DNA of 64,000 bases, taken from positions 62,001 to 126,000 of the forward strand of contig CACFIH010000003.1 of assembly GCA_902566365.1 (NCBI GenBank), read 5' to 3'. Numbering within the stretch: the first letter of the stretch is position 1; every line of letters begins with the position of its first letter. The DNA is from an uncultured Pelagibacteraceae bacterium. GTDB taxonomy: Bacteria; Pseudomonadota; Alphaproteobacteria; Pelagibacterales; Pelagibacteraceae. Below the pieces are notes generated by a model that was not told where the DNA came from, made no database searches, and worked only from the letters and a program-made list of their open reading frames with translations. Of the stretch, positions 1-64,000 are shown piece by piece. The position numbers were made by a program, and so were the translations under genes.

Positions 1-405
1 AAAATATGGAGAAATAAAAAAGAGATTACAAAAATAATTACTCTTGGAAGATTAGAGACATCTGAAGATTTTAAAGTATCAGAAAAAGAACCACAGGTTG
101 AAGAAACTAAAATTGATGATTTAAAAATTACAGTTAGAAAGTTAACAAAAGAGGATATCAAATCTAGAAACTTACCAAATCAATCATCAGGTCTTTTAGT
201 TACTAGTATTGAAAAAGATAGTCCATTAATTAATTCAATAGAAGAGAATAGTATAATTGTGGAAGCACAAAAGAAAAAAATTAGAACTTTTGATGATTTA
301 GATAAAGTTGTTAAAGAAGTTTTAAAAAGCAATCAGAGAACTATTCTTTTAGTTATTTTAAACAGTCAAAATCAGAGAAGATACATTGGCGTCAAATTGA
401 ATTAA
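1..405 (+). CDS. DegP/HtrA-like serine protease, C-terminal PDZ part (5' truncated by window)
   Basis: Frame 1 is open from base 1 to TAA at 403-405 (…SSGLLVTSIEKDSPLI…RTFDDLDKVVKEVLKSNQRTILLVILNSQNQRRYIGVKLN*), a PDZ-like pattern. Confidence 0.7.
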   Translation, partial: KIWRNKKEITKIITLGRLETSEDFKVSEKEPQVEETKIDDLKITVRKLTKEDIKSRNLPNQSSGLLVTSIEKDSPLINSIEENSIIVEAQKKKIRTFDDLDKVVKEVLKSNQRTILLVILNSQNQRRYIGVKLN

Positions 406-408
406 ATA

Positions 409-1317
409 ATGGAAATTAGATCCAAAATTATTTTAATTTATGGACCAACGGCATCAGGAAAATCAGATTTTGCAATAAAGCTAGCAAAAAAAGTTGATGG
501 TGAAATAGTAAATGCTGATAGCATGCAAGTTTATAAGGAATTAAAGATAATTTCTGCAAGACCTCATAAAAAGGAATATAAAAAAATTAAACATCACTTA
601 TATGGATTTTGGAGTGTTAAAAAAAAATTTTCTACAGGTGATTGGTTGAGATTAGCAAAATTAAAAATTACAGATATTAAGAAAAGAAAGAAAATACCAA
701 TACTTGTTGGAGGCACAGGTTTATATTTTAAAGCTTTGACAGATGGTCTGGTAAAAATTCCAAATATTCCATTAAAATTAAGAAAAAAAGTAAGAAACTT
801 ACATAAAGATCTGGGTCCTAAGAAATTTTTTTTAAGATTAAAAAAGTTAGACCCTATCTCTATAAACTTCATTAATCCTTTAGACTCACAAAGAGTAATC
901 CGAGCTTATGAAATAAAATTGTATACAAAAAAATCCATGTATGAGTGGTTCAAAAATACAAAATCAGATTTTGAAAAAGGAGATTTTTTTAGAATTTATA
1001 TAGATTGTTCTAGAGAGAATTTGATTAAACGAATAAATGTTAGAGCAAAAAATATGATTGAAAATGGAGCAATTTTGGAGATTAAAAAGTTTATAAAATT
1101 AAAAGTTTCGAAGTCAAAAACTGCTTCTAAGGCCATAGGTGTCAGAGAAATCCAAGATTTTCTCAATAAAAACATTGATAAAAGCGAACTTACCCAAAAA
1201 ATATCAATAAAGACAAGACAATATGCTAAAAGGCAGACCACTTGGGCTCGAGGTCATATGTTAAATTGGAACAGAATTAAGTCAGAGAGATTAAATAACT
1301 TTTTAAAGAAAATTTAG
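409..1317 (+). CDS. miaA: tRNA dimethylallyltransferase
   Basis: GPTASGKSDFAIKLA P-loop, NADSMQVYKELKIISARP, LVGGTGLYFKAL, KRQTTWARGH. Confidence 0.95.
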   Translation: MEIRSKIILIYGPTASGKSDFAIKLAKKVDGEIVNADSMQVYKELKIISARPHKKEYKKIKHHLYGFWSVKKKFSTGDWLRLAKLKITDIKKRKKIPILVGGTGLYFKALTDGLVKIPNIPLKLRKKVRNLHKDLGPKKFFLRLKKLDPISINFINPLDSQRVIRAYEIKLYTKKSMYEWFKNTKSDFEKGDFFRIYIDCSRENLIKRINVRAKNMIENGAILEIKKFIKLKVSKSKTASKAIGVREIQDFLNKNIDKSELTQKISIKTRQYAKRQTTWARGHMLNWNRIKSERLNNFLKKI

Positions 1318-1370
1318 ATATTACGTAGTTAGTCTTGACCAATAAGCACAACTTCAGCTAGATTGCATTA

Positions 1371-3079
1371 ATGTCTAAATTATATACAGGAGCAGAAATT
1401 GTATTCAAATGTCTTGAAGATCAAGAAGTTGAATTTATTTTTGGTTACCCTGGTGGTGCAGTCTTACCAATTTATGACGAATTAAAAAATCATTCTTCAA
1501 TTAAGCATATCTTGGTGAGACATGAACAAGGTGCCGGACATGCAGCAGAGGGATATGCAAGATCTTCAGGAAAGCCTGGAGTTGTTTTGGTAACCTCAGG
1601 ACCTGGTGCAACTAATGTTGTCACAGCTTTAACAGATGCATATATGGATTCTGTTCCATTAGTTTGTATTTCTGGACAAGTACCAACTCATCTTATAGGA
1701 ACTGATGCATTTCAAGAATGTGATACAACTGGTATTACAAGACCTTGTACAAAACATAACTGGTTAGTAAAAGATATCAAAGATTTATCAAAAACTCTTC
1801 ATGAAGCTTTTAAAGTTGCAACAACTGGAAGGCCAGGACCTGTCCTGGTTGATATTCCAAAAGATATTCAATTTGCAAAAATAAATTATTTAAAACCAAA
1901 ATTTCAAAAGAAATTAAATGGTAAATCATCAAGTGCTGTCTCACAAAAAGATATTGATGAATTAATTCAGGTCCAGAGGCAAGTGAGGTTTTGAGAGAAT
2001 TAGTTCAAATTACTGGTTTTCCAATTACATCAACTTTACAAGGATTAGGCGCATACCCTGGTGATGATAATCAATTTTTAGGAATGTTAGGAATGCATGG
2101 AACTTATGAAGCCAATAATGCGATGCATGATTGTGACTTACTTATAAATATTGGAGCAAGGTTTGATGATAGAATTACAGGAAAGATTGATGAGTTTTCT
2201 CCTAATTCAAAAAAAGTTCATATTGATATCGATCCTTCATCAATAAATAAAATTATAAAAGTTGATTTAGCTTTAGTTGGAGATGTAAAAGATATTTTAA
2301 AAGGTATTAATAAAACTATAAAAAAGAAAAATATCGATTTAAAAAAATCTAATAAACAGAAGATCTCTAAATGGTGGGAACAAATTCAAAAATGGAGAAA
2401 TAAAAATTCATTACACTTTCAAAATAGCAATGAAACAATAAAACCTCAACATGCAGTTAAAAGACTTTATGAGCTTACTAAAGATAAAGATACTTTTATA
2501 ACAACCGAAGTTGGTCAACATCAGATGTGGGCAGCACAACATTATAAATTTAATAAACCAAATCGATGGATGACATCCGGCGGTTTAGGAACGATGGGAT
2601 ATGGATTACCAGCAGCAGTAGGAGTACAAATTGCACATCCAAATAAATTAGTTATTGATATTGCTGGAGAAGCGTCTGTTTTGATGACTATGCAAGAAAT
2701 GTCAACTGCAGTTCAGTATAATTTACCCATTAAGATTTTTATTTTAAATAATCAATACATGGGGATGGTTAGGCAATGGCAAGAATTATTACATGAAAAA
2801 AATTATTCTGAGAGTTACTCAGAAGCTTTGCCTGATTTTATTAAAATGGCAGAGGCTTATGGTTGTAAAGGTATTAAGGCAGAAAAACCAAGTGAGCTAG
2901 ATGAAAAAATTAAAGAAATGGTCGAATTCAAGGGCCCTGTGATTTTTGATTGTCGTGTTGACCCAAATGAAAATTGTTTTCCAATGATACCATCTGGCAA
3001 GCCTCATAATCAAATGATTTTAGGTCCAAGCGAAAAACAAGAAAATAAAATTACTGGCAAAGGAAAAGCATTAGTTTAA
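1371..3079 (+). pseudogene. ilvB/ilvI: Acetolactate synthase large subunit, split by a deletion/frameshift near 1961-1970
   Basis: ORF 1371..1994 gives the N-terminal TPP domain ([13 protein letters not shown]…[21 protein letters not shown]). ORF 1991..3079 gives the remainder (GLGAYPGDDNQFLGMLGMHGTYEAN…GGLGTMGYGLPAAVG). The two are in different frames and about 16-17 residues of the family are missing at the joint. Confidence 0.9.
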
Positions 3080-3081
3080 TT

Positions 3082-3630
3082 ATGGTAAATCCTAAATCAG
3101 CTTATAGCGTTTCGACTAAAAAAGAAAAATCTGATACGCATATAATCGTTGTGTGGGTTGACAATGAAGCGGGAGTATTAGCCAGAGTAGTAGGGCTTTT
3201 TTCTGGAAGAGGATATAATATTGAGTCTTTAGCAGTAGCAGAAGTAGATGCAAAAAAGAATATATCAAGAATTACAATTGTTACCACTGGAACACCTCAG
3301 GTAATAGATCAGATTAAACTTCAGCTTAAAAAATTAGTGCCTGTTCACAAAGTTGCTGATTTTAAAAGAGATGATAAGGGAGTGATTTTTAAGGAAATGG
3401 CTTTATTTAAAATAGTTGGAAATTCAAATAAAATAAAAAAAGCTATTAATGCTTGTAAAAAATATAATGCTGTAATATTGGATAGAACAAAAAAATCAAA
3501 TGTTATTCAAATAACTGCATTAAGAAGAGAAATAGATAAAATGGCAAAAAATCTAAAAAAATTTGGATTGGTGAGTGTTTCACGAACAGGAGCTGTTGCT
3601 ATGACAAGAGGGAACAAAATATTTAATTAA
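3082..3630 (+). CDS. ilvH: Acetolactate synthase small subunit (ACT domain)
   Basis: VDNEAGVLARVVGLFSGRGYNIESLAVA ACT motif, directly after the large subunit. Confidence 0.95.
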   Translation: MVNPKSAYSVSTKKEKSDTHIIVVWVDNEAGVLARVVGLFSGRGYNIESLAVAEVDAKKNISRITIVTTGTPQVIDQIKLQLKKLVPVHKVADFKRDDKGVIFKEMALFKIVGNSNKIKKAINACKKYNAVILDRTKKSNVIQITALRREIDKMAKNLKKFGLVSVSRTGAVAMTRGNKIFN

Positions 3631-3636
3631 TTTTAA

Positions 3637-4668
<1,032 letters not shown>

Positions 4669-4694
4669 TAGGTGTTTAAAAATTTATAAATATT

Positions 4695-4722
4695 TTGCAA
4701 TTTCTAATTGAGATTGTATTAT
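4695..4722 (+). promoter_or_regulatory. Candidate sigma70-like promoter of leuA (TTGCAA-N16-TATTAT)
   Basis: Motif read in the ilvC-leuA gap; spacing 16 nt. Confidence 0.35.
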
Positions 4723-4744
4723 AAGGAAACTAAATTATATAGTT

Positions 4745-6319
4745 ATGGCAGATAAAGAAAGAGTGTTTATATTTGATACAACGATGCGAGATGGTGAGCA
4801 ATCACCAGGGGCTTCCATGAGCCTTGAAGAAAAAATTCAAATTTCAAGAGTATTTGATGAACTAGGAATTGATATTATCGAAGCAGGTTTTCCTATTGCA
4901 TCTCCTGGAGATTTTGAGGCAGTGTTAGCAATAAGTAAAGTTTTAAAAAAATCAATTCCGTGTGGACTAGCTAGACATTCAAAAAAGGATATTGATAGAT
5001 GTTATGAGGCTTTAAAAAATGCCCCAAGATTTAGAATTCATACTTTTATCTCAACGAGTCCTCTTCACATGAAACATAAGCTTAACAAAACTCCAGAACA
5101 AGTTTATGAGTCCATCAAAGAGCATGTTACATATGCGAGAAATTTGACTGATGATGTTGAGTGGTCATGTGAGGATGGAACAAGAACGGACATGGATTAT
5201 ATGTGTAAAACAGTTGAACTCGCAATAAAATCAGGAGCTAAAACAATAAATATACCTGATACTGTTGGTTACACAGTACCATCTGAATTTACGAAAATTA
5301 TACAAACTTTATTAAATAAAGTTCCAAATATTGATAAAGCAATTTTATCCACACATTGTCATAATGATTTAGGTTTAGCAGTTGCAAATTCTTTGGCCGG
5401 TGTTCAGGCTGGAGCAAGACAAATAGAGTGTACTATTAATGGAATTGGTGAAAGAGCTGGTAACGCTGCTTTGGAAGAAGTTGTAATGGCTATTAGAACA
5501 AGAAATGATTTAATGCCCTATGAGACTGGAATTAACACAACTTTATTAAGTAAAGCTTCAAAATTAGTTTCTAATGTAACTGGTTTTCCTGTCCAATATA
5601 ATAAAGCAATAGTCGGAAAAAATGCTTTCGCTCATGAGTCAGGCATACATCAAGATGGTATGTTAAAAAATAGAAATACTTATGAAATAATGACCCCAGA
5701 AAGTGTAGGTGTAAAGCAAACTTCACTTGTAATGGGAAAACATTCAGGAAGACACGCTTTTAAGGATAAACTGGTAAGTCTTGGTTATGCTGATTTAACA
5801 GATGATGTAATAGAAAATGCATTTGGAAAATTTAAGGTTTTAGCTGATAAGAAAAAACATATTTACGATGAGGATATAATTGCTTTAGTTGATGATAGCT
5901 TAGTAATTGATAATAAAGCTAATACCATTGTATTAAAATCCTTAAAAGTTTTTGCTGGAACGGGTGAACCTCAAAGAGCGGAAATGACATTAGATGTTCA
6001 TGGACAAATAAAATCAGCGACAGAAACTGGTGATGGTCCTGTGGATGCTATATTTAAATGTATAAAAAATTTATATCCTCATGATGTTAAACTTCAATTG
6101 TATCAAGTGCATGCAGTCACAGAAGGTACAGATGCTCAAGCAACGGTAAGTGTTCGTATTGAGGAAAATGGCAAAACTACTGTTGGTCAAGCAGCAGATA
6201 CAGATACATTAGTAGCTTCAGCTAACGCATATATAGGTGCATTAAATAAAATGATAATTAAAAGAGAAAAAACTGCTCCTGAAATGGAGCATCAAGAAGA
6301 GAAGATGAGAGGTATTTAG
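4745..6319 (+). CDS. leuA: 2-isopropylmalate synthase
   Basis: FDTTMRDGEQSPGASM, STHCHNDLGLAVANS, GKHSGRHAF. Confidence 0.96.
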   Translation: MADKERVFIFDTTMRDGEQSPGASMSLEEKIQISRVFDELGIDIIEAGFPIASPGDFEAVLAISKVLKKSIPCGLARHSKKDIDRCYEALKNAPRFRIHTFISTSPLHMKHKLNKTPEQVYESIKEHVTYARNLTDDVEWSCEDGTRTDMDYMCKTVELAIKSGAKTINIPDTVGYTVPSEFTKIIQTLLNKVPNIDKAILSTHCHNDLGLAVANSLAGVQAGARQIECTINGIGERAGNAALEEVVMAIRTRNDLMPYETGINTTLLSKASKLVSNVTGFPVQYNKAIVGKNAFAHESGIHQDGMLKNRNTYEIMTPESVGVKQTSLVMGKHSGRHAFKDKLVSLGYADLTDDVIENAFGKFKVLADKKKHIYDEDIIALVDDSLVIDNKANTIVLKSLKVFAGTGEPQRAEMTLDVHGQIKSATETGDGPVDAIFKCIKNLYPHDVKLQLYQVHAVTEGTDAQATVSVRIEENGKTTVGQAADTDTLVASANAYIGALNKMIIKREKTAPEMEHQEEKMRGI

Positions 6320-7354
<1,035 letters not shown>

Positions 7355-7359
7355 GAGTA

Positions 7360-8580
7360 ATGGCCTCAAGCAGAGATGATTTTATCATAGCTATTCGTTC
7401 TGCTTTTTTAAAAAAAAGCACTCAACAGAAGTTTTCTTTACTTACATTAGTTTTTATTTCTATATTGGTAATAATTTTATCAAACTTGGATTTAAGAGTT
7501 ATAAAATATATAAAAATTGGAATTAATGAGTTAGTTTATAGATCTTCTTTTGTTGTATCTATACCTGAAAATTTAGCAAAAAATACATTTACTGAAGTGA
7601 GTGATTACACAACTTTTTTTAAAGATTATAAAAAAACAAAAGATGAATTAAATATATTAAAATCAAAAGATATATCTAGTGAAATAACACAATACGAAAA
7701 TAAAGAGTTAAAAGAGTTGATTAATGATTATATTTCTAGCTCAGACAAAATATTAGCAAAAATAATTGTAGATCATGATAGTCCTTTTTTAAAAAGTATA
7801 ATCATAAATAAAGGAAGTAAAGATAATATTAAAATAGGAACAAATGTTTATGATCAGTCGTATTTAGTTGGTAGAGTAATCGAAGTTAATTTTAAAACCG
7901 CAAGGGTATTATTACTATCAGATTTAAATTCAAATGTTCCTGTAACAATAGCCCCACAAAATGTTCAAGCTATAATAACTGGGCGGGGTGATGATTTTGC
8001 TGAAATTAAATATATAAAACAAGGTTTAGACAATGAGTTTGATGAAAAAAGTATTGTGTACACATCTGGTACAGGTGCAATTTTCAAAAGTGGAATTCCA
8101 ATTGGAAAAGTTAGAATTGAAGAATCAGATAAATCGAAAAAATTTAATGTTGAATTTTATAGTGATTTTTCACAACTTAAATATGTTTTTGTTGAAGTAG
8201 TTACTACTTCTGAAATAAATTTGGAAACTGAAAAAGAAAATGAGGATATCCAAACCCCAATAAATGCTAAATTGAAAATACTAGAAGATGAATTAAAAAT
8301 AATTGAGCAGAGTAATATTAAATTTAAAGATGAAAATGAAAATTTAAAAACTCAAATAAATGAACTCAATAATATGATTACTAAATTTCAAGGTGAAATT
8401 TTAGATCAGAAACAAATTATTAATCAATTTGATTTAGACAAAAATGAGTTAGAATTTTTAAGGTTGAATTTAGATTATGGACATAAATGCAGAAAATCTT
8501 TTTTTAATAATAAAGGCTACATCGTTGGTACAACAGAATATAAATCATGTGTATTAAATAGAGGGAGAATAAATGAGTAG
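7360..8580 (+). CDS. mreC: Rod shape-determining protein MreC with a long C-terminal coiled-coil extension
   Basis: Position between mreB and mreD; MreC beta-domain pattern (GSKDNIKIGTNVYDQSYLVGRVIEV, VPVTIAPQNVQAIITGRG). Confidence 0.9.
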   Translation: MASSRDDFIIAIRSAFLKKSTQQKFSLLTLVFISILVIILSNLDLRVIKYIKIGINELVYRSSFVVSIPENLAKNTFTEVSDYTTFFKDYKKTKDELNILKSKDISSEITQYENKELKELINDYISSSDKILAKIIVDHDSPFLKSIIINKGSKDNIKIGTNVYDQSYLVGRVIEVNFKTARVLLLSDLNSNVPVTIAPQNVQAIITGRGDDFAEIKYIKQGLDNEFDEKSIVYTSGTGAIFKSGIPIGKVRIEESDKSKKFNVEFYSDFSQLKYVFVEVVTTSEINLETEKENEDIQTPINAKLKILEDELKIIEQSNIKFKDENENLKTQINELNNMITKFQGEILDQKQIINQFDLDKNELEFLRLNLDYGHKCRKSFFNNKGYIVGTTEYKSCVLNRGRINE

Positions 8581-9079
8581 TTTAAAAACACGTGGTTTTT
8601 ATTACAAAATTTACAGTTTATTACCAATAATTATTTTGTTTATATCAGTCTTAAATGAATTTGATTTTAATTATTTAAATCTTGATTATTTTTCTTTTAA
8701 TTTTCCATTTATATTAATTTTTTTCTTTACAATTAAAGAATTTAAACATTTTGATTATTTATTGGTATTTTTTGCTGGATTAATTAACGATACTGTAGTT
8801 GGAATGCCCTTAGGAGTAAGTAGTTTATCTTATATATTAATTTGTATTGCTACATCTTATTTTAGAAACATAACAATTAGACCAAATCCTATTAAAGATT
8901 GGTTTTATTTCTTATTTATTATCAGTTTACTTAATTCGGTTAATTTTTCAATTTTGACTTTATTCTTTTCATACAAACTAATTTTAATGGATTATCTTGT
9001 TAACACTTTTTTTACTTTTTTATTTTATATAGTCTTTGTTAGTTTATTTAAATATTATTTAAAAGGTTTAGATGATTAA
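8573..9079 (+). CDS. mreD: Rod shape-determining protein MreD
   Basis: Hydrophobic 168-aa protein between mreC and PBP2; GLINDTVVGMPLG. Confidence 0.8.
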   Translation: MSSLKTRGFYYKIYSLLPIIILFISVLNEFDFNYLNLDYFSFNFPFILIFFFTIKEFKHFDYLLVFFAGLINDTVVGMPLGVSSLSYILICIATSYFRNITIRPNPIKDWFYFLFIISLLNSVNFSILTLFFSYKLILMDYLVNTFFTFLFYIVFVSLFKYYLKGLDD

Positions 9080-10952
9080 TTCTTCAAGTGATAACGTAAA
9101 AAAACTAAATTCTATTAATAGAAGAATGTTTATTACAGGATCTTTAAAGTTATTTATAATGGTCGGTATAGTTAGTAGATTGTTTTTTTTACAGGTTAAA
9201 GAAAATAAGAAATATCTAACTCTCTCAGATAAGAATCGAATTAGAGAGTGGAAACTAGCTCCGGTCAGAGGAGAATTTCATGATTATTTTGGAAATGTAA
9301 TCGCTGGAAATTTTGAAGCTTATCAGCTTCATGTGATACCTGAGCAAGTTGAGAACTTTAGATATGTGATTTACCGATTAAAAGATTTACTTGAATTATC
9401 TGAAAGAGAATTCAAAAAAATTTTAAAAAAAAAAAATGAAATTAAATCTTGGGAAACCTTAATTGTTTCTGACAATCTAAGCTGGCAAAAGTTCTCAAAA
9501 ATAAACAATCATTTATATGATTTAAATGGAGTAAAACCGGTAATATCTATTTCAAGAAATTACCCTTACAAAGAAAACTTCACACATTTAATTGGTTATG
9601 TAAGTCAAGCAAATGAGGAAGATATTGAAAACAAAGAAATAATTAAAAAGAATTTTGTGCCTGGTCTTAAAGTTGGAAAAGTTGGTTTAGAAAAATCTTT
9701 TGAAGAAAAATTAATTGGCAGTAATGACATTGAAAGATATGAAGTAAATGCTTATGGTAGAAGAATTAGCCAATTAGAGTTTCAAAAAGGAGAAAAAGGA
9801 GAAACTTTACGTCTTACAATTGATACTGAAGTACAAAAATTAGCTAATGAATTACTTAAAGAACAGGCTGGTTCCATATGTGTAATGGATATTTACTCAG
9901 GCGATTTAATTGCAATGCACTCATCTCCATCATTTGACCCAAATTTATTTGTATTTGGTATTAGTAAAGATGATTGGGAATTAATCCGTAATGATCCAAT
10001 GAAACCTTTAGTAAATAAGACTTTACAAGGAAACTATTCTCCAGGATCAACAATTAAACCGATCGTTGCTTTATCAGCTTTGGAAAATGGAATTATTAAT
10101 ACAAATTTTACTGTTCAATGTAGAGGACATAAACATCCATTGGAATTATATGGGCAAACCTATCATTGCTGGAAAAAAGAGGGGCATGGATTTATGAACC
10201 TAAGAAATGCAATGAAACAATCTTGTGATATATATTTTTATGAAATCGCTCGTAAATTAGGCGTAGATAAATTAAGTGAAACAGCTAAAAAATTTGGACT
10301 TGGAAGAGAAGTTTTCGGAAATCTATTTAGTATTGAAAAAAAAGGTTTAATTCCAAATACACAATGGAAAAAAAATGCCCTAGGCGAAGGATGGTTGTTA
10401 GGAGAAACAATAATAACCGGAATTGGTCAAGGTTATATTCAAACAACCCCAATTCAACTTTGTTTAATGGCCGCTCAAATTGGTAATGGAGGTTATAAGA
10501 TTTATCCAAAAATAGTTGTTGACGATAAGAATGAAAATCAAATAGATAAATTTAGTCCTTTATTTACTAATTCAAAAAATATCAAAATTATTCAAGATGC
10601 AATGTTCGCCTCAACAAATGAGCCAAGAGGAACTTCTTATAAATCAAGAATAGATGATCTTAAATACCGATTTGCTGGAAAAACTGGAACAGCACAAGTC
10701 AAAAAAATTACTGAAAAAGATCGTGAGTTAGATTTAAAAACTTTTGAAATTCCATATGAGGAGAGAGATCATGCTCTTTACATTGCATACGGCCCTTACA
10801 AAAGTCCCAGATATGCTCTCAGTGTAGTCGTTGAACACGGAGGAAGTGGAGGTTCTACAGCAGCACCAATGGCAAAAAGATTGTTTAAAATGACTATTGA
10901 TAGACATAAAGAGAGAGAAAAAGTAAATGAAAAAAAATATTTGGAGATTTAG
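9072..10952 (+). CDS. mrdA: Penicillin-binding protein 2
   Basis: SPGSTIKPIVALSALE active site, FAGKTGTAQV, mre-pbp2-rodA context. Confidence 0.95.
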   Translation: MINSSSDNVKKLNSINRRMFITGSLKLFIMVGIVSRLFFLQVKENKKYLTLSDKNRIREWKLAPVRGEFHDYFGNVIAGNFEAYQLHVIPEQVENFRYVIYRLKDLLELSEREFKKILKKKNEIKSWETLIVSDNLSWQKFSKINNHLYDLNGVKPVISISRNYPYKENFTHLIGYVSQANEEDIENKEIIKKNFVPGLKVGKVGLEKSFEEKLIGSNDIERYEVNAYGRRISQLEFQKGEKGETLRLTIDTEVQKLANELLKEQAGSICVMDIYSGDLIAMHSSPSFDPNLFVFGISKDDWELIRNDPMKPLVNKTLQGNYSPGSTIKPIVALSALENGIINTNFTVQCRGHKHPLELYGQTYHCWKKEGHGFMNLRNAMKQSCDIYFYEIARKLGVDKLSETAKKFGLGREVFGNLFSIEKKGLIPNTQWKKNALGEGWLLGETIITGIGQGYIQTTPIQLCLMAAQIGNGGYKIYPKIVVDDKNENQIDKFSPLFTNSKNIKIIQDAMFASTNEPRGTSYKSRIDDLKYRFAGKTGTAQVKKITEKDRELDLKTFEIPYEERDHALYIAYGPYKSPRYALSVVVEHGGSGGSTAAPMAKRLFKMTIDRHKEREKVNEKKYLEI

Positions 10953-12081
10953 ATGTATCAGCATAGAAGATTAACAACAAGTAGTTTTAATTTTTTTCAA
11001 AAATTCAAAAATTTTGACTATATATTGTTAATATGCATTTTATTATTAGGTTTTATCAGTCTTACAACTATGTATTCGACAGATGGTGGAAAAGTTTTAT
11101 TCCACACAAAAAGCCATTTCATTAAATTAGTAATATTTATAATTATGATGTTGATTATTTCTTTTATTAACATCAAGTACTGGTTTGCAATAGGATATAT
11201 ATCTTACTTAGTTGTAATCGGCCTATTGATTTGGACCTTTTTATTCGGGATAACTTCCTCAGGATCACAAAGATGGATAAATCTTTATTTTATCAATTTA
11301 CAACCATCAGAATTAATGAAAATTTTTATAATTCTTTGTTTAGCAAAATATTTTCATAGAATGAAATTAGAAAACGTTAATTCTCTTTATACAATTTTAA
11401 CCTCTTTAATAATCATATTATTACCAATGGGACTTGTGATTGTTCAGCCAGATTTAGGGACCTCTCTTCTTATTGCAATAAGTGGAATAGCTGTATTATG
11501 GTTTGCTGGTATAAATCACAAATATTTCATATATACTATGATTGGTTTTGTAATTTCATTACCTTTTATTATAGCTTTCTTGAAACCATACCAAAAATTA
11601 AGAGTTCTGACCTTTTTAAATCCAGATAAAGATCCATTAGGTGCTGGTTATCAGATTATACAATCAAAAATAGCTGTAGGCTCAGGTGGAATTTTTGGAA
11701 AAGGTTTTTTTAAAAGGAACTCAAAGTTATCTAGAATTTTTACCAGAAAAACATACAGATTTTATTTTTACACTTTTTTCTGAAGAATTTGGTTTTGTAG
11801 GCTCTGCTCTTTTATTGATTATTTATGCAATAATTATATATAGGATTGTTGTAATTGGAGCCGCTTCAAGAAGTTATTTTGCAAAAATTTTTTGTTATAG
11901 TTTTGGTGCTGCAATATTTGTTTTTATAACTATCAATATGAGTATGGTGCTTGGTTTACTACCTATAGTTGGTTCTCCACTGCCAATAATGTCTTACGGA
12001 GGTTCCTCAATGTTGGCTACAATGATTGGCTTTGGAATAGTAATGAGCGCAAAAGTTCACAGTCAACAATTAATTGCTTAA
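10953..12081 (+). pseudogene. rodA: Peptidoglycan glycosyltransferase RodA, split by an apparent 1-nt insertion in a T7 tract (11705-11711)
   Basis: ORF 10953..11783 has [26 protein letters not shown] 11686..12081 has [33 protein letters not shown]…PIMSYGGSSML. The two overlap in different frames at GGTTTTTTTAAAAGG. Confidence 0.9.
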
Positions 12082-12130
12082 GTACTATTTGTCACCTAAA
12101 TTATCTTTAGTTTAAATTGTATAAAGATTT

Positions 12131-13372
12131 ATGGCAAAAAACTTAAAAATTGGTGTTATTGGAGCTGGAATCCAAGGAGTTTCAAATGCATTATTTCTTC
12201 AAAAAAAAGGTTTTGAAGTTACAATTTTTGATAGAGAAGAGCCTGGAAGCCCAGTGGCATCTTACGGAAATGCAGGTCATTTCTCCCCATATGCGTCCTT
12301 ATCTTTGAATAGAACAGATGTATTAGCAGATGTTCCTGCTATGTTATTAAGTTCAACAGGACCTTTGGCATTAAAATGGAACTATGTGCCTAGAATGATT
12401 CCTTGGTTCATAAAATTTATTTTAAATACTTCTAAAAATAAAATGATGCATACTGCAAGAAATATGCACCAAATTTTAGATTTAGCATTACCAGCATATG
12501 ATGAACTTTTTGATGAAATTAATTTGGATGGATTGGTAGAAAATAAAGGAATTCTTTATATCTGGAATGATAAGGATTTAAAAAGTAGAGATCTAGAAAT
12601 TAAAGTTAGAGATGAACTTGGTGTGAAACAACAACTTGTAAATAAAGCTGAAATTCATGATTTAGAACCAAATATAAAACCTTTTTATCACGCTGGTGTA
12701 TATTACCCGTATGCTAGACATGCAAGAAACCCTAAAAAAATTTTATTAAAATTCTTTGAACTATTTTTAAAAAAAGGTGGAAAATTTGAAAAAAAAGATA
12801 TTAAAGATATCCAATTTAATACTCAAAAACCAATTATTGTATCAGATGATAAAAGATACAATTTTGATAAAGTTGTAATTGCTTGCGGAGCTTTTTCAAA
12901 AAGATTGACTGATAATTTAGGTGAAAGAATACCTCTAGATACTGAAAGAGGTTATCACGTCCATTTTAAAAATTGTGACCATTTGTTAAGTAGACCAGTT
13001 ATTTTTTCAAATAGAGGTTTTGGAATAACCCCAATGGAACAGGGTTTGAGAGTTGTAGGCACTGTAGAATTTGGTGGATTGAATAATCCGTTATCAAAAT
13101 CAAGAATTAAAAATTTGATTAATAATGCTAAATACATGTTAGGAGATCTTCCAGAACATGAAGATGAATGGTTAGGTTTTAGACCAACACTTCCAGATTT
13201 TCTTCCAGTAATGGGACCATCTAAAAATCATAAAAATGTATTTTATTGCTTTGGCCATCATCATTTAGGATGGACTTTAGGACCAATATCTGGAAAGATC
13301 GTTTCCGGAATGATAGCTAAAGAAAACACCAATTTAAATTTAAATCCTTATAGCTCAAAAAGATTTAATTAA
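12131..13372 (+). CDS. FAD-dependent oxidoreductase, D-amino acid dehydrogenase (DadA)-like
   Basis: IGVIGAGIQGVSNALFLQKKGFEVTIFDRE, GHHHLGWTLGPISGKIVS. Confidence 0.8.
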   Translation: MAKNLKIGVIGAGIQGVSNALFLQKKGFEVTIFDREEPGSPVASYGNAGHFSPYASLSLNRTDVLADVPAMLLSSTGPLALKWNYVPRMIPWFIKFILNTSKNKMMHTARNMHQILDLALPAYDELFDEINLDGLVENKGILYIWNDKDLKSRDLEIKVRDELGVKQQLVNKAEIHDLEPNIKPFYHAGVYYPYARHARNPKKILLKFFELFLKKGGKFEKKDIKDIQFNTQKPIIVSDDKRYNFDKVVIACGAFSKRLTDNLGERIPLDTERGYHVHFKNCDHLLSRPVIFSNRGFGITPMEQGLRVVGTVEFGGLNNPLSKSRIKNLINNAKYMLGDLPEHEDEWLGFRPTLPDFLPVMGPSKNHKNVFYCFGHHHLGWTLGPISGKIVSGMIAKENTNLNLNPYSSKRFN

Positions 13373-13376
13373 TAAA

Positions 13377-14270
13377 ATGCAAAATACTAAGGCATACATA
13401 ATGCTAGTATGTGCAACACTATTTTGGGCAGGAAACTTTACATTAGCAAAGCTTGCTTACTTGGAAAATATACCTCCAAACTCACTCGCATTTTTAAGGT
13501 GGTGCCTTGTATGGATAATATTACTTCCCTTCACTTATAAAGAGATATTAAAATTAATAAATCAGATTAAATTAAATTTATCGTTATTTCTTATTCTAGG
13601 TTCTACTAGTGTATGTATATTTACTTCTTTTACCTATAATGCTTTAAATTATACTCAAGTAATAAATGCATCGCTCTTTAATACCGCAATACCTGTAACA
13701 ATAATTTTAGTTTGTTTTTTATTAAAAATTGAAAAAACAAATATTTTTCAAATATCTGGATTACTTATTTCAGTTTTAGGAATTTTAGCTATTATTACTA
13801 AACTTGATCTAAATATTTTACTTACCTTAAATTTTAATAAAGGAGACTTATTTATGGTTGGTGCAATTATTGCTTGGGGAATATATTCTGCGTATTTGAG
13901 AAAAAGAACCTTCGAAGTATCTTTGCTTGCTCTTGTCCATATAATTTGCACATTTGGATTAATTTTTCTTTTGCCTCTATTTATTTTAGATATGATACAA
14001 GGCAAAATTATTGAGATGAGTAGTAATTTTTTTTATATTTTAGCTTATGTCGCAATATTTCCAAGTATTGGATCTTATTATTGTTGGGCAGGAGCAGTTT
14101 CTATCATTGGAGCAAATAGAGCAGGAATATTTTTATCTTTAATTCCATTATTTAGCACCTTAATGGCTATATTTTTTTATAGTGAAAAATTTCAATTTTT
14201 TCACTTGATTGGAGCAATTTTAATTATATTAGGTTTATTTTTATCAAATAAGGAAATTAAAAATGCTTAA
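13377..14270 (+). CDS. EamA/DMT-family transporter
   Basis: Multiple TM segments, duplicated EamA pattern. Confidence 0.85.
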   Translation: MQNTKAYIMLVCATLFWAGNFTLAKLAYLENIPPNSLAFLRWCLVWIILLPFTYKEILKLINQIKLNLSLFLILGSTSVCIFTSFTYNALNYTQVINASLFNTAIPVTIILVCFLLKIEKTNIFQISGLLISVLGILAIITKLDLNILLTLNFNKGDLFMVGAIIAWGIYSAYLRKRTFEVSLLALVHIICTFGLIFLLPLFILDMIQGKIIEMSSNFFYILAYVAIFPSIGSYYCWAGAVSIIGANRAGIFLSLIPLFSTLMAIFFYSEKFQFFHLIGAILIILGLFLSNKEIKNA

Positions 14271-15213
14271 AGTTGCAATATTGGATGATTATCAAAATGT
14301 TTCACAACAATTCGTTGATTTAAAAAAACTTTCAGGAAAATATGAGTTTAAAATCTTTAGCGAACCATTTGAAGATGAGGCTGATACTCTTGAACAATTA
14401 GCTGACTTTGAAGCATTGTTAATAATGCGTGAGAGAACGCCAATGACTAAAAATATAATTGATAATTTACCAAAATTGAAATTTATAATTACAAGTGGGT
14501 CAAGAAATAAATCAATCGACTTAGAGGCTGCAAAAAAAAGAAATGTTATTGTTTGTGGTACAGAAATTAATATTCATCCAACACCTGAATTAACTTGGGC
14601 CTTGATTTTAGGACTTGCAAGAAATTTAAAAGAAGAAATTGATAATATGTATCAAGGTTATTGGCAAACTACCATAGGTGTAGAACTTAAAGGAAAAATT
14701 TTAGGATTAATTGGTCTTGGTCGAGTAGGTTCCGAGGTTGCAAAAATAGGAAAAGCTTTTGGAATGCAGGTAATGGCTTGGAGTGAAAATTTAGATTTAA
14801 GTAAATGTAAAGAACTTGATGTCTTGCCATGCAGCAAAGAAGATTTAATTTCAAATTCGGACTTTCTGTCAGTTCATGTTCAGGGAGGAGAAAGGTACAA
14901 GGATTGTATAACTATAAAAGAATTAGATAAAATGAAAAAAACATCTTTTCTAATTAATACTTCAAGAGGTCCTATTGTAAATGAAGATGATTTAATCATA
15001 GCTTTGTCTACAAATGAAATAGCTGGGGCTGGAATTGATGTTTATGAAAAGGAACCATTGCCCGAAAATAATAAATTAAGATTTTTGCCTAATGCTCTAC
15101 TCACTCCACACATTGGTTATGTAACAGCAGAAAATTATACAATTTTTTATAATCAAATGATTGAAGCTTTAGAGGCATGTGTGGATGGTAAGCCTATTCG
15201 TGTAATTCAATAA
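14263..15213 (+). CDS. D-2-hydroxyacid dehydrogenase family protein
   Basis: GKILGLIGLGRVGSEVAKIGKAFGMQV, INTSRGPIVNEDDLI, LTPHIGYVT. Confidence 0.9.
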   Translation: MLKVAILDDYQNVSQQFVDLKKLSGKYEFKIFSEPFEDEADTLEQLADFEALLIMRERTPMTKNIIDNLPKLKFIITSGSRNKSIDLEAAKKRNVIVCGTEINIHPTPELTWALILGLARNLKEEIDNMYQGYWQTTIGVELKGKILGLIGLGRVGSEVAKIGKAFGMQVMAWSENLDLSKCKELDVLPCSKEDLISNSDFLSVHVQGGERYKDCITIKELDKMKKTSFLINTSRGPIVNEDDLIIALSTNEIAGAGIDVYEKEPLPENNKLRFLPNALLTPHIGYVTAENYTIFYNQMIEALEACVDGKPIRVIQ

Positions 15214-15215
15214 AA

Positions 15216-16109
15216 ATGGATCTACCAGTTGTAAATCATAAAGATTATTTTGCAAAAATTGGCGACGATCATAAATTTCCAATTAAAAAATTTGGTGAAC
15301 TTGCAAATTATTTGATAAAAAAAAAGATAGTAAAAAAATTTCATAATCCATATCCATGTTCTGAAGAAACTTTAAAAAGAGCACATTCAGAAAAGTACAT
15401 TAAAGATATTAAAGATAAAACTTTAGATCAAAACTCAATTAAAAAGATTGGTTTTCCGTTAGTCGATAGTGTAGTTCAAAGATCTTTAATAGCAACAGGT
15501 GGAACCGTTTTAGCATCCAAACTCGCAATTAACTATGGCTTAGCTTGCAATACTGCGGGAGGAAGTCATCATGCAAATTTTGAGGGAGGAGCAGGCTATT
15601 GTGTATTTAATGATGTTGCAGTTGCGGCACAATATTTATTAGATAGAGGATTAGCCGGAAAGATATTAATTGTTGATCTAGATGTACATCAAGGAAACGG
15701 TAATGCAGATATATTTAAAGATAACAGAAATGTTTTTACTTTTAGCATGCATTCAAAAACAAATTATCCAGCTAAAAAATCTATTAGTGATCTAGATATT
15801 GAGCTTGATGACAATATGGAGGATGCACAATATATCAAGATACTTAAATTTTATTTAGATCAACTTAATCAAGAAAACTTTGATTACGTTTTTTATATAG
15901 CTGGTGTTGATGTACATTTTAATGATCGTTTAGGTAAATTAAATATTTCAGACGAGGGAATAAGAAAAAGAGATGAAATTGTAACAGAAAATTTTTTTTC
16001 TAAAGGCATTCCTCTTTGTGGTGTTTTAGGTGGCGGATACAATAAAGATTTTGAAAAACTTGTTGAATTACACTCTATTTTACACCAATCATGTGCTAGA
16101 TTAATATAA
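15216..16109 (+). CDS. Histone deacetylase-family hydrolase
   Basis: AGGSHHANFEGGAGYCVFNDVAVAA, ILIVDLDVHQGNGNADIF, GVLGGGYN. Confidence 0.9.
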   Translation: MDLPVVNHKDYFAKIGDDHKFPIKKFGELANYLIKKKIVKKFHNPYPCSEETLKRAHSEKYIKDIKDKTLDQNSIKKIGFPLVDSVVQRSLIATGGTVLASKLAINYGLACNTAGGSHHANFEGGAGYCVFNDVAVAAQYLLDRGLAGKILIVDLDVHQGNGNADIFKDNRNVFTFSMHSKTNYPAKKSISDLDIELDDNMEDAQYIKILKFYLDQLNQENFDYVFYIAGVDVHFNDRLGKLNISDEGIRKRDEIVTENFFSKGIPLCGVLGGGYNKDFEKLVELHSILHQSCARLI

Positions 16110-16112
16110 TCA

Positions 16113-16481
16113 ATGAACAAAAAAAATCCAAACCTTTCGGCTGAACAAAAGTTAATAATGTTTGAAGATGGAACTGAACCACCAGGCACAAGTGAATTGA
16201 ATAATGAAAAACGTGAGGGAAGTTATCATTGTGCAAACTGTGGAGTAAAATTATTTGAGTCTAAATCAAAATATGAAAGTGGATCAGGCTGGCCATCATT
16301 TTTTCAAGCATTACCAGAAGTTTTTGAAACTAAAACAGATCATTTATTAGGATATGCGCGCACAGAATATCATTGCAAAAACTGTAATGCTCATCACGGT
16401 CATATTTTTGATGATGGCCCACAACCAACTGGTAAAAGATATTGTAATAATGGTGTTTGTTTAACTTTTAAACCTAAATAA
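16113..16481 (+). CDS. msrB: Peptide-methionine (R)-S-oxide reductase
   Basis: GSGWPSFFQ, HHGHIFDDGPQPTGKRYCNNGVCLTF, two CxxC. Confidence 0.95.
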   Translation: MNKKNPNLSAEQKLIMFEDGTEPPGTSELNNEKREGSYHCANCGVKLFESKSKYESGSGWPSFFQALPEVFETKTDHLLGYARTEYHCKNCNAHHGHIFDDGPQPTGKRYCNNGVCLTFKPK

Positions 16482-16483
16482 TT

Positions 16484-16738
16484 TTATTTAAGTAAATCTT
16501 GAAGCTTATTTTCTTTCTCTAAAGCTCTTATTTCATCGTAACCACCAATATGTTCATCATCAAAAAATATTTGTGGTATTGTTCTTTTTCCATTTGCTTT
16601 TTTAATCATCTCTTCCATTGCTCCATCTACTGTTGCAATATTAATTTCATTGTACGAAGCATTGTTTCTACTTAATAATCTTTTTGCTGCATCACAATAG
16701 TTACAAAGTGGACCTGTATAGATTGTAATATTTTTCAT
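16484..16738 (-). CDS. grxC: Glutaredoxin 3
   Basis: YTGPLCNYCDAAKRLL (CNYC), RTIPQIFFDDEHIGGYDEI. Confidence 0.93.
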   Translation of the reverse strand: MKNITIYTGPLCNYCDAAKRLLSRNNASYNEINIATVDGAMEEMIKKANGKRTIPQIFFDDEHIGGYDEIRALEKENKLQDLLK

Positions 16739-16741
16739 AAA

Positions 16742-17038
16742 TTATAGATAATCATTTTTTTTAATTTTACTAGATATTTGTTTTCTAGAGTATTCAAATT
16801 TTTTTCTGTGTTTAATACTTTTTTCGTGAACTCTTTTTCTCCATAATCTAAATGAGGATGGTTTAAGAGACCTCCTCATTAATTTAATAACATCTGACTC
16901 TGACTTCCCTGTCCTTTTTTCAATTTCCTCAAAAGTGATCCTGTCAGCCCAGGCTGCCCAGATGACCCAATCTGGATCCTCTAATTTTGGCTCAGGATTT
17001 TTGACCCTGGTTACAGGCCTGTGACCTTTTTTTTTCAT
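16742..17038 (-). CDS. TIGR03643/DUF2805-like small protein
   Basis: DPDWVIWAAWADRITFEEIEKRTGKSESDVIKLMRRSLKPSSFRLWRKRV. Confidence 0.8.
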   Translation of the reverse strand: MKKKGHRPVTRVKNPEPKLEDPDWVIWAAWADRITFEEIEKRTGKSESDVIKLMRRSLKPSSFRLWRKRVHEKSIKHRKKFEYSRKQISSKIKKNDYL

Positions 17039-17063
17039 AATTCCTTTATATTTGAAAAAAATC

Positions 17064-17158
17064 TATAATGCATTTTTTTTTGGATCTGATATATTCAGAT
17101 TTGATAGTCCTTCTTAGCCATCTTTAGCTCCCGGTTTTTAAGGACTATCTTTTTTTTT
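17064..17158 (+). ncRNA. Candidate small RNA or attenuator leader: TATAAT box, hairpin 1, hairpin 2 and a T9 tract, ending at the start codon of the LysE-like gene
   Basis: TATAAT 17064-17069. ATCTGA/TCAGAT stem 17084-17089/17095-17100. GATAGTCCTT/AAGGACTATC perfect 10-bp stem 17103-17112/17140-17149. T run 17150-17158. Confidence 0.55.
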
Positions 17159-17773
17159 ATGCTTCCTTTAGATTTTGTCCTTTTTTTACAAATTATTATT
17201 TTTCTGTTTATTACTCCTGGTACTCCAAGAATAGTAATTGTTTCTTATTCGATGAATTATGGAATTCGAAATTGTGTTTGGACTGCATTTGGAGATATTA
17301 CTGCAAATTTTATTCAAGCAACTTTAGTTATTTTTGTTTTAGGAACTTTTCTTTCTGAAAGTCCAACTTTTTTAAATTTTTTTAAATGGATTGGAGTAAT
17401 TTATTTACTTTATTTAGCTTATGATGTTTATAAATCTGCACCAAAAGATATCAATTCAAAAATAATTTCATCAAAAAGTGTATTTTCTTTTTTTAAAGAT
17501 GGCTTTTTAGTTGCAGGAACAAGTCCTAAGGCTTGGCTATTTTTTCCTTTAATATTTCCACAGTTTATTGATTTTAATTCCAATTATGTTGTTCAATTTT
17601 TTATTTTGATCACAACCTATGTAGTATTAGATTTTTTATCTTTAATTGGTTATGCAATCCTTGCACAAAAATTAATTATTTGGATAAAAGCTAATCCAAA
17701 AACAATTAATACAATCTCAGCGAGTGTTTTAGTTGTTATTGCTTTAATAATTATTGTTACACAACAATATTAA
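17159..17773 (+). CDS. LysE/RhtB-family translocator
   Basis: LFITPGTPRIVIVSYSMNYGIRNCVWTAFGDITANFIQ; about 6 TM. Confidence 0.85.
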   Translation: MLPLDFVLFLQIIIFLFITPGTPRIVIVSYSMNYGIRNCVWTAFGDITANFIQATLVIFVLGTFLSESPTFLNFFKWIGVIYLLYLAYDVYKSAPKDINSKIISSKSVFSFFKDGFLVAGTSPKAWLFFPLIFPQFIDFNSNYVVQFFILITTYVVLDFLSLIGYAILAQKLIIWIKANPKTINTISASVLVVIALIIIVTQQY

Positions 17774-17864
17774 AATAACCTCTGATGATGTTTTGTCACT
17801 TGAAAATCACTTAATTTCTTTATTAAATCAGCATTTAATTAATTAATTAACCAAAGGAAATAAA

Positions 17865-19103
17865 ATGAAACTAAATAAATTAATTTTAAGTTTTATTTCT
17901 GCGATAGCAATTTTATTTTCAACTTCTGTTGTTTCATTTGCAAAAGTGGTAGGTGATAAAATTGTACTTGGTGCTGCAATTTCTCTAACAGGAAAATACT
18001 CATCTAACGGTGTTCATACTCAAAATGGCTATAACATGGCTGTTGATAGAATAAATGACATGGGTGGTGTAAAAGTTGGTGGAAAAACTTATAAGTTTGA
18101 AATCATTTATTACGATGATGAATCAAACCCAAAAAGAGCAGCTCAATTAGCAGAAAGATTAATATCTCAGGATGGTGTTGAGTTTATGCTTGGACCATAT
18201 AGTTCAGGATTAACAAAAGCGATTGCACCAGTAACAGAAAAATACGGTGTTCCAATGGTTGAAGCAAATGGTGCTTCTAGATCTTTGTTTACTAAAGGTT
18301 ACAAATATCTATTCGCAGTTTTAGCTCCAGCAAACTTGTATCTTGATGTTGCTATAGATTTAGCAGTTGAAAAGAACAATGGAAAACCAGTAACAGTTGC
18401 TATGGCGTTTGAACAAGATGCATTTTCTCAGGATGTAAGATTGGGAGTTTTAGATGCAATTAAAAGAACAGGTTCTAAAAAAGTAATAGACGATAAATTA
18501 CCGAAAGAACTAAATGATATGGCTGCGACATTAGTAAAAGTCAAACAAATGAAGCCAGATGTTCTTGTTGTTTCAGGTCATACAAAAGGTGCTTTAACAG
18601 CAATTAGACAAATTGCTGAAATGAAAGTAGACGTACCGATGCTAGCAATGACACACTGTGATGCTGCGAAACTATCAAAACAACACGGTAAAAACTCTCA
18701 GTATGCATTATGTGCTTCTCAATGGCATAAAACATTAACTTATAAAGATGATTTCTTTAAAGATGGAATGAAATATGCGGCAGACTTTGAAAAAGAGTTT
18801 GGATATGATCCGCCATACCAGTCAGCAGAGTCTTCAGCAGCATTGTTAGTCTTCAAAGATGCTTTTGAAAGAGCTAATTCTTTTGATAAGAAAAAAGTGA
18901 GAGATGCTCTTGCAGCAACTAATATGCAAACATTCTATGGAAATATTAAGTTCGCAGAAGGTGGTCAAAATGTCGACAAACCAATGGTTCTTTTCCAAGT
19001 AATGTGTGATGGCTCAGGAAAATGTGAAAATAAAGTTGTAGCTCCAACTAAATGGGCTTCGGCTAAGTTAATTCATCCAATTCCTAAGTGGTCTGAAAGA
19101 TAA
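17865..19103 (+). CDS. Liv-type amino-acid ABC transporter substrate-binding protein
   Basis: Signal peptide; IVLGAAISLTGKYSSNGVHTQNGYNMAVDRIND; upstream of livHMGF-like genes. Confidence 0.92.
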   Translation: MKLNKLILSFISAIAILFSTSVVSFAKVVGDKIVLGAAISLTGKYSSNGVHTQNGYNMAVDRINDMGGVKVGGKTYKFEIIYYDDESNPKRAAQLAERLISQDGVEFMLGPYSSGLTKAIAPVTEKYGVPMVEANGASRSLFTKGYKYLFAVLAPANLYLDVAIDLAVEKNNGKPVTVAMAFEQDAFSQDVRLGVLDAIKRTGSKKVIDDKLPKELNDMAATLVKVKQMKPDVLVVSGHTKGALTAIRQIAEMKVDVPMLAMTHCDAAKLSKQHGKNSQYALCASQWHKTLTYKDDFFKDGMKYAADFEKEFGYDPPYQSAESSAALLVFKDAFERANSFDKKKVRDALAATNMQTFYGNIKFAEGGQNVDKPMVLFQVMCDGSGKCENKVVAPTKWASAKLIHPIPKWSER

Positions 19104-19116
19104 AACAAATCTATAA

Positions 19117-19148
19117 ATACCCCCTAAATCCTAGGGGGTATTTTTTTT
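19117..19148 (+). terminator. Strong intrinsic terminator/attenuator between the SBP and permease genes
   Basis: ATACCCCCTA-aatcc-TAGGGGGTAT followed by Ts. Confidence 0.9.
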
Positions 19149-19159
19149 AAGGGCTGATT

Positions 19160-20053
19160 ATGGATTTCATGGTTTTTCAATATCCAATGATTACTGTTCA
19201 AGCTTGCTTGGATGGATTACTTCTAGGTATTTTATTTGCTTTGATTGCTTATGGCATGGCTTTGCAATGGGGAGTTATGAATATCATAAATATAGCTCAA
19301 GGTGATTTAGTAATCCTTGGAGGCTACATTGCATACTTTATGTATCTTTATGGAATACACCCTGCATGGGGTGTAATCGTATCCCCATTCATAATGTATT
19401 TTATTGGAGTTGGGATTTATAAATTAGTGATTAACAAAGTAGTTGATAGAGATTTATTTATCTCAATTCTTGCTACGTTTGGAATAAGTATTTTATTTAT
19501 GCAATTAATGAACTTTGCATTTGGTGCGGATGTAGTTTTAGCTAATTCTGGATACGGCACAACCATGTTGTTTGATAACAATGTTACATTACCAAATTCA
19601 AAAATATTCTCAGCATTTGTAAGTATAGTATTTGCAATTTGTTTAGTGATTTATATGAAAAAATCTAAGCTAGGTCGCGCTATTAGAGCTACTGCTCAAA
19701 ACGCAAGAGCTGCAAAGATTTTAGGTGTTGATACTGAAAAAGTTTATGCTGCTACTTTTGGCATAAATGCAGCTTTATGTGGCGTTGCAGGTGCATTAAT
19801 TTCAATAACTTTTACAATACATCCTTATATGGGATTACCTTATACAATTCGATCATTTATGATTGTAATTGTTGCTGGTTTAGGAAATTTACCTGGTGTT
19901 GCAATGTCAGGTATGGGTCTTGGTGTATTTGAGGAGTTTGCTGACTACATATTAGGAACAGAATTTAGAATTGGTTCAGTATTTTTATTATTAGTCTTAA
20001 TCCTAGTTTACAGAAGATTTAAACTTTCTAGAAAAAGAGAGTATTTAAAATAA
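19160..20053 (+). CDS. Liv-type ABC permease (LivH-like)
   Basis: LDGLLLGILFALIAYGMALQWGVMNIINIAQGDLVILGGYIA. Confidence 0.93.
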   Translation: MDFMVFQYPMITVQACLDGLLLGILFALIAYGMALQWGVMNIINIAQGDLVILGGYIAYFMYLYGIHPAWGVIVSPFIMYFIGVGIYKLVINKVVDRDLFISILATFGISILFMQLMNFAFGADVVLANSGYGTTMLFDNNVTLPNSKIFSAFVSIVFAICLVIYMKKSKLGRAIRATAQNARAAKILGVDTEKVYAATFGINAALCGVAGALISITFTIHPYMGLPYTIRSFMIVIVAGLGNLPGVAMSGMGLGVFEEFADYILGTEFRIGSVFLLLVLILVYRRFKLSRKREYLK

Positions 20054-21102
20054 TGAACAAAAACGTATTATTGTACGCAGCAATTTTAATATTTGGTTTA
20101 GCTGCTCCTTTTCTTTTTCCAGCATTTAAAGTTCAATTATCAATCCTTTGTGTATTAATTGTTTTAGCAACCACTTGGAATATTCAAGGTGGCGAGATGG
20201 GATACAACACTTTTGGAAACATTCTTTTTTATGGATTAGGAATGTATTTATGTGCATCTGTTCAAGTTGGAATGTTTTTTCCATTAGCAGAGTGGACAGA
20301 AAGTGGTGGAGAAAAAACTTTTGTCCATACACCATCTCAATTCTTTCAAGGAATGGCAGCAGGACTAGTTGTTGCTGCAATAATTCCAACTATTATTGCA
20401 GGACTAATTGGTTACGCAATTTTAGGCTTAAGAGGACATTATTTTGCAATTTGTACTTTAGGTTTAGGAGTTGCAGCTGGAGAAATTTCTGGAGGCATAG
20501 AAATTATTGGAGCTGGTCAAGGATTTACAACACCACCTTTTCCTAATGTTGGTGGTTTAGAAGCTAGAGGAGAATTCTTTTATTTTTTGAGTTTTGGAGC
20601 ACTTGTATTAACGTTCTTAGCTGTCAGAGCAATTTACTCAACAAGATTTAAATTAATTCTTAATGCGATTAGAGATAACGAAGATAAAGCTGAAGCTATG
20701 GGAATAGAAACGATGAAATATAAAATAATTGGTTGGATGGTATCAGCTTTCTTTTGTGGTTTAGCTGGAGGAATAATGGGAGGATTAGTTGGATATATAG
20801 ACTCAACTGATGTGGCATTTGATGGAAGAGAAATGGGAGTGTTCATGGTTTTAATGGCGATCCTGGGCGGTAAAGGAACTTTGTGGGGACCTATAATTGG
20901 AGCAACAGTTTTTCACATTTTTAAAGAGGGCTTCTGGACATTTTTTTTAGGATGGCAGTATGTTGCTTTAGGAGTTTTAATTGTAATAATTGTAATTTAT
21001 TTCCCAGAAGGAATTATGGGTTGGTTGAGAGAAAAATACCCTGAAAGATTTGGTGAAGTTGTCGATGAAGCAGATCGAAAAGCACAGGTGGAATTGAAAT
21101 GA
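20053..21102 (+). CDS. Liv-type ABC permease (LivM-like)
   Basis: LRGHYFAICTLGLGVAAGEI, NAIRDNEDKAEAMGIE, MAILGGKGTLWGPIIGA. Confidence 0.93.
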   Translation: MNKNVLLYAAILIFGLAAPFLFPAFKVQLSILCVLIVLATTWNIQGGEMGYNTFGNILFYGLGMYLCASVQVGMFFPLAEWTESGGEKTFVHTPSQFFQGMAAGLVVAAIIPTIIAGLIGYAILGLRGHYFAICTLGLGVAAGEISGGIEIIGAGQGFTTPPFPNVGGLEARGEFFYFLSFGALVLTFLAVRAIYSTRFKLILNAIRDNEDKAEAMGIETMKYKIIGWMVSAFFCGLAGGIMGGLVGYIDSTDVAFDGREMGVFMVLMAILGGKGTLWGPIIGATVFHIFKEGFWTFFLGWQYVALGVLIVIIVIYFPEGIMGWLREKYPERFGEVVDEADRKAQVELK

Positions 21103-21839
21103 GTATTTTAGAAGTAAATAATGTAAGTAAATCTTTTGGAGGTGTGAAAGCTAATGTAGATATCTCCATGTCAGTAGAAAAAGGAAAAATATTTGGATTA
21201 ATTGGTCCAAATGGCTCAGGAAAAACAACTTTATTTAATTCGATTGTTGGAACTTATCCTATAGACAATGGTTCAATTAAATTTAATGGTAAAGAAGTAT
21301 CTGAATTACCTGTTCCAGTAATTGCTAAACTTGGATTATTAAGAACTTTTCAACAAACTAGAATTTACGGAAAATTAAACTGTATAGATAATATGCTAAT
21401 CAGCCATAAGGGAAGTGACGAAAGTGTATTAAAGATATTTTCGAAGATACCAAAAGATTTAACTGAAAAAGCAGAGAATCTTTTAAATTTTGTTGGACTT
21501 TATCAAAAAAGAAAACTCAGAGCTGGTGATTTATCATTTGGTCAACAAAAATTATTAGAGCTTGCGATGGCTTTAATGAATGAACCAGAAATGCTTCTTT
21601 TAGATGAGCCTACAGCAGGTATTAATCCGACATTGATTAATGGAATTATTGATAGATTAATAAAAGTAAACCAAGATTTTGGAATAACTCTTTTAGTAAT
21701 TGAACATAATATGAGAGTAATTATGCAATTAGCAGAAAGCATTTATTGTTTAGCTCACGGAAAGATGCTTGCAAATGGAACACCCGATGAAATAAAAAAT
21801 GACAGACGTGTTATCGACGCGTACTTGGGGGCACAATAA
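21099..21839 (+). CDS. Liv-type ABC ATP-binding protein (LivG-like)
   Basis: GPNGSGKTTLFN Walker A, LSFGQQKLLELAMALM, LLLDEPTAGINP. Confidence 0.95.
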   Translation: MSILEVNNVSKSFGGVKANVDISMSVEKGKIFGLIGPNGSGKTTLFNSIVGTYPIDNGSIKFNGKEVSELPVPVIAKLGLLRTFQQTRIYGKLNCIDNMLISHKGSDESVLKIFSKIPKDLTEKAENLLNFVGLYQKRKLRAGDLSFGQQKLLELAMALMNEPEMLLLDEPTAGINPTLINGIIDRLIKVNQDFGITLLVIEHNMRVIMQLAESIYCLAHGKMLANGTPDEIKNDRRVIDAYLGAQ

Positions 21840-22624
21840 TGTCTAATCAATACGAAGTCTTAGGAAAAGCACCAGGTGCTGAAGATTTAAAAAAGCTTTC
21901 TCCAAACAATGTTCATCTTACAATTAAAAATATGAATGCTGGATATGGAAAAATGGAAATTTTACATAATTTCGATCTTTTTGTTAGTAAAGCACAATCA
22001 CTTTGTTTAATTGGTCCAAATGGTGCGGGTAAATCAACAATACTTCATTCTATTTATGGCTTTACAAATATATTTTCTGGTCAAATAGAAATCGATGGAA
22101 AAGAGATTACAAACCTAACACCTGCTGAAAAATTAAAATCTGTTGGAATAGCTTACATACTTCAAGACAACTCAGTCTTTCCAGATATGACTGTCGAGGA
22201 AAATTTACTAATGGGTGGATTTATAAAAGAAAAAACAGAGGACTCATATCAGGAAGCAGAAAGAATTTTTGAAAAATACGAAAGATTAAGAAATAGAAGA
22301 TACCAACCAGCAAAAGTTTTATCCGGTGGAGAAAGAAGATTATTAGAAATTTCTAGAGCATTAGTTATGAAACCCTCTGTATTGTTGGTAGATGAACCCT
22401 CAATTGGATTAGAACCAAGATATATTGATATGGTATTTGAAATTTTAAGAGATCTTCAACAAAATGAAAAAAAAACAATCATCTTAGTAGAGCAAAATGC
22501 AAAGAAAGGTTTAGAGTTTGCAGATATAGGTTACGTTTTGGTTTCAGGTCAAACTGCAATTGCTGGAAAAGGAGATGATTTGTTAAATAATCCAGATGTT
22601 GGTCGCCTTTTCTTAGGTGGTTAA
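21839..22624 (+). CDS. Liv-type ABC ATP-binding protein (LivF-like)
   Basis: GPNGAGKSTILHSI, LSGGERRLLEISRAL, LLVDEPSIGLEP. Confidence 0.95.
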   Translation: MSNQYEVLGKAPGAEDLKKLSPNNVHLTIKNMNAGYGKMEILHNFDLFVSKAQSLCLIGPNGAGKSTILHSIYGFTNIFSGQIEIDGKEITNLTPAEKLKSVGIAYILQDNSVFPDMTVEENLLMGGFIKEKTEDSYQEAERIFEKYERLRNRRYQPAKVLSGGERRLLEISRALVMKPSVLLVDEPSIGLEPRYIDMVFEILRDLQQNEKKTIILVEQNAKKGLEFADIGYVLVSGQTAIAGKGDDLLNNPDVGRLFLGG

Positions 22625-23328
22625 TGATAGATATCAAATATTTTTTAAAAGGATTTAAATCTATAAGAGGTGTTGGAAGTCCTGCAATTGCATTAGGGGC
22701 AAGTTTTGTTGCGATAGGTGCCTTGCTAAAAAATTTAGGTTTCACAATTCAAGAAAGTATTTTTTCTACTTTTTTAACTTACGCATTACCTGGCTCTTTA
22801 GTAATGGCAGAGTCAATGTTAATAGGGGCATCTTTAATAAATATTTTTATAGCTGTGTGGTTGGTCAACGCAAGATTGTATCCAATGACTGTAGCATTGA
22901 TGCCGTTATTGATGCATAAAAATCAACCAAGATGGAAATATTATCTATCCTGTCATTTTATAGCAGTCTCATCATGGCTTATTATGAAAGATAATTATGA
23001 GAATATTAAAAAAGAAGATAGAATAGATTTTTGGATAGGAATAGGTACAGCCACTTGGTCCGTTGCAATTTTTGCAACAATTATAGGTTTCGTAGCTTCT
23101 GATTTTCTAAATAAAGATATGCTCATTGGACTAGCGATAGTTAATCCAATTTATTTTATATGCATGATGATTGGTGCAATGAAAACAATTCAAATAAGTA
23201 TTTCAGTTATTTTAGGGACAATTCTTGGACCAGCTTTTTATTTTGTTTCACCTGAATGGTGTATTTTATTTGGTGGATTTATTGCAGGGACTATCGCTTA
23301 TTTAGTTGGAGAAAAAAATGGCAACTAA
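22624..23328 (+). CDS. azlC: AzlC-family branched-chain amino acid permease
   Basis: AzlC-like multi-TM protein followed by an overlapping AzlD-like ORF. Confidence 0.85.
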   Translation: MIDIKYFLKGFKSIRGVGSPAIALGASFVAIGALLKNLGFTIQESIFSTFLTYALPGSLVMAESMLIGASLINIFIAVWLVNARLYPMTVALMPLLMHKNQPRWKYYLSCHFIAVSSWLIMKDNYENIKKEDRIDFWIGIGTATWSVAIFATIIGFVASDFLNKDMLIGLAIVNPIYFICMMIGAMKTIQISISVILGTILGPAFYFVSPEWCILFGGFIAGTIAYLVGEKNGN

Positions 23329-23641
23329 TATAATTATTGTAATTATTGTTACATCTTTTGCAACATATCTATCTAGATTTTTAGGTGTTGTAAGTGCTGA
23401 GAAGATTAAAGAAACCTCGAAGATGTTTAGATGGTTCAATTGTCTTGCTTATTCTACTCTTGCGGCACTGATTGCAAGAATAGTTATTTTTCCTTCAGGA
23501 AGTTTGTCTGAAGTAGATTATTCAATTAGATTTATTGTAGTTATATTGTCTGTTGCTATTTTTTACTTAACTAAAAAAAATTTAGTTTACCCAACACTTT
23601 TCTCTGCTATCATATTATCACTTTTTAGTAGTTATTTATGA
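23318..23641 (+). CDS. azlD: AzlD-family protein
   Basis: About 108-aa four-TM protein overlapping azlC; ATYLSRFLGVVSA. Confidence 0.8.
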   Translation: MATNIIIVIIVTSFATYLSRFLGVVSAEKIKETSKMFRWFNCLAYSTLAALIARIVIFPSGSLSEVDYSIRFIVVILSVAIFYLTKKNLVYPTLFSAIILSLFSSYL

Positions 23642-24552
23642 TTGAAAAAATTAAGGGATTTGAAATTTATTCAAATAAAATATCTAAAAGAATAATTAAT
23701 ATCGATATTGATGATGAAATACTGAATAAACTTATTTTTCCATTTAAAAAATTTGATATTACTGCGCTTGAATATAAACCATTTACAAGATTTACTATTG
23801 CTAAAAGTTTAGATGATCTAAGTGATAACTATTTGTCAAAATTTTTAAATAAAGTAATTAGAGATAGAAATACTGGCTGCTTTATTATTAAGCCAAAAAA
23901 ATTAACTCCTAAAATTGATGAGATTTTTTTAGTAAAATTATCAACTGCAATTGCACATCTAGTAGGTATTCCAAATCATGATGCTATGGCAGGAAAATAT
24001 TATGCAAGATTTCATGTTAAGCATGAGGATAAAAGTGACTCTTATCTAAGAAAAGCTTACACAAATATGGATCTTCATACCGATGGAACATATGTTAAAG
24101 AAAAAACAGACTGGTTATTAATGTCAAAATTAGAAGAAAAAAATGTTGAGGGTGGTGAAACAGCAATGCTTCATTTAGATGATTGGGAACATTGCGACGA
24201 ATTATTTAACGATCCTGTTGCTAAAGAAGATTTTGTTTGGGGTTCACCAAAAAGCAAAAATATTGATTATAAGGTTGAACATCCTGTTTTTTCTTCTGAT
24301 AAAAATGGCAAAGCACAGATCTCATATATAGATCAATTTCCTGAACCAAAAAATATGAAGCAGGGCGTATTCTTACAAAAATTATCTGATAGTTTAGAAG
24401 AAAGCCAAAATAAGGTTATTACTAAACTTCCAGTTGGTTCATCGGTTGTTGCTAATAATTATTTCTGGCTCCATGGAAGAAAACCATTTAAAGAAAATAA
24501 AGATTTAAGTAGAGAGTTATTAAGAATTAGAGGTTCTTTTTTTATTAATTAA
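23638..24552 (+). CDS. CsiD/GlaH-like 2-oxoglutarate-dependent oxygenase (glutarate hydroxylase family)
   Basis: DLHTDGTYVKEKTDWLLMSKLEEKNVEGGETAMLHLDDWEH, ISYIDQFPEP, NNYFWLHGRKPF. Confidence 0.85.
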   Translation: MIEKIKGFEIYSNKISKRIINIDIDDEILNKLIFPFKKFDITALEYKPFTRFTIAKSLDDLSDNYLSKFLNKVIRDRNTGCFIIKPKKLTPKIDEIFLVKLSTAIAHLVGIPNHDAMAGKYYARFHVKHEDKSDSYLRKAYTNMDLHTDGTYVKEKTDWLLMSKLEEKNVEGGETAMLHLDDWEHCDELFNDPVAKEDFVWGSPKSKNIDYKVEHPVFSSDKNGKAQISYIDQFPEPKNMKQGVFLQKLSDSLEESQNKVITKLPVGSSVVANNYFWLHGRKPFKENKDLSRELLRIRGSFFIN

Positions 24553-24581
24553 TATAAATTATCCTTTATAAAGTATTAGTT

Positions 24582-25349
24582 ATGAAATTAGGTTTTATAG
24601 GAACAGGAAAAATATCATCTTCAGTTATAACTGGAATATGTGGTTCATCTATAAAGTATAGTAAAATATATGTATCTTCTCGAAATAGTAAAATTGCGAA
24701 AGGGTTAAAAAAAAAATTTAAAAGAATTTCAATTGAAAAAGATAACCAAAAAATAGTTGATAATTCTAATTGGATCTTTCTTGCAGTGACACCTACGGTA
24801 GGTGAAAAAATAATTAAAAATTTAAAATTTAGATCAAATCAAACAATAGTGAGTTTTATTTCAACTATTACAATTCTAGAATTAAAAAAGATGATCAAAA
24901 CTAAAGTTGATATTGTTAGAGCTATTCCATTACCACCAATATCTCTAAAAAAAGGACCTGTACCAATTTGTCCTCCAAATAAAAAGGTAAAAAATTTTTT
25001 TGATAAAATTGGTTCTACTGTTGAAATTAAAAATGAAAAACTTTCTATTAATTTTTGGTCAACATCAGGAATGATGGCATCTTATTATGAAATATTGAAA
25101 GTTATGAGTGAATGGTTAGTTAAAAGAGGTATTAAAAGATCAGATGCTCAAAAATATATAACAACATTATTTTTAGCTCTATCTGAAGATGCAGTAGTAA
25201 ATTCAAAAAAAGAATTAAAATATTTAGTAAAAGAATCACAAACACCCAAGGGATTAAATGAACAAGGTTTAAAAGAAATGACCAAAGAAGGAGTTTATAA
25301 ATCTTTAATAAACACTTTAGACAGAATTCATAAAAGACTAAACAAGTAA
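24582..25349 (+). CDS. Pyrroline-5-carboxylate reductase (ProC)-like protein
   Basis: MKLGFIGTGKISSSVITGI Rossmann motif, IVRAIPLPPISLKKGP. Confidence 0.75.
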   Translation: MKLGFIGTGKISSSVITGICGSSIKYSKIYVSSRNSKIAKGLKKKFKRISIEKDNQKIVDNSNWIFLAVTPTVGEKIIKNLKFRSNQTIVSFISTITILELKKMIKTKVDIVRAIPLPPISLKKGPVPICPPNKKVKNFFDKIGSTVEIKNEKLSINFWSTSGMMASYYEILKVMSEWLVKRGIKRSDAQKYITTLFLALSEDAVVNSKKELKYLVKESQTPKGLNEQGLKEMTKEGVYKSLINTLDRIHKRLNK

Positions 25350-25352
25350 TTA

Positions 25353-26138
25353 ATGTCTGAAAATATTTTAGAAATTAACAATTTATCAAAATATTTTGGA
25401 GGACTAGCAGCAGTATCAGAATGTTCTCTTAAAGTTAAAAAAGGAACTATCACAGGTATTATTGGACCTAATGGCTCAGGTAAAACTACTTTATTTAACT
25501 TAATTGCAGGAAATTTAAAATCTTCTACTGGAAAAGTTTTATTTAATAATGAAGATATTACTGACGTTCCATCATATGAATTATTTTCAAAAGGATTACT
25601 TAGAACTTTCCAAATAGCTCATGAATTTACAAATTTATCTGTTTTAGAAAACTTAATGATGGTTCCAGGAAATCAATCAGGAGAAAAATTAATAAATGCT
25701 TTGTTAAAACCTTCACTTGTTGCAAAAGAGGAGAGTCAAATTAAAGAAAAGGCAATGGAGGTTGTTAATTTTCTTAATCTTAGTCATTTAAAAAATGAAT
25801 TAGCAGGAAATTTATCTGGCGGACAAAAAAAATTGTTAGAACTTGGTCGAACAATGATGGTTGATGCAAAATTAGTTTTGTTAGACGAGGTAGGCGCGGG
25901 TGTTAATAGAACTTTACTGAAGGATCTTGGAACAGCCATTGAGAAGCTTAATAAAGAAAAAGGTTACACTTTTTGTATGATTGAACATGATATGGATTTT
26001 ATAGGAAGATTATGTGATCCAGTAATTGTAATGGCAGAAGGCTCAGTTCTTTTCGAAGGCTCAGTTGAGGATGCAAAAAAAGATGAAAAAGTTATTGAGA
26101 GTTATTTAGGTAGAGGTTCGAAATTAAAGGATAATTAA
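25353..26138 (+). CDS. Liv-type ABC ATP-binding protein (LivG-like), second system
   Basis: GPNGSGKTTLFNLIAG, LSGGQKKLLELGRTMM. Confidence 0.95.
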   Translation: MSENILEINNLSKYFGGLAAVSECSLKVKKGTITGIIGPNGSGKTTLFNLIAGNLKSSTGKVLFNNEDITDVPSYELFSKGLLRTFQIAHEFTNLSVLENLMMVPGNQSGEKLINALLKPSLVAKEESQIKEKAMEVVNFLNLSHLKNELAGNLSGGQKKLLELGRTMMVDAKLVLLDEVGAGVNRTLLKDLGTAIEKLNKEKGYTFCMIEHDMDFIGRLCDPVIVMAEGSVLFEGSVEDAKKDEKVIESYLGRGSKLKDN

Positions 26139-26139
26139 A

Positions 26140-26847
26140 ATGGCATTTTTTGAAGGTAATAACATGACTGGTGGGTATGGTAATGGACCAGATATAATTA
26201 ATTCATGCTCTGTAAATGTTGAGAGAGGAGAAATAGTATCAATCCTCGGACCTAATGGAGCTGGAAAATCTACAGTAATGAGAGCAATGTTAGGTTTGTT
26301 AAATCTAAAATCAGGCTCAGTAATTATTAATGGAAAAGATATTTCAAAACTTTCTCCACAAGACAGAGTAAAAGAAGGTATTTCATTTGTTCCACAAACA
26401 AAAAATGTTTTTGCAGGTATGACAGTACAAGAAAACTTAGAGATGGGTGCATTCCTAATTAATACTGAATTTAAAGAAACAATAGATGAAATTTTTAATT
26501 TGTTTCCAATTCTCAAAGAAAAAAACAATCAAATGGTTGGTGAGTTATCCGGTGGGCAAAGACAACAGGTAGCATTAGGTAGGGCACTCATGATCAAGCC
26601 TTCAGTATTAATGTTGGATGAACCAACTGCAGGTGTATCACCTATTGTGATGGATGAACTATTTGATCATATTGTAAAAGTGAAAAGAACTAATGTAGCG
26701 ATTTTAATGGTTGAGCAAAATGCAAAACAAGCATTAAGTATTTCTGATAGAGGATATGTTTTGGTAACTGGTGAGAACCGGCACTCTGGTACTGGAAAAG
26801 AATTATTAGAAGATCCAAGAGTAAGAAGCTCTTTTTTAGGTGGTTAG
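26140..26847 (+). CDS. Liv-type ABC ATP-binding protein (LivF-like), second system
   Basis: GPNGAGKSTVMRAMLG, LSGGQRQQVALGRALM, LMLDEPTAG. Confidence 0.95.
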   Translation: MAFFEGNNMTGGYGNGPDIINSCSVNVERGEIVSILGPNGAGKSTVMRAMLGLLNLKSGSVIINGKDISKLSPQDRVKEGISFVPQTKNVFAGMTVQENLEMGAFLINTEFKETIDEIFNLFPILKEKNNQMVGELSGGQRQQVALGRALMIKPSVLMLDEPTAGVSPIVMDELFDHIVKVKRTNVAILMVEQNAKQALSISDRGYVLVTGENRHSGTGKELLEDPRVRSSFLGG

Positions 26848-26848
26848 T

Positions 26849-27859
26849 ATGGATTTTGTAAATGCAATTATACTTTTATTAAATTATATTTTTGTTCCAG
26901 CTTTAGCATATGGATCTCAATTGGCACTTGGTGCAATTTTTGTAACTTTAATCTATGGAATTTTACGATTTGCAAACTTTGCTACAGGAGACATGATGTC
27001 ATTCGGAACAATGTTTGTAATCCTATTCACTTGGTATTTTCAATCTGTTGGAATTAGTCTTGGAGTTTTTCCCACAGCTCTTTTAGCCATTCCTTTTGCT
27101 GTTATTTTTATGGTTGGTTACATGTTAATAATTGATAAATTTGTATTTAAATATTACCGAGCAAAAAAAAGCCCCCCTGTACAATTAGCAATGGTAAGTA
27201 TTGGAGTAATGTTTGTTACTCAAGCAGTGGTCCGTATAATTATTGGACCCTCTGATAGAAGATTTTTTGATGGAGAAAAATTTTTGATTAAAGCAGGTGA
27301 ATTTAAAGAAATGACAGGACTTAACGAGGGTCTAGCGATAAAATCTACTCAAGTAATTACAATTATTATTACATTGATTTTAGTTTCAACTTTGTTTTGG
27401 TTTTTAAACAAAACTAAGACAGGAAAAAGTATGAGAGCGTATTCTGATAACGAAGATTTGGCATTATTATCAGGTATTGATCCAAAAAAAATTGTTATGA
27501 CAACTTGGGTTATAGCAGGTATTCTCGCTACTATTGGTGGTGCTTTATATGGTTTAGATAAAAGTTTCAAACCATTTACCTACTTTAATAATATGCTGCC
27601 AATATTTGCAGCAGCTATAGTGGGAGGCATTGGCAATCCATTTGGTGCCTTTCTAGGAGGATATGTAATTGCTTTCTCTGAAATATTATTAACTTACGCT
27701 TATAGAAAATTTTTCATGTATGTCTTACCTGAAAGTATGGAGCCAGATGGTTTAGTTCAATTGCTTTCTACAGATTACAAATTTGCAGTATCTTTTTCAA
27801 TACTAGTAATTGTATTACTCTATCGACCATCAGGAATATTTAAAGGAAAAGTATTGTGA
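26849..27859 (+). CDS. Liv-type ABC permease (LivH-like), second system
   Basis: ORF opens at 26840; ATG at 26849 is the preferred start. GAIFVTLIYGILRFANFATGDMMSFG. Confidence 0.92.
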   Translation: MDFVNAIILLLNYIFVPALAYGSQLALGAIFVTLIYGILRFANFATGDMMSFGTMFVILFTWYFQSVGISLGVFPTALLAIPFAVIFMVGYMLIIDKFVFKYYRAKKSPPVQLAMVSIGVMFVTQAVVRIIIGPSDRRFFDGEKFLIKAGEFKEMTGLNEGLAIKSTQVITIIITLILVSTLFWFLNKTKTGKSMRAYSDNEDLALLSGIDPKKIVMTTWVIAGILATIGGALYGLDKSFKPFTYFNNMLPIFAAAIVGGIGNPFGAFLGGYVIAFSEILLTYAYRKFFMYVLPESMEPDGLVQLLSTDYKFAVSFSILVIVLLYRPSGIFKGKVL

Positions 27860-29226
27860 GAAAAAATTTAGATGTAATTGCTGCATACAGTATAATGATG
27901 GGGTTAATTATACTTGTTGGTATATTCCAGTCTTGGAACATTGCTCTTTCAATATTTAATCTTTGTCTTATTTCAGCAGTGATGACAATGGGTGCTAATA
28001 TTCAATGGGGTTATGCTGGTCTTATTAACTTTGGGATAATGGGTTTTACAGCTTTAGGTGGTTTGGCAGTTGTCTTAATTTCAGTAGATCCAGTTCAAGA
28101 AGCTTGGAGTGCAGGTGGATCTAATATTCTATTTAGTCTTGTTCTAATAATAGCAATGGTATTGGCTGTAAGATACATATTAAAAAATTATAAGAAATCG
28201 AATAATAGAACTTACATTGTAGCTGCCATTATAATTTTAGGAATAATTATCATAAGATTTATTTCAGAGCCCGGAATTGAGGCAATTGAAGATGTAGAGC
28301 CAGCAAAAACTGGTTTTCTTGGTGGATTAGGTCTTCCAATTATTTTTTCTTGGGTTGTTGGAGCCTTTTTTGCAGGTGGATTAGCTTTTGTTATAGGAAA
28401 AGTAGCCTTAGGATTAAGAGCTGATTATTTAGCTATAGCAACTTTGCTGATATCAGAGATTGTTATCGCAATTATAAAACATGAGGATTGGTTAACAAGA
28501 GGTGTAAAAAATGTAATTGGACTTAAAAGACCTGCGCCCTATGAGGTGAATTTACAACAAACAGATTGGTTTATAAATTTAGTTGAAATATTTAACTCTG
28601 GTAAATTGAGTTTAATTTCTGATTTAGCTGAAAGACAAGCGGCTTTAAATCAACTTGTAATCGAGGGATCATCAGTTTTTGTAAAACTTTGTTACTCTGG
28701 ATTATTTTTAGTTGTAGTAATTATTTTATTAATCTTAACTCAAAAGGCTCTTTACTCTCCTTGGGGAAGAATGATGAGAGCAATTAGGGATAATGAAGAA
28801 GCAGCTAATGCAATGGGTAAAAATGTAGTTAAACAACACTTATTAATTTTTGTTTTAGGTTCAGCCATTGTTGGTATTGCAGGCGCAATGTTAGTTACAC
28901 AAGATGGGTTATTTACACCAGGGAGTTATAGACCTTTGAGATATACTTTTTTGATTTGGGTAATGGTTATTATCGGTGGAAGCGGAAATAACTTCGGTGC
29001 AATTCTTGGAGGTTTTGTTGTTTGGTTCTTATGGATTGAGGCGGCACCGATTGGTCTTTACTTGATCAATTTAACTACTGCCGGACTAGATGATACACAC
29101 TTTTTAAAAGTACACTTAATCGAAAGTGTTCCATATTTTAGATTTTTAATGATGGGAGTAGGTCTTTTGATAATAATGAGATATAGACCAAAAGGTATAC
29201 TTCCTGAAAAAATAGAAATAAAATAA
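27856..29226 (+). CDS. Liv-type ABC permease (LivM-like), second system
   Basis: LGLRADYLAIATLLISEIV, MRAIRDNEEAANAMGKN, VIIGGSGNNFGAILG; GTG start. Confidence 0.92.
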   Translation: MRKNLDVIAAYSIMMGLIILVGIFQSWNIALSIFNLCLISAVMTMGANIQWGYAGLINFGIMGFTALGGLAVVLISVDPVQEAWSAGGSNILFSLVLIIAMVLAVRYILKNYKKSNNRTYIVAAIIILGIIIIRFISEPGIEAIEDVEPAKTGFLGGLGLPIIFSWVVGAFFAGGLAFVIGKVALGLRADYLAIATLLISEIVIAIIKHEDWLTRGVKNVIGLKRPAPYEVNLQQTDWFINLVEIFNSGKLSLISDLAERQAALNQLVIEGSSVFVKLCYSGLFLVVVIILLILTQKALYSPWGRMMRAIRDNEEAANAMGKNVVKQHLLIFVLGSAIVGIAGAMLVTQDGLFTPGSYRPLRYTFLIWVMVIIGGSGNNFGAILGGFVVWFLWIEAAPIGLYLINLTTAGLDDTHFLKVHLIESVPYFRFLMMGVGLLIIMRYRPKGILPEKIEIK

Positions 29227-29230
29227 AATT

Positions 29231-29302
29231 ATGAAATATATTATTACAGGTGCTGCTATTGCTTGGGCCTTATATATGGCAGATAAATATTTATTCTTTT
29301 AA
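29231..29302 (+). CDS. Putative 23-aa single-TM micropeptide MKYIITGAAIAWALYMADKYLFF
   Basis: Complete ATG..TAA, 4 nt after the livM-like stop and immediately before the terminator hairpin; not in the supplied ORF track because of its size. Confidence 0.45.
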   Translation: MKYIITGAAIAWALYMADKYLFF

Positions 29303-29305
29303 AAA

Positions 29306-29335
29306 AAACCCCCAACAAATTAATGCCGGGGGTTT
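29306..29335. terminator. Bidirectional intrinsic terminator between convergent genes
   Basis: AAACCCCC…GGGGGTTT with A-tract and T-rich flanks. Confidence 0.85.
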
Positions 29336-29352
29336 GAATTTTAAGAAAAAAA

Positions 29353-30537
29353 TTATCTTTGTTTCTTAGTTTTGAATTTTCCACCTTTAACTTCTTGTTC
29401 TAAGAAAGAACCTTCAGCTTCACCAACGCTAGTAAAAGTAACTCCAGTTGCACCTTCGTAGTCAACTTTTTTACCTTTAGCTAATAAATCTAAACCTTTT
29501 TTAAGCTCACCTGGATAAATTTTTGTTCCAGGTCCATTAGCAACATCCATTACATTTTTTGCAATTGATGCTCTATCAGCTGAATTACCTGCTTGGATTG
29601 CTAAAACAATTAAAGCGGCCGCATCATAAGATTCACCTGTGTAAGGACCAGAGCTATCTATACCAGCAGCACTTGCTACTTTACCAAATACACCAGCACC
29701 TTTACCAGTTGAACCTGGCATTGAACCAAAAGATTTTTTCAAGTCTTTTCCAAATGTATCCACTAAAGACTGACCGATCATACCATCAGATAAAATAAAT
29801 TTATCAAATGCACCAGAATCTAAAGAAGCTTGGATAATTCCTTTACCACCTTGGTCTAGGTATCCAATAACAGCTACTGCATCACCACCTGCTGAAGCAA
29901 GAGTTGCTACCTCAGAAGAATAGTCTGCTTTTCCATCTTCGTGGGCAGTTACTGTAGTAACTTTAATACCATGAGCCTCAACAGCTGCTTTGTAAACATC
30001 TGCTAAACCTTTTCCATAGTCATTGTTTGTATAAGTGATTGCAACACTTTTAACTTTTCTATCTTTAGTAATATCAGCTAAAATTTGACCACCTCTAGCA
30101 TCAGAAGGAGCAGTCCTAAAGAAATATCCCTTATCATCTAAAGTAGTTAATCCTGGTGATGTTGCTGATGGCGATATCATTACTACACCATTTGGTACAG
30201 CAACATTCGAAGCTATTGCACCAGTTACACCTGAACAATCAGCACCCATAATTGCTACTACACCTTGTGAAATAACACCTTCAGCAGCTGCTGTTGCTGC
30301 TGCAGAGTCAACACATGTTGAGTCTGCTCTTATTACTGAAATTTTTTCTCCACCTAATAACGAACCGGAGTCAGAAGCTTCTTTAAACGCAAGCTCAGCT
30401 GAAGCAGCCATTGCAGGTGTAAGAGATTCAATAGGTCCAGTAAAACCTAAAATTATACCCATTTTAATTTCTGCAAAAACATTTGTTGTAAAAGTCGAAA
30501 CAATAATAAATGCAGCTACTAGTAATCTTTTCATCAT
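29353..30537 (-). CDS. Liv-type ABC transporter substrate-binding protein, second system
   Basis: Signal peptide; IKMGIILGFTGPIESLTPAMAASAELAFKEA; convergent with livGFHM. Confidence 0.92.
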   Translation of the reverse strand: MMKRLLVAAFIIVSTFTTNVFAEIKMGIILGFTGPIESLTPAMAASAELAFKEASDSGSLLGGEKISVIRADSTCVDSAAATAAAEGVISQGVVAIMGADCSGVTGAIASNVAVPNGVVMISPSATSPGLTTLDDKGYFFRTAPSDARGGQILADITKDRKVKSVAITYTNNDYGKGLADVYKAAVEAHGIKVTTVTAHEDGKADYSSEVATLASAGGDAVAVIGYLDQGGKGIIQASLDSGAFDKFILSDGMIGQSLVDTFGKDLKKSFGSMPGSTGKGAGVFGKVASAAGIDSSGPYTGESYDAAALIVLAIQAGNSADRASIAKNVMDVANGPGTKIYPGELKKGLDLLAKGKKVDYEGATGVTFTSVGEAEGSFLEQEVKGGKFKTKKQR

Positions 30538-30577
30538 TTTCCTCTATTTGTTAACAATTTATAAAAGAATAAATTAA

Positions 30578-30614
30578 ATATAATTTGCAAAGATTTTCAA
30601 CAAGCAAATTATAT
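30578..30614. promoter_or_regulatory. Perfect 11-bp inverted repeat in a divergent intergenic region (operator or leader hairpin candidate)
   Basis: ATATAATTTGC (30578-30588), 15-nt spacer, GCAAATTATAT (30604-30614). Confidence 0.5.
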
Positions 30615-30643
30615 CATTTTGTAGTAACTTTGATTAATAAATA

Positions 30644-31390
30644 ATGAAATCAAATAAAATAGAGCCAAAATTTGTCACAAAATTTAATCCTAGAATTGGT
30701 TTGATTGCTTTAGCGACTGATTTCATGATTGAAAAAGATTTTATTAAAATAATTAAAGATAAAGAGATAGATTTTTTTGTTAACAGAATTGAATGCTACA
30801 ATCCATTAACTAAAGAAAATTTAATAAAAATGTCAGAAGAGGTAACTAAGGTTACAAGTGATATTTTACCAAATGAGGAAATCGACTGTGTAGTTTATGG
30901 ATGTACCTCAGGAACAATAGCTGCTGGATTTGAGTTAATTGAAAAAAAAGTTAAAGCGGCAAAACCAAAAGCTGAATTAATAACACCTAGTTCAGCAACA
31001 ATTAAAGCATTAAAAAAATTAAATGTAAAAAAATTAGCCATCTTTACTCCTTATAGTAAAACATTAAATCAGGAGATTATGGATTTTTTTAGAAATGAAA
31101 AATTTGATGTCGTATCTAATTCATATTTAGATATTTCAGCTGACTATGATATTGGAAAAGTAGACCAGGATTTTTTATTTGAAACTCTATCTAAAATGGA
31201 AATTATTGATGCCGATGCTTTATTCATTTCATGTACGGCTTTACCTGTCCTTGATATATTAGAAAAATTAGAAAAAAAACTAAATAAACCTGTTTTATCA
31301 AGTAATCAAGCTTTGATATGGGACACTTTAGAAAAGATAGGCAAAAATAAAAATATTAAAGGTTTTGGAAAATTATTCTCAAATACTTGA
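30644..31390 (+). CDS. Asp/Glu racemase / maleate isomerase superfamily (EutA-like)
   Basis: CVVYGCTSGTIAAG and LFISCTALPVLDIL paired active-site Cys motifs. Confidence 0.8.
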   Translation: MKSNKIEPKFVTKFNPRIGLIALATDFMIEKDFIKIIKDKEIDFFVNRIECYNPLTKENLIKMSEEVTKVTSDILPNEEIDCVVYGCTSGTIAAGFELIEKKVKAAKPKAELITPSSATIKALKKLNVKKLAIFTPYSKTLNQEIMDFFRNEKFDVVSNSYLDISADYDIGKVDQDFLFETLSKMEIIDADALFISCTALPVLDILEKLEKKLNKPVLSSNQALIWDTLEKIGKNKNIKGFGKLFSNT

Positions 31391-31392
31391 TC

Positions 31393-32562
31393 ATGTTTTT
31401 TAAAAAAGAAGAATATAAACAAAGACTCTTAAAAGTTCAAAAAATGATGCAAGAAAAAAGTATAGAACTTTTAATATCTCATGACACTAATAATATAAAT
31501 TATTTAACTGGTTATGACGCATGGTCTTTTTATTATGCACAATGTGCTATCGTTCATGTTGATGCAGATGAGCCAATATGTTTTATTAGAAAACAAGATG
31601 CTGGAGGTGCTTACATAAAATCATATGTTAAGAAAGAAAATATTATTGTTTATGATGAGCATTACATACATACTTGGCCGAAACATCCATACGACTATTT
31701 GGTAAAGATAATCAAAGATAAAAAGTGGGACAAACTTTCAATAGGTTTAGAAATGGATGCTCATTATTTTACGGCATTTTGTTATGAAAAAATTAAACAA
31801 GGTTTACCTAATGCAAAGATAAAAGACTCAGATAGGTTAGTTAATTGGGCAAGGTTAGTAAAATCTGATGCAGAAATAGCCTATATGAAATCTGCTGCAA
31901 AAATTTCTGAAATTGGAATGAAAATAGCTTACGATGTAATTAAACCAGGTGTCCGACAATGTGATGCTGTAGGTGAAATACAAAAAGCACTATTTTATGG
32001 AACTCCAGAATTCGGAGGTGAATATGCAAGTATTACAACATTATTACCAACTGGAAAAGGAACTTCTGCCTCACATCTAACAGCAACCGATAATAAATTT
32101 GTAGAAGGTGAAGCAACAATTATTGAACTTTCAGGAGTTTATAAAAGATACCATGCACCAATGGCTCGAACTGTTTTATTGGGAAAACCTGACCAATTAA
32201 AAATTGATACGATGAAAAAAACAATTGAAGCCTTACAGGCTGGTATTGATGCAACAAAACCTGGAAACACGGTTGATGATGTAGCACAAGCTTTTTGGAA
32301 AATTTTAGATAGATACGGAATAGAGAAAACATCTAGAACAGGTTATTCGATTGGGATTGGATATCCTCCTGATTGGGGTGAGCATACTTTGAATATTTAT
32401 AAGGGGGACATGACACTTTTAGAACCCAACATTTGTTTTCATATGATTGCAGTAATGCAATTCGGTGACTGGGGTGTAGAGGCCTCAGAAGCAGTTAGAG
32501 TAACTGATAAAGGAGCTGAATTATTTTGCAATATGTCTAAAGAACTTCACGTTAAAAGCTAA
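31393..32562 (+). CDS. M24-family hydrolase, ectoine hydrolase (DoeA)/Xaa-Pro dipeptidase-like
   Basis: ORF opens at TTG 31387, ATG at 31393. NNINYLTGYDAWSFYYAQCAIVHVD, NWARLVKSDAEIAYMKSAAKISE. Confidence 0.75.
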   Translation: MFFKKEEYKQRLLKVQKMMQEKSIELLISHDTNNINYLTGYDAWSFYYAQCAIVHVDADEPICFIRKQDAGGAYIKSYVKKENIIVYDEHYIHTWPKHPYDYLVKIIKDKKWDKLSIGLEMDAHYFTAFCYEKIKQGLPNAKIKDSDRLVNWARLVKSDAEIAYMKSAAKISEIGMKIAYDVIKPGVRQCDAVGEIQKALFYGTPEFGGEYASITTLLPTGKGTSASHLTATDNKFVEGEATIIELSGVYKRYHAPMARTVLLGKPDQLKIDTMKKTIEALQAGIDATKPGNTVDDVAQAFWKILDRYGIEKTSRTGYSIGIGYPPDWGEHTLNIYKGDMTLLEPNICFHMIAVMQFGDWGVEASEAVRVTDKGAELFCNMSKELHVKS

Positions 32563-32613
32563 TTATTAAAGGTTGATATTTATTCTCACAAATGTTTTAA
32601 ATTCATTTAATTT

Positions 32614-33699
32614 ATGCCAGTAAATAAAGAATTCGTTAAATTTGATAAAGTTGATAAAAGCTATGATGGTAAAGTTTTAGTCGTCAAAGATCTTCAACTA
32701 AATATTGCAGAAGGTGAATTTATAACAATGTTAGGACCCTCTGGCTCTGGTAAAACAACTTGTTTAATGATGTTAGCTGGATTTGAAACTCCTACCAACG
32801 GTGAAATTTATTTAGATGGAAATGCTATTTCGAGTATTCCTCCTCATAAAAGAGGAATTGGAATGGTTTTTCAAAACTATGCTTTATTTCCACATATGAC
32901 TGTTTATGAAAATTTAGCATTCCCATTAAGAGTAAGAAAAATTCCAAAGGATGAAGCTGATAAAAAAATTGATAAAGCATTATCAATGGTATCACTTCAA
33001 GGTTTTGCAGCAAGGATGCCAGGACAATTGTCTGGAGGACAACAACAAAGGGTAGCGGTAGCAAGATCTTTGGTGTTTGACCCACAACTAGTTTTAATGG
33101 ATGAGCCTTTAGGAGCTTTAGATAAAAATTTAAGGGAGAGTATGCAATACGAAATTAAACATATTCATGAAAGTATTGGAGTAACTGTAGTTTATGTAAC
33201 TCATGACCAAAGTGAAGCTTTAACAATGTCAAATCGTATTGCAGTATTTAATGATGGTAAAGTTCAACAACTTTCAAGTCCAGATGAATTATATGAGAAA
33301 CCAGTTAATTCATTTGTTGCAGAATTTATCGGAGAGAACAATACATTTAATGGTGAAGTTTCAGATATTTCAGGTGAAAAATGTAAAGTTAAACTTGCAA
33401 ATGCTGAAATAATTGCAAATCCAATATCTGTTAAGTCTAAAGGGGATAGAACTAAAGTTTCATTAAGACCAGAAAGAGCGTTAATCAATCCAAAAGATAA
33501 AATGGATAATATTCATAATGGTAAAATTGAAGAAGTTATTTATCATGGAGATCATACTAGGGTACGAATAAATTTATTAGGCAATCCAGAATTTATATTA
33601 AAAGTTCCAAATAGCTCTGCCAACTTAGATATTAAGCTCGGCAATGAAATTAAAATTGGGTGGAACAGTCAAGACGCGAGAGCTTTAGACCCAAAATAA
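32614..33699 (+). CDS. Spermidine/putrescine-type ABC transporter ATP-binding protein (PotA-like)
   Basis: LGPSGSGKTTCLMMLAGFE, LSGGQQQRVAVARSL, C-terminal TOBE-like domain. Confidence 0.93.
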   Translation: MPVNKEFVKFDKVDKSYDGKVLVVKDLQLNIAEGEFITMLGPSGSGKTTCLMMLAGFETPTNGEIYLDGNAISSIPPHKRGIGMVFQNYALFPHMTVYENLAFPLRVRKIPKDEADKKIDKALSMVSLQGFAARMPGQLSGGQQQRVAVARSLVFDPQLVLMDEPLGALDKNLRESMQYEIKHIHESIGVTVVYVTHDQSEALTMSNRIAVFNDGKVQQLSSPDELYEKPVNSFVAEFIGENNTFNGEVSDISGEKCKVKLANAEIIANPISVKSKGDRTKVSLRPERALINPKDKMDNIHNGKIEEVIYHGDHTRVRINLLGNPEFILKVPNSSANLDIKLGNEIKIGWNSQDARALDPK

Positions 33700-33738
33700 A
33701 CATCCTAAAATCACTATAGAATAAGATAAAAACGCCTG

Positions 33739-33767
33739 TTGACTCTCACAGCTGAAGTTGTTTTAAT
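33739..33767 (+). promoter_or_regulatory. Candidate sigma70-like promoter of the polyamine-type SBP (TTGACT-N17-TTTAAT)
   Basis: Motif and spacing read directly; SD-like GGAGG just before ATG 33798. Confidence 0.5.
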
Positions 33768-33797
33768 TAGTTTTTTAAACGTTTAAACGGAGGAAAA

Positions 33798-34925
33798 ATG
33801 AAAAAACTAAGTAAAATATTACTAGCTATTTCTTTTGTACTTTCACTAACTACTTCAGCATTTGCAACAACAGTAACTGCAGTGTCTTGGGGTGGGGCTT
33901 ATACTGAGTCTCAAAAGTTAGGTTATGGTGATCCTACTGCTAAAAAACTAGGCATTAACATTGCTTGGGTTGATTATTCAGGTGGTTTATCAGAAATTAA
34001 AGCACAAAAAGAAGCTGGAAAAATCACGTGGGATATAATCGACGTGTTTGCAATGGATACTATTACTGGATGTGATGAAGGATTATTTGTTGAATTTGAT
34101 TTCGACAAAGATTTCCCACCAGCTCCAGATGGAACTCCAGCAAGTAAAGATTTCTTTACTGCCATGCCAAGTAAATGTGCTGTAGGAAATATTTTATATT
34201 CTTGGAACTATGCTTATAACACTGAAAACGTTAAAGGTACTCCAAAGACTATCAAAGATTTCTTTAACACAAAGAAATTCCCTGGAAAAAGAGCTATCTA
34301 CAAAAGCGCTTTAACTAATTTAGAGATCGCTTTAGCTGCAGATGGTATCAAGCCAGGTAAAGGCGGAGCAAAAATCTACAAAGCTTTAGAAACAGAAAAA
34401 GGTGTTGAAAGAGCAATGAATAAGATCAAAGAACTTTGCACAGACCCTAACGGTGGATGTGTATTTTGGTCTGCAGGTGCTCAACCACCAGAACTGTTAG
34501 TATCAGGTGAAGTAGTAATGGCTACTGGTTGGAATGGTAGATTCTTCAATGCAGAAATTGGAGAAGGTGCACCAATCAAACAAGTTTGGGATGGCCAAGG
34601 TCTTGACTACGAATATTTTGTACAAGTTAAAGGCGGACCAAACGATGCTAATGGTATGGCTAAAAAAGCTTTAGCTATGATGACTAGCACAGAGATGTTA
34701 GCAGGAAGTGCGAAATACATCGCTTACGCTCCTTGGAGAAAATCTTCTATAGGAATTATGGAAGCAGGGGAGCCTTGGTATAAAGATGGTAAGACTAACA
34801 TGGTACCACAAATGCCAACTGCACCAGCTAACACTAAAAACTACTTCCTAGTAGATCCAATTTTTTGGGCTGATAACGGAACAGAGCTTGGTGAAAAATG
34901 GGAAGCTATGAAAGCTGGTCTATAA
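33798..34925 (+). CDS. Polyamine-type ABC transporter substrate-binding protein
   Basis: Signal peptide; TVTAVSWGGAYTESQ; between PotA-like and PotBC-like genes. Confidence 0.88.
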   Translation: MKKLSKILLAISFVLSLTTSAFATTVTAVSWGGAYTESQKLGYGDPTAKKLGINIAWVDYSGGLSEIKAQKEAGKITWDIIDVFAMDTITGCDEGLFVEFDFDKDFPPAPDGTPASKDFFTAMPSKCAVGNILYSWNYAYNTENVKGTPKTIKDFFNTKKFPGKRAIYKSALTNLEIALAADGIKPGKGGAKIYKALETEKGVERAMNKIKELCTDPNGGCVFWSAGAQPPELLVSGEVVMATGWNGRFFNAEIGEGAPIKQVWDGQGLDYEYFVQVKGGPNDANGMAKKALAMMTSTEMLAGSAKYIAYAPWRKSSIGIMEAGEPWYKDGKTNMVPQMPTAPANTKNYFLVDPIFWADNGTELGEKWEAMKAGL

Positions 34926-34962
34926 TTTAAGTTTTATTAAACTTAATTATATATTATAATTT

Positions 34963-34993
34963 AAGGGCGGTTATTTATAACCGCCCTTTTTAT
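34963..34993 (+). terminator. Intrinsic terminator after the SBP gene
   Basis: AAGGGCGGTTA-ttta-TAACCGCCCTT then Ts. Confidence 0.9.
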
Positions 34994-34995
34994 TT

Positions 34996-36249
34996 ATGAG
35001 CTCAGAAACAAAACAGATTTTAACTACAGACGGAATACCTTTAGAGGTAAGTCTTAAAAAAGCAGAGAGAAAAAATAAGATTAAAGCCTTCCTATTAGTC
35101 GCTCCTTTATTATTTTTTTTAATCATTACTTATGTATTTCCAATAGGTGACATGTTGTTCAGAAGTATTGATGATAAAATGGTTACACAAATGCTTCCAA
35201 AAACTTTTAAAGCAATGGAAAACTGGGACGGTCAAGAATTACCTGAAGAAGAAGTTTTTGCTGCTTTTCATGAAGATTTTATAAAATTAGTTGAAGATAA
35301 ACGAGAAGGAAAATTATCTACTCAATTAAATTACACTAAAAATGGATTTAAAAGTATTATCAAAAAGTTAAGAAGAAAATCAAAATCATTTGAAGAAGGA
35401 AATTACAAAGAACAAATAATGTCAGTACATAAAAGATGGGCTGATGTTGAGTACTGGAGGGCAATTAAAAGAAGAGCCCCTGAATTTACAAGTCAAAAAT
35501 ATCTAAAAGGTATGGATATGTATGTAAATGAGGAGGGGAAAATAGTAAGCGTTGAAGAAGATAGACGAATTCATAGAGTGTTATGGCTAAGAACTTTAGA
35601 GATTGCATTTTTTGTAACAGTCTTTTGTTTCTTAATGGCTTACCCAATAGCTCATCTGTTAGCGACTTTACCTATGAAGTATAGTAATTTATTAATGATC
35701 TGCGTACTGTTACCCTTTTGGACTTCATTACTTGTTAGAACTGCTAGTTGGATGATTTTGTTGCAACAGCAAGGGATTGTAAATGATTTTTTCGTTGGAA
35801 TAGGTTTAGTAGCAGACGACAATAGACCTGAGATGATGTACAACAAGACTGGAAGTTATGTTGCAATGACTCAAATATTGCTACCATTTATGGTCTTACC
35901 TCTGTACAGCGTGATGAAGACAATATCTCCTAGTTTAATGAGAGCTGGAAAATCATTAGGTGGCACGCCATTTGTAGCATTTTGGAAAGTTTATTTTCCA
36001 TTAACAATACCTGGAATAGGTGCAGGTTGTTTATTAGTATTTATTTTAGCAATTGGTTATTACATTACCCCAGCTCTAGTTGGTGGTGCATCAGGTACTT
36101 TAATTAGTAATCAGATTGCTTTCCACATGAAAAGCACATTAGATTGGAGTTTTGCATCAGCAATGGGATTAATGTTGTTGAGTGGAGTGTTAGTCATTTA
36201 TTGGCTTTATAACAAAATAGTTGGAATAGATAATATTAAATTAGGATAA
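34996..36249 (+). CDS. Polyamine-type ABC permease (PotB-like) with a large extracytoplasmic insertion
   Basis: TM1 then about 130 polar residues, then a typical BPD permease core (LPFMVLPLYSVMKTISPSLMRAGKSLGGTP). Confidence 0.87.
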   Translation: MSSETKQILTTDGIPLEVSLKKAERKNKIKAFLLVAPLLFFLIITYVFPIGDMLFRSIDDKMVTQMLPKTFKAMENWDGQELPEEEVFAAFHEDFIKLVEDKREGKLSTQLNYTKNGFKSIIKKLRRKSKSFEEGNYKEQIMSVHKRWADVEYWRAIKRRAPEFTSQKYLKGMDMYVNEEGKIVSVEEDRRIHRVLWLRTLEIAFFVTVFCFLMAYPIAHLLATLPMKYSNLLMICVLLPFWTSLLVRTASWMILLQQQGIVNDFFVGIGLVADDNRPEMMYNKTGSYVAMTQILLPFMVLPLYSVMKTISPSLMRAGKSLGGTPFVAFWKVYFPLTIPGIGAGCLLVFILAIGYYITPALVGGASGTLISNQIAFHMKSTLDWSFASAMGLMLLSGVLVIYWLYNKIVGIDNIKLG

Positions 36250-36254
36250 TTAAG

Positions 36255-37109
36255 ATGGCTTTACCAAAATATACTGAACCACATTACAGAATTTGGCATT
36301 ATATTTACTTAACAATTTGTGGAGCAGTTTTCTTTTTTCTTATAGCACCTTTGTTCGTGATCTTTCCATTATCGTTTAATGCAGAGGAATTTTTAAGTTT
36401 TTCTGATGGAATGAAGAGTCTAGACCCAGACGCTTTTTCATTAAGATGGTATAAAGACATGATTTATGGAACTAAAAATCCATGGGGATTGGCTGCTAAG
36501 AATAGTTTTATAATAGCTATATTTGCAACAATAGGGTCAGTGATACTTGGTACAGTTGCCGCTTTAGGATTAAGCAGTAGACATATGCCTTACAAAGGTT
36601 TGATTATGGCTGTTTTAATTTCTCCAATGATTGTACCTTTAATTATTTCTGGTGTTGCAATATTTTTCTTTATGGCAAAGGCTGGTCTTGCAGCTACTCA
36701 TACAGGTATTGTTTTAGCACATATAATATTAGGAACACCTTTTGTAGTAATTACTGTTACTGCTACTTTATCAGGTTTTGATCATAGTGTTACAAGAGCT
36801 GCTGCAAGTTTAGGCAGTGACCCAGTAAATACTTTTATGAAAATTACATTACCATTAATCTTACCTGGAGTTATTTCGGGTGGCTTATTTGCATTTGTAA
36901 CTTCATTTGATGAAGTTGTTGTTGTTTTATTTTTAGCAGGGTTAGAAAATACAACCATACCTATTCAAATGTGGACAGGTCTAAGAGAACAATTGAGTCC
37001 AACAATTCTAGCTGTTGCGACTTGTTTAATAATATTATCGACACTAATATTAGTAACCGCTGAGCTTCTAAGAAGACGATCAGAGAGGCTTAGAGGAATT
37101 AATCGATAG
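36255..37109 (+). CDS. Polyamine-type ABC permease (PotC-like)
   Basis: GTPFVVITVTATLSGFDHSVTRAAASLGSDP. Confidence 0.9.
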   Translation: MALPKYTEPHYRIWHYIYLTICGAVFFFLIAPLFVIFPLSFNAEEFLSFSDGMKSLDPDAFSLRWYKDMIYGTKNPWGLAAKNSFIIAIFATIGSVILGTVAALGLSSRHMPYKGLIMAVLISPMIVPLIISGVAIFFFMAKAGLAATHTGIVLAHIILGTPFVVITVTATLSGFDHSVTRAAASLGSDPVNTFMKITLPLILPGVISGGLFAFVTSFDEVVVVLFLAGLENTTIPIQMWTGLREQLSPTILAVATCLIILSTLILVTAELLRRRSERLRGINR

Positions 37110-37121
37110 TAAAATAATCAA

Positions 37122-39344
37122 ATGAAAATTAAGAATGTAGTAGTTATTGGATCAGGTACAATGGGCAGTGGTATAGCTGCTCATCTATGTAATGCTAATA
37201 TCCCTGTCACACTTTTAGATTTAAAAACCGAGATAAGTCAAAATGCCAGAGAAAGAATTCATAAATCAAGGCCGCCTTTATTAATAGATAAAACAAAAAT
37301 TGATAATATTAAAGTTGGAAACATATCTGATGATTTTGATGTAGTTAAAAATGCTGATTGGATTGTTGAAGCAGTGGTTGAGAGAATTGATATAAAACAT
37401 CAAATTTATGATAAAATTTTTGAAAGTAGGAAAGATGGAGCAATAGTTTCATCAAACACTTCCTCAATCCCAATTAAAGTTTTATCTCAAAATTTAAATA
37501 AAGATCAAAAAAAAGATTTTTGCATTACTCATTTCTTTAATCCTGTTAGATACATGGGTCTTCTTGAAATTGTTAAGAATGAGAACAATGATTTAGATAA
37601 AATAAATCAATTAAAAGAATTTTGTGAAGTTGAGTTAGGTAAGGGAGCGATTGTTTGCAATGATACCCCAGGTTTTTTAGGAAATAGAGTGGGTGTTTAT
37701 GCAATGCAAATTGCAATGACAGAAGCATTTAAGATGAAACTTTCTGTTGAGGAAGCAGATGCAATCTTTGGAAGACCTATGGGCATACCTAAAACAGGAG
37801 TTTTTGGATTATATGATTTGATTGGAATAGATTTAATGGCAGATGTTTTAAAAAGTTTTATCAAAGAACTTCCAAAATCTGATGAGTTCCATGAAGTTGC
37901 TAAAGAAATTCCTTTAGTAAAAAAATTAATTGAAACTGGATATACAGGGAGAAAAGGTAAAGGCGGCTTCTATAGAATGAAGAAGACTGATAGTGGAAAA
38001 ATTATGGAAGCTATTAATCTTGAAACTGGCGAGTATTCAACAAGTCAAAAAATAGATATTAAGTCTGATAAGGTAGATTTAAAGGCTCTAATTAATAGAA
38101 ATGATAAGTATGGAGACTATGCTTGGTCAGTATTATCCAAGATAATAAAATATGCTTCATCACTAGTTCCAGGAATTACCAAAGAATTTAATGACATAGA
38201 TGAGGCAATGAGACTTGGATTTAACTGGGCAAAAGGACCTTTTGAGATGTTAGAAGAAATTGGTGTTAAAAATTTTTTCGATAAAATTGATGAATATAAA
38301 GGTAATAACTTTTTAGAAAATTTGTCGAATTCTAAAGATGAAAATTTTTATGGTCAAAGGCAAAAATATACATCAATTGAAACTTTAGGGAAGATCAAGA
38401 AAACTGCCTTAAGTATTGATGGCAATAGCTCAGCAGCAATTTATAGATTTAACGATTTTAATATTGTCGAGTTTACGACTAAAGCTAATGCACTCGATTA
38501 TGACTCGATGGACGCACTTAAGAAAGCAACGGATAAACCTTTAATAATAATTAATGAGAGTATGCAATTTTCTGCTGGTGTTAACCTAACTTATACAATG
38601 GAATTTGCTAGTAAAAATGATTTTAAATCGATAGAAAAATTTATTAAATATTTTCAAGAAACTTGCAAACATCTTAAGTACTCTAAATACCCGGTTATAT
38701 CTGCTCCATCAGGTTTAACTTTGGGAGGAGGTTTTGAAGTTTTAGTACAAAGTAATTTCGTAGCATCACATACAAATATTGTAATCGGATTAGTAGAAAC
38801 TATTGTTGGATTAATTCCAGCCGGAGGTGGATGTAAAGAAATGCTGGCTAGATGGTTAAATACTGAAGAGGCTAAGAAAGATCCAAAATATGCACCCTTA
38901 AAAGTATTTGATATAATTGGCTATGGTAGAACAGCTACGTCTCCAGTTGAGGCAGAACCTTTGAAATACTTATTACCTGAAAATAAAAGAATTATGAATA
39001 GAAATAGTTTGCTTGAAGTATCGAAAAAAATCTTAAATGAAAACAAGGACTTTAAAGCACCAAATGAGCTTACATTTAATTTACCTGGTAGAGAAGTTAT
39101 TGATGATATGAACAAAATTTTAGAAAAACTTTATAATGATAAAGTTATATTGGATCATGGTTTGACTGTAGCAAAAGAATTAGCCCATGTATTGAGTGGT
39201 GGTGAGACTACAAGTGATAAGACTCTCACAGAGGATCATTTGTTTAAATTAGAACTTGATGCTTTTATGAGATTAATTGAAACAAAACAAACTCAAGATA
39301 GAATTAAACATACTCTTGCTACTGGAAAACCTTTGGTTAATTAA
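37122..39344 (+). CDS. 3-hydroxyacyl-CoA dehydrogenase / enoyl-CoA hydratase fusion (HAD-ECH order, FadN-like)
   Basis: VVVIGSGTMGSGIAAHLCNANIPVTLLD, FNPVRYMGLLEIV, C-terminal ECH part (GLTLGGGFEVLVQ…GLIPAGGG). Confidence 0.9.
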   Translation: MKIKNVVVIGSGTMGSGIAAHLCNANIPVTLLDLKTEISQNARERIHKSRPPLLIDKTKIDNIKVGNISDDFDVVKNADWIVEAVVERIDIKHQIYDKIFESRKDGAIVSSNTSSIPIKVLSQNLNKDQKKDFCITHFFNPVRYMGLLEIVKNENNDLDKINQLKEFCEVELGKGAIVCNDTPGFLGNRVGVYAMQIAMTEAFKMKLSVEEADAIFGRPMGIPKTGVFGLYDLIGIDLMADVLKSFIKELPKSDEFHEVAKEIPLVKKLIETGYTGRKGKGGFYRMKKTDSGKIMEAINLETGEYSTSQKIDIKSDKVDLKALINRNDKYGDYAWSVLSKIIKYASSLVPGITKEFNDIDEAMRLGFNWAKGPFEMLEEIGVKNFFDKIDEYKGNNFLENLSNSKDENFYGQRQKYTSIETLGKIKKTALSIDGNSSAAIYRFNDFNIVEFTTKANALDYDSMDALKKATDKPLIIINESMQFSAGVNLTYTMEFASKNDFKSIEKFIKYFQETCKHLKYSKYPVISAPSGLTLGGGFEVLVQSNFVASHTNIVIGLVETIVGLIPAGGGCKEMLARWLNTEEAKKDPKYAPLKVFDIIGYGRTATSPVEAEPLKYLLPENKRIMNRNSLLEVSKKILNENKDFKAPNELTFNLPGREVIDDMNKILEKLYNDKVILDHGLTVAKELAHVLSGGETTSDKTLTEDHLFKLELDAFMRLIETKQTQDRIKHTLATGKPLVN

Positions 39345-39981
39345 ACAATCTAAGAGTATTAATAAAGTCAGGTCTTAAAACATATTCAGATTTATCTAAG
39401 TATTTAATTTTTTCTAAAGCTTTTAAACCAAATATTACTTTTCCAATGGGTGTGTATTCACCCTCATATAAAGGTTCATCCTGTAAAATTATAAAAAATT
39501 GACTATCTTCAGTATCATATTTTAAAGATCGAGCTAATCCTACACTTCCTTTAGTGAAGTTAAAATCTTTATCAACTTCAGATTTGATTGTGCCTAAACC
39601 AGATTTTCCAGTTCCAATTTTTCCATAATCAATGTTTCCTTTCTTTCCAAATTCTAAATCTCCAGCTTGTACGAGTTTATCTTTAATGACTCTATGAAAT
39701 GCCACATCATCATAGGCATTCGATTTGACTAACGTTTTAAATCTTTCTACTCCATTAGGAGAAATGTCTGGATATAATTCAATAATTACATTTCCACAGT
39801 CAACGTTTAGAATTGCTATGTTATTTGGATCTTTAAAATTAATTTCATTTGGGTTATGATTCTTAACAAATAAACATTTATCTTTAAGTAAAAAAAAAGA
39901 GGTAATTGAAAATAAACCTAAAATTACAACAAATATAAATATTATTTTTTCAGATTTTGACGCTTTTATCTTTTCAATCAT
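39337..39981 (-). CDS. Peptidyl-prolyl cis-trans isomerase (cyclophilin type), N-terminally membrane anchored
   Basis: YDDVAFHRVIKDKLVQAGDLEFG, KGSVGLARS, DSQFFIILQDEP, EYTPIGKVIFGL. Confidence 0.88.
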   Translation of the reverse strand: MIEKIKASKSEKIIFIFVVILGLFSITSFFLLKDKCLFVKNHNPNEINFKDPNNIAILNVDCGNVIIELYPDISPNGVERFKTLVKSNAYDDVAFHRVIKDKLVQAGDLEFGKKGNIDYGKIGTGKSGLGTIKSEVDKDFNFTKGSVGLARSLKYDTEDSQFFIILQDEPLYEGEYTPIGKVIFGLKALEKIKYLDKSEYVLRPDFINTLRLFN

Positions 39982-40700
39982 AAAATAAAATCTTCATCAA
40001 TTTTTAGGATTCCTTTTTTGATGAATTCTATCTTTTTTTTAAGAATAGGATCAACCTTTTCAGGTAAATTTCCATACATTAAATGAGAAAATACTTCAGC
40101 CATATCTTCAGATGCTGTCGACTGCGAATATTCAGTAATAAATCCTTCTGGTTTAGAATATGTATCTAAACCTATTTTTTTTGTGCAGGTTGAACATTTG
40201 ACGTAATCAAACTCTTTGGGATTAAAATTGGACCAAATTTTTTCATTAAATATATCTTTGTAGCTATCATTTATTATGTGGAACACTTCGTGATGTAATA
40301 CTCTTTCAAAATATTTGTCATTAAATTTTATATCTACAATCAAAGTTTTCATTACATTGTCAGGTATTCCTGCAGTTTTGATACCTGAGATTGATAAGTC
40401 CTCACACATAACAATATATTTCAAATTTATTTTTTTTAAAAAATCTTGAGAATATCTATTAAGATTTTTTTCAATAATCTTATATTTTTTATCTAGGTCC
40501 TGTTTTGACGATTTAAAACAGTTGATATTATTATCATTACCTATTGTAAATGGCTGTTTAGCATTCAGATATCTTAATTTATTCTTAGTTTTAATATTAT
40601 AGATCTCCAGATTTGGAATCTTTATTAATTCATAAATCGTATCCGCTTTTGCTGGAGAAATTAAAAATAAACACAATAAAACGAACTTAAATAATTTCAT
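39978..40700 (-). CDS. Putative secreted zincin-like metallopeptidase
   Basis: Signal peptide (FVLLCLFLISPAKA), HHEVFHI (HExxH) and downstream ASEDMAEVFSHLM. Confidence 0.6.
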   Translation of the reverse strand: MKLFKFVLLCLFLISPAKADTIYELIKIPNLEIYNIKTKNKLRYLNAKQPFTIGNDNNINCFKSSKQDLDKKYKIIEKNLNRYSQDFLKKINLKYIVMCEDLSISGIKTAGIPDNVMKTLIVDIKFNDKYFERVLHHEVFHIINDSYKDIFNEKIWSNFNPKEFDYVKCSTCTKKIGLDTYSKPEGFITEYSQSTASEDMAEVFSHLMYGNLPEKVDPILKKKIEFIKKGILKIDEDFIL

Positions 40701-40753
40701 AATTAGTATTATTGAAGATATTCCAATTTGTTAGAATGTGATAGGGTTTTGTG

Positions 40754-41713
40754 ATGAAAAAAAAAAGAAGCAAAGAACCCATTCAACCGGTAAGTGGTAC
40801 AAAGGTTCCAAGATTTGCAGGTCCATCAACTTTTGCTAGATTACCAGAATTACGAGATGTTGAGTACTGTGATGTTGCGATAGTTGGAATACCATTCGAT
40901 GCAGGTACAAGTTATAGACCTGGGGCAAGATTTGGTCCACAAAGTATTAGGCAAGCTTCAAGACATTTAAGAACAAATTATCATCCAAGTTACGATGTTG
41001 AGCCCTTTAAAGTTCAACAGGTTGCTGATGCAGGTGATATTGCTTGCAATCCATTCAATATAGATGAAGCGATTAAGCAAATAGAGGAAGGAGCTTTGGA
41101 TCTACTTAAAAAAACTGGTGGCATAATAAGTTTAGGAGGAGATCATACGATTGCATTTCCTTTACTAAAAGCAGTAAATAAAATTAACAATGGTCCAGTG
41201 GCTCTAGTTCATTTCGATGCACATTTGGATACTTGGGACACTTATTTTGGTGCACCTTACACACATGGGACTCCTTTTAGAAGAGCACGAGAGGAAAATC
41301 TATTTATGGATGATGCTTCAATGCATGTTGGTATTAGAGGTCCACTGTATAGTAGAAATGATATCAAAAATGATGAGAGTTTTGGATTTAAGATAATTCA
41401 TTGTGACGAGTTTCAAACTGAAGGTACTGATAAAATTGCAGAAAGGATAAAAAAAAGAGTAGGAGATAATCCATTATACTTATCAATTGATATTGATGTT
41501 TTAGATCCCGCTTTTGCACCTGGGACTGGTACACCTGAAATAGCTGGTATGACTACGAGAGAAATGGTTAATGTCATTAGAGGTTTATCAGGTATGAATT
41601 TAATTTCGGCAGATGTAGTTGAAGTGTCACCTGCTTATGATCATGCCGAGGTAACATCACTTGCGGCTGCTACTATAGTTTATGAATTAACAAATTTATT
41701 TGCAAAAAAATAG
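40754..41713 (+). CDS. Agmatinase/ureohydrolase family protein
   Basis: SLGGDHTIAFPLL, VHFDAHLDTWD, SIDIDVLDPAFAPGTGTPE. Confidence 0.92.
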   Translation: MKKKRSKEPIQPVSGTKVPRFAGPSTFARLPELRDVEYCDVAIVGIPFDAGTSYRPGARFGPQSIRQASRHLRTNYHPSYDVEPFKVQQVADAGDIACNPFNIDEAIKQIEEGALDLLKKTGGIISLGGDHTIAFPLLKAVNKINNGPVALVHFDAHLDTWDTYFGAPYTHGTPFRRAREENLFMDDASMHVGIRGPLYSRNDIKNDESFGFKIIHCDEFQTEGTDKIAERIKKRVGDNPLYLSIDIDVLDPAFAPGTGTPEIAGMTTREMVNVIRGLSGMNLISADVVEVSPAYDHAEVTSLAAATIVYELTNLFAKK

Positions 41714-41733
41714 AGAAAGGTTAGGAGTCTTGA

Positions 41734-43167
41734 ATGGAAAATAAAAAAAATTTTTATATTAATGGCAAATGGGTTACCCCAAAAAGCAAAGAAGAAATCA
41801 AAGTAATAGATCCAGCGACTGAAGAAAATTGTGCTGTTATATCATTGGGTAATAAAGATGATGTAAACGATGCTGTTAATGCAGCCAAAAATGCTTACAG
41901 CTCTTGGGCATTTTCACCAAAAGATGAAAGGATAAGATTACTAGAAAAACTTTACGAAAATTATAAAAAAAGATGGGCTGATATTGCAACTGCAATCACT
42001 ACAGAAATGGGAGCACCAAAAGATTTTGCAACGAAACTTCAAGCTGGAACAGGTGCTGCCCATTTAAAATCATTTATAAGATATTTAAAAAATTTCGAAT
42101 TTGAAAAACCACTAGGAGAACATGCGCCTAATCAAAGACTTATTTATGAGCCCAAAGGTGTATGTGCACTAATCACCCCATGGAATTGGCCAATGAACCA
42201 GGTTTGTTTAAAAGTAATGCCTGCAATAGCATCTGGTTGTACTATGGTTTTAAAACCATCCGAACTAGCGCCATTATCATCAATGATACTTGCTGAACTT
42301 ATTGATGAGACCAAAATACCAGCAGGTGTATTTAATTTAGTTAATGGTGACGGGGCAACAACAGGTGATGCATTAACAAGTCATCCTGATGTAAATATGA
42401 TTTCATTTACTGGATCAACTAGAGCAGGGGCATTAATTTCTCAAAATGCTGCCAAAGATTTTAAAAGGGTCAGTTTAGAATTAGGTGGTAAAGGTGCAAA
42501 TATAATATTTAAAGATGCTGATCCAAATGCAATAGAAAGAGGTGCTTTAAGATGTTTTAGAAATTCAGGTCAGTCATGTAATGCGCCCACAAGAATGTTA
42601 GTTGAAAAATCAATGTATAATGATGCAATTGAAAGGCTAAAGAAGTACACAGAAAAATTTGAGGTTGGTGATCCAAAAAAAGAGGGAGAACATATAGGTC
42701 CAGTTATTTCTGAAACTCAATACAACAAGATACAAACCTTAATAAATAAAGGTATCGATGAAGGAGCTAAACTAGTAGCTGGTGGCCCAGGTAAACCTGA
42801 TGGATTTGAAAAAGGTTATTTTGTAAAACCTACTGTATTTGCCGATGTAAATAATAAAATGGAAATAGCAAGAACAGAGATATTTGGCCCAGTTTTATCT
42901 GTAATGCCTTTTGAAACAGAGGAAGAAGCTATTGAGATTGCAAATGATACTCCATACGGATTAACAAATTATATTCAAACTACAGATAAAGAAAAAGTGA
43001 AAAGAGTTGCTAGAAAACTTAGATCAGGAATGGTGGATGTTAATGGAGCTGGTATTGCTGTTGATGCACCGTTCGGTGGTTTCAAACATTCTGGTATTGG
43101 GAGAGAGGCCGGGGAACACGGTCTTGAAGAGTTTTTAGAGGTGAAATCTGTTGGTGGATGGAGTTAA
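41734..43167 (+). CDS. Aldehyde dehydrogenase family protein
   Basis: ITPWNWPMNQVCLKVMPAI, ELGGKGANIIF, RNSGQSCNAPTR. Confidence 0.93.
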   Translation: MENKKNFYINGKWVTPKSKEEIKVIDPATEENCAVISLGNKDDVNDAVNAAKNAYSSWAFSPKDERIRLLEKLYENYKKRWADIATAITTEMGAPKDFATKLQAGTGAAHLKSFIRYLKNFEFEKPLGEHAPNQRLIYEPKGVCALITPWNWPMNQVCLKVMPAIASGCTMVLKPSELAPLSSMILAELIDETKIPAGVFNLVNGDGATTGDALTSHPDVNMISFTGSTRAGALISQNAAKDFKRVSLELGGKGANIIFKDADPNAIERGALRCFRNSGQSCNAPTRMLVEKSMYNDAIERLKKYTEKFEVGDPKKEGEHIGPVISETQYNKIQTLINKGIDEGAKLVAGGPGKPDGFEKGYFVKPTVFADVNNKMEIARTEIFGPVLSVMPFETEEEAIEIANDTPYGLTNYIQTTDKEKVKRVARKLRSGMVDVNGAGIAVDAPFGGFKHSGIGREAGEHGLEEFLEVKSVGGWS

Positions 43168-44354
43168 TTTAGAGTAGAATTTTTCTTAATTCCTTCAAGA
43201 AATTTTAAACATTTTTTTAGCTCATTGAGCTCGATGAACTCATCAACTTTGTGAGCTTGTTCAATAGAACCTGGGCCACAAACAACTGTGCTGATACCAA
43301 TTTCTTGAAATAATCCTGCTTCAGTTCCAAAGGATACGACTTCTCTGGAATTATCACCGGTTAAACTTGAGACTAATTCACATGCTTCTGAATTGTCTAC
43401 ACGATCAAAACCTGTAACTTCACCTATTATTTCCTTTGTTATCTTTGAATTAGGAAAAACTTTCTTCATCTCTGGTAATAAAACTTCATTGGCATATTTA
43501 TCTATTTGTTGATTTAGAAAAATACCATCTTCTTTGATAACTGGTCTTGTCTCCCACTCAACACGACATTTGTCAGCTATTACATTATGAGCAATACCAC
43601 CAAATATACCTCCAACTTGTAATGTTGAAAAAGGAGGATCAAATATTGAGTCTTTGGGTGCTCTTTTTTTTAATTCTTCTCTAAGCTCTACTAATTTATT
43701 TGCATATTTTGATGCAAATTCAACAGCACTCACACCTTTGTGTGGCATTGAGCTGTGTCCAGCTAATCCCTCAAAATAAGTAGTATATTCATAACATCCT
43801 TTGTGTGCATCTATGATTTTCATTTTTGTAGGTTCTCCCACAATACAAATTCCATCTTGAATTTTTCTTTTTTTAAGTTCTTTAATTAAGATTGGTGCAC
43901 CCAAGCATGCAGTCTCCTCATCAAAAGTGAAAGAAAAATGAATATCTCTATTAAGATCAACTTTAGAAAAAACTGGAGCAAACGCTAATGTGCATGCAAT
44001 AAATCCTTTCATATCACAGGAACCTCTTCCGTAGAGTTTGTCTTCTTTGATTGTTGCTTTAAAAGGGTCTGTACTCCAACTTTTGGAAACAGGGACAGTG
44101 TCAGTATGACCAGATAAAATTATTGGTTTAACACCATTTGATTTTTTTGCTTTGATTGTTGCAAAAAGATTTACTCTTTTTTTTTCATCATCATAAGTTT
44201 TAAATGAGGTAGCACCTAAATCATTGAGATATTTTTCACAATAATTAATTAAATCATTGTTATCTTCTCCTGAAATAGTTTTAAATCCAATTAAATCAGA
44301 TAAAATTTTGATAGAATTCTCGTATAATTTTTCTAAATTTACTTCTGTACTCAT
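43164..44354 (-). CDS. M20-family deacetylase, acetylornithine deacetylase (ArgE)-like
   Basis: LSGHTDTVPVSKSWSTDPF, YGRGSCDMKGFIA, DEETACLGAP. Confidence 0.88.
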   Translation of the reverse strand: MSTEVNLEKLYENSIKILSDLIGFKTISGEDNNDLINYCEKYLNDLGATSFKTYDDEKKRVNLFATIKAKKSNGVKPIILSGHTDTVPVSKSWSTDPFKATIKEDKLYGRGSCDMKGFIACTLAFAPVFSKVDLNRDIHFSFTFDEETACLGAPILIKELKKRKIQDGICIVGEPTKMKIIDAHKGCYEYTTYFEGLAGHSSMPHKGVSAVEFASKYANKLVELREELKKRAPKDSIFDPPFSTLQVGGIFGGIAHNVIADKCRVEWETRPVIKEDGIFLNQQIDKYANEVLLPEMKKVFPNSKITKEIIGEVTGFDRVDNSEACELVSSLTGDNSREVVSFGTEAGLFQEIGISTVVCGPGSIEQAHKVDEFIELNELKKCLKFLEGIKKNSTLN

Positions 44355-44383
44355 TACTAATAATTAATATAAATATCACATTT

Positions 44384-44725
44384 ATGAAAGAACAAATTAC
44401 ATACGACATATTTGAAAAAGTAGACATTAGACTTGGAACAGTACTTTCGGTCAAAAAAAATGAAAAAGCTAGAAAACCATCTTTAGTTGTTGAGGTAGAT
44501 TTTGGAAATAAGATAGGTGTTAAAACATCATCAGCACAAATTACTCATTTTTATAATGAGGAAAATTTGGTTGGCAAACAAGTGATTGGTGTTTGTAATT
44601 TTCCAGAAAAAAATATTGCAGGTGTAAAATCTCAATTTTTACTTTTAGGTTCAATAGACTCTGAAGGAAAAGTTATATTGATACATCCCTCACAAAAAGT
44701 AGAAAATGGATTACCTATAGCATAG
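44384..44725 (+). CDS. tRNA-binding domain protein (CsaA-like)
   Basis: FEKVDIRLGTVLSVKKNEKARKPS…QVIGVCNFPEKNIAGVKSQFLLLG. Confidence 0.9.
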   Translation: MKEQITYDIFEKVDIRLGTVLSVKKNEKARKPSLVVEVDFGNKIGVKTSSAQITHFYNEENLVGKQVIGVCNFPEKNIAGVKSQFLLLGSIDSEGKVILIHPSQKVENGLPIA

Positions 44726-44727
44726 AT

Positions 44728-45318
44728 ATGCATCCAGAATTTTTATCTATGGCACTTTTTTGGATTGTAGCGGCTTATACACCAGGACCAAATAACGTTG
44801 TTGCTTCTTATTCTGGTTTTAATTTTGGAATAAAAAAAACAATCCCACACATTTTTGGAGTCACTTTTGGATTTACAGCAGTTGTATTTGCTTTAACAAT
44901 TGGACTAGTAAATGTTTTTAAATTATTTCCGATTATACAAACTATTTTGAAATATTTAGGAAGTTTATTCTTAATATACCTAGCTTATAAGATAAGTTTT
45001 TCAAAAGCATCTAACGAAAAAAAAAATGAGAATCCAATTTCTTTTTTAGATACTTTCATTTTCCAATTTTTAAATCCGAAAGGAGTTTTGATAGGAATTA
45101 TTATAGTTTCAACATATGTTGAATATGGAGAAAATTATCTTAATTATGCGACTCAAGTTGTTTTGTTTGCCTTTGTGGTTTCTTTATCAAGCATCACCTT
45201 TTGGACTTTTGTTGGCAAATATCTAAGGAAATTTGCGACAAATGAGAAATATATTAAATACTTTAATTATGTTATGTCAGTGCTTCTTCTTTTGAGCATA
45301 ATTACATTTTATATATAA
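44728..45318 (+). CDS. LysE/RhtB-family translocator
   Basis: TPGPNNVVASYSGFNFGIKKTIPHIFGVTFGF. Confidence 0.88.
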   Translation: MHPEFLSMALFWIVAAYTPGPNNVVASYSGFNFGIKKTIPHIFGVTFGFTAVVFALTIGLVNVFKLFPIIQTILKYLGSLFLIYLAYKISFSKASNEKKNENPISFLDTFIFQFLNPKGVLIGIIIVSTYVEYGENYLNYATQVVLFAFVVSLSSITFWTFVGKYLRKFATNEKYIKYFNYVMSVLLLLSIITFYI

Positions 45319-45321
45319 AAT

Positions 45322-47991
45322 ATGAAACCAGGAAATAAAAATTCTTACAAATCATTATCTGACCTAGAGGTTAATGGTACGAATTTCAAATACTACTCAC
45401 TTAAAAAAGCTGAGATAAATGGTTTACAAGGTATTTCAAAATTACCAAAGTCGTTAAAAGTTTTACTGGAAAATCTTCTTAGATATGAGGACGATGTATC
45501 TGTTAATAAAAATCAAATAGAGGCAGTCAAAAATTGGCTGGATACAAAGAAATCAAAAACTGAAATAGCTTATAGGCCAGCTAGAGTTTTACTCCAAGAT
45601 TATACTGGAATACCAGCAGTAGCTGATTTAGCTGCCATGAGAGAAGCTGTGAAAGAAAAAAATAAAGACCCAAATACAATTAATCCTTTATCTGCAGTTG
45701 ATTTAGTTATTGATCACTCAGTTCAAGTTGATCAATCAGCCAAAAAAGATTCATTTGAGAAAAATGTAGATATTGAATTTAAGAGAAATGGTGAAAGATA
45801 TTCTTTTTTAAAATGGGGTCAAAGTGCTTTTAATAACTTTAGGATTGTTCCTCCAGGAACTGGTATTTGTCACCAGGTCAATTTAGAATATTTATCAAAA
45901 GTAGTTTGGTCGGAAGAATACAAAGGAGAAAAATACTTATTCCCTGATACACTTGTTGGAACAGATAGTCATACTACAATGGTAAATGGTTTATCAGTTT
46001 TAGGATGGGGTGTTGGTGGAATTGAAGCAGAAGCAGGTATGCTTGGACAACCTATTTCAATGTTGATACCTGAAGTTGTTGGATTTGAAGTTACAAAAAA
46101 AATGCCAGAGGGCACAACTGCTACAGACTTAGTTTTAACAGTTGTTAAAATGCTTAGAGACAAAGGTGTAGTTGGAAAATTTGTTGAATTTTACGGTGCG
46201 GGATTAAAAAACTTGACTTTAGCAGACAGAGCAACAATTGCTAACATGGCTCCAGAGTATGGCGCTACATGTGGCTTCTTTCCAATAGACGAAGAAACTT
46301 TAAAATATTTAGAATTTTCGGGAAGAGATACACAAACAGTGGCAATTGTCGAAAAGTATGCGAAGGAACAAGGTTTGTGGTCAAGTGACGAAATTGAGTT
46401 TACTGATAAAATCTCTTTAGATATGTCCACTGTAGTTCCTACTATTTCAGGTCCTAAAAGACCACAAGATAAAGTCCTTTTAACTGACGCATCAAGTAAT
46501 TTTAAAAAAGTATTTAAAGAAGCTACAGATAAAAAGGAGTATAAAATTTCCAAGGTGAAAGATACTGATTATGAAATTAAGGATGGCTCAATATTAATTG
46601 CAGCAATCACATCATGCACTAACACTTCAAATCCAAATGTTCTAATTGGAGCTGGACTACTTGCAAAAAAAGCTGTCGAGTTAGGATTGAATGTTAAACC
46701 ATGGGTCAAAACATCCTTAGCTCCAGGCTCTCAAGTAGTAACTGATTACCTAGAGAAAGCAGGTTTAAGTACCTACTTAGATCAATTAGGATTTAATTTA
46801 GTCGGTTATGGTTGCACAACTTGTATTGGTAATTCGGGTCCTTTAGCAGAAAATATAGTTGACGCTATTCAAAAAGAAAATTTATATGCGGTCTCTGTTT
46901 TATCAGGTAATAGAAACTTTGAGGGAAGAATTTCGCCACATATTAAAGCAAATTATCTAGCTTCCCCTCCACTTGTTGTAGCTTATGCTCTTGCAGGTCA
47001 CATGGAATTCGATTTATTTAAAGATTCGTTTGGAAAAGGTAAAAATGGCAAGGATGTATTTTTTAAAGATATTTGGCCTTCAAATAAAGAAATAGAAGAT
47101 ACTTTGAAGAGCTCACTTAATGCAGATATGTTTGTTAAACGATATTCAAATGTTTCAGAGGGACCAAAACAATGGCAAGAAATCAAAACAGAAAAGAGTA
47201 GTATTTATAACTGGGATGAAAATTCTACCTATGTAAAAAAACCACCGTTTTTTGAAAATCTTAGTGATGAGCCAGAGGGTTTTAAAGAGATTAAAAATGC
47301 AAGACCATTATTGATATTGGGAGATATGGTTACTACTGATCATATTTCTCCAGCTGGTAATATTCAGAAAGATAGTCCTACTGGAGAGTATTTTATGAAT
47401 TATCAAATTCTTCCAAAGGACTACAACTCATACGGATCAAGACGAGGTAATCACGAGGTTATGATGAGAGGTACATTTGCAAATATTAGAATTAAAAATG
47501 AAATGGCTCCAGGAACTGAAGGAGGTTTCACAAAATTATACCCAGAAGAAAAAGTTATGTCAGTTTACGATGCAGTAGTAGAATATAAAAAAAGAGGAAC
47601 TGACCTAGTAGTAATAGGTGGTAAAGAATATGGCACAGGCTCCTCTCGTGATTGGGCCGCAAAAGGAACTAAATTATTAGGAGTTAAGGTAGTAATTGCA
47701 GAGAGTTTTGAGAGAATACATAGGTCTAATTTAATCGGGATGGGAATATTGCCATTGCAATTCACAGAAAATATGGACAGAAAAAATCTGAATCTATTAG
47801 GCTCAGAATTGATTAGTGTAATAGATATTGAAAAGGGAATTAATCCATCTGAAAAAGTAAAAGTTGAGATTAAATATGCATCAGGTGATGTCAAAATAAT
47901 TGAAACCTTATGCAGGATTGATACAAAAAATGAGCTGGAGTATTATAAAAATGGTGGAATACTTCAATATGTTTTAAGAAATATGATTTAG
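45322..47991 (+). CDS. acnA: Aconitate hydratase
   Basis: LPKSLKVLLENLLRYED, TSCTNTSNPNVLIGAGLLAKKA, CTTCIGNSGPL, GSSRDWAAKG. Confidence 0.96.
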   Translation: MKPGNKNSYKSLSDLEVNGTNFKYYSLKKAEINGLQGISKLPKSLKVLLENLLRYEDDVSVNKNQIEAVKNWLDTKKSKTEIAYRPARVLLQDYTGIPAVADLAAMREAVKEKNKDPNTINPLSAVDLVIDHSVQVDQSAKKDSFEKNVDIEFKRNGERYSFLKWGQSAFNNFRIVPPGTGICHQVNLEYLSKVVWSEEYKGEKYLFPDTLVGTDSHTTMVNGLSVLGWGVGGIEAEAGMLGQPISMLIPEVVGFEVTKKMPEGTTATDLVLTVVKMLRDKGVVGKFVEFYGAGLKNLTLADRATIANMAPEYGATCGFFPIDEETLKYLEFSGRDTQTVAIVEKYAKEQGLWSSDEIEFTDKISLDMSTVVPTISGPKRPQDKVLLTDASSNFKKVFKEATDKKEYKISKVKDTDYEIKDGSILIAAITSCTNTSNPNVLIGAGLLAKKAVELGLNVKPWVKTSLAPGSQVVTDYLEKAGLSTYLDQLGFNLVGYGCTTCIGNSGPLAENIVDAIQKENLYAVSVLSGNRNFEGRISPHIKANYLASPPLVVAYALAGHMEFDLFKDSFGKGKNGKDVFFKDIWPSNKEIEDTLKSSLNADMFVKRYSNVSEGPKQWQEIKTEKSSIYNWDENSTYVKKPPFFENLSDEPEGFKEIKNARPLLILGDMVTTDHISPAGNIQKDSPTGEYFMNYQILPKDYNSYGSRRGNHEVMMRGTFANIRIKNEMAPGTEGGFTKLYPEEKVMSVYDAVVEYKKRGTDLVVIGGKEYGTGSSRDWAAKGTKLLGVKVVIAESFERIHRSNLIGMGILPLQFTENMDRKNLNLLGSELISVIDIEKGINPSEKVKVEIKYASGDVKIIETLCRIDTKNELEYYKNGGILQYVLRNMI

Positions 47992-47993
47992 AT

Positions 47994-48638
47994 ATGGACG
48001 AGGATTTATCAATAATTAATTCTAATACTCGAAATGAGAGAATAAAAAACTTTTTTATTAAAAATAAAAGAAAGCTAATTTCGTTTTGTATATTTATAAT
48101 TTTGTTTATTCTTATTTTTTTTGGTTTTAATGAATTTAACAAAAGTAAGAAAATAAATATTTCTGATAATTATAATTCAATAATTATTCAATATTCTGAA
48201 AATTCGAAAAAAAAAACTGCCGATTTATTGATGGAAATAATAAATGAAAGAGACCCAACATATTCACCACTTTCTTTGTATTTTATACTAGACAACAATC
48301 TTTTAGAAGAAGCAATAACTATCAATGAATTATTTGATATTTTGATACAAAAAACTCCTCTTGAAAATGAAATAAAGAATTTAATTATTTACAAAAAGGC
48401 GTTGTATAATTCAGACAAAGTTGGCGAAAATGATTTATTAAATATTTTGAACCCACTTTTTAATTCAAATAGTATTTGGAAGTCCCACGCTTTATACCTG
48501 ATGGCTGAATTTTTTTATTCAAAAAATGAAAAGGAAAAGTCAAAAGATTTTTTCAATCAAATTCTTATTATCGAGAATCCAAATCAAGATATTTTAAGAG
48601 AAACACAAAAACGATTAAATAGAGATTTAAGTGAATAA
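47994..48638 (+). CDS. TPR-like membrane-anchored protein (YfgM-like), low similarity
   Basis: One TM followed by helical repeats; immediately upstream of the BamB-like gene. Confidence 0.5.
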   Translation: MDEDLSIINSNTRNERIKNFFIKNKRKLISFCIFIILFILIFFGFNEFNKSKKINISDNYNSIIIQYSENSKKKTADLLMEIINERDPTYSPLSLYFILDNNLLEEAITINELFDILIQKTPLENEIKNLIIYKKALYNSDKVGENDLLNILNPLFNSNSIWKSHALYLMAEFFYSKNEKEKSKDFFNQILIIENPNQDILRETQKRLNRDLSE

Positions 48639-49926
48639 AATTATCATTTTGATTTTTATCCCACTTTTTTTGCTGAACTGTTCTTTCAATGAAAATTCAA
48701 AGATTTGGAATAAAGAAAAAAAGATTGTTTCTGAAAGCAAAAAAATTAAAAAAGTTTTACTAGAAGAAAAAAAAATTCAACAGGAGTTTAATTCAAATTT
48801 AAAAATTGATTTAACACAAATAAATATAAATAAAGTTAATTATAACCAAAATAATTTTGGCTCTTTAAAATATTCTGGATTATTAGAAAAAGTTGAAAAT
48901 TTCAATTTTGGAAAATTAAAAAATGTAGATTCTTTAGATTTCTCTCCACTTTTTTTACAAAGTGGTTTTATTTTCTTCAGTCCAAAAGGATCTATTTTTC
49001 GATATGATGATAATAAAAAAATTATTTGGAAAAAAAACTATTATTCTAAGTCAGAAAAAAAACTTAATCCTAAATTAATTTTTTCCAAAATTGAAAATAA
49101 CGTTTTAATTGCTGATAATTTAGGCAAATTTTATTTAATTAATTTAGAAAATGGGGATTTAATATGGATGCAGAATAATATTTATCCTTTTAATTCTGAT
49201 ATAAAGATTAAAGATAATAATTTTTTTATTGTAGATTATAAGAATACACTTAGATGCTTTAGCATAAAGAGTGGGTCAGAGTTATGGAATTTTCAAACAG
49301 AAGATTCATTTACATTATCAAGTGCAAAAAATTCAATTGTAATATCAAATGAAATGGTTATTTTTTCAAATTCTATTGGTGACATTACCGCTATTGATGC
49401 TTTAGATGGATCAATACAATGGCAACTACCCACACAAAGTAACAGCATGGTTAATGAAAATTATAATTTTAAGAATTCAAAATTAGTACTTTCTGGTAAA
49501 TCAATATATTTTTCTAATAATAGAAATCAATTCTTTTCAGTAGATGTTGAAACAGGAAAACCAAATTGGAAAAACGAAGTTAGCTCATCCATCAAACCAA
49601 TAGTTATTGAAGATTATATTTTTACAGTTTCAGATGATGGATATCTTTACACACTTCTTAAGGATGAAGGTGATATTATTAGAATTAATGACGTATTTAA
49701 AAATTACAAACCTAAAGATAGAAAAAAAATTAAAACTATTGGGTTTTCAATGGGAAATGAAAATCTTTATATAACAAATAATGATGGAAAAATTATAGTA
49801 ATTAATCTCAGTTTAGGAAATATCATTAATATAAAGAATATTTCTAGAAACTTAATTTCTGAACCATTTATATTTGATAATCATTTATATATAATTAATA
49901 ATAGATCTATATTTAAATACAATTAA
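48631..49926 (+). CDS. bamB: PQQ-like beta-propeller lipoprotein (BamB-like)
   Basis: Lipobox FLLNC; repeated propeller blades (ENGDLIWMQ, KSGSELWNFQ, LDGSIQWQLP, ETGKPNWKN). Confidence 0.8.
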   Translation: MNKIIILIFIPLFLLNCSFNENSKIWNKEKKIVSESKKIKKVLLEEKKIQQEFNSNLKIDLTQININKVNYNQNNFGSLKYSGLLEKVENFNFGKLKNVDSLDFSPLFLQSGFIFFSPKGSIFRYDDNKKIIWKKNYYSKSEKKLNPKLIFSKIENNVLIADNLGKFYLINLENGDLIWMQNNIYPFNSDIKIKDNNFFIVDYKNTLRCFSIKSGSELWNFQTEDSFTLSSAKNSIVISNEMVIFSNSIGDITAIDALDGSIQWQLPTQSNSMVNENYNFKNSKLVLSGKSIYFSNNRNQFFSVDVETGKPNWKNEVSSSIKPIVIEDYIFTVSDDGYLYTLLKDEGDIIRINDVFKNYKPKDRKKIKTIGFSMGNENLYITNNDGKIIVINLSLGNIINIKNISRNLISEPFIFDNHLYIINNRSIFKYN

Positions 49927-49928
49927 GG

Positions 49929-50360
49929 ATGTTTTTAAGATTATTAGAAAAATTTGGTAGAAAAAAAATTGTATTAGATCGTGGTCCTTCTCACCCTCGT
50001 TATGATTTAGCAAAACCATGGATGAATCGATTTTATGTTTTATTCAGAAATCGACCTAAATGGTTTCCATTTAATATTTTGATACACGAAATGTTAGCGG
50101 ATGATCATGGAGACGGTGTACACAACCATCTTTGTCCATACATTACTATAATTCTTAGAGGAGGTTATTGGGAAACAACAAGAAAGGGAAAATTTTGGAG
50201 AAAGCCTGGTTATATTGGCTTTAGATCAGCTAACGCATTTCACAGAGTTGACCTTGAGCCTGGAACAAAACCTATGACAATTTTCATTCCAGGGCCTTTT
50301 GGATTAAGAAAAGGACCTAGATCAGAATATGGTATTGATTTTAAATCAAAAAAAAATTGA
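49929..50360 (+). CDS. Cupin-like hypothetical protein
   Basis: DGVHNHLCPYITIILRGGYWE … GYIGFRSANAFHRV resembles the two cupin motifs. Confidence 0.5.
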   Translation: MFLRLLEKFGRKKIVLDRGPSHPRYDLAKPWMNRFYVLFRNRPKWFPFNILIHEMLADDHGDGVHNHLCPYITIILRGGYWETTRKGKFWRKPGYIGFRSANAFHRVDLEPGTKPMTIFIPGPFGLRKGPRSEYGIDFKSKKN

Positions 50361-51418
50361 TGTCCAAAATTCTTGAGGAAAAATTTAGATTGTTTTGTAA
50401 TTCAAAAAATTTAGAAATTAATCAAAATCAAATAAAGACAATTAAATTACTTCAAGATTTTTGTGATAAAAATTTTCATTCTTCGATCTTCAATCTTTTT
50501 AAAAAAGAAAATTATAAAAAAGGTTTTTATCTTCATGGGGGTGTTGGTGTTGGAAAAACGATGATATTAGATTTTTTTTATGATTTTATTTCTAAAAAAA
50601 AACTAAGACTTCACTTTAATGAATTTATGTTAAATTTTCATGATTTTGTTCATGAAAACAAGAATAAGGGAGACGAAAATATTATTAATTTATTTGTTAA
50701 AGATTTAAAATCAAAAGCTTTTTTAATATATTTTGATGAATTTCAAGTTACTAATATAGTAGATGCTATGATACTAGGTAAATTATTTGATAAAATATTT
50801 AGTGAGAATATAAAAATAATTATCACCTCAAATATTCAAATTTCTGATTTATATAAGGATGGTCTACAACGTGATCAGTTCAAACCTTTTATTGAGATTA
50901 TGAAAAAAAAGACTGTTGAGCATGAGCTTATTATTGAAGATGACTATAGAAAATCAAAAGAAAATCAAAATGGTAGATATTTCTTTCCACTAAACCAAGA
51001 AAGTAATTTTAAAATGAATAAATTCTTTAGAATTATTTCAAAGGATAGAAAAAAAACTATTCAAAATCTTGATATTAAAGGGAGAGAATTTCGAATTAAA
51101 GAATTCTATGAAGGAGTTGTAAGATTTACATTTGATGAGTTATGTGACAAAAACTTGGGAGCCGAGGATTATCTTGAAATAGCTAAATTATCGAAATTTA
51201 TGGTTATTGATAAAATACCAAAGTTTTGTGACATAAATTCTAATCAACAACACCGTTTCATAACCTTAATTGATATAATTTATGATAAGAAAATACCAAT
51301 TGCCATCACCGCTGAAAAAAATCTAGATGAATTAACGTCATCTAAATCATTGAAAGAGCCTTTTAATCGTACAATTAGCCGTCTTTATGAGCTAACCTCC
51401 TCAAACTTTAACTTATGA
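50360..51418 (+). CDS. zapE: Cell division protein ZapE/AFG1-like ATPase
   Basis: ORF opens at 50357; GFYLHGGVGVGKTMILDFFYD, YFDEFQVTNIVDAMIL. Confidence 0.9.
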   Translation: MSKILEEKFRLFCNSKNLEINQNQIKTIKLLQDFCDKNFHSSIFNLFKKENYKKGFYLHGGVGVGKTMILDFFYDFISKKKLRLHFNEFMLNFHDFVHENKNKGDENIINLFVKDLKSKAFLIYFDEFQVTNIVDAMILGKLFDKIFSENIKIIITSNIQISDLYKDGLQRDQFKPFIEIMKKKTVEHELIIEDDYRKSKENQNGRYFFPLNQESNFKMNKFFRIISKDRKKTIQNLDIKGREFRIKEFYEGVVRFTFDELCDKNLGAEDYLEIAKLSKFMVIDKIPKFCDINSNQQHRFITLIDIIYDKKIPIAITAEKNLDELTSSKSLKEPFNRTISRLYELTSSNFNL

Positions 51419-51837
51419 TACAAAAATTCAAAAACTTTAAAGTGAATACCAATGGACAAAAATTATACGAATTCACTGATGAAACAATGAATTGGATCAA
51501 GAAAAATAGATTTAAAAACGGTATACTTAATTTAAGTATTCAACACACTAGTGCATCTTTAATTATTCAAGAAAATGCAGACCCTGATGTCCAAACAGAC
51601 TTAATCAATTATTTCAATAAAATCGCACCAATGGATAACAAGTTGTATATTCATACGACTGAAGGTAAAGACGATATGCCTGCACATATAAAATCTAGCT
51701 TAACTAATAATCAAATTTCTCTAAGTGTTGAAAATGGAGAATTATTACTTGGAACTTGGCAGGGTATTTATTTATTTGAGCACAGATTAAACCCACAGAC
51801 AAGAACCATTATTCATCATTTTTTAGGAGAAGTTTAA
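51415..51837 (+). CDS. YjbQ family protein
   Basis: LNLSIQHTSASLIIQENADPDVQTDL, GTWQGIYLFEHR. Confidence 0.93.
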   Translation: MIQKFKNFKVNTNGQKLYEFTDETMNWIKKNRFKNGILNLSIQHTSASLIIQENADPDVQTDLINYFNKIAPMDNKLYIHTTEGKDDMPAHIKSSLTNNQISLSVENGELLLGTWQGIYLFEHRLNPQTRTIIHHFLGEV

Positions 51838-53255
51838 TTTTTCTTTAAACTTTGAAAAGCTTTAAGTGCAGAAGCTCTCGCTTCTTCATGTGTTACTATC
51901 GGTTTTGGATAATCTTTTCCTATGATAGTATTAATTGTTTGTTGATATTTCATTTCCATTTCCCAAGGTTTGTGAATAAATTTTTGAGGAACTTTGTTTA
52001 ATTCTGGTATCCATTTTTTTACATATTTTCCCTCTTTATCAAACTTTTCACCTTGAAGAATAGGATTAAAAATTCTGAAGTATGGAGCTGCATCTGCTCC
52101 ACAACCTGCAACCCATTGCCACTGAGCTACATTATTGGCTTTATTAAAATCAAGTAAACAATTTCTAAAATGTTTTTCACCTTCAGTCCAATTAATTCTC
52201 AAATGTTTCACTAGAAAAGAACCAACTACCATTCTTATTCTGTTATGCATCCAACCTGTTTCATATAATTCCCTCATACCAGCATCAACAATCGGATAAC
52301 CAGTCATTCCTGATTTCCATGCTTTCAAAAATTTTTCGTTTTTTACCCAAGGAAATTTATCAAATTCTTTTCTGTAATTTCCTTTTAAAAACTCGGGAAA
52401 ATAATTAATTAAACTATGAGAGAACTCACGCCAACCTAGTTCATTGATATATTTTCTATAACCAATACCTTTTGATTTAATTTCATTACATTTTTTCCAT
52501 ATAGTGCTTACATGTATTTGTCCATGTTTGATATAAGGAGATAACTTTGACGTGCCCTCTATAGAGGGAAAATCTCTGGCTGAACCGTATTCTTTAATCT
52601 TATCATTAACTAAATTGTTCAGGATTTTTTTTGAGTCATTTTCTGATACTTTCCAATAATTATCAAATTTTTCATACCATTTTTTCTTTGGCAAAATATC
52701 TTTTGGTTCAACGCAATTTTTGAAAAAAGATATTAATTTTGCTTTTTTTCTAACAATATAATTTTTACTTGGTGGTAAACCTAAATATTTTTGTTCAGCA
52801 TTTCTCCAGAAAGGAGTGAATACTTTAAAGGGTGTTCCATCGTTTTTAGTAACTTCTTGAAATTCATTGAGTATATTTCCTTTAAAATACTTGAATTCAA
52901 TTTCATTTTTTAAGAAAATATCTCTAATTTTTTTTCCTTTAGCAATTACGTCAGGTTCATAGATCTTATTCCAATATATTGAGACTTCATCTTTCTTTTT
53001 AATTTTAGAAAATATATCTAGTTCATCACCGGCTAATACTTGGAGATTTATTTTGTATTTAGATAATTCAGATTTAAATATTTCTAAAGATTTAAACAAC
53101 CACCACTTTTGCGCTTCTCGTTTGTTATCAAAATCGGTTTTATTATAAATAAATAAAGCAATAACATTTTCATGATTTTGAGTGGCATATGAGAGAGCAG
53201 GGTTGTGATCAATCCTAAAGTCTTCCCTGATCCAAGCTATAGCATTTTTTGTCAT
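51834..53255 (-). CDS. phr: Deoxyribodipyrimidine photolyase/cryptochrome family
   Basis: AIAWIREDFRIDHNPALSYA, WREFSHSLINYFPEF, VDAGMRELYETGWMHNRIRM. Confidence 0.93.
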   Translation of the reverse strand: MTKNAIAWIREDFRIDHNPALSYATQNHENVIALFIYNKTDFDNKREAQKWWLFKSLEIFKSELSKYKINLQVLAGDELDIFSKIKKKDEVSIYWNKIYEPDVIAKGKKIRDIFLKNEIEFKYFKGNILNEFQEVTKNDGTPFKVFTPFWRNAEQKYLGLPPSKNYIVRKKAKLISFFKNCVEPKDILPKKKWYEKFDNYWKVSENDSKKILNNLVNDKIKEYGSARDFPSIEGTSKLSPYIKHGQIHVSTIWKKCNEIKSKGIGYRKYINELGWREFSHSLINYFPEFLKGNYRKEFDKFPWVKNEKFLKAWKSGMTGYPIVDAGMRELYETGWMHNRIRMVVGSFLVKHLRINWTEGEKHFRNCLLDFNKANNVAQWQWVAGCGADAAPYFRIFNPILQGEKFDKEGKYVKKWIPELNKVPQKFIHKPWEMEMKYQQTINTIIGKDYPKPIVTHEEARASALKAFQSLKKN

Positions 53256-53263
53256 AATAAATA

Positions 53264-54397
53264 TTATTTTCTACCTTTAGATAGCAGCTGTTTATAAAGT
53301 TTAACATCTGCATTTCCTTCGCATCCAATAACAAGAATGTTAGAATCTTCATTGATATTTAATGATTTTCTTGCTTTTGGATTATTAGCTAAACCTATAA
53401 GAGCAATAATTCCAGGAGTTGCACATTCACCACCTATGATTGAACCTTTGCTAAATTTTCTATCCTTTAACATCGCTGTTGTTTTAGCAACGTTATTGTC
53501 AGCAACAGAAACACAATAATTAGAAGTTTTTTTTAATATTAGCCATGGGACCAGTGACATTTCATTGCATGACATCCCACCCATAATACTTTCTTTTTTA
53601 ATTCTTATTTTTTTCAGTTTATTTGCTTTAATACTCTGAAGAACACAATCAGCTCTATCAGGTTCAACAACAATTATTCTTGGAATTCTTTTAAAATATT
53701 TTGCGACCCCAGCAACTACACCTGCCGCTAATCCTCCAACGCCAGCCTGAACAAATATGTGAGTTATATAATGGTTTGTTTGTTTAGATATTTCTTTTAT
53801 CATAATAGAATATCCAGCCATTGTAAGTTGAGGAACATATTTATAGTTTTTGGTAGAGACATCTTGAACAATTTGCCAACTATTTTTTTTTGAAAGCCTT
53901 TTGCATTCCTCTAATGAATTTTCATAATTTCCCTTAACCCGTATTACCTCAGCACCAAATTTCTCAATTTCACGAACTCTTGTTTGGCTCACATATTGAC
54001 TTACAAAAATTTTACATTTTAGATTTAATCTTTTTGCTCCCCAGGCAACAGATCTACCATGATTACCGGCTGTTGCTGATGAAATAACAATATTTTTTTT
54101 TCCTTTAGATATTCTCTCTACTGCGTACGCTCCACCCAATGCTTTAAATGATTTTAAATGAAATCTTTTAGACTCATCCTTATAAAATATATTATTCAGT
54201 TTCAAATTTTTCTTTAATTTATCAAGTGACAAAAGAGGAGTTGCTTTATAATTTTTCCAACTGGAAATCGCTTTAAAAGCATTGGTGATTAATGCAGAAG
54301 GAAGATGTTTTAAAACATAACTTCTTTTAAAATTATAAAGATTATTTTTTAATAATTTTTTATATTTCCAGCTTCTTAGATTTTTTAAACTCTTCAC
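53264..54397 (-). CDS. PLP-dependent diaminopropionate ammonia-lyase (DpaL)-like
   Basis: DESKRFHLKSFKALGGAYAV, SATAGNHGRSVAWGAKRL, QAGVGGLAAGVVAGV, VVEPDRADC. Confidence 0.83.
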   Translation of the reverse strand: MKSLKNLRSWKYKKLLKNNLYNFKRSYVLKHLPSALITNAFKAISSWKNYKATPLLSLDKLKKNLKLNNIFYKDESKRFHLKSFKALGGAYAVERISKGKKNIVISSATAGNHGRSVAWGAKRLNLKCKIFVSQYVSQTRVREIEKFGAEVIRVKGNYENSLEECKRLSKKNSWQIVQDVSTKNYKYVPQLTMAGYSIMIKEISKQTNHYITHIFVQAGVGGLAAGVVAGVAKYFKRIPRIIVVEPDRADCVLQSIKANKLKKIRIKKESIMGGMSCNEMSLVPWLILKKTSNYCVSVADNNVAKTTAMLKDRKFSKGSIIGGECATPGIIALIGLANNPKARKSLNINEDSNILVIGCEGNADVKLYKQLLSKGRK

Positions 54398-54398
54398 T

Positions 54399-55724
54399 TT
54401 AACAATCTAGAGTATTTTGTCTTTCCCACTTGGTTATAGGTTTCGACTTATCAAATTTATCTAAACTTTCAAATTCTTTAATTTCTGTGCTTCGAAGTTT
54501 TATGTAGCTATCGATTACATCAGCACTAAAAGCCTCGTTCATTTCTTTATTTTGTTTTAATTTTTTTAACGATTGATCTAGCTCATCAGGAAGTTTTGGC
54601 AGATTTGGATATTTTGCAAAATCTTTATACATATTACAATCAAGAGGCTTTCCAGGATCTATTTTGTTTTTAATACCACTAATTCCAGCGGCAAGAACAC
54701 TTGCTTGCAGTAAATAAGGGTTAGCAGATCCATCCATTAATCTTAATTCAAACCTTCCTGGATCTGGAATTCTAACCATATGAGTTCTGTTATTACCAGT
54801 ATAAGATATACTGCTTGGTGACCACGATGCACCTGACTTTGTTGGTGGTGCATTAATTCTTCTATAACTATTTATTGTAGGATTGAAAAAAGCAGACAAA
54901 GATGAAGCATGTTTTATTACCCCACCTAAAAAATTATATGCCATTTTACTAAGACCTAACTCATTAGACTTATCCAAAAATTTATTTTTCTTTCCATCCC
55001 ACACAGAAATATGGGCATGACAACCATTTCCTGTTAAATTCTCAAATGGTTTAGGCATAAATGTAGCTCTTAAACCATGTTTTTCAGCAATAGTTTTTAC
55101 CATATATTTAAAAAACGTATGTCTGTCTGCTGTCTTTAAACAATCTGAGTAATCCCAATTCATTTCAAATTGACCATTAGCGTCCTCGTGATCATTTTGA
55201 TAAGGACCCCATCCCATTTCAATCATACAGTCACAAATTTCTTTAATTAAATCATATCTTCTCATTAAGGCTGATTGATCATAACAAGGTTTTGATTGAG
55301 TATCTCTTGGATCAGCAATGGAGTTTCCATCAGGAGATATTAAAAAATATTCACACTCCACACCAGATTTCATAGTCAATCCTTGTTTTGAGAGTTTTTT
55401 AATTTGTTTCTTCAACATTATTCTTGGAGAGGCATCTACAGGTTTTCCATTCATCCAAAGATCTGATGCAAGCCAACCAACTTCTTTGTTCCAAGGTAAT
55501 TGGATTAAACTATCTGGATCTGGAATTCCAAACATGTCTGAGTCTGCAGGTGTCATATCTAACCAAGCAGCAAACCCTGCAAATCCTGCGCCGGTTTCTT
55601 GCATATCTTTTATTGCATGTGCTGGTACTAGTTTTGATCTAAGCACTCCAAATAAATCAACAAAGCTTATCAAAAAATATTTAATTTTTTTTTCTTTAGC
55701 AATTTTAAATAAATTTTTTGGCAT
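54399..55724 (-). CDS. Glutamine synthetase-family protein, GlnT / gamma-glutamylmethylamide synthetase-like
   Basis: KYFLISFVDLFGVLRSKLVPA, NDHEDANGQFEMNW, GNGCHAHISVWDG, NNRTHMVRIPDPGRFELRLMDG. Confidence 0.85.
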   Translation of the reverse strand: MPKNLFKIAKEKKIKYFLISFVDLFGVLRSKLVPAHAIKDMQETGAGFAGFAAWLDMTPADSDMFGIPDPDSLIQLPWNKEVGWLASDLWMNGKPVDASPRIMLKKQIKKLSKQGLTMKSGVECEYFLISPDGNSIADPRDTQSKPCYDQSALMRRYDLIKEICDCMIEMGWGPYQNDHEDANGQFEMNWDYSDCLKTADRHTFFKYMVKTIAEKHGLRATFMPKPFENLTGNGCHAHISVWDGKKNKFLDKSNELGLSKMAYNFLGGVIKHASSLSAFFNPTINSYRRINAPPTKSGASWSPSSISYTGNNRTHMVRIPDPGRFELRLMDGSANPYLLQASVLAAGISGIKNKIDPGKPLDCNMYKDFAKYPNLPKLPDELDQSLKKLKQNKEMNEAFSADVIDSYIKLRSTEIKEFESLDKFDKSKPITKWERQNTLDC

Positions 55725-55741
55725 AACTTAAGTTAACACAA

Positions 55742-55900
55742 TTATTTTAAAAAAGATAAAATTGTTTCTTTATAAAAAATTAAATTTACAACAATAATTA
55801 TAACTACTGCTATAATTGCGCCATACTTTGCTTTAGGAAAAGCTACACCTCTCATCTTACTTGGTCTAAGTTCCTCTTTATCTTTGTTCTCTTCTGACAT
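55742..55900 (-). CDS. Small single-TM protein (52 aa)
   Basis: ORF 55742..55960, but the upstream part lies in a terminator hairpin; internal ATG (MSEENKDKEELRPSKMRG…) at 55900 is preferred. Confidence 0.6.
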   Translation of the reverse strand: MSEENKDKEELRPSKMRGVAFPKAKYGAIIAVVIIIVVNLIFYKETILSFLK

Positions 55901-55905
55901 ATGAC

Positions 55906-55937
55906 AAAAAAAGGGCGCCACAAAAGTTGTAGCGCCC
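55906..55937 (-). terminator. Intrinsic terminator on the minus strand between the two small-protein genes
   Basis: Minus-strand GGGCGCTAC…GTGGCGCCC followed by T7. Confidence 0.85.
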
Positions 55938-55953
55938 AAATTTTTTAATTTAA

Positions 55954-56184
55954 TTACCAATCAGTAATATTGCTTTTATGGTCATTTGGACCATGTCTTT
56001 TCCTTGCTAATCTTTCTAGCTCATCACTCTCAGATTTAGCGGTTAAAACATGCCAACCAATCCATATAATTATAGCAAGTATTACTAATAGTCCTTCACT
56101 AGATCCAGCACCAGGATAAATTGCACCAGCAACTTCCTCTGCTGGTTTATTCAGGTGATCAATCCAATTTGTAACTGTCGCCAT
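55954..56184 (-). CDS. Small single-TM protein (76 aa) downstream of amt
   Basis: MATVTNWIDHLNKP…GLLVILAIIIWIGWHVLTAKSESDELERLARKRHGP; 12 nt after amt. Confidence 0.65.
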   Translation of the reverse strand: MATVTNWIDHLNKPAEEVAGAIYPGAGSSEGLLVILAIIIWIGWHVLTAKSESDELERLARKRHGPNDHKSNITDW

Positions 56185-56196
56185 ATTATTCCTCCT

Positions 56197-57597
56197 TTAC
56201 CTGGTTGCTGATGCAACTGCTTTCTCGTCAGATTTAGCAGTCTCCATCATTTCATAGTCTAGTCCAGCTATTTCAGCTTCACGCGGAATTCTTAATTTAC
56301 CCATTCCGTGTAATACTTTTGCGATGATATAGCCTGGTATTAATCCTAGAACAAAGAACATAATTATTGCTCCTAAGAACATACCCAAAGGATTTATTGA
56401 TGCATAAGTAGTTCCGTCCCACATAGCTCCAACACTGTAACCAGATGATGGATAACCATTTAAAACAAAACCACAAATTACAAGACCTATAAATCCTGCA
56501 TAACCGTGTACTGCAACAGCACCAACTGCATCATCGATCTTGAACTTACGTTCAACCCAATAATGTAATTTGTACGATAGCACAACTCCGATCATACCTA
56601 TGATCATTGATTGAATTGGATGATATAAATCATTTCCAGCTGAAGCACATATGATACCTGCTAGTCCACTTGAGTAAGTCCAGAATGGATCGCCTTTTGC
56701 AATCCAGTATCCAGCTAATAATCCTCCTGATAGTGACATCAAGAAGTTAAAAGTAATACCGCTAAGTGTAGTAGGCGTTACATAAATGTTTGTAGCCGTC
56801 CAATAAGATATACCTTCCATACCGTATTCTGGGCCAAGATCAAATATTGGAATGTTACATGCCGCGTAGAATCCCCAGAAACCAGTATAAATTAGAAATA
56901 ATCCAATTGTTACAAGCCAAGGATTTCTTGGTCCAATATTTCTTGGTTCACCACTTGATGAGAACTTCCCAATTCTTGGACCCAAAACCATTAGCACACC
57001 TAAAGCAAATCCACCAGCAATTGCGTGAATTACTCCTGATGCATAGGCATCATGGTACCCTAAAATTTTAAGCATCCAACCATCAAAGTGCCATCCCCAT
57101 GCAGCATCAATTGTCCAGAATACTGAACCTATTGCTATTGCTAAAATACCAAATGCAAAAGTAGTTATCCTTTCAATTATTGCTCCAGAGACTATTGAGG
57201 CAGCAGTCCAAGAAAATAATAAAAAGGCAGCCCAGAAAACACCATTAATGTGATCTCCAAGATTAACCGCCATAATATCACTTGTTGGTACTTGCCACAT
57301 TGCACTAAACAAAGTTTCATCAGTTATTAATGCTGTACTTTCGTTCATTATTGAAGGCGCTATCCCTGGTCCTGTTGGGAAAGCCCAATAAATCCACCAA
57401 CCAAATAAAAACCAAGTTACTGTTACCAAGGGGATCAGCATTGTGTTTTTCATAAGAGTATGTTGATGGTGTTTGTATCGAGAAGCTCCAACTTCATACA
57501 TACAGAAGCCAACGTGTATTAAAAACATTAGCACCACTGTTATCCAGTAGTAAAATTCTGTAAATATGGTTGTAAGAGCTCCTAACTGATCAGTCAT
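56197..57597 (-). CDS. amt: Ammonium transporter
   Basis: Amt/Rh fold signature: VHAIAGGFALGVLMVLGPRIG, GAVAVHGYAGFIGLV. Confidence 0.94.
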   Translation of the reverse strand: MTDQLGALTTIFTEFYYWITVVLMFLIHVGFCMYEVGASRYKHHQHTLMKNTMLIPLVTVTWFLFGWWIYWAFPTGPGIAPSIMNESTALITDETLFSAMWQVPTSDIMAVNLGDHINGVFWAAFLLFSWTAASIVSGAIIERITTFAFGILAIAIGSVFWTIDAAWGWHFDGWMLKILGYHDAYASGVIHAIAGGFALGVLMVLGPRIGKFSSSGEPRNIGPRNPWLVTIGLFLIYTGFWGFYAACNIPIFDLGPEYGMEGISYWTATNIYVTPTTLSGITFNFLMSLSGGLLAGYWIAKGDPFWTYSSGLAGIICASAGNDLYHPIQSMIIGMIGVVLSYKLHYWVERKFKIDDAVGAVAVHGYAGFIGLVICGFVLNGYPSSGYSVGAMWDGTTYASINPLGMFLGAIIMFFVLGLIPGYIIAKVLHGMGKLRIPREAEIAGLDYEMMETAKSDEKAVASATR

Positions 57598-57721
57598 ATT
57601 TTCCCTCCATATTTGTTTAAGAAACCCTATAAAATTTCAGAGGGTGTGACAAACGAAACAATCTTCTAAAACCTAGTAAAGACAAGAGGTTTTAAAAAAA
57701 AATCAACTTTTGATTGAGTGT

Positions 57722-58138
57722 TTAAAATTTTAAGTATGCTTTTTTCAAATCAACAAGAGGATGCTTTGGAGACATTTGGAACTTTACTAAAAGTTCTCTT
57801 GCTATCATGTCTCTATCTTGTTGATTATTTGGTAGTTTAATTGATTTAGGAATTGTAACCCAACCATTAGCATTTCTACAAAAAACTGCTGGTCTTCCTT
57901 CTTCATAACCCATGTGAACATCTTCGAGCCAATTAAGATCATCCCAACCCATTGCCTCAACATATTTTTTTAAAAAAGGAGTTATTTTATTATAGTCTGG
58001 AAGAAGATTAACATCGTATCTATAACCAATAGATTGACCAATCATCTTTTCTCTAGCTGTCTCTTTTTTCTTCCCAAGCTGCTGATCCTTTACAATAACT
58101 GATTTTGAAACTTTCTTTTTATTTTTTTTCTTAGACAT
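57722..58138 (-). CDS. Conserved-looking hypothetical protein with Lys-rich N-terminus, last gene of the glutamate-synthase-like set
   Basis: Complete ORF, cotranscribed position after 58147..59568; no family recognised. Confidence 0.7.
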   Translation of the reverse strand: MSKKKNKKKVSKSVIVKDQQLGKKKETAREKMIGQSIGYRYDVNLLPDYNKITPFLKKYVEAMGWDDLNWLEDVHMGYEEGRPAVFCRNANGWVTIPKSIKLPNNQQDRDMIARELLVKFQMSPKHPLVDLKKAYLKF

Positions 58139-58146
58139 ATTTACAT

Positions 58147-59568
58147 TTAAATTTTATGAAAGTTATCAACCCCAACAGTGTAATTAGTACCCGCTAAAGG
58201 AACTTTTGCTAAAGCAGAAGCCTCAGAGGTAAGCGCTGCTAAATCCTCAGGTTCTAAAGAGTGTATATTTGTTTTTCCACACGCTCTAGCTAATAACTGG
58301 GCTTCAAGTGTCATTGAATGTAAATAATTATATACTCTCAAAGCTGCGTCGTCAGGATTTAATCTTGCTCTCAATTTTGGATCTTGTGTAGCAACTCCCA
58401 CAGGGCATCTTCCGGTATGACAGTGATAACACTCACCAGCTTTTACACCCATTTCTTTTTCGAAATTAGCCTCTGGAATATCTTTGTTACAGTTAAGCGC
58501 AATCATAGAGCCTGTACCAATAGCTATTGCATCTGCACCTAAAGCTAATGCTTTCGCCATGTCAGCACCATCTCTGACGCCACCAGCATAAATTAAAGTG
58601 ACTTTTCCAGTTTTTCCAACATCGTCCAAAGCTCTTCTTGCTTCTCTAATGGCCGCAATACCAGGAATACCAGTGTTTGCAGCAGCGATGTGCGGGCCTG
58701 CTCCTGTAGATCCTTCCATTCCATCTAAATAAATTGAGTCAGGATCACATTTTGCAGCCATACGAACATCATCATAAACCTTTGATGCACCTAATTTTAA
58801 TTGAATTGGAACTTTATTTTTTGTTAGCTGTCTAAGCTCTTCTACTTTTAATGCTAAGTCATCTGGACCTAACCAGTCAGGATGTCTTGCTGGAGATCTT
58901 TGATCAATACCTGATGGCAATGATCTCATTTCAGCAACTTGGTCAGTTACTTTCTGACCCATTAGGTGACCACCCATTCCAACTTTTTGTCCTTGACCGA
59001 TAAAGACTTCTATTCCATCAGCTAGTTGAGCATGATGTGGGTTAAATCCATATCTTGATTGAATACATTGATAAAACCATTTTTCAGAATATCTTCTTTC
59101 ATCTGGTATCATTCCACCTTCACCTGAACATGTTGCGCTACCTGCCATTGTAGCTCCTCTTGCTAATGCAGTTTTTGCTTCATAAGACAAAGCACCAAAA
59201 CTCATACCAGTAATATAAACTGGAATATCTAATTCAATTGGATTTTCACATCTTGGTCCGATAACAGTTTTAGTTTCACATTTTTCTCTGTAACCTTCGA
59301 TTACAAACCTAGTAAGAGTTCCCGGTAAGAAAACTAAATCATCAAATGTTGGAATTTTTTTCATCAATGCCATTCCACGCATTCTGTATCTTCCTAACTG
59401 AGATTTAATATGAATATCGTCAATCACCTCTGGTGTGAAAATAGCATTATGACCTAATAAACTTTTATTTCTGCCACCGTTAGAACTTAAATGGACGTCA
59501 GCTTTTCCACCTACGTTACCATTAGTTTTTAATTTACCATTTTTTTTCTTTTTTTTCTTAGCCATCAA
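58147..59568 (-). CDS. FMN-binding glutamate synthase domain protein (GlxD / MgsC-like)
   Basis: PVYITGMSFGALSYEAKTALARGA, IQLKLGASKVYDDVRMAAKCDPDSIYLDGMEGSTGAGP, CHTGRCPVGVATQDP. Confidence 0.9.
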   Translation of the reverse strand: MMAKKKKKKNGKLKTNGNVGGKADVHLSSNGGRNKSLLGHNAIFTPEVIDDIHIKSQLGRYRMRGMALMKKIPTFDDLVFLPGTLTRFVIEGYREKCETKTVIGPRCENPIELDIPVYITGMSFGALSYEAKTALARGATMAGSATCSGEGGMIPDERRYSEKWFYQCIQSRYGFNPHHAQLADGIEVFIGQGQKVGMGGHLMGQKVTDQVAEMRSLPSGIDQRSPARHPDWLGPDDLALKVEELRQLTKNKVPIQLKLGASKVYDDVRMAAKCDPDSIYLDGMEGSTGAGPHIAAANTGIPGIAAIREARRALDDVGKTGKVTLIYAGGVRDGADMAKALALGADAIAIGTGSMIALNCNKDIPEANFEKEMGVKAGECYHCHTGRCPVGVATQDPKLRARLNPDDAALRVYNYLHSMTLEAQLLARACGKTNIHSLEPEDLAALTSEASALAKVPLAGTNYTVGVDNFHKI

Positions 59569-60419
59569 ATCGCTCCTTTTTTCTCAGTAGGTTCTAAGTT
59601 ATCGTAATTCCAAAGTTTTTTACCTGCTACAATTTTTTTCATTTTACTTACATCAAAATTTTCACCGATCTCAGCAACCTTTAATTTTCTCTTTAACCAA
59701 TCTTGATCACTTCTAGTCAACTCGGCATCTACAGCATCACTACCATAAGAGCCAATTTCTCCACCTACGAAAATTGTCCCATCATACATCGAATCACCTA
59801 AATTTATACCGACATCACCTAAGATGATGATCCTTCCTCGCTGCATCATAAATCCAGTAAATGCACCCGCATCACCACCTATTATTATTGTGCCACCTTT
59901 CATATCAATACCTGTTCTTGCACCAACACTACCTTTACAGATTAAATCACCACCTCTTATAGCAGCTCCAAAACAGGATCCGGCATTTTTCTCAATTACA
60001 ACTTTACCTGCCATCAAATTTTCTGCACAAGACCATCCAACTCTTCCATTGATTCGAACTATTGGACCATCACATGAACCCATTCCAAAATATCCTAAAC
60101 TCCCTTCAAAGATTAAATTTAATTTATTTAAAATACCAACACCTAAACTATGTTTTCCTTGAGGGTTTTTAATTACAATTGTTCCATAACCTTGTCCCAT
60201 CAAATTATCTATTTCTTTATTTGCTTCTGCAGCAGTCATATCTTTAACATCGAGGTCAGTTCTCTTGTTAAAGTCAACATCATGAGTTCCAAAATAATAG
60301 AAATTTTCTGCTTCATCAGGATTGAAAAATTTTTGTTGTGTTCGACCTGTTAAAACTTCAGTGTGCATACCCATAGCTTGGGCTTTAGTTTTTTTGGAAG
60401 CACTTTTTATATTTGCCAT
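59565..60419 (-). CDS. GXGXG-domain glutamate synthase-like protein (GlxC / MgsB-like)
   Basis: GRVGWSCAENLMAGKVVIEKNAGSCFGAAIRGGDLICKGSVGARTGIDMKGGTIIIGGDAGAFTGFMMQRG. Confidence 0.9.
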   Translation of the reverse strand: MANIKSASKKTKAQAMGMHTEVLTGRTQQKFFNPDEAENFYYFGTHDVDFNKRTDLDVKDMTAAEANKEIDNLMGQGYGTIVIKNPQGKHSLGVGILNKLNLIFEGSLGYFGMGSCDGPIVRINGRVGWSCAENLMAGKVVIEKNAGSCFGAAIRGGDLICKGSVGARTGIDMKGGTIIIGGDAGAFTGFMMQRGRIIILGDVGINLGDSMYDGTIFVGGEIGSYGSDAVDAELTRSDQDWLKRKLKVAEIGENFDVSKMKKIVAGKKLWNYDNLEPTEKKGAI

Positions 60420-61351
60420 ACTTTTACCTCTCCATCGAATGGGTCATAAGTATCAATTTCTTGTGGTAAAATTGATCGAATTGCTATTTCTTCAGAACCC
60501 ATTGCTACCAAATCATCAGACTCATACAAAACTAAAGGTTTAGCAGCCATAGTATCTTTTGCCATACCTAAAGAGTCTTTTGTAGCTACAAAATAAGTAA
60601 AGACACCATCTAATCCAGTTAAAGACTCTTTCATGCCTTCTTCTAGAGATGCCCCATCTCTCATTTTTTCTGCTAGATAAACAGCAATAAGTTCTGAGTC
60701 ACACTCAGACATAAATCTCATTCCTTTATTTTCTAGAGCCCTTCTATTATTCCAATAATTTGTAAGCTGACCATTATGAACAACTGATACATCGCTAAAC
60801 GGATAACCCCAGAATGGATGAGCAGATTTGATATCTACACCGGACTCAGTTGCCATTCTTGCATGCCCAATTGCGTGAGTACCAACAAGTTTATCTAAAT
60901 TATATCTATCACAAACCATCTTAGCATTTCCGAGATCTTTAATTACTTCTAATGATTTACCCATTGAAAGTATTTCTACTCCAGGAATACTCTCAATCTT
61001 TTGTGAAAATTCTAATAAATCTTTTTTATCATATTCTATTTCATATCTTAATGAGTAGGGGAGTATTCTTTCATCTTTGATAATTTTTGCACCCATTTCA
61101 TTTAGATAACTATCAACAATTTTTTTTCTTTCATCATAAACAGACACATCTTCAGCAACTGATGTGCTACCTTCACCAACGTTTTCTCCAACTTTAAAAC
61201 GCATGATAAAATTTTTTCCATCAGTATCTCCGTATAAAGCATAACCTGTAGAGTCTTCTCCTCTATGTTTTAGAGCTTGCAACATACCTTGAAGCTCATG
61301 ACCAACTTTCGAAGATTTCCCTCTATGAATTAATCCCGCAATTCCACACAT
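60407..61351 (-). CDS. Class II glutamine amidotransferase (GlxB / MgsA-like)
   Basis: MCGIAGLIHRG N-terminal Cys, HARMATESGVDIKSAHPFWG, VVHNGQLTNYW. Confidence 0.92.
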   Translation of the reverse strand: MCGIAGLIHRGKSSKVGHELQGMLQALKHRGEDSTGYALYGDTDGKNFIMRFKVGENVGEGSTSVAEDVSVYDERKKIVDSYLNEMGAKIIKDERILPYSLRYEIEYDKKDLLEFSQKIESIPGVEILSMGKSLEVIKDLGNAKMVCDRYNLDKLVGTHAIGHARMATESGVDIKSAHPFWGYPFSDVSVVHNGQLTNYWNNRRALENKGMRFMSECDSELIAVYLAEKMRDGASLEEGMKESLTGLDGVFTYFVATKDSLGMAKDTMAAKPLVLYESDDLVAMGSEEIAIRSILPQEIDTYDPFDGEVKVWQI

Positions 61352-61375
61352 ATACTTTTCCTCTTTCCGTATTTT

Positions 61376-62845
61376 TTATGGTAAGCAATCTAGATAAGTG
61401 TCTAGATCCCATTGAGTTGTTGCTCCTAAAAATCTTTCCCATTCATCATTTTTATACCAATGAAAAACTTTATACATTTCATCAGGCATAGCTGATTTAA
61501 TTACCTCATCTTCTGATAACCTTTCCAAAGCTTCACCTAAACTTAAAGGAAGTTTTTTAACATCCTTACCCGCTTTTTGAGCTTCATAAATATTTCTAGA
61601 TTCTGGAGCAGCTGGTTTCATTTTATTACTTATTCCATGATCACAAGCTTTTAACAAGGCCGCACCTAATAAATAAGGATTGTGCATTGAGTCTACTGAT
61701 CTGTATTCAAATCTTCCAGGTGCAGACACTCTTAATCCACAAGTTCTGTTTTGATAACCCCAGTCAGCATAAACAGGTGCCCAGAAACCTTGATCCCACA
61801 ATCTTCTGTATGAATTTACTGTCGAAGAACCAAGAGCTGTTAAAGCTGGCAAGTGTTCCATTATACCTGCAATTGATTGTAATCCTATTTTACCAGGTAA
61901 TTGCATATCTTTTGTGTCAGGCATAAAGGTATTTGTTCCACCCTCAACATATCCAAATACTTCTTCAACAGCTGGTAAACTTTTATGACCAAGCTTGTTT
62001 GTTTTTACTTTTCCACCTTTCCATAAGGACATGTTAGTATGACAGCCACTTGCTGATACACCCATGAAAGGTTTAGTCATAAAACATGCAATCAAGTTAT
62101 GTTCTCTTGCAACTTGTGCACAAATTTGTCTGTAAGTCGATAATCTATCAGCATTTCTTAAAACATTATCGTAAGTCCAGTTTAACTCTAATTGACCTGG
62201 AGCGTCTTCATGGTCACCTTGAATCATGTCTAGACCCATGGCTTTTGAATATTCAATTACTTTCATAAAAACTGGTCTTAAAGATTCAAATTGATCAATA
62301 TGATAACAGAATGGTTTAGAAAAACCTTTTCCAGTAGGAGTTCCATCTTCATTTTTTGTTAGCCACATCATTTCAGGCTCTGTTCCAACTCTTAATTCAA
62401 GTCCATGTTTTTTTTCAAATTCTTCCATGAAAATTCTCAAATTACCTCTGCAATCAGAAGTTAAATGTCCACCTGGATTTTGTCTTTCTTCTCTATTTCT
62501 AAAACATGTTACAAATACTCTTCCAACTCTTTTATCCCAGGGTAATTGGCAAAAAGTTTCTGGATCAGGAATGCCAACTAATTCCATAGCCTCAGGACCA
62601 TATCCAATATAGTTATTATGACGATCTAAAAATAAGTTTGCTGTTGCACCGTAAACTAACTGAAAACCTTTTTCTGCCGTTCTTTCCCAATGATCTGCTG
62701 GAATTCCTTTACCTACGACTCTACCAGTTACTGAAATAAATTGATAATAAATATAAGTTATTCCTAACTCATTAATTTTCTCTCTTACTTTTTTAACTAA
62801 CTTGTCTCTACCTGGACGGTTAACATGTTTTTCTAGATCAGTCAT
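61376..62845 (-). CDS. Glutamine synthetase-family protein (second, distinct paralogue)
   Basis: QGDHEDAPGQLELNWTYDN, SASGCHTNMSLWKGG, NRTCGLRVSAPGRFEYRSVDSMHNPYLLGAAL. Confidence 0.88.
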   Translation of the reverse strand: MTDLEKHVNRPGRDKLVKKVREKINELGITYIYYQFISVTGRVVGKGIPADHWERTAEKGFQLVYGATANLFLDRHNNYIGYGPEAMELVGIPDPETFCQLPWDKRVGRVFVTCFRNREERQNPGGHLTSDCRGNLRIFMEEFEKKHGLELRVGTEPEMMWLTKNEDGTPTGKGFSKPFCYHIDQFESLRPVFMKVIEYSKAMGLDMIQGDHEDAPGQLELNWTYDNVLRNADRLSTYRQICAQVAREHNLIACFMTKPFMGVSASGCHTNMSLWKGGKVKTNKLGHKSLPAVEEVFGYVEGGTNTFMPDTKDMQLPGKIGLQSIAGIMEHLPALTALGSSTVNSYRRLWDQGFWAPVYADWGYQNRTCGLRVSAPGRFEYRSVDSMHNPYLLGAALLKACDHGISNKMKPAAPESRNIYEAQKAGKDVKKLPLSLGEALERLSEDEVIKSAMPDEMYKVFHWYKNDEWERFLGATTQWDLDTYLDCLP

Positions 62846-62913
62846 TTTCCCCTCAATGAATTATAATTTATCCAAACGTAGCTGAAAAATTTATAGGTGT
62901 CTAGGCTTGAAGT

Positions 62914-64000
62914 TTAACTCCAAGGGAACGGACTGTTCGAAGTAGGGTGAAGTTCTCCCTTCTCGTAACGGTTGAATCTAAACGGTTTCAATAAATCACT
63001 TTCAGTACCAAGAATTTCTTTTGCCACAAGCTCTCCAACTCCAATCATTTTGTACCCATGATTTGCATCTGCAATCATATAAACGTTTTCAAAAAATCTA
63101 TCGAAAATTGGAAATGAATCTGGTGTCATACATCCAAGACCACCTGAAGGACCTTTTCTATATAAACCTGATTTTCCTTGAAATCTTTTTTGGCAGTGTG
63201 CTAATGCAGAACACCACATTTCACTAAATGCATCTGTAGTTTGATACTCAGGTGACTCTATTCCATAAGGGTCAACATTTACTTCATCAAAATGTTTTTT
63301 AACAATGTAAGGAGATGTTCCACCTTGAACACCTAAACCTTCAATATCTGGCTTGTAATAAATTCCCCAAATTTTATCTGTAATTAATTTTTTTGTTTTA
63401 TCTGAATATAATGGAGCTGTAGAGTCAACGTGAACTACAGGTGGTTGTTTACCATCATTTGTTTTTAAAAAATCTGGCTCAACACCAATTACACCCTCTT
63501 GTAACATCCAGTAAGTCCACATATCAGTAACATGCATCTTTCCATCTTTACCTTTAATGTTTGCAGTCTTAGGTAATTCCAACATGTTCCAGAAATCTCT
63601 AGCCCATGGTCCTGCTCCAATAACTACTTGTTCACAATCAATAGTACCTTTGTCAGTTTCTACACCTGTTACTGCTTTACTATTACTCCCTCTTTTAAAA
63701 CCTGTAACTTTAATGCCTTTTATAACCTGAACACCATTCGACGTAGATTTATTCTCAAGAGCTTTTATTGAGTCTTTATTAAATGCATATCCACCTTTTT
63801 TCTCGTGAAGAATAGATGTAATACCTTGTGCTTGCCAATCATCGAAAATACCTTTCATATAATTAGCGCAATCCTTCTCACCTTCTATAAATGTAGATTC
63901 ATATCCAATTGCTTTTTGTTGTTGATAAATGCTAGCAACATCCTCATGCATTACTTCAGGCGATATCTGTAAATAACCAACTGGATTGTACTTAAATGCT
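62914..64000 (-). CDS. FAD-dependent oxidoreductase (sarcosine/dimethylglycine oxidoreductase-like), 5' truncated by window
   Basis: QVVIGAGPWARDFWNMLELP, GPSGGLGCMTPDSFPIFDRFFENVYMIADANHGYKMIGVGELVAKEIL. The frame stays open past Met 63951 to the window edge (AFKYNPVGYLQISPEV…). Confidence 0.8.
   Translation of the reverse strand, partial: AFKYNPVGYLQISPEVMHEDVASIYQQQKAIGYESTFIEGEKDCANYMKGIFDDWQAQGITSILHEKKGGYAFNKDSIKALENKSTSNGVQVIKGIKVTGFKRGSNSKAVTGVETDKGTIDCEQVVIGAGPWARDFWNMLELPKTANIKGKDGKMHVTDMWTYWMLQEGVIGVEPDFLKTNDGKQPPVVHVDSTAPLYSDKTKKLITDKIWGIYYKPDIEGLGVQGGTSPYIVKKHFDEVNVDPYGIESPEYQTTDAFSEMWCSALAHCQKRFQGKSGLYRKGPSGGLGCMTPDSFPIFDRFFENVYMIADANHGYKMIGVGELVAKEILGTESDLLKPFRFNRYEKGELHPTSNSPFPWS

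Follow-up and report, generated by a model that had tools for sequence, protein, structure and literature searches.

The loop of the Pelagibacter rhtB hairpin matches the translation start signal of an unlinked basic-peptide gene, suggesting a small regulatory RNA

SAR11 bacteria, which rank among the most abundant cells of the ocean, possess very few regulators, and the question raised by the locus described here is what a compact hairpin is doing between two divergent genes of one of them. The window, which is the whole stretch of DNA that was analysed (64,000 nucleotides from an uncultured Pelagibacteraceae bacterium), holds a divergent gap that an initial annotation had put at 120 bp, and it does run that length, from a DUF2805 gene (17038) to the ATG of an exporter (17159). 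Using a covariance model, we matched the element in this gap to the Rfam family RF01814, "rhtB", over its full length (positions 1-83; 79.7 bits, gathering cut-off of 55 bits). Structure and context agree with this assignment, as the element is a single bulged hairpin with a conserved loop that lies between a hypothetical gene and rhtB. Meyer et al. (PMC2704228) reported the rhtB motif from Candidatus Pelagibacter ubique in 2009 as a single bulged hairpin whose function was then unknown; about half of their examples were followed by a U-tract, and copies also lay upstream of proC and liv genes. Besides that paper, our literature search found no work on rhtB RNA. The features of the locus are as follows.

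16742-17038, minus strand: divergent DUF2805/TIGR03643 gene (PF10985, E = 4e-26), by synteny the conserved 5' neighbour of the hairpin.
17067-17072, plus strand: AATGCA at the -35 position of the hairpin promoter, with a 17-nt spacer (offset counts in relatives).
17087-17095, plus strand: extended -10 box TG-A-TATATT, within the small hairpin of the initial annotation and kept in relatives.
17103-17149, plus strand: core of the rhtB hairpin RNA, 47 nt (RF01814 match at 17085-17167; pair counts).
17103-17112, plus strand: 5' arm of the lower 10-bp stem (folding; pair counts).
17114-17132, plus strand: antisense segment UUAGCCAUCUUUAGCUCCC, complementary to the translation start of an unlinked basic-peptide gene.
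17116-17119, plus strand: 5' arm of the upper stem, AGCC, pairing with GGTT at 17133-17136 (folding).
17120-17132, plus strand: apical loop, 13 nt (folding).
17140-17149, plus strand: 3' arm of the lower stem, holding AAGGA (folding; pair counts).
17150-17158, plus strand: T9 tract directly before the exporter ATG, not conserved.
17159-17773, plus strand: rhtB, a LysE/RhtB-type exporter of 204 aa (PF01810, E = 2e-24).

Much of what the initial annotation had read from these letters was confirmed, namely the perfect 10-bp stem (17103-17112 with 17140-17149), its extension into the loop by inner pairs (AGCC/GGTT), the T9 that ends exactly at the exporter ATG and the LysE-like nature of the exporter itself. 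We also observed that codons 2-3 of rhtB (17159-17175 and relatives) are often CTC CCC (ATGCTCCCC...), which is unusual for a genome of 28% G+C and resembles the CUCCC in the nearby upstream loop. L191, L192 and L193, which comprise DUF2805 genes from another family and a paralogue in G073, show other contexts and no accompanying hairpin.

We then asked whether the hairpin is under selection as RNA. The 95-nt stretch folded at -25 kcal/mol, compared with -12.1 ± 2.6 kcal/mol for shuffled sequences (z = -5.1; none of 200 shuffles as low). Across 27 distinct hairpins, 99.5% of stem-pair cells were paired, and 11 cells had changed on both sides (4.2 in shuffles), with two-sided changes in three pairs. 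One-sided stem changes produced G·U pairs, which are tolerated by the plus-strand RNA only. The proposal of a compact structured RNA on the plus strand is thus borne out both by fold energy and by the compensatory and G·U stem changes among relatives. A minus-strand transcript was rejected, since the reverse strand scored 23.1 bits and the G·U pairs break there, as was a short minus-strand reading frame (MAKKDY..), which is stopped in variants. Stem and loop together had a mean nucleotide identity of 94%, compared with 78% for the adjoining DUF2805 gene and 60% at its third codon positions; the most conserved part of the element is the loop, which lies outside the inverted repeat.

The DNA upstream of the stem was conserved as well. 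An extended -10 element, TGnTATAnT, was present in 171 of 172 distinct relatives and stood 6-8 nt before the stem in 170. Of the 172, 134 had AATGCA with a 17-nt spacer (offset -23 relative to the -10 hexamer) and 24 more had it with an 18-nt spacer (offset -24). The extended -10, at its fixed distance, places the 5' end of the RNA at the foot of the large stem. The transcript is therefore predicted to start at about 17102-17103 and to have a core of about 47-56 nt, which replaces the 5' end near 17076 and the sRNA of 75-80 nt envisaged in the initial annotation. Two motifs noted there need to be read differently: a TATAAT box does occur at 17064-17069, but it overlaps the -35 position of the hairpin promoter and is not a conserved -10, and the letters of the small hairpin ATCTGA-TATAT-TCAGAT are present (17084-17100), but they are really the extended -10 and not a conserved structure. 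As a structural part this small hairpin was rejected, with just 13 of 159 distinct upstream 20-mers folding with at least 6 pairs. At the level of sequence, the RNA thus has a predicted promoter of its own that is independent of the downstream gene, being present in 171 of 172 relatives and kept where rhtB is missing.

RF01814 scored above the cut-off in 95 of 200 relatives, all of one genus, and among the Pelagibacter genomes of a family-wide draw that were at least 90% complete, 106 of 113 carried it; all named RF01814 records belong to Pelagibacteraceae or Pelagibacterales. Two matches in the genus g34 were set aside, one lying at a contig end in a genome with 7% contamination (G357) and the other being spurious (G297). 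A phage origin was likewise rejected, with no match to the hairpin in 2.9 million viral contigs.

What, then, could the invariant loop recognize? Taken as its reverse complement, the loop region gives CCGGGAGCUAAAGAUGGCUAA, which is a ribosome-binding site followed by a start codon. The exact string GGGAGCTAAAG occurred at four places in the genome that the window comes from, namely the hairpin, two sites that lack a start codon and one directly at the ATG of a small gene; apart from the hairpin, that genome had a single start codon at which the loop complement recurs perfectly, GGGAGCTAAAGATG. The gene in question is unlinked to the hairpin and lies outside the window (G000:C7:29784; locus L197/L291). 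It encodes MPKRRKKAAKKKKAKKKAKKRRRR, and the translation start of the gene for the Lys/Arg-rich peptide of 20-41 residues is GGGAGCUAAAGAUG. Relatives of the peptide are 20-41 residues long and rich in Lys, Arg and Ala, resembling protamines or histone H1; a Pfam search of these basic peptides gave no family match, and a literature search for such a peptide in Pelagibacter found nothing. The gene (L291, G000:C7:29753-29930) carries a TTGACA promoter box, a hairpin in its 5' UTR (ACGAATC/GATTCGT) and a terminator, and it is easily missed by gene callers. Adjoining it (L197:1649-2536, minus strand) is a gene for a protein with a Lys-rich N-terminus and, by eye, a CarD-like domain.

The complementarity between loop and target spans 14-18 contiguous nt across the Shine-Dalgarno (SD) sequence, the spacer, the AUG and codon 2, and is therefore extended and directed at a functional site of an unlinked mRNA. 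In lineages with GCU as codon 2 the predicted pairing is an uninterrupted 18 nt (-35.3 kcal/mol in G231), whereas in lineages with CCU, this genome included, one C-C mismatch interrupts it and 14 contiguous pairs remain; this uncompensated mismatch at codon 2 was present in 28 of 61 genomes. The suggestion that the CUCCC loop acts as an anti-Shine-Dalgarno element accordingly holds as far as base complementarity goes, with the loop predicted to pair with the SD of the target. Since an SD and an AUG are common to all mRNAs, only the spacer and codon 2 are specific to the target. In every complete locus of the target-locus genome set, the start region was GGGAGCUAAA[G/A]AUG.

The variable position in this region allowed loop and target to be compared across the 61 genomes in which both could be read. 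The loop CAUCUUU was always accompanied by the target AAAGAUG (55 of 55 genomes; loop C, target G) and the loop CAUUUUU by the target AAAAAUG (6 of 6 genomes: G071, G113, G377, G452, G037 and G079; loop U, target A), and no mixed combination was found among the 61. The co-change concerns one position, for which the best tree of the neighbouring proteins needs 3 changes and well-supported branches force 1, so that the full concordance of seed and target would reflect between one and three independent compensatory events. Hairpin and target were also both kept in at least 8 genomes in which rhtB is absent downstream (G094, G110, G114, G019, G053, G081, G037 and G119). In G275, G323 and G331 the hairpin was not detected, yet the same target start region was kept.

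Sister genera served as a control. Searching the other genera of the family with a covariance model of the target transcript, we found the basic-peptide gene in all ten other sampled genera with a clear match. Their SD was GGGAG or GGAG throughout, whereas the SD-AUG spacers varied (GAAAAG-type, AUAACG, AUAUA, CUGACA, AAAAAA, GAACGGAG and AGUAAAG); a frozen spacer is thus confined to lineages that have the hairpin RNA. Counting against the antisense reading, these genera keep the target without the RNA. The pattern GCCATN{5,8}CTCCC revealed no second antisense site to their own start in sister-genus genomes, which may carry an antisense hairpin that is built differently. Within the covariance searches we also noted weak second RF01814 matches (26-32 bits), several of which are the antisense strand of the start of the basic-peptide gene (e.g., G012:C1:1188125-1188190), which hints at a possible origin of the hairpin in an inverted copy of this region.

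The antisense match of the loop to a start signal suggests a small regulatory RNA that switches the basic protein off, and we consider it probable that the element is an antisense sRNA acting in trans and without Hfq, and that it also serves as the 5' leader of rhtB. A short transcript would start at the foot of the 47-nt hairpin, and its 13-nt apical loop would make the first contacts with the basic-peptide mRNA along the unstructured stretch from SD to AUG. Melting of the 4-bp upper stem would then allow pairing over 14-18 contiguous nt from the SD through the second codon, which would block ribosome loading and repress translation of the peptide. The active form may be the free hairpin RNA or the rhtB mRNA with the hairpin at its 5' end; at loci with rhtB downstream, one promoter would serve both sRNA and exporter mRNA, such that the amount of sRNA would follow the rhtB/liv promoter. 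We infer the accumulation of the RNA, the pairing and the repressive effect from the sequences compared here. Hfq (PF17209) was found in none of 31 SAR11 genomes (controls: 5 of 14 positive), which argues against an Hfq-dependent sRNA; an Hfq-type chaperone is not available in these genomes, which is consistent with a stable stem and an open loop.

Among the alternatives, the one that survives best holds that the RNA has several mRNA targets, of which the basic-peptide mRNA is one, and that the CUCCC loop is a general anti-Shine-Dalgarno element. We scanned both strands of a complete relative (G012, 1.34 Mb) for duplexes, and the best site, its own locus aside, was the target start at -28.8 kcal/mol, followed by a site at -25.6 kcal/mol. 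The further G012 sites at -22 to -25 kcal/mol speak for additional targets, but the basic-peptide site clearly ranks first and, as the one site compared for conservation, showed co-change with the loop, and we regard a general role as possible though rather unlikely.

That the hairpin acts solely in cis on rhtB is improbable. Under this explanation the stem would hide AAGGA, or T9 would terminate transcription, until a signal such as an amino acid relieves the block, and several observations are in its favour. The rhtB ATG lies 4-14 nt past the stem in 139 loci, which leaves no room for another promoter between hairpin and ATG, so that the rhtB mRNA must begin with the hairpin; AAGGA within the 3' arm of the lower stem is possibly the Shine-Dalgarno sequence for rhtB; and a regulatory function or conserved termination were the options raised by Meyer et al. 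(PMC2704228). A role as leader would nevertheless leave unexplained the invariant loop and its antisense match to an unlinked start region, and the linkage in cis is not constant. In 30 of 169 scored loci rhtB was not the next gene, yet promoter and hairpin persisted there, in many cases intact with the next ORF 188-596 nt away, and the RNA is thus not just an exporter leader. Nor was a terminator or alternative structure conserved: a T-run of at least 6 came after the stem in 73 of the 139 loci that have rhtB and in 11 of the 30 that lack it, about half of loci, so that termination here is not a conserved function and T9 is possibly a terminator tail in this lineage only. A riboswitch or attenuator that ends before the exporter, one of two options in the initial annotation, therefore cannot be the whole story, and the other option, a free sRNA, is favoured by the promoter and hairpin that stay where rhtB is absent. 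In one locus (L240, in G441) rhtB looks decayed right after a nearly intact hairpin, which supports the RNA persisting past loss of the exporter.

A simple conserved intrinsic terminator, or a protein-bound DNA inverted repeat between divergent genes, was likewise raised in PMC2704228 and would suit the 10-bp repeat and T9 of this lineage, but it is very improbable given that the U-tract is present in only about half of loci, that wobble changes preserve pairs only in plus-strand RNA, that the most conserved part is the loop outside the repeat, and that a promoter directs transcription into the hairpin.

Building on the antisense sRNA reading, we tentatively propose a wider one, which we hold to be less likely than not to be right in full. 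A dual-function RNA would have been born in the genus Pelagibacter, serving both as exporter leader and as a stand-alone, Hfq-less sRNA on a protamine-like peptide, and linking transcription of a nutrient exporter to nucleic-acid packing or something similar; the sRNA function alone would retain the hairpin after exporter loss.

Compared with RF01814 as described in PMC2704228, sequence, structure and gene context are the same, and the RNA itself is therefore known. Its probable target, the basic-peptide mRNA, and its role are new, as are the promoter at the foot of the stem and the argument for an independent RNA that is drawn from its persistence where rhtB is missing. The rhtB RNA has stayed an orphan since its description in 2009, and a target defined down to the pairing site lets its function be tested directly. 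It would also be a candidate for a base-pairing sRNA in bacteria that lack Hfq, and it draws attention to a tiny basic protein, found across the family and apparently undescribed, as worth regulating.

Two groups of known systems invite comparison. ShoB/OhsC and TisB/IstR-1 are trans-encoded type I toxin-antitoxin RNA pairs, and the element resembles them in that a small RNA is complementary to the mRNA for a tiny peptide whose gene lies elsewhere. Unlike the small, hydrophobic, membrane-active peptides of type I systems, the peptide here is rich in Lys, Arg and Ala with no Pfam match, and sister genera keep it without the RNA. Other alphaproteobacteria have trans-encoded sRNAs with CUCC-type loops that block translation initiation regions (TIRs), such as the Cuckoo/alpha-r14 group, with which the rhtB RNA shares a C-rich single-stranded segment facing Shine-Dalgarno sequences. 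Rfam showed no sequence family relation between the two, and the sampled SAR11 genomes are without Hfq; moreover, in contrast to a short, generic anti-SD, the pairing predicted here is long and gene-specific.
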